Shown here one piece after another: positions 1-64,000 of a stretch of 64,000 nucleotides of DNA. The notes below the pieces were generated by a model, which was not told the DNA's origin, searched no databases, and saw nothing but the letters and a program-made list of their open reading frames with translations. Every line of letters starts with the position of its first letter. The stretch's first letter is position 1. The position numbers and the translations under genes are program-made. Source of the stretch: Candidatus Bathyarchaeota archaeon (GTDB lineage: Archaea > Thermoproteota > Bathyarchaeia > 40CM-2-53-6 > JALHTG01); the NCBI GenBank assembly GCA_022865705.1, contig JALHTG010000019.1, forward strand, positions 1 to 64,000, given 5' to 3'.

Positions 1-1
1 C

Positions 2-949
2 ACAGGCAAATTGGAACTCGGCGGAACTGCTGGAGCTGTCCGAGGATTGAAGGTTGAATATTTCCCATTCAATGTCGACGAAATGAACATTGATGTTGAT
101 AAGACTAAGGCTAAGGTCGAGAAAATGGCGAAGGAGGAGAGCAACCCTCCCAAGCTTGCGATGTTCGGGGCATCTGTCTTCCCGTTTCCTCATCCAGTCA
201 AAGAACTCGCAGACATATTTCACAACGTAGGCGCAACAATCTGCTACGACTCTGCCCATGTCAGCGGCCTGATAGCAGGTGGCAGATTCCAAGATCCTCT
301 CCGGGAAGGGGCAGACGCTGTCACGCTAAGCACTCACAAAACTCTTCCAGGACCGCAAGGCGGCATGGTCATCTCGTGGGAAAAATTCGCCGACAAGATC
401 AAAAAGGCAACCTTCCCAGGTTGCGTGAGTAACCATCACCTTCATACTGTGGCTGGTAAGGCTGTTGCATTTGCCGAAATGCACGCATTCGGAAAGGAAT
501 ATGCGGAACAGATCATAAGAAACGCAAAGGCGCTCGGTCAAGCACTATTTGAGAGAGGATTCAAAGTTCTAGGCGAGAAGAAAGGATTCACGCAATCTCA
601 CGTTCTCATAATAGACATCACAAGCTACGGTGACGGCCGAACCATCGAGAAAAATCTGGAGCAAGCGAACATAATTCTCAACAGAAACCTGTTGCCGTAC
701 GACCTGAAGTTTAACAGACACTTCGAAGCTCCTGGTGGTATCAGATGTGGCACCTCAGAATGCACCAGGCTAGGAATGACCGAGAGCGACATGAAGGAAA
801 TCGCTGATCTGATAGCGCGAGTCGTCGTCAAACGGGAACCACCAGTCCAGGTTAAGAAGGATGTTATCGAGTTCCGCCGCAACTTCCAGAAAATCCATTT
901 CGCCTTCGACACCATGCGCGACGCCTACGAATACATCAAGATTCGATAA
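2..949 (+). CDS. glyA: Serine hydroxymethyltransferase, C-terminal part (5' truncated by window edge)
   Basis: Protein contains YDSAHVSGLIAGG and the PLP-lysine motif LSTHKTLPGPQGG typical of SHMT; reading frame open to the window start. Confidence 0.93.
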   Translation, partial: TGKLELGGTAGAVRGLKVEYFPFNVDEMNIDVDKTKAKVEKMAKEESNPPKLAMFGASVFPFPHPVKELADIFHNVGATICYDSAHVSGLIAGGRFQDPLREGADAVTLSTHKTLPGPQGGMVISWEKFADKIKKATFPGCVSNHHLHTVAGKAVAFAEMHAFGKEYAEQIIRNAKALGQALFERGFKVLGEKKGFTQSHVLIIDITSYGDGRTIEKNLEQANIILNRNLLPYDLKFNRHFEAPGGIRCGTSECTRLGMTESDMKEIADLIARVVVKREPPVQVKKDVIEFRRNFQKIHFAFDTMRDAYEYIKIR

Positions 950-1070
950 ACACCAGGCCACTGCAAGAATTCACTATGGAAAAGGATTAAACAACATCGT
1001 ACTCGACACATCATTTGATAGACAAGACTTTTAGGGAGCAAAACAAGTCTCAACACCCCAGTGAGCCTAG

Positions 1071-1247
1071 TTGAGCAGAGAAAAACGAAGAAGCGGTGAG
1101 GCCCCTATGCCTGCGGCCAGCGCAGGCCTTCTGAGATTCTTTGAGGAGGAAACTCCTGGAATCAAACTACGTCCAGAAGCCGTCATGATTATGGTTGTGA
1201 GTCTGATAGCGGCAAGCATATTCATTCTCTACACATTCAAACCATAG
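1071..1247 (+). CDS. Preprotein translocase subunit Sec61-beta (58 aa, TTG start)
   Basis: My translation from TTG 1071: MSREKRRSGEAPMPAASAGLLRFFEEETPGIKLRPEAVMIMVVSLIAASIFILYTFKP; archaeal Sec61-beta signature SAGLLRFFEEETPGIKLRPE plus one TM helix; not in ORF track. Confidence 0.93.
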   Translation: MSREKRRSGEAPMPAASAGLLRFFEEETPGIKLRPEAVMIMVVSLIAASIFILYTFKP

Positions 1248-1361
1248 CTCAAATACGAGGACTCACTGCGAACACACGGCAGTTTTCTCACTCTTAGCCT
1301 GAGTTCTATGGCCACTTGCCATTCATAGGCATCACAAGCATGGATAGTGATAGCCAGGTAT

Positions 1362-2369
1362 CTAGAAGTCGCCTAGTTCCGTTTGGGCTAGTGGTGGCAG
1401 TGGTTTGGCATTCAATCCGGCTTTCTTCCTAAGATACTCAGCGAATATATCGACGCATCCTGTGTACAGGTAGACTCTCTTGGCTCTGGTAGCCTTTGCG
1501 AAGTTCATTAGTTGTTTGGAGTCTGCATGGCTACTTAGTGGGAACGAGGGAAAGTCCTTTGAATGCATCTTTAGAGCCCAGCCTGTAGCTACGGCCCGGG
1601 TTGACCTGTCAGAGGAGATTGATTCATCCCGTACGGTCGTGACTAGGACGTGGGTCCCATCGAATACTTCTGGCTTTCTGCTCGAAATGTCTATGTAATT
1701 CAGCTTCACTCCGAAGGTTGTATGGGCCTCATTGACTCTTGACACATATCGATTGGTGACGACGGGCAAGGTCGTGTAAACATTAAAGAGCCTAACGATC
1801 TCTTGAGCCTTGCCTGCAGCGTACACACGAAAGACAGGCGACTTCCCTTTTCTAGCTTGAGTAGCGGCCCATTCCACAATCCTTGCATATGTTCTGTGAC
1901 GACTCGGAAAGACATAGAACGGATCTCCATACGTAGCTTCCATGATCAATTCATCGCATTCGGAAACTTGTGCGGCTTCCGTAGTCAAAGTGTCAACACA
2001 GTTGATATCACCAGTGTAGAGGATTGTTTTCTTTGGGGTTTCGACAAGAAACTGAGTTGAACCTAACATGTGACCTGCATTGAGTGGAGTTACCTCAAGG
2101 TCTCCCACCTTGACAGGCTTGTTCAGACGAACTGAAACAGTATTCCTGAGTTGCTCTTCGTTCAGTTTCTCGTAGATTCTGATGGTTTCGACTGTAGCAT
2201 GTTTCTTGGCGCTAGTTCTCAGTCCATATGTGTGATCAGCATGGGCGTGAGTTATGAAAATGTGAGTATTCCTCCCTAGACCTCTACCACCTACAGGGTC
2301 AAGGATAATCTTGGTTTGTTTTGAGGAGATCACAACTCCTTTCTGCCAGCCGATCTTCACATCACTCAA
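1362..2369 (-). CDS. MBL-fold (beta-CASP/exonuclease-like) metallo-hydrolase
   Basis: HxHxDH motif THAHADHTYG, ILYTGDINCVDT, LSSHADSKQL. Confidence 0.8.
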   Translation of the reverse strand: MSDVKIGWQKGVVISSKQTKIILDPVGGRGLGRNTHIFITHAHADHTYGLRTSAKKHATVETIRIYEKLNEEQLRNTVSVRLNKPVKVGDLEVTPLNAGHMLGSTQFLVETPKKTILYTGDINCVDTLTTEAAQVSECDELIMEATYGDPFYVFPSRHRTYARIVEWAATQARKGKSPVFRVYAAGKAQEIVRLFNVYTTLPVVTNRYVSRVNEAHTTFGVKLNYIDISSRKPEVFDGTHVLVTTVRDESISSDRSTRAVATGWALKMHSKDFPSFPLSSHADSKQLMNFAKATRAKRVYLYTGCVDIFAEYLRKKAGLNAKPLPPLAQTELGDF

Positions 2370-2425
2370 AGGATCTTACCTCAGTGATCATAGGATCAAG
2401 TGTTAGAGCATTCACAATTGAGTAC

Positions 2426-3025
2426 TCATCGAATGTTTCCTAGCTTTTCAAGCTCCTTCTTTGATAGAGGCCTCTTCTTGATCTTTGTCATATCGCTTCC
2501 TGCAATTGCACTGCGGCCTGAGGGGTCCCTTAGCTCCAAGACAAAGCTGAGCTTTCCCTGTCTGGCCTTCTTCAGATTCGCCAGAACTACCTTTGCACGC
2601 CTTCTCCGTTTCGGAGGAAGATGAGCGATCATTCCTTCGAGAACTTGTTGCATCCTATCTAAAACTCCTTCGACGTTCGTTATGAAACCCTGCGCAGAAA
2701 TTCCTGGATGGATAGAGATGCCTAGCTTCGATGCTCGGATCGTTGCAGAATTCGATCTGACTACCTTCATTGCTAGATCCTTGCGAGAGTCGATTCGAGC
2801 TCGAATTGCACTTGGTTCTCCCACTTCCACTAAGGATACGTCTGAGTCCCGATATCCACATATGGCACAGTAGATCGTGGTGAGCAACACTGATCCAAAA
2901 TAGTCAACATTTTCCACAGATTCAGTTAGAGCCAGAGAGTTCTCTCTACAGCTTGGGCAGGGTTGATCGGGAAGCCGGAAGGTTTTCGACGTCATGAACG
3001 CCCGGCTCTCTTCGGACAGCTTCAT
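2426..3025 (-). CDS. ZPR1-type zinc-finger protein
   Basis: CPSCRENSL...YCAICGYRDSDV zinc ribbon followed by ZPR1-like SATIRASKLGISIHPG...TNVEGVLDRM. Confidence 0.82.
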   Translation of the reverse strand: MKLSEESRAFMTSKTFRLPDQPCPSCRENSLALTESVENVDYFGSVLLTTIYCAICGYRDSDVSLVEVGEPSAIRARIDSRKDLAMKVVRSNSATIRASKLGISIHPGISAQGFITNVEGVLDRMQQVLEGMIAHLPPKRRRRAKVVLANLKKARQGKLSFVLELRDPSGRSAIAGSDMTKIKKRPLSKKELEKLGNIR

Positions 3026-3077
3026 TAGCTTTTAGGCTTTATATGAGCCACTGCTGATTCGGCAATCGACATGGGGC

Positions 3078-3650
3078 GTGAAGAAAATCCTCAGAGAGGT
3101 CAGGTTTCACGGCAGAGGCGGACAAGGGGCAGTAGTTCTCGCACAGCTGACAGCCAAAGCCGCCTTCATGGAGGGAAAATGGCCTCAGGCAATGGCTTTC
3201 TTCGGAGCGGAAAGGAGAGGCGCCCCAGTAGAGGCATTTTCAAGAATCAGCGATAAGGAAATACTAATACGAAGCAAGGTGTATGAGCCGGACTACGTGG
3301 TTGTTCTCGACCACTCCCTACTCGAAGTCTTGAATGTGATTGATGGATTGAAGGAAGGGGGAGGCTTGCTGGTGAACTCTGTCGAGAAACCCAAACTCCC
3401 AGAATCATTCTCAAAGCGAAAGAACAGATTGTATTTTGTGGATGCGACTGACATAGCGCTTGAGCTGAATCTGATCGTGGCAGGACAGCCAGTGGTCAAC
3501 ACAGTCATGCTTGGAGGATTCGCGAAAGCCACAGGAGAAATAAAGCTTCAATCTGCTGAGCGGGCAGTTCGACAAGAGTGGCCTGGAGAAATCGGAGAAC
3601 TCAACTCCAAAGCCGTCAGACTCGGCTATGATCGACTTGCGACAGACTAA
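3078..3650 (+). CDS. porG: Pyruvate/2-oxoacid:ferredoxin oxidoreductase gamma subunit
   Basis: FHGRGGQGAVVLAQLTAKAAFMEGKWPQAMAFFGAERRGAPVEAF; start of por gene cluster. Confidence 0.92.
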   Translation: MKKILREVRFHGRGGQGAVVLAQLTAKAAFMEGKWPQAMAFFGAERRGAPVEAFSRISDKEILIRSKVYEPDYVVVLDHSLLEVLNVIDGLKEGGGLLVNSVEKPKLPESFSKRKNRLYFVDATDIALELNLIVAGQPVVNTVMLGGFAKATGEIKLQSAERAVRQEWPGEIGELNSKAVRLGYDRLATD

Positions 3651-3755
3651 CTAGTTTCACGTGTGTTAAGCCCAGCCGCAGATATGCATGGAAAGTTTCT
3701 CAGAAAGGTTATCTTTGCCCGCTTCAACTAGCAATCGTCCTCGAGGGACCACAAG

Positions 3756-4046
3756 ATGAGCACCCACAAGCTTCCAAGGTCGATCAAGGAGCTGCCGTTG
3801 ACGTGTCTCTCCTCACCAGTCAAAGGAAGCGCAGGAAAGACAGGGTCCTGGAGAACCCTTCGACCTGTCCTTGACAGAGAAAAATGCACAAAATGCACAC
3901 TTTGCTGGGTTTATTGTCCTGAGGCAGCGATTAGTCGAGATGCCAGTGATTGCCCTGTCATAGACTACGACTACTGCAAGGGCTGCGGAATATGTGCACA
4001 CGAATGCCCCACAAAAGCATTGACAATGAAAAGGGAGGACGACTAG
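3756..4046 (+). CDS. porD: Pyruvate:ferredoxin oxidoreductase delta subunit (2x4Fe-4S)
   Basis: CTKCTLCWVYCPEAAI and CKGCGICAHECPTKAL. Confidence 0.93.
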   Translation: MSTHKLPRSIKELPLTCLSSPVKGSAGKTGSWRTLRPVLDREKCTKCTLCWVYCPEAAISRDASDCPVIDYDYCKGCGICAHECPTKALTMKREDD

Positions 4047-4047
4047 A

Positions 4048-5229
4048 GTGACACGCAGTCTTGTTGAAACTGGAAATCACGTTGCTGGCCTTGCCGCTGA
4101 GGCCGCAAGAGCAGAAGTCGTCGCAGCATACCCAATAACTCCGCAAACAGCGATAGTTGAATTGATCGCAGAATTCGTGAGTTCTGGTCGAATGAAAAGT
4201 CAGTATATTTGCGTCGAATCGGAGCATAGTGCGATGGCTGCGTCCGTTGGAGCGTCTGCCTCTGGAGCGAGAACGTTCACAGCTACATCCTCTCACGGTC
4301 TGGTATACATGCATGAGATGCTTCACTGGGCGAGCGGCGCGAGACTGCCGATAGTCATGGCGGTTGTCAATAGAACATTAGGGCCTCCTTGGAACATATT
4401 GCCCGATCTTAGTGATTCGATTTCTCAAAGAGATACTGGTTGGCTTCAGTTCTACTGCGCAACGCATCAAGAGATCTTTGACACGATAATTCAAGCATAC
4501 AAGATATGTGAGAACTCGAAGGTTCTTCTTCCGGCTATGGTATGCTTTGAAGGCTTCATTTTATCGCATACGAGCATGCCCTTCATGATCCCTGATCAAG
4601 AGAAGGTTGATTCCTTTCTCCCACGATTCAAACCTGGCTGGAAGCTAGATGTGGACAAACCAATGAGCCACGGAACCTTAGCATCCTCGGACTACTTCAT
4701 GGAGTTAAGGTACATGATTCAAGAGGCAATGGACAATGCGAGGGAACTCATCCCGATTGTTGACAAGGAATACTCGGAGAGATTTGGGTTACCATATCAT
4801 GGGGGACTCTTAGAGGAAGTTGCCTGTAGCGACGCTGAAACTCTGGTCATCTCCATGGGAACGATTGGGAGTGAAGCGAAACTCGCGATAGAAAAGCTGA
4901 GAGAAAAGGGTCACAAAGTGGGCTTGGTGAGGGTTCGCGCGTTCAGACCTTTTCCCATCGAGGAGATAAGAAAGATCTGTGGGAGAACCGATGCAATCGC
5001 CGTAATCGATAGGGCGATAAGCTACGGCGCGGAGGGGCAGTTATTCACAGAAGTACAAAGTGCACTCTATGATGTTGAAGAGAGACCGCCTGTGCTGAAC
5101 TTCATAGCAGGGATTGGGGGGAGGGACGTTACGGAGAAAGACATTGAGATGATGGCCTTGCATGCTGCGAAGTACGCCAAAGAGGGGCGATTTGATCAGA
5201 GGCTTGACTGGTACGGGCTGAAGAGGTGA
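4048..5229 (+). CDS. porA: Pyruvate:ferredoxin oxidoreductase alpha subunit
   Basis: AYPITPQTAIVE, ESEHSAMAASVGASASGARTFTATSSHGL; operon context. Confidence 0.93.
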   Translation: MTRSLVETGNHVAGLAAEAARAEVVAAYPITPQTAIVELIAEFVSSGRMKSQYICVESEHSAMAASVGASASGARTFTATSSHGLVYMHEMLHWASGARLPIVMAVVNRTLGPPWNILPDLSDSISQRDTGWLQFYCATHQEIFDTIIQAYKICENSKVLLPAMVCFEGFILSHTSMPFMIPDQEKVDSFLPRFKPGWKLDVDKPMSHGTLASSDYFMELRYMIQEAMDNARELIPIVDKEYSERFGLPYHGGLLEEVACSDAETLVISMGTIGSEAKLAIEKLREKGHKVGLVRVRAFRPFPIEEIRKICGRTDAIAVIDRAISYGAEGQLFTEVQSALYDVEERPPVLNFIAGIGGRDVTEKDIEMMALHAAKYAKEGRFDQRLDWYGLKR

Positions 5230-5233
5230 GAAG

Positions 5234-6139
5234 ATGGTCTCACTCAAGGAACTGGCAAAAGAGGAACTGATCCTTCCAGGAAACGCTTCATGTGCAGGGT
5301 GCACCACAAACCTATCCGTTAAGCTGGCACTGAAAGCACTAGGAAAGAAAACGATCTTCGTTGTTCCCGCTTGTTGCACCAGCGTTCTTCAGGGCGTCTT
5401 CCCTCTAAGCTCATTGAACATTCCGGTTCTCAACGTACCATTTGCCAGCACGGGTGCCGCAGCTTCTGGGGTTGTTGCAGGGCTTCGAGCTCAAGGAATT
5501 GAAGACATTGCGGTTGTAGGTTGGGCAGGTGACGGGGGAACCGTGGATATTGGAATCCAAGCCTTGAGTGGTGCAGCAGAAAGAGGAACCGACTTCATCT
5601 ATGTTTGCTACGATAATGAGGCATATGGTAACACAGGTATGCAGAGAAGTGGCTCCACTCCTTTGGGCGCATGGACCACGACAACGCCAAAGGGAAAAGC
5701 TGAGTCGAAGAAAGATATGCCCCTCATTATGGCGGCGCACAAGATTCCTTACATCGCCACACTTTCTCCTTCCTATCCTACGGATTTCATTGAGAAGTTC
5801 CAGAAAGCCAAAGAGATCAGAGGAACCAAGTATCTACATATTCTGGGTCCCTGCCCGCCTGGGTGGAGAACCGACCCATCGATCTCCGTTGAGATGGGTA
5901 GGCTCGCGGTTCAGACAGGTTCATGGACTCTCTTCGAAATAGAGAAGGGTACCTTCTCCATTTCCACACTAAGCACACAATTTCTTGACAAAACAAAGAG
6001 AAAACCAGTTCAGAACTACCTTGAGAAACAGGGTCGATTCAGACACTTAACCCCACAGGAGATAAATCGGATCCAGCTAAAAATCGACGAAACTTGGGAA
6101 TACTACAGCAAGATTAATCAAACGAAGATCTGCCCATAG
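5234..6139 (+). CDS. porB: Pyruvate:ferredoxin oxidoreductase beta subunit
   Basis: GNASCAGCTTNLSVKLALKALG, GWAGDGGTVDIGIQALSGAAERG TPP motif. Confidence 0.93.
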   Translation: MVSLKELAKEELILPGNASCAGCTTNLSVKLALKALGKKTIFVVPACCTSVLQGVFPLSSLNIPVLNVPFASTGAAASGVVAGLRAQGIEDIAVVGWAGDGGTVDIGIQALSGAAERGTDFIYVCYDNEAYGNTGMQRSGSTPLGAWTTTTPKGKAESKKDMPLIMAAHKIPYIATLSPSYPTDFIEKFQKAKEIRGTKYLHILGPCPPGWRTDPSISVEMGRLAVQTGSWTLFEIEKGTFSISTLSTQFLDKTKRKPVQNYLEKQGRFRHLTPQEINRIQLKIDETWEYYSKINQTKICP

Positions 6140-6166
6140 TCTGTACAACTTTGGGGAAAGAGGAAG

Positions 6167-6445
6167 ATGACGGTAAGACAGGAGAATCTAGTCCGTGTAG
6201 GCAAGAAACCGGTGATGAACTATGTTGTTGCCTGCGTCACACTCTTCAATTCAGGCAAAGACGAAATTGTTCTTAGAGCCAGGGGGCAGTCGATAAACAA
6301 TGCAGTAGATATTGTTGAGCGACTGAGGAAATTCCAGAAGAACCTTCAGGTCCGGGACATTAGCATTGGATCGGAGGACATAACAAGACCGGACGGAACG
6401 AGGGCCAGTATATCCACAATAGAGATTGCCCTCAGAAAGGAATAG
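6167..6445 (+). CDS. albA: Alba-family DNA/RNA-binding protein
   Basis: VGKKPVMNYVVACVTLFNSGKDEIVLRARGQSINNAVDIVERLR. Confidence 0.92.
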   Translation: MTVRQENLVRVGKKPVMNYVVACVTLFNSGKDEIVLRARGQSINNAVDIVERLRKFQKNLQVRDISIGSEDITRPDGTRASISTIEIALRKE

Positions 6446-6531
6446 GTCTCTGACAATCTGCCCCGTGTTCTTGCCGGAAACCTTTTACAACTGTATTGGC
6501 AACTCTGGCTCTCGAAAGGTGACATTGCACG

Positions 6532-7872
6532 TTGCCAGAAATGAAACTTCCCAAGATCGTTGTCACCCCACCTGGGCCAAAGGCACGAGCCATCCTTGAG
6601 AGAGACGAGAGGCTTGTCTCAGGATCACTGGTTCGATACTACCCTCTTGTTATCGAGTCGGGAAAAGACTGCGTCGTCAAAGATGTTGATGGAAACGAGT
6701 ACATAGACTTCAACTCAGGATTGTTATGCCTCAATGTTGGACATTGCCACCCGATGGTCATAGAAGCCGTGAAGAGACAATCCGAGAAGTTCCTTCACTA
6801 CCCTTGGACCGATTTCTACTACGAGAAGCTAGTCGAACTAGGGGAGAAGCTGCAGAAACTGACGCCTGGAAGCTTCCCAAAGAAGATCTTTTATTCAAAC
6901 AGCGGGGCTGAATCGATCGAAGCTGCAATAAAGATGTCAAAATGGCACACCAGAAAACAACTATTCTTCGCATTCATAGGCGCATTCCATGGAAGACTCA
7001 TAGGGTCTCTGAGCCTCACAGCTAGCAAGCCAGTTCAGAAGAAATATTTCTTCCCACTAATGCCAGGGGTTATTCATGTTCCGTATCCCTATTGCTATCG
7101 TTGTCCCTACAAACTAACGTATCCAGACTGCGACTATTGGTGTGTAGACTTCATAGACGAATGGGTCTTCAAGAAATACGCTCCCCCTGAAGACACAGCA
7201 TCTTTCTTCTTTGAACCCATACAAGGAGAAGGGGGATACATTGTTCCACCAGCAGAATACTTCCAGAAGCTCAAGAAGCTGGCAGACAAGTACAGTATTC
7301 TCCTTGTCGACGATGAGATTCAGTCAGGAATTGGAAGAACGGGCAAGTTCTGCGCAATTGAGCATTGGGGCATCACACCGGACATAGTTTGCATGGCCAA
7401 ATCCATTGCTGCCGGGCTTCCCCTCGGAGTAACGATCTCAAGAGCAGAGATTATGGATTGGGAAGGTGGATCCCACGCAAACACGTTCGGAGGCAACCCA
7501 GTCGCTTGCTCTGCAGCTCAAGCTGTTCTCGACGCAATAGAGAAAGAACGAATGATGGAAAACGCGACAAGACAAGGTGCTCACATGATGACAAGACTCA
7601 GAGAAATGCAGGAAAAATACCAGATCATTGGTGACGTGAGAGGTAAGGGTTTGATGATTGGCATGGAGATCGTCAAGGACGGTAAAACAAAGATACCTGG
7701 TGTCGACGAGGCAAAAGAGATCATGATGAAAAGCTGGAGAAGAGGAGTCGCACTGATCACATGCGGCCCGTCCACTCTTCGACTGGCTCCTCCTCTGACA
7801 ATCACCAGAGAGCTCATGGACTCAGCACTTGCCGTGATCGAAAGTGCATTGAAGGAAGTCACACCGAAGTAG
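6532..7872 (+). CDS. Class III aminotransferase (4-aminobutyrate/ornithine aminotransferase-like)
   Basis: Class III PLP fold: NSGAESIEAAIKMS, DDEIQSGIGRTGKF, AKSIAAGLPLG. Confidence 0.88.
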   Translation: MPEMKLPKIVVTPPGPKARAILERDERLVSGSLVRYYPLVIESGKDCVVKDVDGNEYIDFNSGLLCLNVGHCHPMVIEAVKRQSEKFLHYPWTDFYYEKLVELGEKLQKLTPGSFPKKIFYSNSGAESIEAAIKMSKWHTRKQLFFAFIGAFHGRLIGSLSLTASKPVQKKYFFPLMPGVIHVPYPYCYRCPYKLTYPDCDYWCVDFIDEWVFKKYAPPEDTASFFFEPIQGEGGYIVPPAEYFQKLKKLADKYSILLVDDEIQSGIGRTGKFCAIEHWGITPDIVCMAKSIAAGLPLGVTISRAEIMDWEGGSHANTFGGNPVACSAAQAVLDAIEKERMMENATRQGAHMMTRLREMQEKYQIIGDVRGKGLMIGMEIVKDGKTKIPGVDEAKEIMMKSWRRGVALITCGPSTLRLAPPLTITRELMDSALAVIESALKEVTPK

Positions 7873-7944
7873 ATTTCCAGTCGCGCGCGCTAAAAGCCTC
7901 GTCCGCTACGGTACCTCGTCCTAACCCATAGTGGCATAATTGGC

Positions 7945-9930
7945 TCATGCTGTCATTTCATGAATCTTCTCAATCTGGAAAATGTTTCCACCAGTTTTCA
8001 AATCCTTTATCAGAAGTCCCTCTGCCAAGATTCGCATTCCGATTAGGCGACTCAGTGTCTCCACAGTCAACCGGATTCTTGGCGTCTTCTTCTCGACTAT
8101 GCTTCTCAAAATCCATTTAGCGTCTTGGGCAAGAAGGGCATTTGCCTCCGGGCTTCCAACGATGGAGTCAATGAAGCCAGATCCATCATCGATCCTAAGG
8201 AAAAGAGTCGCGGATAAATCGATGTCTTGGCCTGATCCGCAACTTTCGCAGATCGCCTTATCGTCTTTGAACTCAATCTCAGTTCCACATTTCCTGCATA
8301 TAGGCGAGGCATGGGAGTTGCTTGACAGTTCCAAGATCATTGCTTGAACTGTTCCTTTCACGCCTTCCTTCAACTCAATGATCTTGTCAACCTTCGCAGA
8401 AGGCTTGATCTCGGATGGAGGTTCACTTATCGTCTCCAAGTATGTCATGGGCCCTGACGATAGTTCGACTCCTCCTTTGAATCCCAGTCTAGGATGGACA
8501 CTGAATAGCCTTATCTTGGTGTCCTGTTTCAACTCTGCAATCTGCTTTGCCAAATCCCGCCAAAAAACTACCTTGCATTCGCCAGAACTATCCCTGAAAC
8601 GGAACTCGGCGATATCCACGGTGTCACCTCTCGAAGTCTGAACCTGTCTGACAGTGGGCAAACCAATGATTCTTCCTTCGACAATGAACGATCCAGAAGA
8701 GGGCAATTCCTTGATCTTCTTCTGAGGGGGCTCAAAGCTCCCTGTCCCCAACTTTGGATTTGCAGAAACCCCACCGGATTTTCCGACACTTATGGAAATC
8801 TCTCCCAAGCGCTCCCTACTTGTAGCATCTTCAATGAGGATGATTTCTCCTTCCTTCAGGTTGAGTTCTGTCTTGTCGTCCCATAGCGATGCTTGAATGA
8901 TGCCTGTATCATCTACTAGGAGAATCCGCATGACCTGCGTCACGTCGCCGCTAGTCCTCTTTACAGACGAGGGCGGTTGGATCTTGAGTATCTTGGCTAA
9001 GACATCTACGTCCCGCATATTGGCCTTGATCTGTGAGATCTTGATTGGCTCTGGATGAAAGTCAGCCAAATGAGTTGGACAGTGTTCCAGAACTTCGGCT
9101 CGACTCATAGAGTCTATGTGAATTTCCGGGCTTCCACCTATGGAAGGTTTGATCCTTCCTCCGGATACTTGAACTACTTCTCCCACGGTGACATTGCGTA
9201 GGTCATCTGCTTTTTCGTTCCAGGCGACAAGGGTTATTCTTCCCGTCTGGTCGATGACTTTTGTTCGAAGAACTTTGCCGAGTTGATTTGCTTTCTTGAA
9301 CTCTATAACTCTCGGAGGTGTCTTCACTATGCCAACAATGTCCACCACTCCCTCGCGTTTCAAGGCATCCGATATGCTGATGGCTGGGCTGACGGATTGC
9401 TCGTATGCTTCGGGGGTGCCTTGTGTGACTTGAACTTCTCCTCGATCTCCAATGTGTAGCTCTACGTTCCCTTCCAAACCTTCGCGTGTGTATCCGTGCG
9501 ATATAATTACTGACCTGCCTTGAATTTGCTGGTCAGCCAGTTCCTCGGCCTGTTTGTCCCAAGCTACACAGCGGACTTCCCCTGTCTGATCGATCATCAC
9601 AAAACGCAGAACTTTTCCGGAACTTCCATTCTGACGCTTGAATTCTTGAATGGCAGAAACTTCCGTGACTTGACCTCTGATGGTCACGTTGCCTAGGCCA
9701 CTTACAATGTCTTTGATTTGAATACCTTCAGGCTCTCCTTTCTCCATCTCTACATTGAGATCCTGCGCGACAAGCATCGCTGCACCTTCGTCAGAAAGAA
9801 AACCTGCCGATTCAGTCTTCTTCCGCTCTATGAGGCGCATCACCATGTCCTGTGACAGATCCTTGCGTTGTGCTAAAATGATGCGAATGAGATGATCAGA
9901 CAATTCGGCTCCTCCAGTCAAGGCCTGCAA
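7945..9930 (-). CDS. Replication factor A-like ssDNA-binding protein with multiple OB folds and zinc finger
   Basis: Repeated OB-fold segments (GKVLRTKVIDQTGRITLVAWNEKADDL etc.), C-terminal CRKCGTEIEFKDDKAICESCG. Confidence 0.87.
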   Translation of the reverse strand: MQALTGGAELSDHLIRIILAQRKDLSQDMVMRLIERKKTESAGFLSDEGAAMLVAQDLNVEMEKGEPEGIQIKDIVSGLGNVTIRGQVTEVSAIQEFKRQNGSSGKVLRFVMIDQTGEVRCVAWDKQAEELADQQIQGRSVIISHGYTREGLEGNVELHIGDRGEVQVTQGTPEAYEQSVSPAISISDALKREGVVDIVGIVKTPPRVIEFKKANQLGKVLRTKVIDQTGRITLVAWNEKADDLRNVTVGEVVQVSGGRIKPSIGGSPEIHIDSMSRAEVLEHCPTHLADFHPEPIKISQIKANMRDVDVLAKILKIQPPSSVKRTSGDVTQVMRILLVDDTGIIQASLWDDKTELNLKEGEIILIEDATSRERLGEISISVGKSGGVSANPKLGTGSFEPPQKKIKELPSSGSFIVEGRIIGLPTVRQVQTSRGDTVDIAEFRFRDSSGECKVVFWRDLAKQIAELKQDTKIRLFSVHPRLGFKGGVELSSGPMTYLETISEPPSEIKPSAKVDKIIELKEGVKGTVQAMILELSSNSHASPICRKCGTEIEFKDDKAICESCGSGQDIDLSATLFLRIDDGSGFIDSIVGSPEANALLAQDAKWILRSIVEKKTPRIRLTVETLSRLIGMRILAEGLLIKDLKTGGNIFQIEKIHEMTA

Positions 9931-10751
9931 TAGACGACCGATTCAAGCCGTTCCGTCCGGATTGCTCTCTTTGGAATTCTTGAAGTGAACCCCTCATGAG
10001 AAGTTGGAGGGATCCTTACCAAACTCCGTCGCCTTGCAAGGACAGCGGTAACGACCATCGTCACCCCGACCAGACAAGATATCGCCACCAACCAAGAAAA
10101 TCGAGGTTCCTCCCTAGGAGTAGACGATCCGAGGAATACGTCATCAAAGAATACCTCCAGGTAGAGAAGGTTCTTGGGCAAGGCATACACAAGCCCATTG
10201 TAGATGCCAAAGGAAACAGTAGTTATCGTGTCATCTCCGGAAAAACTCGCTTCATCAATCCACAGTCTTCCAAGATCTACGCTGACTCTGAACCAAGTAT
10301 CGTACGTTTCCAACCGTGTTTGAAGTATATACTCGCTAGGCCTAGGCTTAGGCACATCTGACCAAATCCCAAGGTCAAAGTACCTGCCGCCCGACGTTGT
10401 CACGAACCCCTTTATGTACCCTTGGAATGGAAGCTCAGGGTGCCTCACATACAGCCAAAATGAGAACTCCAGAGAAGACACCATAGGAATGGAGACATTC
10501 TGATACACGAAGGCGTATCCGTCCCCGCCAATTGTCGTGGCTCTAGCATAAGCGGAATATTTCCCACTGTGTGACTGATTGGCATTCCTCGAATCGGCGA
10601 TGTCGTTTGCATCAGCGGTAAATGCTTTCCAAGTGCCAATCTCCTCGAAGCCGGGGTTCCTCAAAAGGTTCACAGACCCATTTGCATATGTAATGCTGCA
10701 ATTCACATGCACGAGAAGCGAAAGAAGAATAGCCAGAACAATTCCCTTCAT
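9918..10751 (-). CDS. Secreted/membrane-anchored hypothetical protein with signal peptide and C-terminal TM
   Basis: MKGIVLAILLSLLVHVNCSITYA signal; NLLRNPGFEEIGTWKAF carbohydrate-binding-module-like start; C-terminal hydrophobic helix. Confidence 0.6.
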   Translation of the reverse strand: MKGIVLAILLSLLVHVNCSITYANGSVNLLRNPGFEEIGTWKAFTADANDIADSRNANQSHSGKYSAYARATTIGGDGYAFVYQNVSIPMVSSLEFSFWLYVRHPELPFQGYIKGFVTTSGGRYFDLGIWSDVPKPRPSEYILQTRLETYDTWFRVSVDLGRLWIDEASFSGDDTITTVSFGIYNGLVYALPKNLLYLEVFFDDVFLGSSTPREEPRFSWLVAISCLVGVTMVVTAVLARRRSLVRIPPTSHEGFTSRIPKRAIRTERLESVVYCRP

Positions 10752-10895
10752 TACAGTCAGAGCCTCGCGCAAGTTTGCTATGGGTCATCCTCGGAAGACA
10801 TTTTCTAGGCTGAGCCATTGACCTTTGTCTGACTAAAGCTTTTCACAAAGGCGATTAGGAGATCGAAACCAAGCCAGTGCCAAATACAGCACATT

Positions 10896-13793
10896 TCAGT
10901 CCCAGAACATGCGAGTCCTGGCGTACTGTCTCTCCGCTTTGAGTATCTCTGTGTAGAACTCCTCCTCAGTCCTACAGAAACGTCTCAAGACGCGGATGGC
11001 GGTCGTTGGGCCCACTCCTCTTCCGCTCATTGCAATTACTGCTTTCTTACCCGAAGTTTGAACTAGACTAGCGCTTGTCCACCCTCTTTGCCATTCCCGC
11101 TCTTCTTCGAGAGAAAGTGATTTCCGCCGCAGTTTCTTTCTTGCGATTTTGATCAGCTTTTCATCACGAGGATACGTCGCGGCGATCAAAGTCGACCTGC
11201 ATGCAGGGCATCGAACCGTTTCCTGAAGCGTTCGCACCGTCCTAAGACTTTCCCAGTCTGCTTTATGGAAGCAAACAAGTCTTGTCATTTCGGACAATAG
11301 CCGCTCCTTGACTATTTCCGCGAGCGCCTTGCCCGGCACTGCTGGACGAAGAAGGTCGTGTGGAATCACTTTATCCACAATCGGCATCGCTAGTGGGGAA
11401 CAGCTCAGTCCTTTCTGTTCAATGGTTTCGATTGAAATCTCCCCTCGGCAAATGCTCTGCAAAACTAGTCTTGACTGAGCTAAGTCGAATTTCTCTTGGA
11501 GGATTTCTCGTCGCGTTTCTTTGTTGATGGGACTATTTCTGAAGGCTGAAACAAGGAATTTTGCCTGATTAGTCTTGTAGTCGGCCTTGCGTTCTACAGC
11601 TCCGAACCGTCTAGCTACGTGCCAATGTCTCCAGGCGAACAGTTCTGATTCCTCCATCGAACCTAGAACGATCTTGTCAAGATCTTCGGGCCCTAGCTTC
11701 TTCAACTCATTTGCAACAAGAGCGGCATTGATCTTGAGGGGAACGATCAGTCCAATCCTGTAGGGATCGGTCTGTGTGGCAACATTGAACCCGTATCTCG
11801 CTGTGAGAAGGAACGCAAGCGCGGTGGCCAGAGTTGCATTTACGAGGCTGCCGAAGCATGCGTGAACTACTATGCAATTCTCAAACTTCTCCACAACTAT
11901 CTTGCTTTCAGTCGGAAGCGGATATTCGATGACTTGGGCCTTAAGGGTGTCCACGGCTTTTTGCATGGCCTCGAAATTGATTGAGAGTCTCGATGCAATC
12001 TCAATTGAATCAGTTGCATCTGGGGCATCTTGGATGATCGTTCTTCTGAGAAGACCGACCTGATTTGAGATGCAGTAGTCGACCGGTATTATCTCCCCTT
12101 CCCAGCTTGGAATCGCACTGAGGCTAGGGGCTACGGGCTCAACCTCAACGGAGAGCCTCACCTCATCGGCTGTAACCACTCTCCAAGTATTGCCGTGCAT
12201 GATGAATTCTACACCGGGCTTACAGCTTCGGGCGACGAACCCTTGATCAAGAGTTCCGATCCTGCGCTTCCTTATGAAATCAAAAACAGTGAACCGTTTT
12301 ACGTCAGGGATCACGGATAGATTCTCGTAATAGTAGTGAAGTGCTTTCAGGAACCTTGCCTGAATCAGGTTCTCTCTTTGTGCTAGAATACGCAGATCGA
12401 CGAGTTGTTTGATAGTAGCCAAGAAGTCTTCCGGATCAAGAGTTCTATATGGGTAGGCTCTCGTAATAGTCTCCAGGATTTGTTCAGCGTTACATCTCCC
12501 TCGATCGAGTAGTATGCCCACAATCTGGTGGGCCAGGACATCGAGCGCATTCTCATGGATCTTGACTTTCTCCAGCTGCTCCTGCCTTGCATAACTGATG
12601 ATCACGGAGGACTCAAGGATGTCGTCCGCCCACCCGGAGATTACCACTCCTCTAGGGATACCTTTGATCTCGTGCCCACTTCTTCCAATTCTCTGAATGA
12701 GTCGAGTTGCTTCCCTCGGCGACATGTATTGGATGATGAAGTCGACTGATCCGATATCGATGCCAAGTTCCAGTGACGATGTACATATGACTGCTCTGAT
12801 GGCACCCGATTGAAACTCTTTCTCCACTTCTTCCCGAATTTCTCTAGACAAAGAACCATGGTGAACCTTAACAGGTAAGGCTTCGTTGATGGCGTGTATC
12901 TGTGATCCTAAAGCTTCCGCATGCTCACGTGTATTGGTGAAGACGAGTGTAGATTTGTGCTGTGAGATAAGACCACATATTCTTCTCACTCTTGCGAGCG
13001 AGGGAGCGGGAATCCCCAGCTTGTTTGAGGCTTTGTAGTCATCTTCTGTAGGTGTGACGTACTCTACTTCGGCCTCGAATCTTCTTCCTTCTTCAGACTT
13101 GACTATCTCAACGAGCCGGTCCTGTCCGACTAGGAACTGCCCAATCTTGCGATCCTCTCCTATAGTTGCAGAGAGTCCGACTCTCTGAAAGTCTCTGCCT
13201 GTCAGATTGCGCAACCTCTCCAGAGCTACTGACAGTTGAACTCCCCGTTTGTCTGTGGCTAGTTCGTGTAGTTCGTCGACAACCACCCAACGTACACCTC
13301 TCAAATGTTGCCTCATCCTCTTCCCAGGCAGGATCGCTTGAAGAGTTTCAGGCGTTGTAATCATCATGTCCGGGGGGAACTTTGCTTGCAGGGATCGGAT
13401 GTGGGTAGGTGTGTCGCCATGTCTGACTTGGACCTTTATGTCGAGCTGTTTGGCGTTTTCTGCGAGTTTTCTCAAAATGTCCCGATTCAGAGCTCGTAGA
13501 GGTGTAAGGTATAGGATGGAGATTCCCTCTACAGGTTCCCTGTTTCTCGTCTGAACAAATAGTTCGAAGATTGGCATGATTGCAGCATAGGTCTTGCCTG
13601 TTCCTGTAGGAGCTATGATCAAAACATTTTTTCCTTGAAGAATCTCCGGAATCGCCAAATCCTGTATGGCGCTAGGTCGAGTAATGCCCTCGTTCTCAAG
13701 CAGTTTCCTGATGTCTTCTCGGAGGAGAGAGAAAACGTTCAAGTGCTCCTTTGCTTCTTGGATCACAGGAACCCACCCTAGATAACTCTTCAT
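10896..13793 (-). CDS. Lhr-type (large helicase-related) DEAD/DEAH helicase
   Basis: IIAPTGTGKT Walker A, VVDELHEL motif II, QRIGRSGH motif VI; 965 aa. Confidence 0.93.
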   Translation of the reverse strand: MKSYLGWVPVIQEAKEHLNVFSLLREDIRKLLENEGITRPSAIQDLAIPEILQGKNVLIIAPTGTGKTYAAIMPIFELFVQTRNREPVEGISILYLTPLRALNRDILRKLAENAKQLDIKVQVRHGDTPTHIRSLQAKFPPDMMITTPETLQAILPGKRMRQHLRGVRWVVVDELHELATDKRGVQLSVALERLRNLTGRDFQRVGLSATIGEDRKIGQFLVGQDRLVEIVKSEEGRRFEAEVEYVTPTEDDYKASNKLGIPAPSLARVRRICGLISQHKSTLVFTNTREHAEALGSQIHAINEALPVKVHHGSLSREIREEVEKEFQSGAIRAVICTSSLELGIDIGSVDFIIQYMSPREATRLIQRIGRSGHEIKGIPRGVVISGWADDILESSVIISYARQEQLEKVKIHENALDVLAHQIVGILLDRGRCNAEQILETITRAYPYRTLDPEDFLATIKQLVDLRILAQRENLIQARFLKALHYYYENLSVIPDVKRFTVFDFIRKRRIGTLDQGFVARSCKPGVEFIMHGNTWRVVTADEVRLSVEVEPVAPSLSAIPSWEGEIIPVDYCISNQVGLLRRTIIQDAPDATDSIEIASRLSINFEAMQKAVDTLKAQVIEYPLPTESKIVVEKFENCIVVHACFGSLVNATLATALAFLLTARYGFNVATQTDPYRIGLIVPLKINAALVANELKKLGPEDLDKIVLGSMEESELFAWRHWHVARRFGAVERKADYKTNQAKFLVSAFRNSPINKETRREILQEKFDLAQSRLVLQSICRGEISIETIEQKGLSCSPLAMPIVDKVIPHDLLRPAVPGKALAEIVKERLLSEMTRLVCFHKADWESLRTVRTLQETVRCPACRSTLIAATYPRDEKLIKIARKKLRRKSLSLEEEREWQRGWTSASLVQTSGKKAVIAMSGRGVGPTTAIRVLRRFCRTEEEFYTEILKAERQYARTRMFWD

Positions 13794-13945
13794 TCCTCTC
13801 GACTAACGCGTCCTGATTGAAACTGGATCATGCATAAGCGTTCCCTCAATCAGGGCTTCGCATCTACAAGTCACATCATAAACGTGACAAGTCTGATAGA
13901 TGTGCAACCCCACAGAAGACTAAGTCCTTCACACATGCCCAGGAT

Positions 13946-14077
13946 CTAAGTCGGTGTTGATCTCTCATATGCCACATAGACGAATATCAGAAGCAACGCT
14001 AAGAAAGACAAGATCTGAATTCCCAGTATCAGAACTCCATAGAACTCATCAGCGGACATGTTCGAAGCTCCCTGCAT
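13946..14077 (-). CDS. Small single-TM protein (43 aa), hypothetical
   Basis: My translation: MQGASNMSADEFYGVLILGIQILSFLALLLIFVYVAYERSTPT; ORF absent from track because short; lies between helicase and SWIM genes on same strand. Confidence 0.45.
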   Translation of the reverse strand: MQGASNMSADEFYGVLILGIQILSFLALLLIFVYVAYERSTPT

Positions 14078-14116
14078 CGCGCCGTCTAATATCGCAAAGA
14101 ACTTAAAAACATGTGG

Positions 14117-14554
14117 TCAGTCTGCCCTAAGCTCATCGGACGGCTCCTCGAAGTGCCACTTCTCAGTGACCTTGCTATAGGATGAGTCGGGAAGCTTTTC
14201 TAAATCGTATTCTTCTAGAACATCAGCTAGCCGTTGCGCGATTATGTGGTAGCACAATTGCCTCCTTCGGTCAATTACTCTGAAGTAGTAGTCATCGCAG
14301 CTACAGAAATTAGAATCCGGGATGACTTGATACTCTGCCTTTCTGCCCTTCACTGTCCATATAACTCGTCCACTAGGGGAGAAGACATATTTCTTGACCA
14401 TTCCCGTCTCCACTAGCCTCAGAGCGTTCTCGAATCTATTCGCAAAATACGCAAGCAACTTGGCTCTTGTCCTTCCGTTGATTTCTCTAGACCGTCTTAT
14501 GTCTGCACAGATCTTGTCGATTGATTGAAGCTCCTTCTTCTCTGCAACCTCCAA
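14117..14554 (-). CDS. SWIM zinc-finger domain protein
   Basis: CxCxnCxH arrangement FCSCDDYYFRVIDRRRQLCYHIIA. Confidence 0.78.
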   Translation of the reverse strand: MEVAEKKELQSIDKICADIRRSREINGRTRAKLLAYFANRFENALRLVETGMVKKYVFSPSGRVIWTVKGRKAEYQVIPDSNFCSCDDYYFRVIDRRRQLCYHIIAQRLADVLEEYDLEKLPDSSYSKVTEKWHFEEPSDELRAD

Positions 14555-14690
14555 GTCTCGTTCCCCTTAGCGCGTCTGCGTCTCAGTATACTAGTCTCTT
14601 CTCCATAACCTTAAGCAACCCGCAATCACCAAGGAACGCAAAAGGTTACGGCGGGAAGAGGCCACGGCAACAGACACCCACATTAGGCCT

Positions 14691-15521
14691 GTGGAGTCAT
14701 ATCCGGCGTTACTTCTCGAGAATGCATCAGAGAGAATACTGGTGGTTGCAGATTTGCACATTGGATGGGAGGTCTCGCTTGCTCAAAAAGGCATCCACGT
14801 TCCATCTCAGACCCCTAAGCTTCTTGAAAAGATGATTCAACTCATCAAGACAACGGCTCCCACATCGATCATCTTCCTAGGAGACATCAAACATGCAGTT
14901 GAGAAAATTGAGCTTGAAGAATGGAAAGATGTGCCGGAATTCTTTGAGAAGATCAGTGAGGTAGTCCAAGACATACAGGTTGTGCTTGGAAACCATGACG
15001 GAAACCTAGACGCTCTAACGACACCCAACGTCAAGATTCACTCATCAAGCGGTGTCAAACTATGGAACAAAGTTGCACTTCTCCATGGCCACGCATGGCC
15101 GAAGATCGATCTCCTCGACTGTGATACTATGGTGATGGCTCATCTCCATCCAGTAGTTACGTTCACGGACGAACTTGGCTTTCGTATGATACGACCAGCC
15201 TGGGTAAGAACCAAGGTTGGAGGCCACAAGCTCGCAAAGGCCCTTCTCAAGCACATGAAGATCAAACCCGATGGGAGGATTCAGGAGAGTGTAAAGAAGC
15301 GCTTTGGCATCGATCTTACTGATCAACAATGCATTGTGATCCCATCCTTCAACGATAATCTCGGAGGAAGATCCGTCAACAGAAGAGATAGCAGAGGAAA
15401 AATGTCGACCATGATCGGCCCGATCTTGCGATCTTCAGCGGTCAATTTTGAATTCGCAGAACTCTACCTTCTTGACGGAACGTACCTAGGCACTGTGAAG
15501 CATTTGCGCTCATTGAGCTAG
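14691..15521 (+). CDS. Metallophosphoesterase (ICC-like, Lhr-associated type)
   Basis: VVADLHIGWE, FLGDIKHAV, VLGNHDGNL, LLHGHAWP. Confidence 0.88.
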   Translation: MESYPALLLENASERILVVADLHIGWEVSLAQKGIHVPSQTPKLLEKMIQLIKTTAPTSIIFLGDIKHAVEKIELEEWKDVPEFFEKISEVVQDIQVVLGNHDGNLDALTTPNVKIHSSSGVKLWNKVALLHGHAWPKIDLLDCDTMVMAHLHPVVTFTDELGFRMIRPAWVRTKVGGHKLAKALLKHMKIKPDGRIQESVKKRFGIDLTDQQCIVIPSFNDNLGGRSVNRRDSRGKMSTMIGPILRSSAVNFEFAELYLLDGTYLGTVKHLRSLS

Positions 15522-15640
15522 CATATGGTATGGAATAATCGGAGAGCATGTGCTGAGGAAACAATCGTTGACGGTCTCCTATTCGAGCCAATCAATCTCA
15601 GCGTTATCTTAATCAGATAGTTAGAGCAAACTCGGCCACA

Positions 15641-15797
15641 GCGGGGGTTGCCAAGCCAGGTCAAAGGCGCAGAGCCAACTCAGCGCGTCAGCTTCAGGAG
15701 CCTGTCCCGAAGGGGTTCGAGATTGGAAGGTACGCCTTGCCAACGAAAAGGTTCAAAATGGCATCGAAGAACCATGAAACTCCCTCCCCCCGCACCA
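15641..15797 (+). tRNA. tRNA-Leu(CAG), class II, with three BHB introns (15673-15690, 15722-15749, 15758-15780) and encoded CCA
   Basis: Spliced 88-nt sequence GCGGGGG TT GCC AAGCCAGGTCAAA GGC G CAGGC TTCAGGA GCCTG TCCCGAAGGGGTTC GAGGG TTCAAAT CCCTC CCCCCGC A CCA has all stems paired; 4-bp BHB central helices GCGC/GCGU, UUCG/CGAA, UUCA/UGAA flank the cuts. Confidence 0.94.
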
Positions 15798-15826
15798 CAT
15801 AATATGAGTGAAGAGGAGGAACAGGC

Positions 15827-16696
15827 TTGATCGTTATTCCTGGCCCGGCATCTGTGAATCTAGGGCGAAGAATCGGGGAGCTGTCGAAGGCGAGAGTTGT
15901 CTCAGTTGAGTTCAAGCGTTTTGCAGACGGAGAGTCATATGTACGGTTTGAAGATGCAGTCAAGAACGAGGATGTAGTCGTTGTTCAGACAACTGGTCCT
16001 CCTCAAAACGAAAACCTGATCCAACTTCTGCTGATGGCAGACAACGCAAGAGACATGGAGGCCAGAAGCATCACGGCCGTTGTGCCTTACCTCGCTTATG
16101 CCAGGCAGGACGATCGGTTCAGATCAGGTGAAGCATTTAGCATAAGAACCATTGTGACTTTGCTGAAGACGTGCGGCGTGAGCAGAATAGTCACAGTGAA
16201 CTCGCACAACCCCGCATTGTTGAAGACTCTGCCTGTGGCAACGGAGGATCTCTCTGCGTTCAGCCTTCTGGCTGAACATTTCAAGAATAGAGGCTTTGAA
16301 GGCGCTTTCTCTGCATCCTTGGGGAAGAAGGGAATGGATGTAGCGATTGAGGCGAACAAGATACTGAAGGGGGGATGCGGCTATGTTTCTACGCAACGAG
16401 ACAGAGTGGGTGGGGAGGTCACCATTGAGAAGAAAACCTTGCCAGTTAGGAAAAGGGATGTCGTGGTTTTTGATGATGTTATGAGCAGTGGTAAGTCTAT
16501 GGCCAAGGCCGTAACCTGGATCAAGGAACAAGGAGCAAGAAGAGTGTACGTCGCCTGTGTTCATGTAATTTTGATCGACGACGGTAGAGAACGTGTTCTT
16601 AAGAGTGGCGCGGAAGGCATCGTGGGCACGGACAGTGTTCCAGGCCCACTCAGTGAGGTATCAATTGCACCTCTGATTGTCAGCACATTGAAGTAG
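15827..16696 (+). CDS. prs: Ribose-phosphate pyrophosphokinase
   Basis: FADGESYVRFEDAVKNEDVVVVQ, PYLAYARQDDRF, VVFDDVMSSGKSM PRPP motif. Confidence 0.93.
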   Translation: MIVIPGPASVNLGRRIGELSKARVVSVEFKRFADGESYVRFEDAVKNEDVVVVQTTGPPQNENLIQLLLMADNARDMEARSITAVVPYLAYARQDDRFRSGEAFSIRTIVTLLKTCGVSRIVTVNSHNPALLKTLPVATEDLSAFSLLAEHFKNRGFEGAFSASLGKKGMDVAIEANKILKGGCGYVSTQRDRVGGEVTIEKKTLPVRKRDVVVFDDVMSSGKSMAKAVTWIKEQGARRVYVACVHVILIDDGRERVLKSGAEGIVGTDSVPGPLSEVSIAPLIVSTLK

Positions 16697-16974
16697 GGAG
16701 CGTTACACGGGCCAGCATGGCGCGCGCTAAAGGAGAGAATCAAGATCTACACTCTCTGAATCGACGGAAACGATGTGGAAGAATAGGAGGCTTTGCTCGT
16801 CAAGCATCGACCTAAACAGATAGAGACTAATCTTGGACGATAGAGAATTGACTCATTTCCATGTTGATGTATCATATCCCTGCTTGGCGTGAGGTTTGAG
16901 CCATATGTATACGCGAGTGGTCGCTTCGGCACCTTTCAAATTCGTTCACGGCAAAAAGGCTCTTAACGGCTCAG

Positions 16975-17520
16975 ATGAGACCTTCTGTAGCAGAGGTTGG
17001 GAGAAACATGCCTCTTAACTGGATCGGTGCCTTCAAGAGAGCCTTGGTCTACTTCATTTGGCTCATTGTCTGGGGAATTCTCGGAATATTGATGATGGCC
17101 ATAGGCGCCTATGTCGCCACAGTGCCACTCACCAACTTGTTTGCTGGGAAGACTCCAGCAGTTGAAACTGAACTCATCACAGGGATCGTTCTGCTCATTC
17201 TTGGCTATATCATCACCATGCTCGGTGCAGTAGCTACTTTAATCCGCCTGGTCTACCAGCTCTCATTCGAAGCCACTCAAGAAGCCATGACTAAAGGAAA
17301 GCCCACTGGGACTGCTCCTAGTGTTGCGATGCCCATGACGGAGATCAAGCTTACGCCAACTGCCGTGCAGCCAGTTGTTCAACAACCTTCACCTGAAATT
17401 TCACGACAACCAATGGGTTCGACCGCACCACCAGCACAACAGAAGTACTGTGCCTTCTGTGGAAGAGCCATAACAATAAGCTCAAGGTTCTGTCCGTTCT
17501 GCCAGCGAGCACAGCCCTGA
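16975..17520 (+). CDS. Membrane protein with C-terminal zinc ribbon
   Basis: Two hydrophobic helices and CAFCGRAITISSRFCPFCQRAQP. Confidence 0.65.
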   Translation: MRPSVAEVGRNMPLNWIGAFKRALVYFIWLIVWGILGILMMAIGAYVATVPLTNLFAGKTPAVETELITGIVLLILGYIITMLGAVATLIRLVYQLSFEATQEAMTKGKPTGTAPSVAMPMTEIKLTPTAVQPVVQQPSPEISRQPMGSTAPPAQQKYCAFCGRAITISSRFCPFCQRAQP

Positions 17521-17529
17521 TCCAGATTT

Positions 17530-19110
17530 CTATGAATGCTTCAGAACTCTGCCAGCCAAGGCGCCGGTATGCTTGCCCTTGTTGATCGTGAGAACACCGT
17601 TCACGAACACATACTCTATTCCTTTCGGGTATCTCTTCGGGTCGGCATAGGTCGCCACATCGGTCACCTTGTCAGGGTCAAAGACAACCAGATCAGCCCA
17701 TGCACCGGGCCTAATCACTCCTCTGTCTCTCAACCCCAGCTTCTGGGCAGGAAGTGAGGTCATCTTGCGTACTCCTTCGGGAAGGCTGATGATGCCTCTG
17801 TCACGGACATAATGTCCCAGAACCCTAGGAAAGGTTCCATAGTTCCGAGGGTGCGGATGCCCTTTACCCAAGATGCCGTACGGAGCTAGCGCAGAACCGT
17901 CGCTGCCTATCATAGAGTTTCTGTAGCTCAGCACGTATTCCACATCTTCTTCCGCCAGACCGAAGCGCACGACGCTAACAGCAAGGCTTTCCTCGATTAG
18001 GAGGTCAAAGGTAAAGTCGAATGGATCCTTCGTTTTCTTCGCTAGCTCCGAGATGAACCTGCCCTGGTACTCCTTGTGTCTAGGGCAATGGGCGATCATT
18101 GTTTTATTCCAGTGAGCTGATGAGAGAGAGCCTCGCTCCATGTCTCGTCTGACCTTTGCTCGGAACTCCGTTGAGCGTAGGCGTTCAAGGATCTTCTCTG
18201 GTCCCCCTTCATGCGCCCAGTCTGGAAGCATGTTGACTAGACCGAAGCTAGACGCAACATATGGGTAGACGTCACACGTCACATCAACGCCTCTTCTTCT
18301 TGCATCTTCCATCAGCTTCCTTGCCTGCTTCACCTTTCCCCAGTTCTTCCTTCCCCCCGCCTTGTGATGTGAGATCTCAACTGGAATTCCTGATCTCTCT
18401 CCGATTGAGATTGCTTCCTTCACAGCCGCAAACAGTGTGTTGCCTTCTCCTCTTATGTGAGATGTGTAGATCCCTCCATGCGACGCTACAACCTTTGCCA
18501 ATTGAACAATCTCACTCGTCTTTGCGTAGCTACCAGGGGGATAGATCAAACCGGTCGAGAGTCCGAACGCGCCTTCTCTCATCGACCTATCGAGCATGAT
18601 CTTCATCTTCCCCAACTCTTTCGCGGTGGCACGACGGTTATCATATCCCACTGTCATCTTTCGTAGATTGCCGTGCCCGATCAGAGGTGCAACATTAACA
18701 GCTATGGCTCTTCTCTCAAGCTTTGTAGCGTATTCGGCAAAGCTTGAATAGTCTAGCTTTACACCGGCTTTTACAAGAGGAGCCCCCGTTCTCTTCATCT
18801 CTTCTTTGATCGTCTTGTCAATTGGGGCTCCTGAGTCTCCGCAGTTCCCAATGACTTCTGTTGTGACGCCTTGCCTGATTTTGCTCTCCGCCTTCGGATT
18901 GATTAGAAGCGCATCATCCGAGTGTGAGTGCATGTCAATGAATCCGGGAGTGATCACAAGGTTTCTCACGTTGATTCGGCTTTCAGCTCGTCTCGATTCC
19001 AAATCGCCGATCTTTGCTATCTTGCCACGGTCTATTCCAATGTCCGCTTTGAACCAAGGGTTCCCTGTCCCATCAATAACATATCCATTCCGTAGCACAA
19101 TTTCGACCAT
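17530..19110 (-). CDS. N-acyl-D-amino-acid deacylase (D-aminoacylase) family amidohydrolase
   Basis: IDMHSHSDDALLINPKAESKIRQGVTTEVIGNCGDSGAP; C-terminal GAWADLVVFDPDKV. Confidence 0.9.
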   Translation of the reverse strand: MVEIVLRNGYVIDGTGNPWFKADIGIDRGKIAKIGDLESRRAESRINVRNLVITPGFIDMHSHSDDALLINPKAESKIRQGVTTEVIGNCGDSGAPIDKTIKEEMKRTGAPLVKAGVKLDYSSFAEYATKLERRAIAVNVAPLIGHGNLRKMTVGYDNRRATAKELGKMKIMLDRSMREGAFGLSTGLIYPPGSYAKTSEIVQLAKVVASHGGIYTSHIRGEGNTLFAAVKEAISIGERSGIPVEISHHKAGGRKNWGKVKQARKLMEDARRRGVDVTCDVYPYVASSFGLVNMLPDWAHEGGPEKILERLRSTEFRAKVRRDMERGSLSSAHWNKTMIAHCPRHKEYQGRFISELAKKTKDPFDFTFDLLIEESLAVSVVRFGLAEEDVEYVLSYRNSMIGSDGSALAPYGILGKGHPHPRNYGTFPRVLGHYVRDRGIISLPEGVRKMTSLPAQKLGLRDRGVIRPGAWADLVVFDPDKVTDVATYADPKRYPKGIEYVFVNGVLTINKGKHTGALAGRVLKHS

Positions 19111-19296
19111 CTATGATCACTTGTCTGCTAACAACTAAGCGAAGTTCAGGCTCTTCTGCTTTTGCAGGCATTTTGCGGATAGTTTACTTCAGATTCGTGA
19201 CGCGCGCGTAGAGGCGAATAGATCCCTAGCTAACGCTGGAAGAAGCTGTGGAAAAATGCGATAAAAAAAGGGGGAAAATGAAGGTTTGTGCTGTCG

Positions 19297-20028
19297 CTAC
19301 TTTGATTTTGCTGGTTTGGGCCAGGGTCTCTTCTCGGCAGGAATCATGGCGTACACCAATAGTATCAGTACTATTGGCAATGCGACCATGGCTCCTGGAA
19401 GAGGTAGCCATTGAGACTTCAAAAAGTCGAGTCTGCCGAAGATCATGGTAATCCTTGATAGGAACCCGTTGGCGAATGAGTAGCCGAATGCCGCCATCAT
19501 GCTATACCGTGCGATTTTCGAGATGATCCCTAGGTTGCCTTTGTGTATGCCAGGGAACGTGAACACGAAGAAGTAGACCACGCATAGTACGATGATGATG
19601 AAGACTAGATTGCTGAAGGCGGTCCATGGGTCTACGCCGAGAACCTTCATTGTGACGGTGGATTGGATTTGTGCGATGAACTCCGAGGTAACTGTGGATC
19701 TCATTGATAGCCCTATACCTATCCCAACCATCAACGCTAGCGGGAACCTGCTGATCCAGAAGTACTTCCCATGGTACCTTGAGTAGAGGAGTATTCCTAG
19801 CAGGAACACGACAATGTAGAGCATAGATCCTTTCGTGAGTGGAATCCAGCCGTACCTTATCACGTTGTCGATTCCTAATACGATGAGGTTCCCAGCTGCA
19901 GCCCCGACGTAAGTGTGCTCGGCGAACTTGAACCACATATTGTCCCTGAAAGTGTAGCTGTAGGCCCAAATCGTGAATAGCGCAGCCAACCATATCGAAG
20001 TAACAGATGCTAGATCCATTGCCATCAA
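19297..20028 (-). CDS. Multi-TM membrane protein, uncharacterised operon gene 4
   Basis: Multiple hydrophobic helices; same strand and 9 bp from the next gene. Confidence 0.7.
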   Translation of the reverse strand: MMAMDLASVTSIWLAALFTIWAYSYTFRDNMWFKFAEHTYVGAAAGNLIVLGIDNVIRYGWIPLTKGSMLYIVVFLLGILLYSRYHGKYFWISRFPLALMVGIGIGLSMRSTVTSEFIAQIQSTVTMKVLGVDPWTAFSNLVFIIIVLCVVYFFVFTFPGIHKGNLGIISKIARYSMMAAFGYSFANGFLSRITMIFGRLDFLKSQWLPLPGAMVALPIVLILLVYAMIPAEKRPWPKPAKSK

Positions 20029-20037
20029 CTTAACCTC

Positions 20038-20898
20038 CTATGCTTTCTTCTTAGAAGCTCTCCTTCCGAAGTATGCGATGTTCCCGACTACGACGAATGC
20101 GGCCACAAGAATCCCAGTGAAAGTCATTACGTCTGCACTCGCTATCCCTCGTGCAGGTACCTTAACAAGTGACTCCATCTGACCTGCCTGTGCACCCGAC
20201 GTCAACGAAACTATCTGACCTGCCCTCATATATGGCAGCATCGTCGGCATCATGAGAGCTAACACGTTACACAGGTACGGTGTCTTATACGGTGTGTACC
20301 ACTGCCGCACCCATCCTTCTGACTGGTCTCCTCCTGTCGTGTAGCATATCAGTAAGTTGACGGTGGTGGCACCTTTGACCCCTTGCATCACTGGATACTG
20401 GTCAAGCGAGGCTCCTTTATAGTCGGTGGAGGTCAGCGCTCTCAGATCCTTTCCCAAAGCTGCCATTGCTGTCTCGATCCCTGCGAAGTAGCCTAGCATG
20501 ATGTAGTCGACGCCGTACTTCCTGCCGTATTTTTCAGGGTTGACTTCAGCCATAGCCTTGTCCCAAAGCAGCGGTCCCTCTTGGGTCGTTGCCACGCCAA
20601 TCACTCTCAGTCCTCCTTTTCTGAAAATGTGGTGATACACGGCAACGGCAAACGGGCCACATTCTGGTTCTCCTCCACCCGAGTATCCTTGGTCGATGAT
20701 AATTGCAGCGCCACTGGGTAGCGCTTCAATCGTGTCATACCATTTCTTCACTTCAGGTGTTACGGGTAGGGGAAGGCCCATCGGGTTAATCATGGGCAGA
20801 ATGAAGGCTATCAATAAAAGTCCGTACAAGAATTCCCTAGGCAGGTCTTCCAACTTTTCCCAGATGTTCTTTTCTTGCTTGCTCATGTCTGATTTCAC
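20038..20898 (-). CDS. Membrane protein with large alpha/beta-like domain, uncharacterised operon gene 3
   Basis: N- and C-terminal TM segments around a conserved-looking IIIDQGYSGGGEPECGPFAVAVYHHIF domain; 4-bp overlap with upstream gene. Confidence 0.72.
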   Translation of the reverse strand: MKSDMSKQEKNIWEKLEDLPREFLYGLLLIAFILPMINPMGLPLPVTPEVKKWYDTIEALPSGAAIIIDQGYSGGGEPECGPFAVAVYHHIFRKGGLRVIGVATTQEGPLLWDKAMAEVNPEKYGRKYGVDYIMLGYFAGIETAMAALGKDLRALTSTDYKGASLDQYPVMQGVKGATTVNLLICYTTGGDQSEGWVRQWYTPYKTPYLCNVLALMMPTMLPYMRAGQIVSLTSGAQAGQMESLVKVPARGIASADVMTFTGILVAAFVVVGNIAYFGRRASKKKA

Positions 20899-21551
20899 CT
20901 TTCAGCCTCAGTTAGTCGGCCAAGGAATCCAGTTTCCCTGCCGATCATCGTTCGTATTCCGAGAGCTATGGCTCCAAGGGCTGCTCCCATCATGATTCCT
21001 CGCTGCGCTGAAGTTGTCGGAACCGAGCTAAGCCAGTTCTCCATGGTTACGAGGATCGGGACGTTCACTGCAAGCGCTGGAGCGTTCTTCAACAGAACTA
21101 TCAGTCCCACGATCATAAGAACTGCTGCCTCCGAGTTGCGCGCTCTAAGAGCTCGATAACAACCAGAAGCAATGTAGAACCCCGTGGAAGAGTAGATTGT
21201 TGCGCTGAGTGCGAAGAGGGTTGAGTTGTATAGCCATTGATACTCAGGCCCGGTATACTTCAAGGAAACGCCGACAACAGCGAACAATATGAGCATGACG
21301 AGTAAACAAATGCTGTATGGCCACTGTCCAGGAGTGCGTCGGGAGATGTGTCTTGTGTGAACGTAGAACAAATTGACTGCGCCATAGCCTAGTGCGAACG
21401 CTGAGAGTATGACGCCCCAGTTCTGTAGGTCTGTGACCACTGGGCTCGTTCCTGGGATCTTCAAGAAATAGTCCGCCATCACAATCACAGCAACGCTGCT
21501 TAGCAGTAGGATCGGTAATTGCCTTCTAACGAGTAGAGACAATATTCTCAC
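20895..21551 (-). CDS. Multi-TM membrane protein, uncharacterised operon gene 2
   Basis: Several TM helices; junctions with neighbours overlap or abut. Confidence 0.7.
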   Translation of the reverse strand: MRILSLLVRRQLPILLLSSVAVIVMADYFLKIPGTSPVVTDLQNWGVILSAFALGYGAVNLFYVHTRHISRRTPGQWPYSICLLVMLILFAVVGVSLKYTGPEYQWLYNSTLFALSATIYSSTGFYIASGCYRALRARNSEAAVLMIVGLIVLLKNAPALAVNVPILVTMENWLSSVPTTSAQRGIMMGAALGAIALGIRTMIGRETGFLGRLTEAER

Positions 21552-22340
21552 CTACATTTTCAGGAGATCGACGATAATGGAAGTGCCAGCCGCAGTAGCG
21601 ACGATACCGAGGATCGTCAGTATCAATGCTAGGGCTTTGCCGAGATCTTGGCCTCGTATGCTGCCGACTTGCGTGGGATCCTTCGATAGATAGGCGCCTG
21701 CAGCATAGATCTCCTCGGCTATCAGCAGATAGTCGCATACGACGGCGAAGAACGGGATCTGGTATCCTCTAGCTGTACCGGCCAACTGGATAGAGCCGAC
21801 TCTAAAGAATGTCTCCGCGAATAACTGTGACTCTGCGTAGAAAGGTCCGATCATTATGTTTGCCGCTGGGCGTTCTCTCTCGGCGTAACCTTGCACAGCG
21901 GATGAGTAGGCGAACTGGTCACCTGACATGTATCTAACTTGGATCTCAGCGTTGAACGCATCAGCCTTGCCCTCCTTTATGTACGCTGCTCTCATCACTT
22001 CGGTTGCGATTGGCATCATTTCTGCCAAGAACACCGTGTAGACGACCCTGACGCCATACTTGGCACACAACTCGGAAACATGTCCGAGAACAGCCATAGC
22101 TGCGATGAGTTGAGGTAGCACCGGGTCAGTCAACGAACCTCCACCGCCCGTTGTGAAATGCACCGATTTGTTGGTTTCAGCAGCCCTGCCAACCATCTCC
22201 GGCAGCGCGTCAAGCCCTGGAAGCTTTCGAAAAGAAGGAAGTTTCTTCTTTGCCATCATCATGCTGACAAGAGCGAAAATCCATATAGCGATCAACGTTC
22301 CTAGTGCGAAAATTCTTCCTGTTGCTAACAATGATGTCAC
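21552..22340 (-). CDS. Membrane protein with large alpha/beta-like domain, uncharacterised operon gene 1 (DUF6754-like by recollection only)
   Basis: N-terminal TM, VHFTTGGGGSLTDPVLPQLIAAMAVLGHVSELCAKYG domain, C-terminal TM. Confidence 0.7.
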   Translation of the reverse strand: MTSLLATGRIFALGTLIAIWIFALVSMMMAKKKLPSFRKLPGLDALPEMVGRAAETNKSVHFTTGGGGSLTDPVLPQLIAAMAVLGHVSELCAKYGVRVVYTVFLAEMMPIATEVMRAAYIKEGKADAFNAEIQVRYMSGDQFAYSSAVQGYAERERPAANIMIGPFYAESQLFAETFFRVGSIQLAGTARGYQIPFFAVVCDYLLIAEEIYAAGAYLSKDPTQVGSIRGQDLGKALALILTILGIVATAAGTSIIVDLLKM

Positions 22341-22570
22341 CTATTTTTTTCTAAGACGAGTAGTGCTGGGTTCTTTTATAACACTTTCTAGCCACCCAGA
22401 CCTCTCTGGCTGAGGAAATCATCGCTTTTATTAACCAACAAAGGCGCTCGCAGTACCCATGTGCCTAGATCTACCCCGCCTTGCCAGCTCCTCTGAAATG
22501 CATCTCACTTTCATGAGGAAGACCAAGAAAGGCCTCATGTCACCGAACATCTCCCTTTGCCTCGCGGCCC

Positions 22571-22966
22571 TTAACTCTTGCCGCTTGTATCAGGTCGGTG
22601 AAACGCCCTTGCAAAGAGACCTCCCAAGAATCCCCCTATCATGAAACCAAAGAAATAGATCACCATTCCCCAGAGGGCTTCGTTCAGTTCGAAGACTATG
22701 AGGCGAAAAACCATGTTCGTCATCCAAGTTCCAAGCCCAACTCGTATCCCAACATGAATCTGTCTTGTCCGCATTTTGCGGGTCAGACCAAAAGCGCTCA
22801 GGAAAGCAGCCTCCAGATAGACTAGTGCGGAGAGAAGTGTCAGGTTCAACGCCGTCTCCCCCGGGAAGTAGAGCGAAGCGAGGAAATCCCAAAACCACGC
22901 AATTCCGCAAGCGAAGGCTGCCGCGCCCACGTACTTCTCCAACCTTGGTGAAAGCTTCTCCTTCAT
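22571..22966 (-). CDS. Small multi-TM membrane protein
   Basis: MKEKLSPRLEKYVGAAAFACGIAWFWDFLASLYF... four hydrophobic segments; longer ORF start at 23158 looks non-coding. Confidence 0.55.
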   Translation of the reverse strand: MKEKLSPRLEKYVGAAAFACGIAWFWDFLASLYFPGETALNLTLLSALVYLEAAFLSAFGLTRKMRTRQIHVGIRVGLGTWMTNMVFRLIVFELNEALWGMVIYFFGFMIGGFLGGLFARAFHRPDTSGKS

Positions 22967-23177
22967 GCCGCCTCTCTCCTCACACATCTCTGATGATTTC
23001 ATCGAGTGCAATGCAGACTTGTACAATAAATGTCTAAGACTACTACGAAGGTTTCTCCAATGATGAACAGGACAATACGGGGATCCCCTACAGCCATTTT
23101 CATCGGTCCACTTAAAGAGGTTCAACAGAATATGTTGAAACAAGTTGGAGAACAGCACTCCAGTTGATGATGAGAAG

Positions 23178-23471
23178 ATGACAACGATCTCTGAGTCTCA
23201 GGAGTTGATGAAACGAACATATCTCCAGAGAGACAAGAAGAAGGGAACATATGCCACTTTACTACGGATGACCTCTGAAGTAGGAGAAATGCTTGATGCC
23301 GTTCTAAGGAACGATCTGCCCCAAATTCATGCTGAAGCTGCGGATGTTCTCGCCTGGCTATGTAGCGCCTGCAATCTCCTTAGTGTAGATCTTGAGAAGG
23401 CTTTCCTTAACAAATACGGGAATGGTTGCCCCAGATGCTGCCAAGTTCCTTGCGCATGCAAGGGTCCATGA
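23178..23471 (+). CDS. MazG-like nucleotide pyrophosphohydrolase
   Basis: ATLLRMTSEVGEMLDAVLRNDLPQIHAEAADVLAWLCSACNLLSVDLEKAFLNKY. Confidence 0.82.
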   Translation: MTTISESQELMKRTYLQRDKKKGTYATLLRMTSEVGEMLDAVLRNDLPQIHAEAADVLAWLCSACNLLSVDLEKAFLNKYGNGCPRCCQVPCACKGP

Positions 23472-23576
23472 CTCCGACTAACTGTTCCAATGGCAGCTTT
23501 CCCTCATCTCGTGATTGCGGTATCTCAACAAATGCTCGCACGTAACGTCAAACCTTGAGAATTTCCGGATCCCAAC

Positions 23577-23846
23577 CTACCTCATAAGACTCTGCTGTCC
23601 GAACTTGGTTAACGCCCAAAAATAGCCTCTCTTCGTGCCTGACCGAGTAACTATTCGTTCTTTCATCAGAAGACGAAGATGGTGGGCAGCGCATGCATAG
23701 CTAATTCGAGACTTCTCTGAGATCTCAGTAATCGTTCCCGCACCACGTTCCATAGAGGAAAGCACCTTGGTCCTAGAGGCCAGGCCTGCCCTCACGTTCT
23801 TCATCGTGGTGAGATACGCCCTAGGATTGTACACGTTCCTTGACAT
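23577..23846 (-). CDS. ArsR-family winged-helix transcriptional regulator
   Basis: GTITEISEKSRISYACAAHHLRLLMKERIVTRSGTKRGYFWALTKFG. Confidence 0.75.
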   Translation of the reverse strand: MSRNVYNPRAYLTTMKNVRAGLASRTKVLSSMERGAGTITEISEKSRISYACAAHHLRLLMKERIVTRSGTKRGYFWALTKFGQQSLMR

Positions 23847-23855
23847 ATCACATCA

Positions 23856-26800
23856 CTACATGAATTCTCCTAGTGCCTTTTGCTTCGTCTTATCCTCCCC
23901 CATGAACAGGGAATCTATCTCATTCTCCAAGAGCATGAGCCGTTGCTCATGATACTTTCCAAGATCATACCGTTTTACAAGGTCGCGCGCAACTTCGATG
24001 TACTTCTCTATGCTTCCTCTATGGACTGTGAGCGCCAACTTCCCTCCGCATCGGGAGCAAACTCCCTTCAACGGGATGCGTCTGAATTTGAAATTGCATT
24101 TCATGCATCTCACCTTCTGCGTAGAAAACGCCTTTAGATTGCCTGTGACGTCGCGCATCAGGTGGGTTGAGAGGACACGACTAGCTACGTCTCTCGCTTT
24201 CACTGCAACAATGGATTCTGCGAGCTGTAGTTGCTCTTGGACCTTTTCCACCATTGTTCCTAGCTTCTTGTAGAGACTCTCCTGGTTTCCAATGTTCAGA
24301 TCGCTCACGAAATGTGTGAATCCAAATCCTCCAAGTGCGCTCCCGCTTGCTGAATCGCCGTTCTCGAGTCTATGTGAAACTGTTTCAATGATTTCTTGTA
24401 CGATTTTTGGATCGGCTTCGCGCAATGTTTGCTCAAAGAACTCCAAGGGAAGAGATTCGACTACCTCCACGTTGAATGCTTGCCTAGCAACCTCAGCAGG
24501 GTTCAGCGTCACCGTCAGTAGGAGTGGTGCATCCATCAATCCTCCTATCCTGCCTGGCAGATAGGATCTCGAGAAGTTCAGCAGAACATCTAGGGCAAGC
24601 ATAACTGCATCTTCGTCACCGTCGCAGTCTCTTCTCTTGGCAGCATGCCACAGAGGGTTAGCGAAGCAAACACTCGCCTTAGTGAAGCCCACAACCCTAC
24701 CTGCGACTCCAACGGAAGTGTGAGGCGACATGCCGAGTATGAGATGCCCCACCAGGTCTTTCGTGGTCTTGACGCCATAGTAAGGCGGCAGGCCATACAC
24801 CTTCTGAAGCAATTCATCAGTGAATCTTGCCACATTCACCAAATAATCAGCGCAGCTTTCTGGGATCACAACATCCTGCAGCTGCAGTTCACACAACTGG
24901 CCTTCATCCACCAGCTTTCTCTGCTTGTAGTCTACAAGATAACCCAATTCCCGAAGTTTCTCGACTCCAACCCCCACTTCTTTACCATTGAAGTGCGTAA
25001 GGGGGGCATCTGTAGCGTCAAATCTGACAGTTCCATCCTTGAATGTTGAGAGACCGAATTCCGCCCTCAAGATCCCCTTCTCTATCAGTTCCGGTGTCCT
25101 TGAATCACTTGTAAGTCCCTTGACACCCTTCACAAGATCAGGGATTCGACCAATCCCCAATGATTTGCACGCCGATTGTAACTCCATCCCGACATCAATT
25201 GATCGTGTATCATATGGTGCTGCATCAATTTTGCATGAAGGACACTTCTGGGTGGAAAGGGGCTTGGCGCATTTTGGACAAACATACTCGATGATGGTTG
25301 GGCACCCGCACTTCCTGCATAGAGCTTGGTGGGTTACAGTTTTGCAAGAGGGACATCTGCGCTTCACAACTTCAACAGTAATCCGATTGCTGGTCTTCGC
25401 TGCTTCAGCTATGTTGCGGCGAGATCCTCCGTGGATACCGATAGGGAACAAACAGTGAACCGGAGGACTCATCTCTCTTCTTTTTGCTTTTTCCGGTCGT
25501 CCCATTCTTGCACCAATGTATGATCCAACCTTCTTGTACACTGTCAAACCTGATATTCTAGAAATGTTTTCCAAGACGGAGAGTTGAGGATCGAGGGAAA
25601 CATTCAGATCGTCAATACCAAGGCATTTCGCGAGAACTAGGCCGTGTGATTCTGAAATCCCTATTGACCCATCCTTAACGACGTGCGGGACACACAACCT
25701 CTCAAGTATTGATTTCAGCTTTGAATCATAAGACAAGACCGCCGCTGACTTGTTAGTCCCCAGGCCTTTTTTGAGGCATGAAAGAGTGTTTCTAACATAG
25801 TTGAGATCCTCAAAATTAAGACCCTCCCAGAAATACGTCCAACGGGGGTGCAAGGGAATCTTGAAAACTTCTGAAATAGAAAGAGCTTCGTGCTCTGATG
25901 GGATTTCAACCAGCGGGGAGTCAAGCATCTTGCGTACCTGTTCGTACGACAGGCCCGCTTGGGCAAGCGCCGAGTCCCTATCGACTCGATCCAACTCTCT
26001 CTCAAGAAGCTTCGCCCACCATTCCTCAACGAAGCCCGACGGGAGTAGTGGTCGGTTGTTTTCTAAAAACTCACCAAAAGCCACGAGCAGGTCGCCCAGA
26101 AACAATATGGATTGGACGGAGCTTTGAAGCTCTGCGGCTTGCTGTACATTCTCCACGCGAACGACAGACCCATCTTTCAACTTCACTACTGGAGGTTCGA
26201 TTGATTCGACGGGGGCCATCACGCCGGCCTTGCCGGGTTTCTCCACTCGAAGCTGCGTTCCTGTAGCGATGAAATCCCTCAGAATCTTCATGGTGGCAGG
26301 ATGGATTCCAAGTGCTGCAAGCCCGGTATTCCTAGATCGGCCATAGCGGAGCCTGAACCCTCCTGGGGTGTTTGGGAAGCAGAAGATTGGGCGTCCCGCA
26401 ATGACGTCGTCCATGAACGCTAGATCACGTGTTTCATCGTCCTCAACAGGCACGGTGCGAATAGTCTTGAGCCAATCCCATCCGCTTATTCCTATCTTCT
26501 CGACAATCTTGATGACCTTCTGACTTCGGCCGATTAGCCCATCATTGACGACTCTTAACGCTCCTCCCCTGACTCTGTTGGTTTCTATCCGAGGCAAGTT
26601 CCTAAATGAGACAACCTCAACAGGATCCGTTTCGACTCCTGTCGCCTCCACTGGCAGACGCATGATTGTATTAGTAAGTTCTTGATCTGAGAGCTTGAAT
26701 TGGAAACGGGTTAGCTCTCGTTCATGCACTCTGACTTCCTCAAGGAACCTTCTTGCCTCCTCTTCTGTTGCCTTGTAACGATCGAGGCCCATGAGCCTTC

Positions 26801-27287
26801 GTACGTAGTCTGAGATCACCAATGTGAGGCCCATCTCGGTCCCGCCGGCTGACCGGATAGGGCCGGCAAAATACACGGCCAAGTACTTCGATCGATCGTG
26901 ATTCGTCTTTATCCTAATACCAGATATTCCTTGAATGGCGGACACCGTTCTTCCTTCATCAAGAATTGATAGTGCGGTGCGGATCGCGTTCTTTGCGGCC
27001 TCCTCCCCGCCTGATCCGAACTTCCCGAGAACTATTTCTTCCGCTATCTTGAAGGCAACTTCTTCCCTGGGCATGGTTTCTGTAAGTTCGCGAATGCGAC
27101 CAGCTACTCCCTGTGGCCCAACTGACTTCTCGACTCTTTCGGCAACATCTCTAGTGACTACGCATTCAGGTTTGGTGGAAGGGTCAATGCCCTTGGATCG
27201 GGCTTGCTCAGCTATGGAGTAGATTTCCGCAAATCTTCGCTCAATCTCACTAACGTAAGATGAAACGCCCAAGTGGGCATCAACCAC
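23856..27287 (-). CDS. polC: DNA polymerase D large subunit DP2
   Basis: 1143 aa; FCFPNTPGGFRLRYGRSRNTG, KRRDCDGDEDAVMLALDVLLNFSRSYLPGRIGGLMDAPLL, zinc fingers. Confidence 0.96.
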   Translation of the reverse strand: MVDAHLGVSSYVSEIERRFAEIYSIAEQARSKGIDPSTKPECVVTRDVAERVEKSVGPQGVAGRIRELTETMPREEVAFKIAEEIVLGKFGSGGEEAAKNAIRTALSILDEGRTVSAIQGISGIRIKTNHDRSKYLAVYFAGPIRSAGGTEMGLTLVISDYVRRLMGLDRYKATEEEARRFLEEVRVHERELTRFQFKLSDQELTNTIMRLPVEATGVETDPVEVVSFRNLPRIETNRVRGGALRVVNDGLIGRSQKVIKIVEKIGISGWDWLKTIRTVPVEDDETRDLAFMDDVIAGRPIFCFPNTPGGFRLRYGRSRNTGLAALGIHPATMKILRDFIATGTQLRVEKPGKAGVMAPVESIEPPVVKLKDGSVVRVENVQQAAELQSSVQSILFLGDLLVAFGEFLENNRPLLPSGFVEEWWAKLLERELDRVDRDSALAQAGLSYEQVRKMLDSPLVEIPSEHEALSISEVFKIPLHPRWTYFWEGLNFEDLNYVRNTLSCLKKGLGTNKSAAVLSYDSKLKSILERLCVPHVVKDGSIGISESHGLVLAKCLGIDDLNVSLDPQLSVLENISRISGLTVYKKVGSYIGARMGRPEKAKRREMSPPVHCLFPIGIHGGSRRNIAEAAKTSNRITVEVVKRRCPSCKTVTHQALCRKCGCPTIIEYVCPKCAKPLSTQKCPSCKIDAAPYDTRSIDVGMELQSACKSLGIGRIPDLVKGVKGLTSDSRTPELIEKGILRAEFGLSTFKDGTVRFDATDAPLTHFNGKEVGVGVEKLRELGYLVDYKQRKLVDEGQLCELQLQDVVIPESCADYLVNVARFTDELLQKVYGLPPYYGVKTTKDLVGHLILGMSPHTSVGVAGRVVGFTKASVCFANPLWHAAKRRDCDGDEDAVMLALDVLLNFSRSYLPGRIGGLMDAPLLLTVTLNPAEVARQAFNVEVVESLPLEFFEQTLREADPKIVQEIIETVSHRLENGDSASGSALGGFGFTHFVSDLNIGNQESLYKKLGTMVEKVQEQLQLAESIVAVKARDVASRVLSTHLMRDVTGNLKAFSTQKVRCMKCNFKFRRIPLKGVCSRCGGKLALTVHRGSIEKYIEVARDLVKRYDLGKYHEQRLMLLENEIDSLFMGEDKTKQKALGEFM

Positions 27288-27343
27288 AGTCTCTATCTGG
27301 AGGTATTAGTCGGCGACGCAGTTATAATCCTGATCGAAGACGC

Positions 27344-27793
27344 CTACTGTCTCGCCTCATCAACCTTAGAGGCTTCGTCCGCATCGAGCTCGAATTCTTC
27401 AGACGGGAGTTCTGAGGTCTCTGACGTTTCGGTTTGTTGCTCAGAGGATGATTCCACTTCCGCATGTTTTTCCTCATCTTTGATCTGAGTTTCAGACAGT
27501 ACCGGACCTTCGGGGGGGCTTTCTGTGTGAGCCTGCTTCAGGGCGGGGGTTTGGGTTGCCCCGTAGAACCTGTCAGTGAATCTGCAGTAGACATCAACCA
27601 TTTGATCTGCGGGGGATGTCTCGACTTCCTGTTTCAGTCCACATGCGGCGCATTGAACTGTTGCGTGACCCTTGCCTCTACTCATGATTACTCTGATCGC
27701 TTCCTCTCCGCAACTCGGACATGAGAAGACCGTAGGCAGCTTCTTCTTGACTACCTTTACTATGCGTCGTCTTCGTCGTCCCAAGTATCTCAC
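27344..27793 (-). CDS. Elf1-like transcription elongation factor (zinc ribbon) with acidic C-terminal tail
   Basis: GRRRRRIVKVVKKKLPTVFSCPSCGEEAIRVIMSRGKGHATVQCAACGL. Confidence 0.82.
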   Translation of the reverse strand: MRYLGRRRRRIVKVVKKKLPTVFSCPSCGEEAIRVIMSRGKGHATVQCAACGLKQEVETSPADQMVDVYCRFTDRFYGATQTPALKQAHTESPPEGPVLSETQIKDEEKHAEVESSSEQQTETSETSELPSEEFELDADEASKVDEARQ

Positions 27794-27931
27794 CCTAGAT
27801 GGTTACCTCGTGTCTTTGCCGTTGTATTTCAACCTTCTATGAAGCATACTGTTCCGGAGCAGAAGATCATTCAGCACGAACTTCATGTTGACTCCTTGAA
27901 AGGTCACAACAGGATCACTGCATACATAATG

Positions 27932-28240
27932 TCACATAACTTGTTTCCAAAGGTCTGGCCATCGCTTCGAAACAGCTTCTTCAACTATTGCGGCCGTGAC
28001 CTTAGACACATTGAACTCTGGCGTGGTCTTGCGCAGAAATGTCAGTATCGCTTTCACTTTAGGCGACACAAACGATACACGCGGCTGTTCTTTGGCGATT
28101 CTTAATACGTCTTGCCAGATTTGGGTATCCGTTTTCGACTCCACTGCTGTTGGTTCTTCACGATCCGTTCTTGTTACGGGCTGTGGACCGAAGAGGCTCC
28201 TCGCCACGATACCCAGCCGTCTGTCTCTCTCATCCGACAA
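27932..28240 (-). CDS. Small protein coupled to ParA; candidate SegB/ParB-like centromere-binding partner
   Basis: 102 aa; overlaps the 3' end of parA by 11 bp; KAILTFLRKTTPEFNVSKVTAAIVEEAVSKRWPDLWKQVM. Confidence 0.6.
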   Translation of the reverse strand: MSDERDRRLGIVARSLFGPQPVTRTDREEPTAVESKTDTQIWQDVLRIAKEQPRVSFVSPKVKAILTFLRKTTPEFNVSKVTAAIVEEAVSKRWPDLWKQVM

Positions 28241-28994
28241 TCCTGAGTATTTCCTCCTTGACTAGTTTTCGATAAGCAATCGACGCCTTAGATGTCGGAG
28301 CGTACTGCGTTACAGGAGAGCCGTGGCTAGGCGCTTCTGCGACCCTGATTGCTCTCGGAATCAGATTCGTGAAGACTGCGTCCCCGAAGTTCTTTCTGAC
28401 CATGTCCTCGACTTCTGCGCTGAGCCTCGTCCGACTGTCATACTTAGTCAGAAGGAACCGAGTCTCCACGCTGTGCCCGAGTCTAGTTGTCACTAGATCA
28501 CGGAGTTGTAGCATTGTCTTGATTCCAGCCATTGCGTAGAACTCGCATTCTACTGGAACGATCAACTGGTTTGATGCAGCAAGGCCGTTTATTGTTAGGA
28601 TGCCGAGCGACGGCGGAAGGTCACAAACAACAAAGTCATAATTGCTGGCTACAGTGGTGATCTTTTGCTTGAAGATCTCTTCGCGCCGAATAGCCGATAT
28701 CAACTCGAACTCTGCTGCCGATAACGAGATGTTAGAGGGAAGCAAAGCAAGATTGTCGATGGCCGTCTGAACTATGGCATCGTCTGGTCGAGTGTCTTTA
28801 CACAGGACTTCATACATCGTTACTGGAAGCTGATACGAGTCAACCCCCAGGCCCAAGGAACACGATCCTTGAGGATCCAAGTCACAGATCAGGGTCTTTC
28901 GGCCTTCTGCGGCCAGACTCGCGCCTATGTTGATGGCGCTCGTCGTTTTTGCACTTCCACCCTTTTGGTTTCCAAAACAGATAATGGATACCAT
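28230..28994 (-). CDS. ParA/SegA-family chromosome partition ATPase
   Basis: FGNQKGGSAKTTSAINIGASLAAEGRKTLICDLDPQGS deviant Walker A; DFVVCDLPPSLGILTINGL. Confidence 0.92.
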   Translation of the reverse strand: MVSIICFGNQKGGSAKTTSAINIGASLAAEGRKTLICDLDPQGSCSLGLGVDSYQLPVTMYEVLCKDTRPDDAIVQTAIDNLALLPSNISLSAAEFELISAIRREEIFKQKITTVASNYDFVVCDLPPSLGILTINGLAASNQLIVPVECEFYAMAGIKTMLQLRDLVTTRLGHSVETRFLLTKYDSRTRLSAEVEDMVRKNFGDAVFTNLIPRAIRVAEAPSHGSPVTQYAPTSKASIAYRKLVKEEILRIVG

Positions 28995-29002
28995 GGTAGA
29001 TC

Positions 29003-29073
29003 GTATACGGTATATGTGTCTCACATATATCTTATACGGTATATCGTGTCTGGCTAATGTCACCTACGGTATG
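29003..29073. repeat. Three TATACGGTATAT-type repeats upstream of parA (candidate operator/centromere)
   Basis: GTATACGGTATATGTGTC (29003), TTATACGGTATATCGTGTC (29032), CTACGGTATG (29064); ATATGTG-TCT-CACATAT inverted repeat at 29012-29028. Confidence 0.7.
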
Positions 29074-29646
29074 CCTTATGAAATGAGGAACCGGACTCTC
29101 CAGAACACCTACGATTTCAGTGGCTTTATGTTCAGCGGATACGGTTGTGTATCCACTGGAGGGTGCCTCGTGTCTGAGACTTTGGATGGTGCAAAACAGG
29201 TTCTAACCGCCACGTTTCGGGACCCAATCACCCAGACGTTACTCATTCATTCGAGTTTAACCCGAACGCAGTTTGAAACAGTCCTAATTTCCATGCTGGG
29301 ACAGGAACTATCCGGCAGACCGGTCTTGTCACATGAGAGGCTTGTATTGCGTCTCACAAAGCCAAAATTGACTCGGGGATCCTTCAACAGAACCTTGTCT
29401 CAGGCTAGAAGGAACATCGTGGGGTCTATCTACACCATACTCCTGCTAGGATACGTAGGTCTATTTGACAGTCCTGAACTCGCGCCTTTTCTCGAGCTGG
29501 CCAGCAGGATGAAGGCATACATTGATCAGCGGGAAGCCTCCGAAACGATGACTCAGGAGGACCGGGGAGAAGTCATGAAGATCATCGGGGACGAGCTTGA
29601 AGAGGCAATCAACACTCTGGTGCGCGGGGCGCCAAACGAAGTGTGA
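29071..29646 (+). CDS. Hypothetical protein, divergent to parA
   Basis: ATG at 29071: MPYEMRNRTLQNTYDFSGFMFSGYG...; starts inside the third repeat. Confidence 0.6.
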   Translation: MPYEMRNRTLQNTYDFSGFMFSGYGCVSTGGCLVSETLDGAKQVLTATFRDPITQTLLIHSSLTRTQFETVLISMLGQELSGRPVLSHERLVLRLTKPKLTRGSFNRTLSQARRNIVGSIYTILLLGYVGLFDSPELAPFLELASRMKAYIDQREASETMTQEDRGEVMKIIGDELEEAINTLVRGAPNEV

Positions 29647-29656
29647 CGTCACAGCA

Positions 29657-31975
29657 TCACACCTGTGACGCTACTATTGCCTGACCTAAGGAGAGTCCCC
29701 CGTCTCCGGGCGGCACTGACTTGTGCTGAAGGAACGTTAGTCCCTGTTCCTCAACGCATTTCCGTATGGTTTCGACCATGCTCAAGTTAACCGCGACCCC
29801 TCCAGTCACACCAACTCGCCTGATGTTTCTACTCCTCGCGACCTCGGTAGCAATATAGGCTAAGGCCCTTGAGAGGCGGCCTTGGAACGTCGCACAAATG
29901 TCTGGGAGCGGTACTCTTCCAATCGCTAACAGCGTCTCAAGCAACAGCTTCGTGGTGTCAACAGTCAAGAGTTCACCGCGTTGGACTATCAAGTCAGATG
30001 AAGAACAGTGTGTTTCTGGTTGCCCATTCTGCGCCACGGCCTCAAGCATCATTGCGGGCTCTCCCTCGTAAGTTCTGTGAAGACAGATCCCTACTCCCGC
30101 AGCCATTGCGTCCAGCACCCTTCCGGTACTGGATGTCCAGCTCAAAGCCAGGTGGTTCTCGATCTGCGTGGTCAATCGCAATAGGTCTTGTTCATTCAGG
30201 GCTCCGATCCCTTGGTGTGAGAGAATCGTCGACCGGACTCGATTGTCGTCAAGGTGTTCCGCAAGCATCGCAGCACACATTCTCAATGGGAAGCGTGTGC
30301 AAACATCCCCTCCTGGCATCGGTTGCTCGGCCAAGTGGCCTATGCGTTCGAAACCCTTGTACGACGTGACCAGGATCTCTCCACCCCAGATCTTGCCGTC
30401 CAGGCCAAACCCGATCCCATCGGCGGCTATTGCAACGATGGATTGCTCCACCGGCACAGAGTTCTCAGCCATTAGGGACACTGCATGAGCGTGATGATGC
30501 TGCACTGCTACCGTTCTACTCTTCCACGCGTGAGAGAGATCCTTTGCCAGCCTGGACGACAGATAGCCCGGATGTGCATCATGAGCAACAACAGCCCCCT
30601 GATGTGAAATGCCTACCAGTTGAATTAGGTGTTCAAGAGCGTCCTTAAGGAAGCCCATGGCTTCCAACCGGTCCACGTCCCCAATGTGCTGCGTAAGGTA
30701 ACACTGGCTGCCATGAAGAACGCTACCTACGGACCTTAACTCTGCCCCCAAGCCCACGACATCAGCCTGTGACACAAAAGGAACCTCCACGGGAACCGGG
30801 ACGTACCCCCTGGACCTACGAATCATCGTTGGAACCTGGCCGAGAACTCTTACAACCGAGTCGTCGCAACGTGCCGTGATCTCCCTATCATGAAGTACAA
30901 AGTAGTCAACGATATCTGACAGTTGCCGAATGCCTTCATCGTTTGAAACTGCCATTGGCAGCCCAGAGATGTTGCCGCTTGTCATCACGAGTGCCGGATC
31001 CTTGGAGAAGTGAGCAAGCAGAAGATGTATGCCGGTGTATGGCAACATCACGCCCACTGTATTGAGATTAGGAGACACAAGCTCAGAGAGGCGGTACCCT
31101 TCAAGCTTCCTTAGTGCGACTATCGGCCGTCGCCAGCCCTCCAGAAGACGTGCCTCTAGATCCGACACAAATGCGAACTTTCGAACTTCGGCCAAGTCAC
31201 GTGACATCACCGCGAAAGGTTGGAAAGGTTTCGCCTTTCGCGTTCTGATTCGGCGTAAGGGATCGTCGCAAATTGCGGACGCCGACACATGGATCCCCCC
31301 AATGCCCTTTACTCCAAGGATAGCTCCTTCGTTCAACAGTCGCGCTGCCTCTTCTAACGGGTTGTCTTCCTCAATCGGCTTGCCTGTCCTATCGTACAGC
31401 GTAACCCGCGGCCCGCATGATGAACAACAAATCCCTTGGGCGTGAAATCGCCTGTCGTCAGGGTTTTGGTATTCTCTCAGGCAGGTTCGGCACATTGGGA
31501 ACGAATTCATGTTGGTATGGTCCCTGTCATAGGGCGGTTCCATCACAGCAGAAAACCTTGGGCCGCATGAGGCACAACACGTGAAGGGATACAAGTACCA
31601 TCTCGATGTTGCGTCAAGAACCTCGCTTGCGCATCTATCGCAAATTGCTATGTCAGGCGGGATTATTGACCCTGAAAAAGATCGCTGCAGATCACTAGGG
31701 TATATTGCGAATTCGTGGAATCGTCCTGAATACTTTTCAAATGCTACATGTAGGTCGGTGATCTGGCATATGGGTGGCGCTCTCGTCCTCAGCTCATGAA
31801 CGAACGTTTCGACTGTGGGCCGATCGCCTTCTATGCAAAGTTCTACGCCGGCATCACCCAGATTCCGGACATACCCAACCACGCCATGTCGTGACGCTAG
31901 GTTGTGAAGGAATGGCCTGAAGCCGACCCCCTGGACGATCCCTCTGAACCGCAGTTTGGCCGCTATCTTCTCCAA
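29657..31975 (-). CDS. hypF: Carbamoyltransferase HypF
   Basis: Acylphosphatase RFRGIVQGVGFRPF, CxxC zinc motifs CDRCASEV..CCASCGPRFS..CRTCLREY..CCSSCGPR, YrdC-like and Kae1-like HHHAHAVSLMAEN. Confidence 0.95.
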   Translation of the reverse strand: MEKIAAKLRFRGIVQGVGFRPFLHNLASRHGVVGYVRNLGDAGVELCIEGDRPTVETFVHELRTRAPPICQITDLHVAFEKYSGRFHEFAIYPSDLQRSFSGSIIPPDIAICDRCASEVLDATSRWYLYPFTCCASCGPRFSAVMEPPYDRDHTNMNSFPMCRTCLREYQNPDDRRFHAQGICCSSCGPRVTLYDRTGKPIEEDNPLEEAARLLNEGAILGVKGIGGIHVSASAICDDPLRRIRTRKAKPFQPFAVMSRDLAEVRKFAFVSDLEARLLEGWRRPIVALRKLEGYRLSELVSPNLNTVGVMLPYTGIHLLLAHFSKDPALVMTSGNISGLPMAVSNDEGIRQLSDIVDYFVLHDREITARCDDSVVRVLGQVPTMIRRSRGYVPVPVEVPFVSQADVVGLGAELRSVGSVLHGSQCYLTQHIGDVDRLEAMGFLKDALEHLIQLVGISHQGAVVAHDAHPGYLSSRLAKDLSHAWKSRTVAVQHHHAHAVSLMAENSVPVEQSIVAIAADGIGFGLDGKIWGGEILVTSYKGFERIGHLAEQPMPGGDVCTRFPLRMCAAMLAEHLDDNRVRSTILSHQGIGALNEQDLLRLTTQIENHLALSWTSSTGRVLDAMAAGVGICLHRTYEGEPAMMLEAVAQNGQPETHCSSSDLIVQRGELLTVDTTKLLLETLLAIGRVPLPDICATFQGRLSRALAYIATEVARSRNIRRVGVTGGVAVNLSMVETIRKCVEEQGLTFLQHKSVPPGDGGLSLGQAIVASQV

Positions 31976-32071
31976 CCTTGACCCCGGTCCTGACGCACTA
32001 TGGAGGCTCTCGAGTCGTTCTCGAAAACGTAGATATACTTTCTGTTTCCAGGTGATTCTAGGTTAAGGCCG

Positions 32072-32659
32072 TTGTCGAAACCGCCAAAGACATCCGAGCC
32101 CGTTCTGGGCGAAGTTGGAACTTGGACAGCGATGGGGATTGTGAAGCGTCTTGATGATCAGAAGCGTATGATAGATCGCATGTGCCGCGAGTTGGAAGAG
32201 TTGAGATCGATGAAGATTAGTGAGACAAGCAAGAACACACAATTCCAAGACTTCAAAGCGTTGACGGAGAACCTTGAAACCGCTCTAGCCGCAAACAAGC
32301 GACTTGCAGATAGCGTGATCAAAATCAGGGAGATCCTTTCTGGTCTAGTACGTGAAAACGAGAAGCTGAGAGAAGAAGTTGACGTGATAAGGAGGGGTTC
32401 CGGTGCGTCAATTGCTCTCGAGCCTAGACAGATCCATGATTCTGGCCTCAGGATCCTTCAGGCACTTAGCACGGGCTCCAAATCGTCGACGGAAGTCTCG
32501 GTCGTCGTAAGACGAAGTCGCGAACACACCAGTAGGATGCTGAAGAAGATGGTCGACCAAGGGCTGCTTGAGGAGTCGCGGACATACCCTGCGAAGTATA
32601 GTTTGACTAACAGAACGAAGGATGTCCTACAATCTCAAACGACGCCTACTTCTGGATGA
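32072..32659 (+). CDS. Coiled-coil plus winged-helix DNA-binding protein
   Basis: Central heptad-rich region; C-terminal GLRILQALSTGSKSSTEVSVVVRRSREHTSRMLKKMVDQGLLEESRTYPAKYSLTN wHTH. Confidence 0.65.
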   Translation: MSKPPKTSEPVLGEVGTWTAMGIVKRLDDQKRMIDRMCRELEELRSMKISETSKNTQFQDFKALTENLETALAANKRLADSVIKIREILSGLVRENEKLREEVDVIRRGSGASIALEPRQIHDSGLRILQALSTGSKSSTEVSVVVRRSREHTSRMLKKMVDQGLLEESRTYPAKYSLTNRTKDVLQSQTTPTSG

Positions 32660-33059
32660 TGTTATTCCAGGAGAACGTGCCAGGCTGTTTCGTTGTATAC
32701 AGCCATTGGGCAGGGGATCCCGACCGCAACACTATTCCCTTGTCTACGAATCGAGAGAGGTAGGTGCAGACTGTGCTTAGCGATATAGTCTCACCATGCC
32801 TCCGTTCATATGCCTGCTTTATGTCGGCGGACCGAAACGCCCTTCCCTGGTACCCGGTGAGAATGTCGCGAATTCGTTCAAACTTTCTTTCAGCTGTTGG
32901 CCCCGCACCTGTCTCCCCGGGACCACCAACGTTGCCCATGAGTTCCACATAGTCGAGGATCTTGGCGACCTTCTCCTTGGTAACATCCCCGTCGACAGTG
33001 ATCGTATGCTTGGTCCCGACTTGGTCGAAGAACTCTATCTTCACCTTGCGGGCCGGCAC
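32646..33059 (-). CDS. Winged-helix DNA-binding protein adjacent to candidate origin
   Basis: FERIRDILTGYQGRAFRSADIKQAYERRHGETISLSTVCTYLSRFVDKGIVLRSG wHTH. Confidence 0.65.
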   Translation of the reverse strand: MPARKVKIEFFDQVGTKHTITVDGDVTKEKVAKILDYVELMGNVGGPGETGAGPTAERKFERIRDILTGYQGRAFRSADIKQAYERRHGETISLSTVCTYLSRFVDKGIVLRSGSPAQWLYTTKQPGTFSWNNIIQK

Positions 33060-33329
33060 ATTCTCACCTGCTTATCGTTCTTCACGTTTCTCAGTTCACA
33101 AGTTAATACCTTTTTTGGTGAACCTACGGCGAAAGCTTTCACAAATGTCTCAATTCTCGGCTCAATGTTCGCCCGTAATCAAACCAAATCGATTGGAAAA
33201 GGAGAAACGTGACTCATTCACTCGAAGTGAACTCCGCACTTGCCCTGTTAGCGTATGTTTACCATCGATTGATGTTCAGCGGGTTCACCCTTCGCAAAAG
33301 ATAACTGATCCGTTTCCGTTGCAGACGAA

Positions 33330-33540
33330 CCCCTGCGTTTCCATTGGAAGATCCCCCTCGGCAGCTTCAGTGACCACGCATCGAACAAAACGTGGTTCGT
33401 GTTGTAACAACTACAATCAATTATACCGATAGTATTTAGTGGTCCGTTGCCTCCTATACCCAATGGACTATATTTCATTCCAATACTAACACATCCAAGC
33501 TATTCCCAGGACGAAGCCTCCAGTGGAAGGAGAGGGGTGG
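33330..33540. promoter_or_regulatory. Candidate replication origin (oriC): inverted ORB-like elements flanking an AT-rich stretch
   Basis: Minus-strand CTTCCAATGGAAACGCAGGGG (33330-33350) and plus-strand CCTCCAGTGGAAGGAGAGGGGTGG (33517-33540) around AT-rich ~33400-33500; immediately upstream of orc1/cdc6. Confidence 0.82.
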
Positions 33541-33652
33541 CGGAGTGCGAGGGAAACTCACCGAAGTACTTCGGTAGCTGCCGTCCAGTACAGGGATCTG
33601 TTGTTGCAAGTCGGTTTTCGTGTACAAGAACTGTTAATATTTCTCATGGAGC

Positions 33653-34924
33653 GTGCGTCGTGTGGAGGCTTCTCAAGTGAGTTCCGGCGACATATTGGAT
33701 GTGGTCTTTGACAGATTTCTTTCTGGCACCACTATCTTCGCAAATCGAGATGTCCTCCGGCACGATTATGTTCCTCAGGCTCTTCCTCACCGCGATGAAC
33801 AGATCCACAAACTTGGAGCTATGGTGGCACCTGCGCTTACAGGATCGAAGATCTCAAACGTGTTTGTCTATGGGAAGACAGGCACAGGAAAAACTGCAGT
33901 AGCAAGATTTGTCCTGTCGCACCTTGAGCGAAGGGCTGGTGACACTGGTGCACCGGTGCGCGTTTCCTACATCAATTGTCGGTTGGCCGGAACGAACTAC
34001 CGTGTTCTGGCGGAGCTATGTCGTACGTGGTCCGTTAATGTTCCATTCACTGGCCTGGCATCCGGTGAGGTCTTGGACAGATTCCGAGACTCACTCATAG
34101 CGAGCAAGCGGTTCACAGTGGTAGTTCTTGATGAAGTCGACGCTTTGGTCAAACATCAAGGCGACGACACGCTCCTGTATGAACTAACTAGGATAAACGA
34201 GTCATTGAGAGGGGGCTGGGTTGGAATCGTCGGGATATCCAACGACCTCCACTTCAAGGAATACCTTGACCCGAGAGTCTTGAGCTCACTCAGCGAGGAG
34301 GAGTTGCTCTTTCGTCCGTACCTTGCGGACGAATTGTATGACATACTACTGGCACGTGCAAAGTCAGCCTTCCTCCCGAACGCTCTACTCGAACCCGCCT
34401 TGAGACTGTGTGCCGCTCTGGCGGCAGGAGAGCATGGAGATGCGCGGAGAGCGTTGGATCTGCTCCGCGTCGCTGCCGAATTAGCAGAGAGAGAAACCGC
34501 GAAAGCGGTGACCGAGGAGCATGTCCGGCTAGCACAACAAAAGATCGATGACGACAGAGTTGCTGAGGCCCTCAAGTCGTTGCCATTGCATTCGAAGGTA
34601 GTTCTTCTGGCGACCCACCTCATCAGCAGTCGTACTCAAGAAGGGGCGATCACGGGCGACGTCTACGGTGTCTACAAGGAGTTGTGTGATGTGACAAAGG
34701 TGGAACCACTCACGCAAAGGAGGGTCAGCGGGTTAGTGAATGAGCTTGACGTAATGGGGATACTGAATGCCCGGGTTGTGAACCTTGGCCGCTACGGTAG
34801 AACAAAGAAGATACGACTGGGCATCCCACCCAAGGCACTATCAGATGCGTTCTCGCATGAAACCTTGGTTTCTTCGCTCATGTCATATACTCCGAAGAGC
34901 TTCCACAGACGGCGAATCGCCTAA
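33653..34924 (+). CDS. Orc1/Cdc6 replication initiator
   Basis: YGKTGTGKTAVARFVL Walker A, VVLDEVDALVKHQGDDTLLYELTRIN, C-terminal wHTH. Confidence 0.95.
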   Translation: MRRVEASQVSSGDILDVVFDRFLSGTTIFANRDVLRHDYVPQALPHRDEQIHKLGAMVAPALTGSKISNVFVYGKTGTGKTAVARFVLSHLERRAGDTGAPVRVSYINCRLAGTNYRVLAELCRTWSVNVPFTGLASGEVLDRFRDSLIASKRFTVVVLDEVDALVKHQGDDTLLYELTRINESLRGGWVGIVGISNDLHFKEYLDPRVLSSLSEEELLFRPYLADELYDILLARAKSAFLPNALLEPALRLCAALAAGEHGDARRALDLLRVAAELAERETAKAVTEEHVRLAQQKIDDDRVAEALKSLPLHSKVVLLATHLISSRTQEGAITGDVYGVYKELCDVTKVEPLTQRRVSGLVNELDVMGILNARVVNLGRYGRTKKIRLGIPPKALSDAFSHETLVSSLMSYTPKSFHRRRIA

Positions 34925-35476
34925 AGCACGTGCAACGATTCTAGCGATTCTAAGGGGCTCTGGCCTCTTCCCAAACTGGACCATTTTGCGCAACATACCC
35001 GCGGCCTTTAATGGAGGAAGGCCGACGCAGTAGAAGTAGGCTGTCTCCCGCCGACTAATTCGCAGAGTGTGTGGCGGACCCATGCGATGAAAGAGAGCGA
35101 TCTTCTCTTTCCAATCTGCGAAATGCCTTCGAAGAGCCTTCTTCACGGAACCTAAATCCGGCCTTACTGGATTCACCACCAGAATTGGCAGGTTAGTTTC
35201 TTGGTGTAGCTTGTGGGCGTTGACAACATTGAATCCGCCTAGAGAAATCGATGGCAGAATGATCAGATCCAGCGAACCCGCTCGTCGAGCAAGTGAAGTG
35301 ACTTTCCGTGTAGCATCCGTCCCATCGACATCAATACGATCTAGAACAAATCGCTGAATCGAGTTGTTGGTTGTTACAACACCAAGCAGAAGACAATATC
35401 TATCCGACTTTGAAAAAGGCCCGTCTTCAATGGCCAAGACCCTTCGGATGTTCCATTCACGGCTGTGTGAAGTCAA
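34883..35476 (-). CDS. DUF99 family protein
   Basis: RRVLAIEDGPF, DLIILPSISLGGFNVVNAHKLHQETNLPILVVNPVRPD. Confidence 0.85.
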   Translation of the reverse strand: MTSHSREWNIRRVLAIEDGPFSKSDRYCLLLGVVTTNNSIQRFVLDRIDVDGTDATRKVTSLARRAGSLDLIILPSISLGGFNVVNAHKLHQETNLPILVVNPVRPDLGSVKKALRRHFADWKEKIALFHRMGPPHTLRISRRETAYFYCVGLPPLKAAGMLRKMVQFGKRPEPLRIARIVARALGDSPSVEALRSI

Positions 35477-36974
35477 TGAGGCCTACCTGCAGCGTCTGAA
35501 GGGATAGCGTGGGCAAGATACCTGGGGTAGGGACTAGGCCCATCTTCCGCTGATACTCAGTCTGGCTCTGCCAAGCGCCAGAGTTCACTATGACGGTTCT
35601 TCGATACTCCTTGTGCTTCAGGACATGGATATGTCCGGAGTGAAAGACGTCAGGAACATCTTGGATGACTAGCCTATCCTCCTGCTCTGGAGCGATGGGG
35701 GTCCTCTTGCCATACTCTGGTGCCAGGTGTCGACATCTCAAAAGGTGTTCCATTGCCTTGTCAGGCGTTTGGAACGTCATTCCAGGCACTGTTGCCACTA
35801 CGTCGTCGAGCGAGCGGCCATGATACACGAGGAAGCTTACCCCGTGCAGTCGAAGCCGAACGGGGTTGTCTAGAGCATGGATACTTCTCGCCTCGTACAC
35901 TGGTTCAGCGAATTCTTTTGCCACTGCGGGTTGGGGGATGGCCTGCCTTGTCGCGTCGTGATTGCCCGGAATGAGTATCACCTCGATGTAGTCCGGTATT
36001 TGCTCAACGTACTGAGCCGCAACCTTGTACTGAGCATAAACGTCGGGAATTTCCAACTCTCGGTCCTGGTCTGGGTAGATTCCTACGCCGTCTACCAGGT
36101 CACCGGCGATAACTAGGTACTTGATTCTCCCAGCAACATCCCGTTGATTCGGTGTGCCGATCTTGCCGTTTAGCCAGAGGATCATTCTACCGAACGCTTC
36201 TCGCAGAAAGGTTTTGCTTCCAACATGGATGTCTGATAGCAAGGCAGCGAACACTGGCTCGTCTGCTCTGTGGGGTTCATGATCAGGAAGGTCTGGAAGA
36301 TAGAGTTTCTCGCAAATGAGTAAATCCTTCTTTGCTCGAACCGCCTCGACGTAGACAACTTGGTCCAGAGGGGCACTTTGAGCCGTTTCAAATGCCTCCG
36401 GGTTGCTTCTTTGCACCATCACGGTGGCACTGTTTTCCTCGTCGTCAACGCTTAAGAAGAGGTAGTCTTTTCGAGGCCTCTTATCCATTATCATGGCGAT
36501 AAAGCGTACCTTCTCGTTGGGCGAGGCCTCTAGCGCTTGTCCGATTGTGCCCGCACCACGGACGTCCACTCTTTCATTCAAAATCTGTCGGATCTTCCTG
36601 AATCTTGTGCGAAAATAACGTGCGAAATCTCCGATTTCGGCCTTTGATCTTTTTTCCAGCTCCTTGTCTAAGATTTCGATTCTAGCTTGCACTTCTTTTG
36701 CGTAAGGGATTATTGTCGAAACGACAGTCGACGGGACTGTTTCCGGGCCAATGGTTTTGTCAGGACTTATCCTGAGGGCAACCTTCTCCAGAAGGGGCCT
36801 GTCAATTACCGGAGGCCAAAGCTTGGCTTTCGACGCTTCGTTCAGAACCTCCGCCGCAAGTCTTGCCAGATCCACTTTGTCCTCGATGAGACGAAGCAGT
36901 TCTAGGCAGCTCTTATCCAACTGATAACCTGCAGCCACGATGCATTTTATCGCGGCCACACTCTTCTGTGACAT
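35457..36974 (-). CDS. polB: DNA polymerase D small subunit DP1
   Basis: SDIHVGSKTFL, VIAGDLVDGVGIYPDQ, ILIPGNHDATRQAIPQP, HSGHIHVLKHKEYR. Confidence 0.95.
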   Translation of the reverse strand: MSQKSVAAIKCIVAAGYQLDKSCLELLRLIEDKVDLARLAAEVLNEASKAKLWPPVIDRPLLEKVALRISPDKTIGPETVPSTVVSTIIPYAKEVQARIEILDKELEKRSKAEIGDFARYFRTRFRKIRQILNERVDVRGAGTIGQALEASPNEKVRFIAMIMDKRPRKDYLFLSVDDEENSATVMVQRSNPEAFETAQSAPLDQVVYVEAVRAKKDLLICEKLYLPDLPDHEPHRADEPVFAALLSDIHVGSKTFLREAFGRMILWLNGKIGTPNQRDVAGRIKYLVIAGDLVDGVGIYPDQDRELEIPDVYAQYKVAAQYVEQIPDYIEVILIPGNHDATRQAIPQPAVAKEFAEPVYEARSIHALDNPVRLRLHGVSFLVYHGRSLDDVVATVPGMTFQTPDKAMEHLLRCRHLAPEYGKRTPIAPEQEDRLVIQDVPDVFHSGHIHVLKHKEYRRTVIVNSGAWQSQTEYQRKMGLVPTPGILPTLSLQTLQVGLIDFTQP

Positions 36975-37187
36975 TTATTTCTTCTCTGTAATGGTTTTGT
37001 GAACATGACAGGCGTTCATTGACCCAGGCACTCTCATTTGTTGTGCTCTTTCTTGAATCTTTCATCCTAAGGGAACGTTCAGTCTGGAGGGGGTTTTTAT
37101 TGTACAATTCATAACAGTACTTTGGATCTGATCCGGAACCTCCTGCTAGATGGATCGCGTTAACCATACATTGATGAAGTGACATGA

Positions 37188-37850
37188 ATGAAGAAATCTG
37201 AACTTGCCCGAATAATCGATCATACGAATCTAAAACCTGACGCCAAGGACGACGACATAACTCACCTTTGTGAGGAAGCGATAAAGTATGGATTCAAGGC
37301 CGCAGTTGTGAATCCAGTGAACGTCCGGTTTGCCGCGAGGCTTCTTCACGATTCAGGAGTCGCGGTATGCTCCGTTGTTGGCTTTCCTCTAGGAGCCACG
37401 ACGCGTCATGCGAAGGTATTCGAGGCTGAAGAGGCAATACGTAATGGGGCCTCTGAAATTGATATGGTAGCCAGCATCGGGGCGCTGAAGTCTGGGCGTC
37501 TTGATGACGTTAAGTTGGACATCGAGTCCGTCGCCGCCGCGGTGAAAGGAAAGGGCAAACTTCTCAAGGTGATAATTGAGGCACCCCTGATTACAGACGA
37601 TCAGAAGGCAAAGGTGTGCAGCTTGGCGAAGGACATCGGTGTTGACTTTGTGAAGTCTTGCACAGGGTTCGCTGGGAGCGCCAAGATTGAAGACATTCGC
37701 CTCATGCGTACGGTTGTGGGGGAGGCCGTAGGCGTGAAGGCAGCAGGTGGTATACGATCGTATTCTGACGCCGTTAGAATGATTGAGGCTGGCGCCTCAA
37801 GAATCGGAACCTCTTCCGGACCAAAGATCATCGAAGAAGCTTCAGAGTGA
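37188..37850 (+). CDS. deoC: Deoxyribose-phosphate aldolase
   Basis: IDHTNLKPDA, VVGFPLGATTRHAKVFEAEEAIRNGASEIDMV, FVKSCTGFAGSA. Confidence 0.93.
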   Translation: MKKSELARIIDHTNLKPDAKDDDITHLCEEAIKYGFKAAVVNPVNVRFAARLLHDSGVAVCSVVGFPLGATTRHAKVFEAEEAIRNGASEIDMVASIGALKSGRLDDVKLDIESVAAAVKGKGKLLKVIIEAPLITDDQKAKVCSLAKDIGVDFVKSCTGFAGSAKIEDIRLMRTVVGEAVGVKAAGGIRSYSDAVRMIEAGASRIGTSSGPKIIEEASE

Positions 37851-37879
37851 GGCGAGTCTGTCATCGTACTCGCTGGATA

Positions 37880-38692
37880 TCACGAGATGTGGATGAACCG
37901 CTTGTAGACCCAATAGATGCTGAGCGTAGCCGTTGCGAGTACACCTAGTATGAATAGGACAAGAGCGACGAAGTCTACAGCTCCACCTGGATACAGGAAA
38001 GACAATGGAAGTAGGATGTCCGTGAGAGCGTGCACGGCGATGAAGGGCAGGATGCATCGTATTCTCAAGTAGGCCACACCGAACAGCAAACCAGTTCCAA
38101 TCACATCCAAATGCTGCCAAATTCCAGTTGAACCCAGCGCGGGAAGGTACCAGAGATGCAGGGAGCTCCACATCACCGCACTAGCGACAACAGCAAGTAG
38201 TCGGCCCTTTTTCAGAAGCCGTGTGAGGATATATCCCCTAAAGGCCAGCTCCTCTCCAAAACCGGCATAGACGATTGACGTGAAGATCATGTACCAGTAT
38301 GCCTCTCTTGAAAGGTCCTGAAACGCTGTCTGCACAGCCCCAGGGTCATAGCGCATACCCTCTGGCAGTCTTGGTGTCAGATATTCGCCGGCCCAGAATA
38401 GCGAGGTACTCACAACAAACGACAGGAAGTACAGGACCAATGTGAATGCGATGACTCTCAGCCAAGACGTTCTTGAGAACCCAGTAGATGACCAGAAGCC
38501 GACATTCTCAACAGTCTTGACATAGAAAAGAATAGTTATGATCGGTAACATGAAGACCAGAAGCTGAAGCGCAGCATATGAGAAGAATGTTGTGACAACC
38601 CAGCCTGCAGTTTGGTTGAGAACCACTGACACAAATGAAACGAGATATACCATCGGTGGGCCAGTCCACCCCCACTTCTTCGGCGTGCGCAT
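37880..38692 (-). CDS. CPBP-family intramembrane metalloprotease
   Basis: GFGEELAFRGYILTRLLKKG, multi-TM, HALTDILLPLSFLYP. Confidence 0.83.
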   Translation of the reverse strand: MRTPKKWGWTGPPMVYLVSFVSVVLNQTAGWVVTTFFSYAALQLLVFMLPIITILFYVKTVENVGFWSSTGFSRTSWLRVIAFTLVLYFLSFVVSTSLFWAGEYLTPRLPEGMRYDPGAVQTAFQDLSREAYWYMIFTSIVYAGFGEELAFRGYILTRLLKKGRLLAVVASAVMWSSLHLWYLPALGSTGIWQHLDVIGTGLLFGVAYLRIRCILPFIAVHALTDILLPLSFLYPGGAVDFVALVLFILGVLATATLSIYWVYKRFIHIS

Positions 38693-38937
38693 TGACGTTT
38701 CAGATTGCGTTTCGACGGCCTCCTAGGCACCTATTCTTCAATCAGTCTCTGCCCATACTCCCTGCGAGTTCCAATACTGGGAGGTCATGTGGATACCTTG
38801 ATTCACGCTGACACATTATTGATGACTCGCCAGCCTAGAGCGTTCCATCATTCTCAGGGGATTAGAATGCGGTTTGAATCAGCCCAAGACTCGTCTGGAT
38901 GTCTTGCTGGTTCGTTCGCGGTGTGCAAAAGAGGATG

Positions 38938-39804
38938 CTACTTCTTCGTCCGTGGTTGGAAGCTTACAACTATTCGGCCTTTCTTCTGCAGATACATCAG
39001 GGCGGCAACCACGCCAACAGCGACCACAAAAGAGCACAGAGCAATCCTTGTAATGGCAAGCGCTTGAGCAAGATTCTCGTTTTCTGAGAGCGACCTTTGG
39101 TGCTCTTCATTCAGCTTGGTGTATCGCGAATTAAGGGTTGAGTAGTCCGAAGAGAGTTTATTGTAGTCCGTGTTCAACTTGTCGTAGTCTGCCTTGAGCT
39201 GTATGTACTCCGGAGTTGTAGCCAATACATATGTGAGCGGGCCCGTTTCCTTATCCACTGTATCCACGTAGGTGCGATAATTGTAATACGTCGGGTACCA
39301 CCACCACCAGTAGCGCGTTGCGTTCACTCCATACCAATAGTATGGATACGAATAGTACGAGTAGCTGTAGGAGTAACTGTATGTTCTCACACTCTCCGAC
39401 GCAACAGCCATGAGGAAGCTCCTCGGTGCATCGCTCGGAATACTGACGGCACCATACTTCTGGAAGGAGTTTCCAGAAACTGCACTTATCTGCTTGACGA
39501 TCGACACGCTGCCAATCAACCTAGGTTCACCTGAGAGAGAGTATGCGAAGAGTTCAACGGATAGGTCCTGGACCTCGCAATCTTTCTTGACAGTAGCTGT
39601 CACGGAAACCGTGATGGTTTCTCCCGGTTTTCCATTCTCAGGATAGCTAACATCGACATCGAAGTATGCCAGCGCAAACCTCTTCTGAGTAGGAGAGGCA
39701 TGACTCGGGATTACGCTACCCAGAAAGACGCATAGTACAATGAGACAAGCTACCGTTTGCGACCTCTTCACTTCAACCACCGAGGTATCTGAGATTATTC
39801 CCAT
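38938..39804 (-). CDS. Secreted/anchored protein with Tyr/Trp-rich tract, coiled coil and C-terminal TM
   Basis: TYSYSYSYSYYSYPYYWYGVNATRYWWWWYPTYYNYRTY; repeats DYDKLNTDYNKLSSDYSTLNSRYTKLNEEH; C-terminal TM. Confidence 0.68.
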   Translation of the reverse strand: MGIISDTSVVEVKRSQTVACLIVLCVFLGSVIPSHASPTQKRFALAYFDVDVSYPENGKPGETITVSVTATVKKDCEVQDLSVELFAYSLSGEPRLIGSVSIVKQISAVSGNSFQKYGAVSIPSDAPRSFLMAVASESVRTYSYSYSYSYYSYPYYWYGVNATRYWWWWYPTYYNYRTYVDTVDKETGPLTYVLATTPEYIQLKADYDKLNTDYNKLSSDYSTLNSRYTKLNEEHQRSLSENENLAQALAITRIALCSFVVAVGVVAALMYLQKKGRIVVSFQPRTKK

Positions 39805-39919
39805 ATATTGATGTTTATTTTCCGTCTTGAAGCCAATGGATGATCTGAATGGACGAGGATCAGTTCTCCATAACAGCTTGGATCTTCCTGATGTCGAGTA
39901 GGACATTGTGTTCCTTACG

Positions 39920-40942
39920 TCAGCCCATGATCTTCTTGAAAACCCTAAGGAAGTTCTCACCAAGTATCTTGATCACATCTTCTTCTCCATATCCTCTCTT
40001 GAGAAGACCCTCCGTAAAGCTAGGTATCTTCGTTACATCTTCTAAGCCTTTAGGAGTGTTTTCAATGCCATCGAAATCTGAGCCTAGTCCGACGTGTTCG
40101 ACACTTGCGATTTTCACCACGTGATCAACATGGTCTAAGACTCTTTCCAAAGTTGCATTGTCCTTGTTCTCGTCGACGAAAGCAGGTGCGAAATTCATTC
40201 CCATAACACCGTCTTTCTTGGCCAGAAGTTTGATCATCTCGTCGGTGAGGTTTCGTCGATGGTTGCATATCGCGCGACAGTTGGAATGCGAGGCGATTAT
40301 TGGGCTCTTTGTCGTCTCAATAACGTCGAAGAAACCTGCGTCGCTGATGTGCGAGACGTCGATCACCATCCCGATCTTGCTCATTTCGGCTACAAGTTCG
40401 AGACCGAAGTTTGTTAAGCCCCCCTTTGTCCTTCCTTCAGCGGCGCCATCCGCGATCTGATTCCGCTCGTTCCAAGTCAATGTCATGGCCCTGACTCCGA
40501 GCCGATGTAGCATTCTCAGGATGCCGAGGTCCGCCTCGACGGCTTCTCCCCCTTCGATTGAGAGCATTGCAGCTATCTTTCCCTGTTTCTCTGCCTCACG
40601 GACATCAGCGACTCTAGTAAAAGGAAGTAACTTGTCTGGATGTGCGTCAAGAAGTTGATAGAATCGATCAATCAACTGTAAGACTCGGTGAAGCGCCCTC
40701 TCAATCTTGTATTCAGGTTGAATGTACGCAGCGAAGACCTGCAGATCTACGCCACTCTCGAGAAGCCTCGGTAGATCTACGTGGCCCTTCATCGACCGTT
40801 CACCAAAGTTTCGTGGAGTCGCAAGCTTTGTTGGTCTGGCAGGTGGTACCATTAGCTCAAGTAACGTATCTATATGGGCATCTACGACCGTGGCACGTTT
40901 GTGAAGCTCAAGAATTCTTTGGTTCATGCGACGTAACCACAT
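39920..40942 (-). CDS. M19-family (renal-type) membrane dipeptidase
   Basis: VVDAHIDTLLEL, SIEGGEAVEADLGILRMLHRLGVRAMTLTWNERNQIADGA, HVGLGSDFDG. Confidence 0.92.
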   Translation of the reverse strand: MWLRRMNQRILELHKRATVVDAHIDTLLELMVPPARPTKLATPRNFGERSMKGHVDLPRLLESGVDLQVFAAYIQPEYKIERALHRVLQLIDRFYQLLDAHPDKLLPFTRVADVREAEKQGKIAAMLSIEGGEAVEADLGILRMLHRLGVRAMTLTWNERNQIADGAAEGRTKGGLTNFGLELVAEMSKIGMVIDVSHISDAGFFDVIETTKSPIIASHSNCRAICNHRRNLTDEMIKLLAKKDGVMGMNFAPAFVDENKDNATLERVLDHVDHVVKIASVEHVGLGSDFDGIENTPKGLEDVTKIPSFTEGLLKRGYGEEDVIKILGENFLRVFKKIMG

Positions 40943-41069
40943 TTGGCTGGACTAGTTCACATAATGTTCGCGAGTTGCGATTTATCGTTATGCCTGTTGT
41001 GAGACAGGGCTCAATCTTAGAAGAAACCATATAGTCGTCTCCTTATCTCTAGAATCGTGGTTGATTCAG

Positions 41070-42122
41070 ATGCGTATAGTCGACCTCAGAAGCGACACAG
41101 TCACCCTTCCTACTGACGAAATGTTGGAGGCAATGAGAAACGCTGAACTCGGCGATGATGTCTACAGGGAAGACCCTACCGTCAATCGTCTCGAGAAATT
41201 GGCTGCTAAGAAGATGGGCAAAGATGCTGCGTTGCTGACAACAAGTGGAACACAGGCTAACCTCGTGAGTGCGATGAGTCAGACTACGCGAGGCGACGAG
41301 GTAATCTTGGAAACTGAAGCCCACATGTACTACTATGAAGTCGGCGCCTTCTCAGCACTAGGTGGGCTTATCCCCCGTTTTGTGAAAGGGCATATGGGAG
41401 TCATGTCTCCTAGGGATATTGAGCAAGTGCTGAGGCCTCCCAACATACACTTTCCTCCAACAAGCCTAATCTGCATCGAGAACACGCATAACCGCGCCGG
41501 GGGAACAATCTGGTCCCCATCGAACATCAAAGAAGTGTCTGATCTTGCGAAAACTCACGGCTTGAGAGTTCACATGGACGGGGCAAGAATATTCAACGCA
41601 GCCATTGCTTTAGGTTTGGACGTGCGTGAGTTCACGCGCCATGTGGACACGTTGATGTTCTGCCTCTCCAAGGGTCTGAGCGCACCAATCGGGTCAATGG
41701 TTGTAGGTGAGCAGGCGTTTGTCGACCGTGCAAGACGATACCGCAAGATGCTTGGCGGAGGTATGAGGCAGGCGGGCGTAATCGCAGCCGCGGGGATCAT
41801 TGCGATAGAGAAGATGGTGGATCGTCTCAGGGATGATCACGTCAACGCTAAGACACTCGCCGCGGGGCTATCGAAGATTCCAGGAATAACGGTCGACGTG
41901 GCAAGAGTTCAGACCAATATTGTGGTCTACGACGTAGCTGGGTTGGGCGTGGATGGGAAAAGCTGGGTTGCAGAGTTGGGTAAGTATGGAGTTAAGGCGG
42001 GAGCTCAAGAGTACGGGCGAGTGAGAATGGTTACTCATAGAGGCATTGAGAAAGAGGACATAGAATACGCGCTCACGGCCGTCGAGAAGGCAACCAAAGA
42101 CATTCTAGGCAAGAAGAGGTAA
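41070..42122 (+). CDS. Low-specificity L-threonine aldolase
   Basis: VDLRSDTVTLPTDEMLEAM, AALLTTSGTQANL, CLSKGLSAPIGSMVVG. Confidence 0.92.
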   Translation: MRIVDLRSDTVTLPTDEMLEAMRNAELGDDVYREDPTVNRLEKLAAKKMGKDAALLTTSGTQANLVSAMSQTTRGDEVILETEAHMYYYEVGAFSALGGLIPRFVKGHMGVMSPRDIEQVLRPPNIHFPPTSLICIENTHNRAGGTIWSPSNIKEVSDLAKTHGLRVHMDGARIFNAAIALGLDVREFTRHVDTLMFCLSKGLSAPIGSMVVGEQAFVDRARRYRKMLGGGMRQAGVIAAAGIIAIEKMVDRLRDDHVNAKTLAAGLSKIPGITVDVARVQTNIVVYDVAGLGVDGKSWVAELGKYGVKAGAQEYGRVRMVTHRGIEKEDIEYALTAVEKATKDILGKKR

Positions 42123-42289
42123 TGAATGGCTAGGCCCTTACCGGTTCTCTCTCTTCTACTCTGAATCATTCTGGTAACCGAGGGCAATTCCGTTACTTCA
42201 ACCTCACTCAACGAAATCCTCCCGCACGTTATCGCTACTCGTTTCCGAAATCATAAGTACTTGGACTCTCATGTGAGATTCTAGGAGTA

Positions 42290-43765
42290 TTGTGGCAGAT
42301 GAAATTCGTAGTCGCAATGCTGAGTCACGAAACGAACATGTTTAGCTCCGTGAAGACAGAACTTCGCCACTTCAAGGAAAGGGAGCTCTGCTATGGCGAG
42401 GAGATGTTCACGGCTTTCAAGGGAACTAAAACCGGCATCGGAGGAGCTATGGATGCAGCGAAGGCAAACAACATTGAACTCATTCCAACCGTTGCTGCAA
42501 ATGCAATGCCGTCAGGATTGGTCACCGCAGATGCTTATCGCACTCTGAAAAGAAAGATCCTAGATGGGATCAAAGCCGCGGGAGCGGTTGACGGCTTTGT
42601 TGGGATTCTTCACGGATCTATGGCGGTTGAAGGAGTTGGAAATGCTGAGGGCGACTTCCTTCGTGATGTGCGAGGAGCCCTTGGATCACAGGTCCCTGTA
42701 GTGTGTACACTCGACCTTCATGCAACAGTCACAAAACTGATGATTGAGTCATGCGACGCCATTTTCGGCTTCAACACTAACCCTCACGTCGATTCGTATG
42801 AGCGTGCAGTGGAGGCCGTGAATGCGGCCGTTGCCATCAGCAAAGGAAAGATCAAGCCTGTTATGGCGCTTCGGAAACCCGCGATGATGCCTCCAACAAT
42901 CAATATGAGAACAACAGAGGGCCCGATGGTGAAGATTTTCGAAAGGGCGTACAAAATAGAGCGGGATCCACTGGTCGTAAATGTCAATGTGGCTGGCGGT
43001 TTTCCGTTTATGGATACTGAGGAGGCTGGATTCAGCATTGTGGTCATAACTAATGATGATCGTGAACTGGCAGAGAAATATGCCCAGCAACTCTCCGATT
43101 TTGCTTGGAGCGTTCGGAGAGAGTTCTTGAAGCCACTCACAGCGGTTCCTGAGGCCGTGAAGAGAGCGATGGAGGCAAAAGAGGGGCCGGTGATTCTGGC
43201 TGATGTGGCAGATAACCCGGGTGGTGGAGGCTCTGGCGACGGAACAGTCGTGCTGAAGACGCTGCTCGATATGGGGGCGCGCAATGTTGGGTTTGCGTTG
43301 ATCAAGGATCCTGAAGCGGTGGACAAGGCGATTAAGGCAGGTGTGGGGGGAACGGTCACCATGATGATTGGTGGAAAGACAGACAAATTCCACGGGCCAC
43401 CAGTGAAGATCACCGGGCGAGTAAGAACGATTACGGACGGGACCTTCATTCATAAGGGTCCAATGAGTACGGGCTCGAAGGGAGAGATTGGCCGAAGCGT
43501 CGTCTTGACGGTCAACGGTGTGGAACTGATAGTCTCAGAGCTGAAGATGGCGCCAAATGATCCTGAGATATTCAGGAGGCATGGGATTGAACCGACTGAG
43601 AAGAGAATTCTCGTTGTGAAGTCGAGAGGCCACTTCAGGGCTGGATACGAGCCTTTCGCCAAAGAGATAATCGAGGTCGATGCACCCGGCGTAGCTAGCC
43701 CAAACCTCAAACAGTTCCCATACAAACATGTGAGGAGGCCACTTTTCCCTCTGGACGACATCTAG
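42290..43765 (+). CDS. M81 family metallopeptidase (MlrC-like)
   Basis: VAMLSHETNMFS, FVGILHGSMAVEGVGNAEGDFLRDVR, ILADVADNPGGGGSGDGT. Confidence 0.93.
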   Translation: MWQMKFVVAMLSHETNMFSSVKTELRHFKERELCYGEEMFTAFKGTKTGIGGAMDAAKANNIELIPTVAANAMPSGLVTADAYRTLKRKILDGIKAAGAVDGFVGILHGSMAVEGVGNAEGDFLRDVRGALGSQVPVVCTLDLHATVTKLMIESCDAIFGFNTNPHVDSYERAVEAVNAAVAISKGKIKPVMALRKPAMMPPTINMRTTEGPMVKIFERAYKIERDPLVVNVNVAGGFPFMDTEEAGFSIVVITNDDRELAEKYAQQLSDFAWSVRREFLKPLTAVPEAVKRAMEAKEGPVILADVADNPGGGGSGDGTVVLKTLLDMGARNVGFALIKDPEAVDKAIKAGVGGTVTMMIGGKTDKFHGPPVKITGRVRTITDGTFIHKGPMSTGSKGEIGRSVVLTVNGVELIVSELKMAPNDPEIFRRHGIEPTEKRILVVKSRGHFRAGYEPFAKEIIEVDAPGVASPNLKQFPYKHVRRPLFPLDDI

Positions 43766-44059
43766 CTCCACAAGACGAAAGCTGTAGCATCTCAAGATCC
43801 GTTCGATTCATCTACCGTCACTGGCACCACGAACTGTCCCCGATCTGGAGGAATATGTAAGAAACGGTTTTGGCATGATTCGGCTAAGTTGGCTTTCTGT
43901 AGTCTTGTTACGCGTAGAGGTCTTTTCTTGGCCATTAGCGATTCTTGAGAGATATCGGCTTATGATTTTGTGAGAACGCGCCATAGGTTTCCAAAAGGGA
44001 TTTCAACTCTTTGGGCAATCAAAGACATGTCGGCCGTCCTGATGTGGAGAGTTGAACAG

Positions 44060-44212
44060 ATGAGGCTTGATGCTATACTAGTGCTTGATGTTGGTGGACA
44101 GTACTGCTATCTTATTGCTAGGAGGATCAGAGAGTTCAATGTCTACTCCGAGGTTGTTGAGCGCGCGCGTCTAACTTTTGGAACGATTCTACAGCACTTC
44201 GAAAGCTGTTGA
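44060..44212 (+). pseudogene. 5' remnant of GMP synthase glutaminase subunit (GuaAa-like)
   Basis: [34 protein letters not shown] resembles the GuaA N-terminus; similarity stops at 44161 at a (GC)n tract. Confidence 0.65.
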
Positions 44213-44290
44213 GAAATGACGTTCTTTGAAGAGGGGAACAAGAACGCATCGTTACGCGAAACCAGACGTTTGGTAGCCCACTACTGAGTT

Positions 44291-45184
44291 TCAAGCAATT
44301 CTCTTAATTTCGCCGAATAGGCCTGTCGGCCTTATTGCCAATGTAGCTACCAGCACAACGAACCCGTATATGTCGCAGTAAGAAGGATTGATCAAGACTG
44401 ATCCTAAGGACTCGACCACGCCCAGCAGTATCCCGCCAACGATAGTGCCGGGGATGGACCCCAGGCCTCCCAGAGTTATTATTATGAACCCCTTCATTGT
44501 GGAGATTGCCCCGTTAGTGGGATAAACCATGTAGACTGGTGTAAGAAGAGCGCCGGCAGCAGCCGCGAGCGCGACACCCATCCCAAACGCGATCTGATCT
44601 ACCGTATATGGGTTTATGCCGGCTATCTGAACTCCAATCCGATTTTGAGCCGTAGCTTGGAACGCCCTCCCTATCCAAGTTCTCTTCACGCAATAGTAGA
44701 AGATTCCCAATATGAGTACCGTTCCTACAAAGGCTGTGAATCTACTTCCACTCATGGGGAGTGTTCCAAAATACACTGGGGGGTAATAGTCTGGTGTTGA
44801 GAATACATATGGCCCGTATAGGACAACCGCTATGTTACGAAATAGGATTACGGATGCGATAGTGATTATTGTGACGTAGTCGTCCCTCCTCTCAACTCCT
44901 CCTGCAAACATGGGCCTTAGGAGAAGACGATAATATGCCAATCCCACCAAGAAGACAACAATCATCGAGGTGGGGATCCCCAAGAACCATTTTTCCGATC
45001 CGAATACTTTGACAACCAAGAACCATTGAACGTAACTGCCGACCATGTAGAATTCTCCCATGGCCCAGTTCATCATCTTCATTATACCATAGATGAAAGT
45101 GATTCCTATGGCCATCAAACAATATGTCGAACCGATTATTATTCCGAGAAAAAGATACTGAGAGAGAAGAAGGGGATCCATCAA
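44291..45184 (-). CDS. livH: Branched-chain amino acid ABC transporter permease LivH
   Basis: Multi-TM LivH-like; GFIIITLGGLGSIPGTIVGGILLGVVESLG. Confidence 0.9.
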   Translation of the reverse strand: MMDPLLLSQYLFLGIIIGSTYCLMAIGITFIYGIMKMMNWAMGEFYMVGSYVQWFLVVKVFGSEKWFLGIPTSMIVVFLVGLAYYRLLLRPMFAGGVERRDDYVTIITIASVILFRNIAVVLYGPYVFSTPDYYPPVYFGTLPMSGSRFTAFVGTVLILGIFYYCVKRTWIGRAFQATAQNRIGVQIAGINPYTVDQIAFGMGVALAAAAGALLTPVYMVYPTNGAISTMKGFIIITLGGLGSIPGTIVGGILLGVVESLGSVLINPSYCDIYGFVVLVATLAIRPTGLFGEIKRIA

Positions 45185-45222
45185 CTTCTGCCCGTCACGC
45201 CTTGGGCAAGCCCGTCGTGATT

Positions 45223-46434
45223 CTACTGATATACTACTGTTGCATCTTTGATGTCTTGTCCAACCTTTGTAAATTGAAGCACAATTAGAGGCGTCGAGAA
45301 GTGCTGGAAATAGCGTCCCTTCTCTTGTGGAAAGACAACCTTCTCGGAATTCCAGCTTATGAAGGTGCCTTTGCGTAGGGCGTCGGCGATAGCTTTTGGA
45401 TCGGCCGAATTTGCTTTCTCAATTGCCTGTTTGATTACCATTATCTCAGCATATGCATTAAACGCGTTGTATGTCGGCTCCTCGTTGTATTCTTGAATGT
45501 ACAAGGATTTCATCTGCGCGCCTAGACTGGTTAACTTCATTGCTGGGTGATAGTATGATGTCCAGTAGATCTTCTCTCCCTTCGCTCCTAATGCATCCCA
45601 GTATCCTGGTTCAACTGGGTAGTCAGCGGCGCCTAGATGCGGCGTGCCGGGAAAGAGCCCAATGTCGTAGGATTGTGATAGGATGAGTCTGAAGAGGGCG
45701 CCAGAAGCAGTGACTATCACTAAGTCAGGCTTCCATGCTTTTAACTCGAGTAGGTGTGCAGTCGCATCAACAGCCTTGAATGAGATTACAACTGATTTGT
45801 ATTCGACTTCCGCTGGTTTTTGTTTACCCATTTCATCGTTTAGTCCCAGTCCATAGTCGGTGTCCTCTGCTATCTGGGCAACTTTCTTGAAGTTCATGAC
45901 TTTGATCCACTTAAGCCAAAACGTGACTCTATCTGGGTCTATGATGTGCATTCTAAATGTGTACGGTAATCCTCTCTCGGTAATTTTAACGGAAGACGAT
46001 GAAGTGATGAGTAGGGGTATGCTATACTTCTCGTGTACGTCTTGTACTGCAAGAGTAACGGAGCTGTGGACTTGTCCCACTGCGGCCACTATTTTGTCCT
46101 TTGTGATTAGCTTCTCGGTTGCAGCAACGCCTTTCTCAGGGGTCCCAGAATCATCTTCAATGACTAACTTCACAGGTCTCCCCAAGATTCCCCCCTGTTG
46201 ATTGATGTATTTTTCGGCCAAGTACGACGCTCTCCTGATGAAATGTCCGTATCCATAAGCTCCTGGAGGAGATAGGGGAGTGACGACGCCAATCGCTATT
46301 GGTTCAGCTGATGGTTTTGGAAGCATCACAAAAACATATGCTGCCCCGCTTACGACTGCGATGATCAATACCGCAACTATGATCACAGTCTGAATTCGAG
46401 TAACGGCCCTCTTGCTTGTGACAAACTCAAACAA
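45223..46434 (-). CDS. livK: Branched-chain amino acid ABC transporter substrate-binding protein
   Basis: N-terminal TM/signal, IAIGVVTPLSPPGAYGYG, GGILGRPVKLVIEDDSGTPEKGVAATEKLI. Confidence 0.9.
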   Translation of the reverse strand: MFEFVTSKRAVTRIQTVIIVAVLIIAVVSGAAYVFVMLPKPSAEPIAIGVVTPLSPPGAYGYGHFIRRASYLAEKYINQQGGILGRPVKLVIEDDSGTPEKGVAATEKLITKDKIVAAVGQVHSSVTLAVQDVHEKYSIPLLITSSSSVKITERGLPYTFRMHIIDPDRVTFWLKWIKVMNFKKVAQIAEDTDYGLGLNDEMGKQKPAEVEYKSVVISFKAVDATAHLLELKAWKPDLVIVTASGALFRLILSQSYDIGLFPGTPHLGAADYPVEPGYWDALGAKGEKIYWTSYYHPAMKLTSLGAQMKSLYIQEYNEEPTYNAFNAYAEIMVIKQAIEKANSADPKAIADALRKGTFISWNSEKVVFPQEKGRYFQHFSTPLIVLQFTKVGQDIKDATVVYQ

Positions 46435-46530
46435 TCAACATCCATCCTCACAGAACATGCGTTTGAAAACAAGGCCACGAGAACTGAGCATATAACATTT
46501 GTGTTTGTAGCGCGCCAGCTTCTTGCAAAA

Positions 46531-47067
46531 CTATCTTCTCCATGTCAATTTTGTGAAGTGGATTGGTGAGCGTATTTTGTGTGGGAGGCCTTGCTTGATC
46601 GCGGATAGGGCGTTTGCGAGTAGGGCTGTGAGGCAGAGGAGCACGTGTGACAGGACGTTTCTCAGGCCTCGGGTTCGAAGCTGACGCAGACCGAAATATG
46701 TCTCAAGTCTTGACACGACTCTTTCTATGGCGGATCGTTTCCGGTATAGGCGTCTCAGGCTTGGTGGTCCGTGGCTGCGGAATTTGCGGTCGACGCGGAG
46801 AACCCGTCTGCCTTTCGCCTGGTTCCTTGGATATGGTATGACGGGTTTCGCGTCTAGACGCTTCACCTCTTCTCTTACGGCTTGGCTTGAGTACTGTGAA
46901 TCCGCGACCACGTGGCGTACTCTACGCTTACGTCTGCGCCTGATAGCTTTCTTGAGGAGCGTTGGCGCGACCTTCTTCTCGTTCACGTTCGCAGGCTCCA
47001 GAATGACTGCTAGAGGCATCTCGCTCTTTGTGTCGGCTGCCAAGTGAACGCCGTATCCAAGCGTCAC
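46531..47067 (-). pseudogene. DDE transposase, C-terminal part (frame-shifted)
   Basis: VVADSQYSSQAVREEVKRL, RKRSAIERVVSRLETYFGLRQLRTRGL. Confidence 0.85.
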
Positions 47068-47551
47068 GTTTCCGCCCCTGCTTTCTTAAACCTGCCTCGA
47101 TATCGGACAGTCCGCGGCGGCTATTCTTGGGGTCTCTGCGGCTGTACGCCTTGATGAATGTGGCGTCTAAAGCCACGGTTCTGGCGTCCAATATGTTCAT
47201 CCGGGCAAGCTGCTTCACGCAATGTGCCATGATCTCTTGGAAAGCTTCAGGGCCGATTCGCTTCCTGAACCTTGAGAGTATCGATGGATGGTACGATTTC
47301 TCGCCTTCTTTAACGTCGCATAACATGCGGAGATCCTCATCGTTCTGGAGCAGCCTATGCAGCTCATCATAGCCCTCGATACGCGCTACTCGCTTGAGAA
47401 GCTCCGTCTTGAATTGGCCGAACAGGCTTCTCGGATGTCTACCGGTCCGCCTTCTCCCGTAGCTTCTTTCCAAGGCTTGCTCTACAAAATCTAGATCCAC
47501 CGCCTGAAACAAATCATGCAGAGCCCTACACTCGTTCACCCGTGTCACCAA
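46928..47551 (-). pseudogene. DDE transposase, N-terminal part (frame-shifted near 47075)
   Basis: SILSRFRKRIGPEAFQEIMAHCVKQLARMNILDARTVALDATFIKAYSRRDP; homology continues in the 46531-47067 frame. Confidence 0.85.
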
Positions 47552-47743
47552 GAACGAGGTGAACGTGTGTAAAGCTCATCCGTTCTCTTGCCAAAACCAA
47601 GCATACATCTTCATGTTAAGCGAAAGAGTTTTGCAAGAAGCTGGCGCGCGTTTGTAGCACGTTATGATGTTTCATACTCGGAACAAGCATTATATACACA
47701 CAACCGGTAGTTCATCAATTCGGGCGATTACAAGGTCAATTCG

Positions 47744-48676
47744 ATGAAGAATTCACATTTGCTGCTTCTGTCCTCAAGTGTCATCTTTATGCTAATAGTT
47801 CCTTATCTTTTCGAAACCTATGAAGTTCACATAATTATCATAAGCCTCTACTACATGGTCTTGGCCTGTAGCTGGAATCTAGTCGCTGGATACACCGGTC
47901 AATTCTCTGTGGCTCATCATGCTTTTGCGGCTGTTGGAGGCTACACTTCCGCACTTCTCGCAGTCGATCTAGGCATCTCCCCTTTGGTGGGGATCTTTGT
48001 TGGCGGTTTGGCTGCGATGGCAATAAGCTATCTCATCGGGCACATTTGTCTGAAGCTCAGGGCAATATATCTTGCAGTGGCCACTTGGGCTTTTGCAGGA
48101 AGTCTCGAACTTGCCGTCCGGATGGCATACAAATGGACAAGAGGAGACTTGGGACTTACTGCCCCACGTCTGATAGAAACAGCATCAGTTACTCCATATT
48201 ACTATGCTGGTTGTGTCATGACGATCGCATCAGTAGTCATAATGTACAGAATTGTAAACTCGAAGATTGGATTGTATATGAGATCCATACGTGAGGATGA
48301 AGAAGCGGCTTCTGTGATGGCTGTAGATACCGTCAAATGGAAGAAATTTATCTTTTCCATAAGCGGTCTCTTTGCAGGCATAGCTGGAGCTTACAAAGCT
48401 CACTACATCGGTTTGGTCAGTCCAGTTCTCCTAGGATTCGATGAAATGGCTGTCATTATAATGATGACAACAATTGGGGGATACGGCAATTTCTTCGGAC
48501 CGATTATTGGAGCACCCCTGATAGAGATACTCACGGAATATCTAAGGGTGGTGGGAGAGATTAGAATGGTCCTATATGCAGTAGTTGTCATTCTCATCGC
48601 CCGGTTCTTTAGGGGAGGGCTTGTCGGTTTCTTGCAGCTGCTCTACAAAAGACATCTGAGAGGACTCCGTTCTTGA
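47744..48676 (+). CDS. livM: Branched-chain amino acid ABC transporter permease LivM
   Basis: SWNLVAGYTGQFSVAHHAFAAVGGYTSALL. Confidence 0.9.
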   Translation: MKNSHLLLLSSSVIFMLIVPYLFETYEVHIIIISLYYMVLACSWNLVAGYTGQFSVAHHAFAAVGGYTSALLAVDLGISPLVGIFVGGLAAMAISYLIGHICLKLRAIYLAVATWAFAGSLELAVRMAYKWTRGDLGLTAPRLIETASVTPYYYAGCVMTIASVVIMYRIVNSKIGLYMRSIREDEEAASVMAVDTVKWKKFIFSISGLFAGIAGAYKAHYIGLVSPVLLGFDEMAVIIMMTTIGGYGNFFGPIIGAPLIEILTEYLRVVGEIRMVLYAVVVILIARFFRGGLVGFLQLLYKRHLRGLRS

Positions 48677-48700
48677 CGAATCTTTCTTGAGGCGACGGCA

Positions 48701-49414
48701 ATGTTACTTGAAGTGAAGAATATTACCAAGAGTTTTGGAGAATTGAAAGCACTGGATGATGTTTCTATCAACGTTGAGAAGGGAGAGATTAGAGGCCTTA
48801 TAGGAATGAATGGTTCAGGTAAGACTACCTTATTCAACGTGATCAGTGGATTATACAAATGTGACAGTGGGCACGTATATCTAAATGGTGAACGAATAGA
48901 TGATCTTAGGCCCAACGATATCGCGATGAGAGGTATTGGCAGAACATTTCAGATCCCTAAATTGTTTAGAAGAATGTCTGTATTGGAGAATATGTTTGTG
49001 CCTTGTTATGCCAAGGGAGAATATGTTGACAAGACAGAAATCATGATCAAAGCGAAGGGGCTTTTGGAGTTCGTTGGTCTCCATCATCTGGGGGGAGAGC
49101 ATGCTGCCAACCTGTCCGGAGGACAACAGAAGTTACTTGAATTTGTGAGGGCACTTATGCTGGACCCCGCACTAGTTCTGATGGATGAGTCCTTTGCAGG
49201 TGTCCATGTATTGGTGAGAGAGAAAATACTGAAGTCTATAGAATCTATGAACGAAAGAGGAACCACATTTGTCGTCATTTCTCACGACTTTCGCTCGATA
49301 TTCGGTCTTTGCGGAAGGGTCACTGTGCTGGCAAGCGGGAAGGTCATTAGTGAGGGTAGCCCGCAAGATGTACGAAATGACCACAAAGTTGTGGAAGCAT
49401 ATTTGGGTAAGTAA
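48701..49414 (+). CDS. livG: Branched-chain amino acid ABC transporter ATPase LivG
   Basis: GMNGSGKTTLFNVISG Walker A, LSGGQQKLLEFVRALMLDPALVLMDE. Confidence 0.93.
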   Translation: MLLEVKNITKSFGELKALDDVSINVEKGEIRGLIGMNGSGKTTLFNVISGLYKCDSGHVYLNGERIDDLRPNDIAMRGIGRTFQIPKLFRRMSVLENMFVPCYAKGEYVDKTEIMIKAKGLLEFVGLHHLGGEHAANLSGGQQKLLEFVRALMLDPALVLMDESFAGVHVLVREKILKSIESMNERGTTFVVISHDFRSIFGLCGRVTVLASGKVISEGSPQDVRNDHKVVEAYLGK

Positions 49415-49416
49415 TC

Positions 49417-50145
49417 ATGATTCTAGAAATATCGAACGTAACCGTTGGATACTTCGAGGATATAGATATCTTGTCGAACTTGTCCTTGAGAGTTGACAAT
49501 TGTTCGACTACGAGTATAATAGGGCCTAATGGGGCCGGAAAATCGACGCTGTTGAAAACGATATTTGGCTTTCTGCACCCAAGAAAAGGGGAGATTGCCT
49601 ACAACGGCGAATCCATAGTAGGTATGCCTCCTCATGCATTGATTAGAAGGGGAATTTCCTACCTACCGCAAGAGCATAGCACATTTCCACAACTCACGGT
49701 GGAAGAGAATCTCATGATGGGCCTGTGGGCATTCAGAGACGACAAAAAGAATGTAAAGGAGAGATTAGAGCAGGCATACAGTGAATTTCCTAGTTTGGGT
49801 GCTAAGCGGCATGTAAGGGCGACTTTTCTCAGCGGTGGTGAGTTGAAGATGTTGGAGTTCGCGAAAGTGCTTTTGGTCAAACCCAGATTACTCCTTATAG
49901 ATGAACCCTCGGCCGGGCTTGCCCCAACGATAGCCAGCCAAGTGTACTCGAGAATAGGAGAACTCAAACAGAGTGGAACATCGGTACTCTTGGTCGATCA
50001 GAACATTCGACAGGCTGTCAATCTGGCAGATTTCGTCTATATGATTGAAATGGGCAAAAACAGACTTGAGGGACCGAGGGAGGATTTCAAGAAAAGATTA
50101 GAGGATATCATACATGAATCATTGCTGGACGGGATAGCAGGCTAG
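49417..50145 (+). CDS. livF: Branched-chain amino acid ABC transporter ATPase LivF
   Basis: GPNGAGKSTLLKTIFG, LSGGELKMLEFAKVLLVKPRLLLIDEPSAGLAP. Confidence 0.93.
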   Translation: MILEISNVTVGYFEDIDILSNLSLRVDNCSTTSIIGPNGAGKSTLLKTIFGFLHPRKGEIAYNGESIVGMPPHALIRRGISYLPQEHSTFPQLTVEENLMMGLWAFRDDKKNVKERLEQAYSEFPSLGAKRHVRATFLSGGELKMLEFAKVLLVKPRLLLIDEPSAGLAPTIASQVYSRIGELKQSGTSVLLVDQNIRQAVNLADFVYMIEMGKNRLEGPREDFKKRLEDIIHESLLDGIAG

Positions 50146-50764
50146 CCCAATGGAACTTCTGGAAAGGCCTGAGAAGTGTCAGTAGTGATGATGGGAGAAA
50201 CCCTACGATTTACAGGTTCGGACGAATCGCGCGCGCCAAGGCGTTAGGAGTCGTTGCCAAGGCCGTAGTTCGGTTTGGTATGATCCTCGATTTCTTGCGG
50301 TCTGTTTTCTGGGGGAAATTGTTCTGGTCGTCCCATTCTCGGTATTTCAACCTCTTGACAATCAGTTGCAGGTCTTTCTTGGCTAGAAAGGCTTCCAGGT
50401 TCGTGTTGTAAACCTTGACGTGTTTTAGTCGTCCTGTGTTTATTGCATCTTGAGTCTTCTCATCCCACTGGATGTACACGAACTTGTCTTTCCAGTTGAC
50501 GATGGCCTTTTGCCACGTGTCTTCGAAGCGGTAGGCGACCCACCCTGCCTCTTCGACGGTTTCTTTTGTTGGTTTCCCTCTTCTCGAGCGGCCAAGCGCT
50601 CGCGTATTGCGTTATGATTTGTTGGCCAATTCTCAAGGGGCCCTTTTCGTCTGAGTCTGACCATTAGGATATGATCCATGTTCTTGAAATATCCGAACGT
50701 AGCTGTAGAGACAGCATGCTCAATTCGTCGAAGAATTATGACTCAGACTAATGTCCTTGATTCT

Positions 50765-52036
50765 CTAGACGATTTGTATACAATTCCAGCTGCAGAATAG
50801 TGCAAGCTGCCCACTGACGTCTTCAGGAAAGATGATGTAGTGTGCGTTGCAGATCTTGTCCATAAACTTCTCAAGGTCTTGAGTTAATCTAATGCTCAAC
50901 AAAACTGTCTCATGGGTGCTACACGAGACAACTTCGCCGGTAGCCATATGTACTTTGTCGAGGTTCTTTCCAAAGAATCTTGCCACTGTGTCTTTCGTCC
51001 GAGGAATCATCGGTCTGCAGAATGCCAGAGGCACAGGCATATCAACCGTCGAGCCTCCAACATCTATCGTTGTCTCTTGACGGTTCTCTGATAATGACGC
51101 TGCTCCAGCACAGTTCACCATGACGAGCGTGCCATCACTTTCCACAGTGTAGAAGTCTGCGAGAAAACCGTCCTTTCCCGTCAGGTACTTTGACAGCAAA
51201 AGCATTGACAGCGCCACCACGTCCCCCTCACACCCTATCACATAGCTTTCGTCAACGAATCCAAGACATGAAGTGCTCTCGAACTCTCTTATCAATTCGC
51301 CGTAGCAATTGACCGCGATTCCTGAGAGCCCATACTTTCGCGCTATTTCCTTAAGCGCCAGATGGAATCTGACAGCTTTTCGAAAGGTCTCTCTATCCGT
51401 GTTCACCCGAAATCTCTTTGAGATATCCGCAACCGCTTCGTCAAGCTCTCTTTCATCAACGGACTGCAGAAATGATCTTGTCTCGCCAATAGAAATATGC
51501 GTCACCTTAGGCCCCATTTTCTTAGTCAGGATGTCCTCATGATATTTGGATGCGACAAGAACTGGATATAGTCCCCCTATTTCACCGATTTTTGCTTCTC
51601 TCATTTGATTGAGCGCGAAAGCAGCCTTTGACACAAGAGATATCTTGTCCCCAATTGCTTTGTCATCCGCTCGTCCGTAGACGAATTTCACAGAACGCCC
51701 GAGATCTCTCAGGGCACCGATGGCACTCGCAGAAGTGGATAATGAATGTCTTTCTGGCAATGCCCAGATCACAACCGGAATCTCAAACTGGGTGGCCACA
51801 GTGACTTGGATATCTGCGGTTAGGCCGTGGAGAGCAAAAAGAATGAGAAGATCGATGTTTTGATTTCGTATCCTTCTTGTCGCTTGCAGGGCCCGCTCAG
51901 AATCTGGAACAGGGTCAAGGCAGGTCAGCTCCATATCCAGCCTGCCTAGCATATCTTTTGCATTTTCGAGATCTCTTCTCGTGTCCGTTGAGGTAGCTGA
52001 CCCGATAGGAATCAATGTGGCGGATGGCTTATGCAA
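50765..52036 (-). CDS. L-fucose/L-arabinose isomerase-like fold protein
   Basis: NIDLLILFALHGLTADIQVTVA, CYGELIREFESTSCLGFVDESYVIGCEGDVVALSMLLLSKYLTGK, HETVLLSIRL. Confidence 0.7.
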   Translation of the reverse strand: MHKPSATLIPIGSATSTDTRRDLENAKDMLGRLDMELTCLDPVPDSERALQATRRIRNQNIDLLILFALHGLTADIQVTVATQFEIPVVIWALPERHSLSTSASAIGALRDLGRSVKFVYGRADDKAIGDKISLVSKAAFALNQMREAKIGEIGGLYPVLVASKYHEDILTKKMGPKVTHISIGETRSFLQSVDERELDEAVADISKRFRVNTDRETFRKAVRFHLALKEIARKYGLSGIAVNCYGELIREFESTSCLGFVDESYVIGCEGDVVALSMLLLSKYLTGKDGFLADFYTVESDGTLVMVNCAGAASLSENRQETTIDVGGSTVDMPVPLAFCRPMIPRTKDTVARFFGKNLDKVHMATGEVVSCSTHETVLLSIRLTQDLEKFMDKICNAHYIIFPEDVSGQLALFCSWNCIQIV

Positions 52037-52295
52037 GTTGTCATCACTTGTTGGGCCGAAGTTCCGTTAAACTGAAATATCCCAACCAAAGCGCTCTAGG
52101 GCTTATGAATCTTCTGTCAGATCTGATTGCGGGGAGTTCATTGACCTAGATCTTCTCCCCGCGATTCCCTACATCCATTCATTTGTGTTCATTACTTGCT
52201 CAATTCTCCGGCCCAAGATCGGAGGCAACCCACATAAGGGATGAGATCTGGAGCCTTTTTATCCATGCAAGTGATTTGGAAAGCGGCTTTGGCTC

Positions 52296-52562
52296 ATGCG
52301 AAGATCGACATTCCTGATTGGATCTCTAATGCTCGTCGTCAGTTTCACATTTCATGAATTTGGACTGATGTCAACTCTTCATCAGCAGAATCTGTTTGGT
52401 GAGTTGCTCGCTGAAGTTGCAGAGATGATCCGATGGGAGAGATCGCTTGGACTTCTTGCAGCTCTCTTTCAGCTCTTCGGAGGAATTCTGGCTATATTTG
52501 GGCTGATCGTGTGCTTCGCTGGAGTTGCAGGGCCGGCCGTACGACTTTTCAAGGGGTCCTAA
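52296..52562 (+). CDS. Small two-TM membrane protein
   Basis: 88 aa, N- and C-terminal hydrophobic helices. Confidence 0.5.
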   Translation: MRRSTFLIGSLMLVVSFTFHEFGLMSTLHQQNLFGELLAEVAEMIRWERSLGLLAALFQLFGGILAIFGLIVCFAGVAGPAVRLFKGS

Positions 52563-52595
52563 ACCAAGAAAGTTAATCCTTATGAATCATCATTT

Positions 52596-52949
52596 GTGTG
52601 GATCCAAATGAGTCGTGTAATCGATCATCCGATCCTCGGAAGAATGCCGGAAAAAAGGAAAGTCACGATTTGTGTTGATGGACGTCAGGTGCAAGCATTT
52701 GAAGGGGAACCAATCGCTGCAGCACTAATCGCAGCTGGAATCCACATTTGCAGGTTCACCACCAAAAGGAATGAACCCAGGGGACTTTATTGTGCGATCG
52801 GTCAGTGTACAGATTGCGTAATGACCGTTGATGGAGCCCCCAACATCAGAACATGCATTACTCCTGTTAGAAACAACTTGAAAGTAGAAACGCAAATTGG
52901 CGTTGGTCAGTGGAGAGACGCCACATGCAAGAAACAGACATCGCAATAG
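52596..52949 (+). CDS. (2Fe-2S)-binding protein, HcnA/SoxA-N-like
   Basis: VDGRQVQAFEGEPIAAALIAAGIHICRFTTKRNEPRGLYCAIGQCTDCVMTVDG. Confidence 0.85.
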   Translation: MWIQMSRVIDHPILGRMPEKRKVTICVDGRQVQAFEGEPIAAALIAAGIHICRFTTKRNEPRGLYCAIGQCTDCVMTVDGAPNIRTCITPVRNNLKVETQIGVGQWRDATCKKQTSQ

Positions 52950-54028
52950 TGGGAACTGGGCCAGCTGGGCTCGCAGCAGCGGTTGAGGCAGCAAGGGCCG
53001 GAGCCCGCACGACACTGATAGACGAGAATCAGAAGCCAGGTGGACAGCTCTTCAAACAGATACACAAGTTCTTCGGGGCTAAGGAACACTATGCTGGAGT
53101 TCGAGGATATGAGATAGGAGAAAGACTACTGAAAGAAACTGAAGAGAGGGGAGTGGATGTCCGCCTGAATACGGTCGTTTTCGGTTTTTACGGACAGGAA
53201 GTCGGACTCATATCCAATCAGAGAGTCTCATCGCTCAAAGCGAAGAGAATCATACTGTCTACGGGTGCCTGCGAGAACCCGTTAGCTTTTCCGGGGTGGA
53301 CCTTACCCGGCGTGATGGGAGCTGGTGCAGTCCAGACAATGATGAACGTGCACAGAGTCCTGCCAGGAAAGACCGTTCTCATGATAGGGTCTGGGAACGT
53401 TGGTTTGATAGTTTCCTATCAGTTGCTACAAGCCGGAGCAGAAGTGTCCGCCATAGTTGAGGCTCTCCCGACCATAGGAGGATACGGGGTTCACGCAGCC
53501 AAGATCAGGCGAGCCGGTGTACCCATCATGACCTCGCACACGGCAGCAAAAGCGACAGGAAAGACGCGGGTTGAAGAAGTTACGATTTCCAAGATAGACG
53601 AGAAATGGCGTCCGATTAAAGGATCAGAACAGAATTTCGATGTCGACCTCGTGTGCATCGCCGTCGGTCTTACCCCTCTGTCAGAATTGGCTTGGATGGC
53701 AGGGTGCAGGTTCATGTACCTCCCTCAGCTGGGAGGTCTCATCCCCATACACAACGATCGAATGGAGACAACGGTCAACGGACTCTATGTGGCGGGGGAT
53801 GTGGCGGGCGTTGAAGAAGCCAGCACCGCAATGGAAGAAGGGAGACTCGCCGGCATCTCTGCATGCCAGTCGCTGAGGCTGATCACCGAAAAGACGGCGG
53901 AGGAACAGAGAGGAGACATAGGGAGCAGGCTTGATCAATTGCGCCAAGGACCTTTCGGTGAAAGAAGATATCAAGCAAAGAGAATTCTCGTCGGAGAAGC
54001 GAAGAGAATGACTGTCGGGGGAAGCTAG
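52910..54028 (+). CDS. FAD/NAD(P)-dependent oxidoreductase, HcnB-like
   Basis: DIAIVGTGPAGLAAAVEAARAGARTTLIDE, LSTGACENPLAFPGWTLPGVMGAGAVQTMM. Confidence 0.88.
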   Translation: MERRHMQETDIAIVGTGPAGLAAAVEAARAGARTTLIDENQKPGGQLFKQIHKFFGAKEHYAGVRGYEIGERLLKETEERGVDVRLNTVVFGFYGQEVGLISNQRVSSLKAKRIILSTGACENPLAFPGWTLPGVMGAGAVQTMMNVHRVLPGKTVLMIGSGNVGLIVSYQLLQAGAEVSAIVEALPTIGGYGVHAAKIRRAGVPIMTSHTAAKATGKTRVEEVTISKIDEKWRPIKGSEQNFDVDLVCIAVGLTPLSELAWMAGCRFMYLPQLGGLIPIHNDRMETTVNGLYVAGDVAGVEEASTAMEEGRLAGISACQSLRLITEKTAEEQRGDIGSRLDQLRQGPFGERRYQAKRILVGEAKRMTVGGS

Positions 54029-54031
54029 AAA

Positions 54032-54535
54032 GTGGGAAACCACCTGGCCCATTCAGGAGTTCTATCAGAGGAAGAGTTGGAAAGGTACGGAGTCTATCCG
54101 AGCAAAGAGAGATTGAACGAGGGTCCCGTTGCCATCATAGAATGCATCCAAGCCATTCCATGCGACCCTTGTGTTCATTCCTGCCCGCAGAAGGCAATAG
54201 CCATGGAAGGTCTATCTTCCGTTCCGAAACTTGATGTTGGGAAGTGCATCGGGTGTACACTTTGCATTCCCGATTGCCCGGGTCAAGCCATATTCGTCGT
54301 GGATATGACTTACTCGAAAGACGAGGCCTCGGTCTCCTTTCCATATGAGTTCCTTCCAATTCCGAAGGTCGGAGATCGAATTGAAGCGGTAGATCGCGAA
54401 GGCAAGCCTAGGGCCAAGGGTAGAGTGATAAGAGTCAGGTCGGATACCAAGACCGATCGAACAGTCGTACTGACCATCGCAGTTCCCAAGGACATTGCAT
54501 TAGAGGTCAGGAGCATGCGTAGGAGTAGACGGTAA
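54032..54535 (+). CDS. 4Fe-4S ferredoxin-domain protein
   Basis: CDPCVHSCPQKAI, CIGCTLCIPDCPGQAI. Confidence 0.87.
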   Translation: MGNHLAHSGVLSEEELERYGVYPSKERLNEGPVAIIECIQAIPCDPCVHSCPQKAIAMEGLSSVPKLDVGKCIGCTLCIPDCPGQAIFVVDMTYSKDEASVSFPYEFLPIPKVGDRIEAVDREGKPRAKGRVIRVRSDTKTDRTVVLTIAVPKDIALEVRSMRRSRR

Positions 54536-54538
54536 GCA

Positions 54539-54820
54539 ATGAGTGATGACGATATTGTGATATGCCGCTGCGAAGAAATCACTAAGAAGGAAATAGTAGC
54601 AGCCATAGAGGCGGGAGCTGACACAATAGCAGCGATACGCAGGATGACTAGGGCTGGAATGGGCCTTTGCCAAGGAAGAACTTGTCGGACACTCATCATG
54701 CGGATAATAGCAGAGACAAAACAGAAGAAGGTTGATGCCATTCTTCCCGCGACTTTTCGAGGTCCGGTCAGGCCGATGAAAATCGAATCATTGTGCTCCG
54801 CAGAGGGAAAGAATTGCTAG
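54539..54820 (+). CDS. BFD-like (2Fe-2S)-binding protein
   Basis: VICRCEEITKKEIVAAIEAGADTIAAIRRMTRAGMGLCQGRTC. Confidence 0.85.
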   Translation: MSDDDIVICRCEEITKKEIVAAIEAGADTIAAIRRMTRAGMGLCQGRTCRTLIMRIIAETKQKKVDAILPATFRGPVRPMKIESLCSAEGKNC

Positions 54821-55989
54821 AGACAGAAATCGCAGTGATAGGTGGAGGCGTCATCGGTACTTCGATAGCCTACTACTTGGCGAAGGAGGGAAAGAAGGTG
54901 GCTCTCCTTGAGAGAGATCACCTCGCATCGGAAACATCCGGAGCATGTGATGGCAACATATTCCTTCAAACCAAACGCCCAGGCATCGGATTGGATCTGG
55001 CCATGAAGAGCGCAAGAATGTTCGAAGGATTGGAGGAAGAGCTTGGTTATCGCATCGAGTACAAGAAAAACGGAGGCATGGTCATCATTGAAGAGGAAGG
55101 GCAATTCGAGGTAATGGAGAAGTTCGTGCAGGCTCAGAGACAGTCTGGACTTGACGTAGAGATACTAGGAAACGAAGCAGCAAGAAAGGTTGAGCCAGCG
55201 TTGGCTGAACACATAGCCGGTGCAACTTGGAGTCGTTCTGATGGCAATGTGAATCCGATGTTCCTCACCTTCGCGTTCGGACTGGCCGCAAAGAGGCTGG
55301 GTGCGAAAATCTGCACTGGGGCTGAGGTCATATCCATCAAGACTGAGAGCGGCCGAATAAGATCAATCGTGACAAAGCAATCGGAAGTCAAGACGAAGGT
55401 GGTGATAAATGCTGCCGGGTCATACGCTCCCCTGATCGGGGCGATGGTTGGGGTCAACATTCCGATCAAGCCTAGAAGAGGACAACTCGTCGTAACAGAA
55501 CCTTGTCCCAAGTTCATAACCAGTGCTCTCAGCGACGCAAAATACGTTCTCGTTAAGTTGGCTCCTCATCTTGTGAAGAGCGGCGATGATGATGCAAGTA
55601 GATTGGGGGTCGGGCTCGCGCTGGAACAGACTGCAACTGGAAATGTGATTATCGGTGGTACTAGGGAATTCGTCGGGTATGATAAGAGGACCACAATCGA
55701 AGGTGTCACTGCCATGGTTAGACATACATCGAGAATGATGCCAAGGCTGAGACAACTCTGTGTCATAAGAGCCTTCTCTGGACTCAGACCGTATACTCCA
55801 GACGGACTTCCGATAATCGATTCGTTAGACAACCCAGAGGGTTTTGTTATTGCTGCTGGTCACGAGGGCGACGGAATCGCGTTGGCGCCGATGACTGGCA
55901 AGATCGTTGCGAAACTCGTAACGGAAGGTAAGTTGAGTTCTGAAATGAAAGCATTCGCTCTGAGCAGATTCGAAAAGGACACTGCGTAA
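54793..55989 (+). CDS. FAD-dependent amino-acid/amine dehydrogenase (DadA/HcnC/sarcosine oxidase beta-like)
   Basis: EIAVIGGGVIGTSIAYYLAKEGKKVALLERD, RAFSGLRPYTPDGLPIID; true start may be the internal TTG near 54814. Confidence 0.88.
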   Translation: MLRRGKELLETEIAVIGGGVIGTSIAYYLAKEGKKVALLERDHLASETSGACDGNIFLQTKRPGIGLDLAMKSARMFEGLEEELGYRIEYKKNGGMVIIEEEGQFEVMEKFVQAQRQSGLDVEILGNEAARKVEPALAEHIAGATWSRSDGNVNPMFLTFAFGLAAKRLGAKICTGAEVISIKTESGRIRSIVTKQSEVKTKVVINAAGSYAPLIGAMVGVNIPIKPRRGQLVVTEPCPKFITSALSDAKYVLVKLAPHLVKSGDDDASRLGVGLALEQTATGNVIIGGTREFVGYDKRTTIEGVTAMVRHTSRMMPRLRQLCVIRAFSGLRPYTPDGLPIIDSLDNPEGFVIAAGHEGDGIALAPMTGKIVAKLVTEGKLSSEMKAFALSRFEKDTA

Positions 55990-56025
55990 TTCGTTTTCAC
56001 GGAATTCTCTGTATAATGAGAGTCA

Positions 56026-56925
56026 ATGCGTATAATTGGGGAGCTTGTAGCTCTATCCACCGCGCTGATATGGACGATCTCAAACGTCTTTTATCGCAAG
56101 GCTTGGTTCGCAGCCACCCCGTTTCAGGTCAACCTAGTCCGATTTGCGACATCGGCCATCGCGGCTATTGGATGCTCATTGGTTCTTGACAGATTCCATG
56201 CTCTATGCTCCCTATCTCGGCTTACTATCTTGGCAGCTCTGTTGAGTGGATTTGCCCTCTTCTCGGGTGATTTCTTTTGCATGTTCAGTCTGAAGTGTCT
56301 GGGTATGGTGAAGACCCTCTCAATTACGTTCGTCTACCCTTTGTTCAACGTTGTCATCGCCGTTCTCCTCAAGGGAGAAGAAGCCACGCTATTTGTGGTC
56401 ATTGGAGCAATAAGTGTGGTCGCCGGCATTTGGTTGGCAAGTTGGAATGAAAGGGATGATTCAACTGAACCAAGTCGGACAACCTTTAGCAATGGTGTTA
56501 TTGCGGCACTTGTTGCCGCTTTGATCGCGTCTGTGAACATCACTTTACTTAACAGTGCCGTTACTCTCGCGAAAACAGCGGGCATAGAGGGGTTGTTTTG
56601 CATCGTCACGGTCAGGCTTGTTGCTGCTATCGTCGTGTCTATGGCACTATCACCCGTCTTCGACAAGAACCTTGGGTGGCTGAGAGTTCCTAGAAATACG
56701 TGGATTGTCGCAACCATTGGTGGTATGATCAGACTGGTTTTGGGCCCCTTCCTACTGGGGTTCAGTTTTCTATATACGCAGGAGGCGCGGGCAGTTCCGA
56801 TCTCGTCCGTAGCGCCATTGTTCTCCGTCATTGCAGGGGTACTCTTCCTTCATGAACCTGTTACACGTAGGACTATCTTGGGCTCCAGCATTGTTGCCTC
56901 CGGGACCTTTCTGCTGTTCATCTGA
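56026..56925 (+). CDS. EamA/DMT-superfamily transporter
   Basis: Ten-TM pattern with duplicated EamA-like halves; SVAPLFSVIAGVLFLHEPVTRRTILGSSIVASGTFLL. Confidence 0.8.
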   Translation: MRIIGELVALSTALIWTISNVFYRKAWFAATPFQVNLVRFATSAIAAIGCSLVLDRFHALCSLSRLTILAALLSGFALFSGDFFCMFSLKCLGMVKTLSITFVYPLFNVVIAVLLKGEEATLFVVIGAISVVAGIWLASWNERDDSTEPSRTTFSNGVIAALVAALIASVNITLLNSAVTLAKTAGIEGLFCIVTVRLVAAIVVSMALSPVFDKNLGWLRVPRNTWIVATIGGMIRLVLGPFLLGFSFLYTQEARAVPISSVAPLFSVIAGVLFLHEPVTRRTILGSSIVASGTFLLFI

Positions 56926-57195
56926 GTGAGTACTGTCGTAACCCGTACGCCCACTGGTGAGTTTCCTCAATACTCTTTATCTTCTCTCTTCCACTCTCCG
57001 ATAAGTGAATGGTCCACGGGACGTAACATATTGGGCCGAGAAGATAGCGCACATTCCAAAGCAAAGATTGCAGTTTGCTATGATCGCCTTAAATCGTAAG
57101 ATATCATGCGTGACTCTTGGAAGCAAGAATCGTGAAAGTGATGCGCAACACATATATGCAAAAAAGGGAAACCTCCAATTCGAAGGGTATGTCCG

Positions 57196-58098
57196 TTGGT
57201 GGCAAAACCAGAGGGTTTGATAATTCCGATAGTAACGCCATTCACGACCGACTATAAGCTTGACGAGAAAGGGCTAAGAGAAGAGATTCGTTTCTTGTTG
57301 GACTATCACATTAATGGATTACTTGTTAACGGAAGCACTGGAGAGTTTACTTCTCTTTCAATTGAAGAGCGGCGCAGAATTATCGAGATCGTTTCGGAAG
57401 AATGCAAGCGCAAAGTGTTCATCATTGCAGGTGTTGAGACTCCTGCAACGCAAGATGCCATCGACGAGGCAAAACGTGTGAAGCAGGCAGGAGCCGACTT
57501 TGCGCTGGTTGCGACCCCGTTCTATTTGAAGCCCACTATCGATGGAGTCTACGAGCATTATAAGAGAGTGGCTGAAACCGGCGTACCTACATTGCTCTAC
57601 AACAACCCGTTCCGAACGTATGTCAACCTAAGCGCTTCGCTGGTGAGCAAGTTGGCCGAGCTGAAGAACGTTGTGGGAATCAAGCAGTCAAACGTAGACC
57701 TCAGTCAGACCACGGAATACATCGAAGTGATAGGAGACAAAATATCTGTCATTCATTCGTATGGAGACGCGGTAAGTGTCTTCCCGGGGCTTCTCCTTGG
57801 AGGAGCAGGCGTTATGAACATTACATTCCTCGTCGCTCCAGACAGAGTTATGCAACTGTACGAAGCTACTAGGAGCAGAGATGTGGAGACGGCGAAGAAG
57901 ATCTGGGTAGAAATACTCTCTCTGCTGAGAAACATCGGAGGCGGCGTCCATGGTGAACCCAACCCCGCTCCATTGAAAGAAGCCCTCAGGATAGTTGGAA
58001 AACCAGCTGGTCCCGCAAGACTTCCAGTTCTACCGGTCACAAATGATACAAGTGAACTGCTGAGGAAGATACTGAAGAATCTGAAACTTGCACGCTAA
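57196..58098 (+). CDS. DapA-family (DHDPS/NAL) class I aldolase/lyase
   Basis: IIPIVTPFTTDYKLDEKGL, LLVNGSTGEFTSLSIEER, ATPFYLKPT, VVGIKQSN Schiff-base Lys. Confidence 0.9.
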   Translation: MVAKPEGLIIPIVTPFTTDYKLDEKGLREEIRFLLDYHINGLLVNGSTGEFTSLSIEERRRIIEIVSEECKRKVFIIAGVETPATQDAIDEAKRVKQAGADFALVATPFYLKPTIDGVYEHYKRVAETGVPTLLYNNPFRTYVNLSASLVSKLAELKNVVGIKQSNVDLSQTTEYIEVIGDKISVIHSYGDAVSVFPGLLLGGAGVMNITFLVAPDRVMQLYEATRSRDVETAKKIWVEILSLLRNIGGGVHGEPNPAPLKEALRIVGKPAGPARLPVLPVTNDTSELLRKILKNLKLAR

Positions 58099-58861
58099 TT
58101 CGCTCGTTCTTCGTGGTAAGGTGGTTTCTTTGCCCATAGAAGGTGGGCGACATCATTACGGAGAGGCAATAGGGATCCTCACACTGGATACGATCTTCCC
58201 AAGAATTCCTGGGGATATAGGCAATGCGAGTACCTTCAGCTTTCCTGTGAGGTTACGCGTGGTAGGAGGAGCCACTCAAGATAGGGTCGTCAAGGAAGGG
58301 GGACGAGGTCTTCTAGAACCATTCATTGAGGCTGCCAAAGAGCTGGAAAAAGATGGTGTCAGGGCGGTTACAACGAGCTGTGGTTTCCTTGCTCCCTTCC
58401 AAGACGATGTCGCAAAAGCGCTTGCGATTCCGGTGTTCACCTCAAGCCTGATGCAGGTGCCTCTCGTCTACAAGATGCTCGGCAAGGGCACCAGAGTGGG
58501 CATACTGACTGCTGACTCCAGTCACTTGGGCAAGATGCACTTAAGAGGAGCAGGAATTGACCCATCCATCCCTGTGGCAATTGCCGGATTGCAGGATCAC
58601 GAAGAGTGGGCCAAACCATTCCTGAGAAACCAGCCCACAATTGATCCTGAGAAGATAGAGGTGCTTATTGTGAACGCTGCGAAAGAACTGATATCAAAGT
58701 ATCCCGACACTGGAGCTTTCGTACTCGAATGTGCGAATATGCATCCGTACTCGGCAGCAATCCAGAGGGAAACAGGACGACCAGTTTTTGACATCATCAC
58801 GTTTGTAAACTACGTCTATCACGCGGTTGTCTGCAAGCCCTTCACAGGAGGGTTCATGTAG
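58088..58861 (+). CDS. Aspartate/glutamate racemase superfamily protein
   Basis: Paired Cys motifs VTTSCGFLAPFQ and FVLECANMHPYS; overlaps the dapA-like gene by 11 bp. Confidence 0.78.
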   Translation: MHANSLVLRGKVVSLPIEGGRHHYGEAIGILTLDTIFPRIPGDIGNASTFSFPVRLRVVGGATQDRVVKEGGRGLLEPFIEAAKELEKDGVRAVTTSCGFLAPFQDDVAKALAIPVFTSSLMQVPLVYKMLGKGTRVGILTADSSHLGKMHLRGAGIDPSIPVAIAGLQDHEEWAKPFLRNQPTIDPEKIEVLIVNAAKELISKYPDTGAFVLECANMHPYSAAIQRETGRPVFDIITFVNYVYHAVVCKPFTGGFM

Positions 58862-59152
58862 ACAAAAATCCGAGACAGATAGTCCTGTCGCTTCCCGAAT
58901 CAGTTGAATTCTCTGGAAATGCCTTTGAAAGATATGTTACTAGAGTATCCGTTCGACTCAGGCAGAATTCTCCGAGAAATACCAATACACTTCGCATAAC
59001 GGAGTCCAGACGATGTTCCGTCTTCTTCATCCCATCAATGCTGCAAGAAACGTTGGGACTCAGCATTTTGCTGACTCCCAAGGCATTCTCGAATTGTTGA
59101 TTATTCTCCATTGAATTTCTAAATCGTTCTTCACGACTTTCGTTTTTTCGAG

Positions 59153-60379
59153 TTACTTCATTCCAGAATTCAATGCCTTCTCGATTCTATCCATTGCCCT
59201 CTCAATATTCTCTATGGAGTTCGCGAAAGAAAGTCTGATGTACCCCTCTCCGAATTCTCCGAAGGCGGTTCCCGGCACAGTTGATACTCTGGCGTGATCT
59301 AACAGGGCAAGGCTGAAGTCGTGTGACGAGAGCCCATATCTGTGAATGTTCGGGAATACATAGAAGGCCCCTTCTGGCGGTACGCATGCTAGCTCCGGTA
59401 TGCGACTTAATCTATCAAGAACGAGATCTCTCCTTCGTGAGTACTCCTCACGCATTTGGCGGATACAGTCCTGAGGACCTCTGAGAGCTTCGACCCCAGC
59501 TTTCTGAGCTATTGAGTTAGCACAGGTATTGAGAGTCATATTGATCTTGATCATTTGGCTGATTACCTCTGCAGGCCCTCCGACATATCCAAGCCTCCAT
59601 CCCGTCATTGCGTATGTCTTGGAGAATGCATTCACAGTCAAGACTCTTTTGTCCATTCCAGAAAGGGCGCCTATGCTTTGATGTTTGATGCTCCCATAAG
59701 TGATCTTCTCGTAGACCTCGTCAGAAATGATCAAGAGATCGTTCCGTTCGGCTATTGCCGCTATTTCCCTCAGTTCTTCATCAGTCAGGACCGATCCGGT
59801 TGGATTGTTGGGACTACAAATGAGGATGGCCTTCGTCTTCTTGTTGATCTTAGCTCTAATCTCATTTAAGTCTGGTCCGAAGCGATTTCTTTCCAGAAGG
59901 GAGTACTGTATCGGAACGCCTTGTGCTATCTTAATGCACCCCACATAGTTGGGCCATCCTGGGTCTGGTATGAGAACCTCATCGCCAGGATTAACAGTTG
60001 CCATGAGAGATAGGGTAAGGCCGTTAACTGCGCCTGAAGTAACCATGATTTGTGTCTTTGGGTCGAATTCCAGATCATTCTCTCTGCGAAACTTCCGAGA
60101 AATCTGTTCCCTCAGCTCAAACACTCCTGCCGTTGATGTGTAGTGAGTTTCACCTTCACTCAAAGCACGTGCGGCAGCTGCCGTGATGTGGTCTGGGGTG
60201 TTGAAATCAGGTTCGCCAACCTCGAGTCGAATAACATCGCTCATAGTCTGTGCTTTCTCAAATATCTCTCGAATTCCTGAGGTAGGTATGCCTCTTGTTC
60301 GTTCAGCGATCAGAGGTCTCATCTTCAACCTCACCGTCCACTGCGGCGGACTTGTTTCTTGGGAAGTGTCCTGAAACAT
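59153..60379 (-). CDS. Class I/II aminotransferase (AspC-like)
   Basis: LEVGEPDFNTPDHITAAA, ICSPNNPTGSVL, NAFSKTYAMTGWRLGYV. Confidence 0.93.
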   Translation of the reverse strand: MFQDTSQETSPPQWTVRLKMRPLIAERTRGIPTSGIREIFEKAQTMSDVIRLEVGEPDFNTPDHITAAAARALSEGETHYTSTAGVFELREQISRKFRRENDLEFDPKTQIMVTSGAVNGLTLSLMATVNPGDEVLIPDPGWPNYVGCIKIAQGVPIQYSLLERNRFGPDLNEIRAKINKKTKAILICSPNNPTGSVLTDEELREIAAIAERNDLLIISDEVYEKITYGSIKHQSIGALSGMDKRVLTVNAFSKTYAMTGWRLGYVGGPAEVISQMIKINMTLNTCANSIAQKAGVEALRGPQDCIRQMREEYSRRRDLVLDRLSRIPELACVPPEGAFYVFPNIHRYGLSSHDFSLALLDHARVSTVPGTAFGEFGEGYIRLSFANSIENIERAMDRIEKALNSGMK

Positions 60380-60388
60380 CCTAATTGA

Positions 60389-61651
60389 TCAATGACATAT
60401 CTCTCTGACAATCAGTTTGAATTCTTCATCAGTCAGGACTCTCTTCTTCTGCTCCGAGGTTTCTTTTACTCTTGTGAGTAAAGGTTCCACCTTGTCATCG
60501 GGAATATGGAGTCCAAGATGTCTTGCTTTGTACGCAATTGAGTCTTTCCCACTTTTCTTTCCCATGACAACTCTTACAGGCCGTTGACCAACCAATTCAG
60601 GCTTGAATGGAAACATCTCAAGGGGCATGTTCAGCTGTTCTAACCTATTCCACCAGCCGGCTACGATACCGGACTCTGTGGTGAACGCGTTGTCGCCCAC
60701 AACTGGTTTGTTAGGAGGCATGTCGATTTCCGACAATCTCTCAACGACCTTGGACAAATCATAAAGTCTCTCCTTCCTTATTCCAGTCTTAACACCATAG
60801 AGCATCTCAAGGGCAAGAGCGATTTCGTCGAGAGAGCCGTTTCCCACTCTCTCGCCAATGGCATTGACAGTGGTGTGAACAATCTCCACTCCTGCTGTAA
60901 CCGCGGCCAACGTATTTGCCACAGCCAAACCGAAGTCATTATGACAATGAATTTCTATCGGTTTCTTGATCCGTTCTTTCATTCTTGTGACGAAGTATCT
61001 GATTGCTTCAGGCGAACACACACCGAATGTATCCACCATGACTAAGGAATCCATGTGGCCTTCCGAAGCGACGGCGTTAACAAGCTTCCAACATGTTTCA
61101 AATGAGGCTCTCGTGGCGTCTATTGTGAAGAAGGCAACATGTAATCCGTGTTCCGCTGCATAGGAGGTTGCTTCTACGGATAGCTGGATAGCATGTTCCT
61201 GAGACCATCCGTACGCATATTCCAGTATGTGATCACTTGAGGGGATCTCTGTTATGACCCCATCAACGTCGCATTGACGAGCAAGGTCAATATCTGACTT
61301 TGCACATCTGGAGAAAGCGAAGATCTTCGCAGAAAGGCCCTCATGAGTTATAGCCTTTATCGCGGCCATGTCCTGCTTGGACACGGCGGGCATACCGGCT
61401 TCAATTCTATCCACACCCGCCTCGTCTAGGGCTCTTGCTATCTCCAGCTTCTCTTCCTTTCTGAAGATAATACCTGCTTGCTGTTCACCATCTCGAAGCG
61501 TAATATCGTGAATCTGGACTCTATCTGGCAAGTGGAATCCTTTTCTGACTTCGTCCGCATAGTTGTAGTGACTTACAAACCAATCATCGGCCTTCCATTT
61601 TTCCAAATTTCTCACCATGTTGTGGCAAGGACTAGCGGAATTATGTCTCAT
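60389..61651 (-). CDS. HMGL-like/2-isopropylmalate (homocitrate) synthase family protein
   Basis: QIHDITLRDGEQQAGIIF, EIHCHNDFGLAVANTLAAVTAGVEIVHTTVNAIGERVGNGSLDE. Confidence 0.9.
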   Translation of the reverse strand: MRHNSASPCHNMVRNLEKWKADDWFVSHYNYADEVRKGFHLPDRVQIHDITLRDGEQQAGIIFRKEEKLEIARALDEAGVDRIEAGMPAVSKQDMAAIKAITHEGLSAKIFAFSRCAKSDIDLARQCDVDGVITEIPSSDHILEYAYGWSQEHAIQLSVEATSYAAEHGLHVAFFTIDATRASFETCWKLVNAVASEGHMDSLVMVDTFGVCSPEAIRYFVTRMKERIKKPIEIHCHNDFGLAVANTLAAVTAGVEIVHTTVNAIGERVGNGSLDEIALALEMLYGVKTGIRKERLYDLSKVVERLSEIDMPPNKPVVGDNAFTTESGIVAGWWNRLEQLNMPLEMFPFKPELVGQRPVRVVMGKKSGKDSIAYKARHLGLHIPDDKVEPLLTRVKETSEQKKRVLTDEEFKLIVREICH

Positions 61652-61863
61652 GTGAACTTATGATTGTTTTGGTGAGATCCTCGTTTTGACACCATAGCAA
61701 ATAAGAAACATATTGTGAGCAGTTTCGGAGAAGCTCTCGAACGCGCGCGCTGGTCCTGAACTGTGAAAGACCAGCAGAAGTGTAAATCAACAATGCGCCA
61801 GACGTCATGGAGTAACAGACTGGTTCACAACTCATAAATAGACGTCGTCGTGCAGTTTCCCTC

Positions 61864-62250
61864 ATGTCGCGCTTGCCAAAGATAGTTGCCTATTTCTACG
61901 GTAGAGAACACTTTTCAGACCTAGCCGAAATGGAGTCACATATTGTTTGTTACTTACAGGAAATAGGCGTGCATTCATATGAAGAACCGGGAGATGTCAC
62001 TAACGGCTCAATAGTCTTGTTTGTTTACGAGGATAGGGTTCTCGGTGACGCGGTCATTCGTAGCCTCAGGAAACTATCGGAAGGCGCGGCAAAGATTCAA
62101 TTTGAACCAAAGCTCGTTAGGCTATATCCCCGGTATCCGACGTTAGACGAGCTAAGAGACAGCTGGGTTCCAAAGGTTTCACCGCTCAGGACCTCTGAGG
62201 AGCTGACGCCTGAACAGTACGTCGCCATACTGAAGAGACTAGTTGACTGA
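61864..62250 (+). CDS. Hypothetical protein (128 aa)
   Basis: ORF with plausible coding composition and start following an intergenic gap. Confidence 0.5.
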   Translation: MSRLPKIVAYFYGREHFSDLAEMESHIVCYLQEIGVHSYEEPGDVTNGSIVLFVYEDRVLGDAVIRSLRKLSEGAAKIQFEPKLVRLYPRYPTLDELRDSWVPKVSPLRTSEELTPEQYVAILKRLVD

Positions 62251-63193
62251 CGCGTCGGCCTCAGAATTTCAGATTCTGACTCGATACTCCTCTGAAGAAG
62301 ACGCTCTTGCATTGGACACGGGGCCGCCAGTCTGATTGTTCACAGAAAGGTCTGCCTTAGCAATAGTGAATTGTGCGTTTCCTCCCTTCGAAATCTAATA
62401 CTCAAGACTTTTTTCGACGTTTGTTGCATGTTGATAAGCGAGTTCAAGAGCACTCCATGCCTTGGGTTCGTCGACAAAAGCTATGCGGTCGGTTGCGAGG
62501 GTGATCTCCGGTGCTTTCAATGCTTCTGCTGTCAGAGTACTTGATAGTTTTGCACCCTTTTGGGTATGAGTCCCGCCTGATCCACCATTCCAATCATTCC
62601 CTCTGAGCGCGCTAATCTTACGCTTCTCGGCGGGATCGCCACTATGAGAGGGAGAGAATCCAACAAGCTTCATCAGGCGAAGTGCGGGCGCTTAACGCTG
62701 ATTGTGTGTATGATATCGTGTGTATGTATTGTTGGGTTCCCTACTCTCTACTCTACTACTCAACTACTCTCCAGCTCCTTCTGGCCGGAAACCTACTGGA
62801 TGTGTTCGGTCGGGATGTGGATGAAGACCCCGTTCTCAAACTTGATGTCTAGAAACACATTTTTCATCGCCCTAGCGCGCGCTCCAACAAATCATCGTCG
62901 TTCAGCAAAATTGTGTGTGTATCAGTTGGTGCGGCCGGCTCAAATTGAACGACGAGAAACGTTCTTGATCGCACGCGATAAGATGACAGAGTCCTGCGCT
63001 GAGTCTATGCTCAATCCTCATAAGACTACAACTTTGCAATCAGGCGAAACGTATGCATTTCTTTGATGGAGAAGCGCGAGCACCCACTTCTTGAAGGTGA
63101 TGAGTGCAGTGCTGGATCTTCTGTTTACATAGGTTCATCTAGGAGATTTCCCATGTCCCGGAGGTCCATCGTTTCGTTCAGGGATGTGGAGAT

Positions 63194-64000
63194 ATGACGT
63201 TCAAAGTGAAGGATCTTGGCCTCGCTGACGCGGGTAAGCTAAAGATTGAGTGGGCAACAACACGCATGCCTGTCCTGGGAAGGCTACGAGAAAGATACGC
63301 CAAAGAAAAGCCCCTGAAAGACATTCGAGTTTCAGGCTGCTTACACATCACCAAAGAGACTGCGGTTCTCGTACAGGCACTAAGCGCAGTAGGTGCCGAA
63401 ACAGCGTGGTCTGGCTGTAATCCCCTTTCTACTCAGGACGATGTTGCGGCTGCATTGGCGAAGGAAGGAGTAAATGTCTACGGCTGGCGCGAGCTGTCAG
63501 TTGAAGACTACTACTGGTGCATCGACCAAACGATCGAATTCAAACCCCATCTTACGTTGGATGACGGCGCTGATCTGACTCTCCGGCTTCACGAGAAAGG
63601 CGCAACCTCTCTCAAAGATGTGATCGGAGGTACAGAAGAAACCACAACAGGGGTTCACCGTCTGAGAGCTATGCATGAATCGGGAGCGCTTCGATGCCCG
63701 ATAATCGCAGTGAACGACGCTGAAACAAAATGGGATTTTGACAATGTTTGGGGAACAGGCCAATCCTCCATTGATGGCATCCTCAGAGCAACCAACATAC
63801 TCATCGCGGGCAAGATTTTCGTGGTTGCAGGGTTCGGACACTGCGGACGGGGAGTGGCGATGAGAGCAACCGGCCTAGGCGCCCACACCGTGATTTGTGA
63901 AGTTGATCCGTTGAAGGCTCTCAAAGCGGTCATGGAAGGGTTCAGAGTCATGCCGATGAAGGAAGCCGCCAAGATAGGAGACATATTCATCACAGCAACC
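63194..64000 (+). CDS. ahcY: Adenosylhomocysteinase (S-adenosyl-L-homocysteine hydrolase), 3' truncated by window edge
   Basis: My translation: MTFKVKDLGLADAGKLKIEWATTRMPVLGRL..., SGCLHITKETAVLVQAL, SGCNPLSTQDDVAAAL, IGGTEETTTGVHRL, VAGFGHCGRGVAMRA; not in ORF track. Confidence 0.95.
   Translation, partial: MTFKVKDLGLADAGKLKIEWATTRMPVLGRLRERYAKEKPLKDIRVSGCLHITKETAVLVQALSAVGAETAWSGCNPLSTQDDVAAALAKEGVNVYGWRELSVEDYYWCIDQTIEFKPHLTLDDGADLTLRLHEKGATSLKDVIGGTEETTTGVHRLRAMHESGALRCPIIAVNDAETKWDFDNVWGTGQSSIDGILRATNILIAGKIFVVAGFGHCGRGVAMRATGLGAHTVICEVDPLKALKAVMEGFRVMPMKEAAKIGDIFITAT

Follow-up and report, generated by a model that had tools for sequence, protein, structure and literature searches.

The locus at positions 15641-15797 of the window (by which we mean the whole 64,000-nucleotide stretch of DNA that was analysed) gave no hit when the unspliced window was scanned with ARAGORN and Rfam. 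Our results show that it is a leucine tRNA gene, tRNA-Leu(CAG), whose four exons are split by three bulge-helix-bulge (BHB) introns at tRNA positions 29/30, 51/52 and 59/60 (Table 1). Removal of the three introns leaves an 88 nt class II tRNA that ARAGORN calls tRNA-Leu(cag), in which every stem (acceptor, D with 3 bp, anticodon, variable and T) is paired and the CCA is encoded. This is the fully paired cloverleaf that the initial annotation of this DNA had described, and the coordinates, sequences and intron boundaries given there also match the sequence.

The same introns were returned independently by an enumerator, a script blind to that proposal which lists all BHB-like cut pairs, removes up to three introns and scores the resulting cloverleaf. 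Its top solution was exactly the combination of introns in Table 1, and the runners-up had a worse T-arm. A chance origin of the three-intron structure was ruled out by dinucleotide shuffling with the acceptor ends kept, in which none of 120 shuffles (0/120) gave any valid solution. When the junctions were compared with the BHB criterion of two 3-nt bulges around a 4-bp helix, with the cut after the second nucleotide, all three introns showed 4 of 4 central pairs. The annotation's view that each junction is a BHB thus stands for the central helices, but intron 2 has no outer helix and represents a relaxed motif.

Table 1. Features of the tRNA-Leu(CAG) locus and its flanks, in window coordinates.
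Feature	Position	Strand	Description
TATA-like element TTATCTTAAT	15604..15613	+	about 28-37 nt upstream of tRNA nt 1; read from sequence, function inferred
Exon 1	15641..15672	+	5' strand of the acceptor stem, D-arm and nt 26-29; the Leu(GAG) paralogue starts with the identical sequence
Intron 1 (29/30)	15673..15690	+	18 nt; BHB GCGC/GCGU; bulges AG^A, CA^G
Exon 2	15691..15721	+	remaining anticodon arm, long variable arm, T-stem nt 49-51; loop TTCAGGA; anticodon CAG 15695-15697
Intron 2 (51/52, T-stem)	15722..15749	+	28 nt; central helix UUCG/CGAA, inner UUGG/CCAA; outer helix absent
Exon 3	15750..15757	+	8 nt, T-arm nt 52-59; from the spliced product and the enumerator
Intron 3 (59/60, T-loop)	15758..15780	+	23 nt; central helix UUCA/UGAA, inner UGG/CCA
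Exon 4	15781..15797	+	T-arm nt 60-65, 3' strand of the acceptor stem, discriminator A and CCA; from sequence and ARAGORN
Ribose-phosphate pyrophosphokinase gene	15827..16696	+	start codon TTG preceded by GGAGGA; lies 29 nt downstream of the tRNA; functionally separate

Upstream of 30 tRNA genes of the same genome, an AT-rich peak with TTTA, TTAA or TTAT motifs at about -36 to -26 was found in 12. The TATA-like element of the window gene occupies this enriched zone, and we count it in favour of the mechanism proposed below, under which the gene would be transcribed.

Next, we considered how the two T-arm introns could be excised. In the full precursor folded at 37 °C, the inner helix of intron 2 formed with a probability of 0.81-0.95 and its central helix with 0.42-0.63. 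Pairing of the inner/outer helices of intron 3 rose from 0.17/0.03 in the full precursor to 0.87/0.87 after removal of intron 2, and stood at just 0.38 when introns 1 and 2 were both removed, which makes the order effect model-dependent; the central helix of intron 3 was low in every folding state. In the enumerated structures, removal of intron 2 extends the outer helix of intron 3 from 2 pairs to 5, because that outer helix is the T-stem itself. Since the T-stem exists only without intron 2, these models make it likely that intron 2 (51/52) leaves before intron 3 (59/60), and we infer the same order in the cell. Folding and enumerated helices together lend computational support to the ordered splicing that the initial annotation had suggested; the gain in the outer helix on removal of intron 2 was also recovered, although as a change from 2 to 5 pairs and not as the single extra pair stated there.

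The lack of an outer helix in intron 2 means that its removal probably needs a relaxed-specificity enzyme, namely an (alpha-beta)2 endonuclease with the crenarchaeal-type loop. Enzymes of the (alpha-beta)2 type carrying a loop with an equivalent of Aeropyrum pernix (A. pernix) K44 cut relaxed motifs (PMC6379350). The present genome encodes a catalytic alpha subunit (PF01974, contig C59) in which the Y/H/K triad is kept and K39 aligns to A. pernix K44, a second PF01974 protein (contig C10) without the catalytic triad, and RtcB; two PF01974 proteins are also found in most genomes of the order. These sequences predict a two-subunit (alpha-beta)2 splicing endonuclease with the crenarchaeal-type loop lysine and relaxed cleavage, in agreement with the heteromeric, broad-specificity type that the annotation had proposed to look for. 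In the mechanism that we propose, the primary transcript would be cleaved by this heterotetrameric (alpha-beta)2 endonuclease of relaxed substrate specificity, intron 2 being excised first, which would complete the T-stem, and intron 3 following; RtcB would then join the exons into the 88-nt class II tRNA, and the mature tRNA-Leu(CAG) would decode CUG. We put the probability of this joint explanation, a CUG-decoding tRNA-Leu(CAG) with three BHB introns, (alpha-beta)2 cleavage, RtcB ligation and intron 2 likely removed first, at roughly 0.93.

The genome, from an uncultured archaeon, belongs to the class Bathyarchaeia: its DP2 shares 58% identity with that of the nearest named Bathyarchaeota, and the best DP2 matches lie inside the assigned order. 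No genome of the same family was found among the relatives searched, and no SSU rRNA in the bin. A contaminant origin of the contig with the window gene (C107) was rejected, as this contig carries Leu(CAG), Leu(TAG), Val and Cys genes, its DP2 is nearest to the assigned order and its GC is like that of other contigs. We judged C107 and the rest of the bin to be from the same organism, despite the presence of two different tRNA-Cys(GCA) genes (L002 on C52, L003 on C107) and two different tRNA-Ser(UGA) genes (L018 on C58, L212 on C99), which could reflect duplication or a mixed bin. The PRPP synthetase encoded downstream of the tRNA is, unlike DP2, closer to that of one genome from a different order within the class (52% identity) than to those of the assigned order (about 34-42%), and its sequence would allow gene transfer or replacement as a possible explanation; synteny of the tRNA with this gene was sought in relatives and not found. 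Elsewhere in the window, at 46531-47551, two overlapping ORFs resemble, by eye, a frameshift-broken transposase.

Introns are frequent in this genome. Our partial inventory holds 30 solved tRNA genes (solver rows L181, L192 and L205 were dropped as wrong or duplicate), 27 of which are interrupted, by 49 introns, with two or more introns in 18 genes; BHB boundaries in D-arms were predicted with less certainty than those in other arms. Three introns are found in Leu(CAG), Leu(UAA), Lys(UUU) and Ser(UGA) (n = 4), and the five Leu isoacceptors are all present and all interrupted. Only 19 tRNA matches in the genome passed the Rfam cut-off. According to the initial annotation, its proposal would fall with an intact second tRNA-Leu(CAG) if the present copy were unexpressed; no such second gene was seen in the assembly, a draft bin that is 91.6% complete and 6.3% contaminated, and the genome's best match to the Leu covariance model was itself an interrupted gene, Leu(CAA), with 89.7 bits, against about 101-111 for Leu genes of relatives that have no introns. 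The genome also contains decayed tRNA-Ala-like copies (L193, C35:13549; L203, C54:20340; L210, C82:22405; L214, C107:152222). L193 and L203 have in common a repeat of roughly 130 nt after the tRNA-like 5' part, and L193 and L210 an upstream repeat, GGTTGGTTTCGGCTGCCTCT.

A D-arm pattern search of the genome identified a tRNA-Leu(GAG) paralogue on contig C104. This gene is devoid of intron 1 and carries introns at 51/52 (ATTGGCGAAGGAAAACCTTCCCAACGAAAA, 30 nt) and 59/60 (ATGAGCTTTGAGCTCAGGAAAA, 22 nt), whose interiors have diverged from those of the window gene; the inner and central helices are kept, with one mismatch in the second central helix. The Leu(GAG) gene of a relative, G004, has a 22-nt intron at 51/52 in which the pairs have changed and are yet kept (UUCG:CGGA, UCGG:CCGA). 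The paralogue and G004 together give strong comparative support to introns 2 and 3 as predicted from sequence.

Among the relatives examined, Leu(CAG) lacks introns in most, and in the others it is interrupted once, at 30/31 or 37/38; its T-arm reads GTGGG/CCCAC and is uninterrupted. Within the order, Leu tRNAs with several introns are frequent: Leu(UAA) genes are interrupted at 15/16, 30/31 and 37/38 and Leu(CAA) genes at 17/18, 30/31 and 37/38 in several families. When we searched by exact pattern for Leu genes with an intron at 59/60, 3 of 260 genomes of the class gave matches: the present one (both genes), G036 and G021. The match in G036 (L361, G036:C13, about 1340-1552) is a 212-nt tRNA-Leu(CAA), solved incompletely by the script, with predicted introns at 30/31, 37/38 and 59/60; its T-loop intron is apparently independent and belongs to another isoacceptor. 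The match in G021 was rejected as a repeated tRNA 3' end and not an intron. There (L363, G021:C68, near 1500, reverse strand), a second copy of the tRNA-Leu 3' end directly follows the gene, an arrangement that an integrating element could produce. In relatives of family f3 (L297, L298, L302, L305 and L307, just upstream of 1495), Leu tRNAs seem to have a further intron at about 7/8, in the acceptor/D junction; L307, for example, reads GCGGGGG^AAGGCACC...CCCGTG^TTGCC and has an 8-bp inner helix.

Two other explanations of the window gene were weighed against the three-intron reading, and one of them concerns mainly intron 1. In the enumerator this intron has 4 central, 2 inner and 3 outer pairs, while in isolated folding its BHB is weak (pair probability of about 0.07) and competes with another hairpin and with the D-stem. 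The gene could then be real and differ in one junction or in the order of splicing, with intron 1 excised from another fold, the GCGC.GAG/CUC.GCGC hairpin that isolated folding prefers, or with intron 2 not removed first. We consider this very improbable, given that no other intron 1 appeared among the enumerated solutions and that 29/30 is also interrupted in Ser(CGA), Ser(UGA), Ser(GGA), Arg(UCG), Arg(GCG) and Gly(GCC) of the same genome. We accepted intron 1 because it has a BHB of its own, its removal restores a perfect anticodon stem and its position is used in these six other tRNA genes.

The remaining explanation is that of a decaying or silent copy in which interruptions accumulated while CUG was read through wobble by Leu(UAG), a tRNA that could do so and whose gene, Leu(TAG), lies on the same contig; decay of tRNA genes does occur in this genome, with one of the decayed tRNA-Ala copies also on this contig. 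A copy in decay would sit poorly, however, with stems that are all intact, junctions that obey the BHB rules, a paralogue that keeps the same T-arm introns with paired helices and a genome in which most other tRNA genes are interrupted likewise. Moreover, CTG is common in ten genes of the window (124 of 583 Leu codons), and we rate this explanation as marginally less probable still than a misplaced junction.

How the three-intron tRNA-Leu(CAG) acquired its T-arm introns is a complementary, evolutionary matter that does not compete with its proposed function. A tentative reading, to which we give somewhat less than even weight, is that duplication or gene conversion spread the T-arm introns from Leu(GAG) to Leu(CAG). 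Over 85 positions, the mature CAG and GAG sequences of this genome show 6 differences, five of which fall in the anticodon arm, and the GAGGG/CCCTC T-arm of the window gene is that of Leu(GAG) in the G004/G013 family, where the 51/52 intron is present in G004, and not the intron-less GTGGG/CCCAC arm of the relatives' Leu(CAG). Against a spread stand the diverged interiors, which mean that the event was not recent, the weak tree signal in 85-nt tRNAs and the possibility of independent insertion through transposition. The simplest history suggested by these comparisons is that the T-arm and its introns moved from Leu(GAG) to Leu(CAG), intron 1 being gained afterwards or alongside. With a little more reserve, we suggest that the doubly interrupted T-arm, in which one motif is assembled by removal of the other, may have passed as a unit between Leu isoacceptors by conversion or duplication. 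If true, this would be a route of intron gain other than the transposition of single introns.

The phenomenon itself is known. In Thermoproteales, tRNA genes can hold as many as three introns, splicing is iterative and the enzymes are of the (alpha-beta)2 type (PMC8450103, PMC4033280, PMC4090602), and the present gene resembles those of Pyrobaculum and its relatives in the number of BHB introns (up to three in a gene), in their noncanonical positions, in the (alpha-beta)2 endonuclease and in a spacing so close that removal of one intron must precede formation of the next motif; it differs in belonging to the Bathyarchaeia and in having two introns in one T-arm, common to two Leu isoacceptors. 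The initial annotation had presented multi-intron tRNAs as known mainly from Thermoproteales, which overstated the novelty, as they are common across the order studied here and have been published for Caldiarchaeum (PMC3293823), Thaumarchaeota (PMC8450103) and Asgard archaea (PMC11291895). Candidatus Caldiarchaeum subterraneum has multi-intron tRNAs, including a tRNA-Leu, with introns in D-, V- and T-arms (PMC3293823), but only 13 of its 45 genes are interrupted and three hold several introns, far below the density in the present bathyarchaeon. In the Asgard Atabeyarchaeia and Freyarchaeia, 92-95% of tRNA genes are interrupted, over half of them by several introns and often at noncanonical positions (PMC11291895); the density found here (27 of 30 interrupted, 18 with two or more) equals theirs, in an unrelated archaeal lineage and in a draft genome. 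The tRNA-Ile(UAU) of the red alga Cyanidioschyzon merolae is likewise interrupted by three introns, of which one lies in the T-arm (PMC9602550), but it is eukaryotic and its introns are distributed over the D-, anticodon and T-arms, whereas two lie in the T-arm here.

The tRNA-intron sets of this bathyarchaeal order are among the densest known. No earlier report for Bathyarchaeia was found in the literature searched, which leaves out most subscription papers. What sets the gene apart is the bathyarchaeal lineage and the unusual, doubly interrupted T-arm, which may have spread between isoacceptors. On the practical side, this gene was missed by both ARAGORN and the Rfam tRNA model. The pair of T-arm introns offers a clear test case for ordered splicing, and as each intron is present in some sister genomes and absent from others, it is possible to trace how tRNA introns are gained, lost and spread. 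Bathyarchaeia are widespread and found largely outside hot springs, and the extension of extreme tRNA interruption to this class would argue against a purely hyperthermophile explanation.
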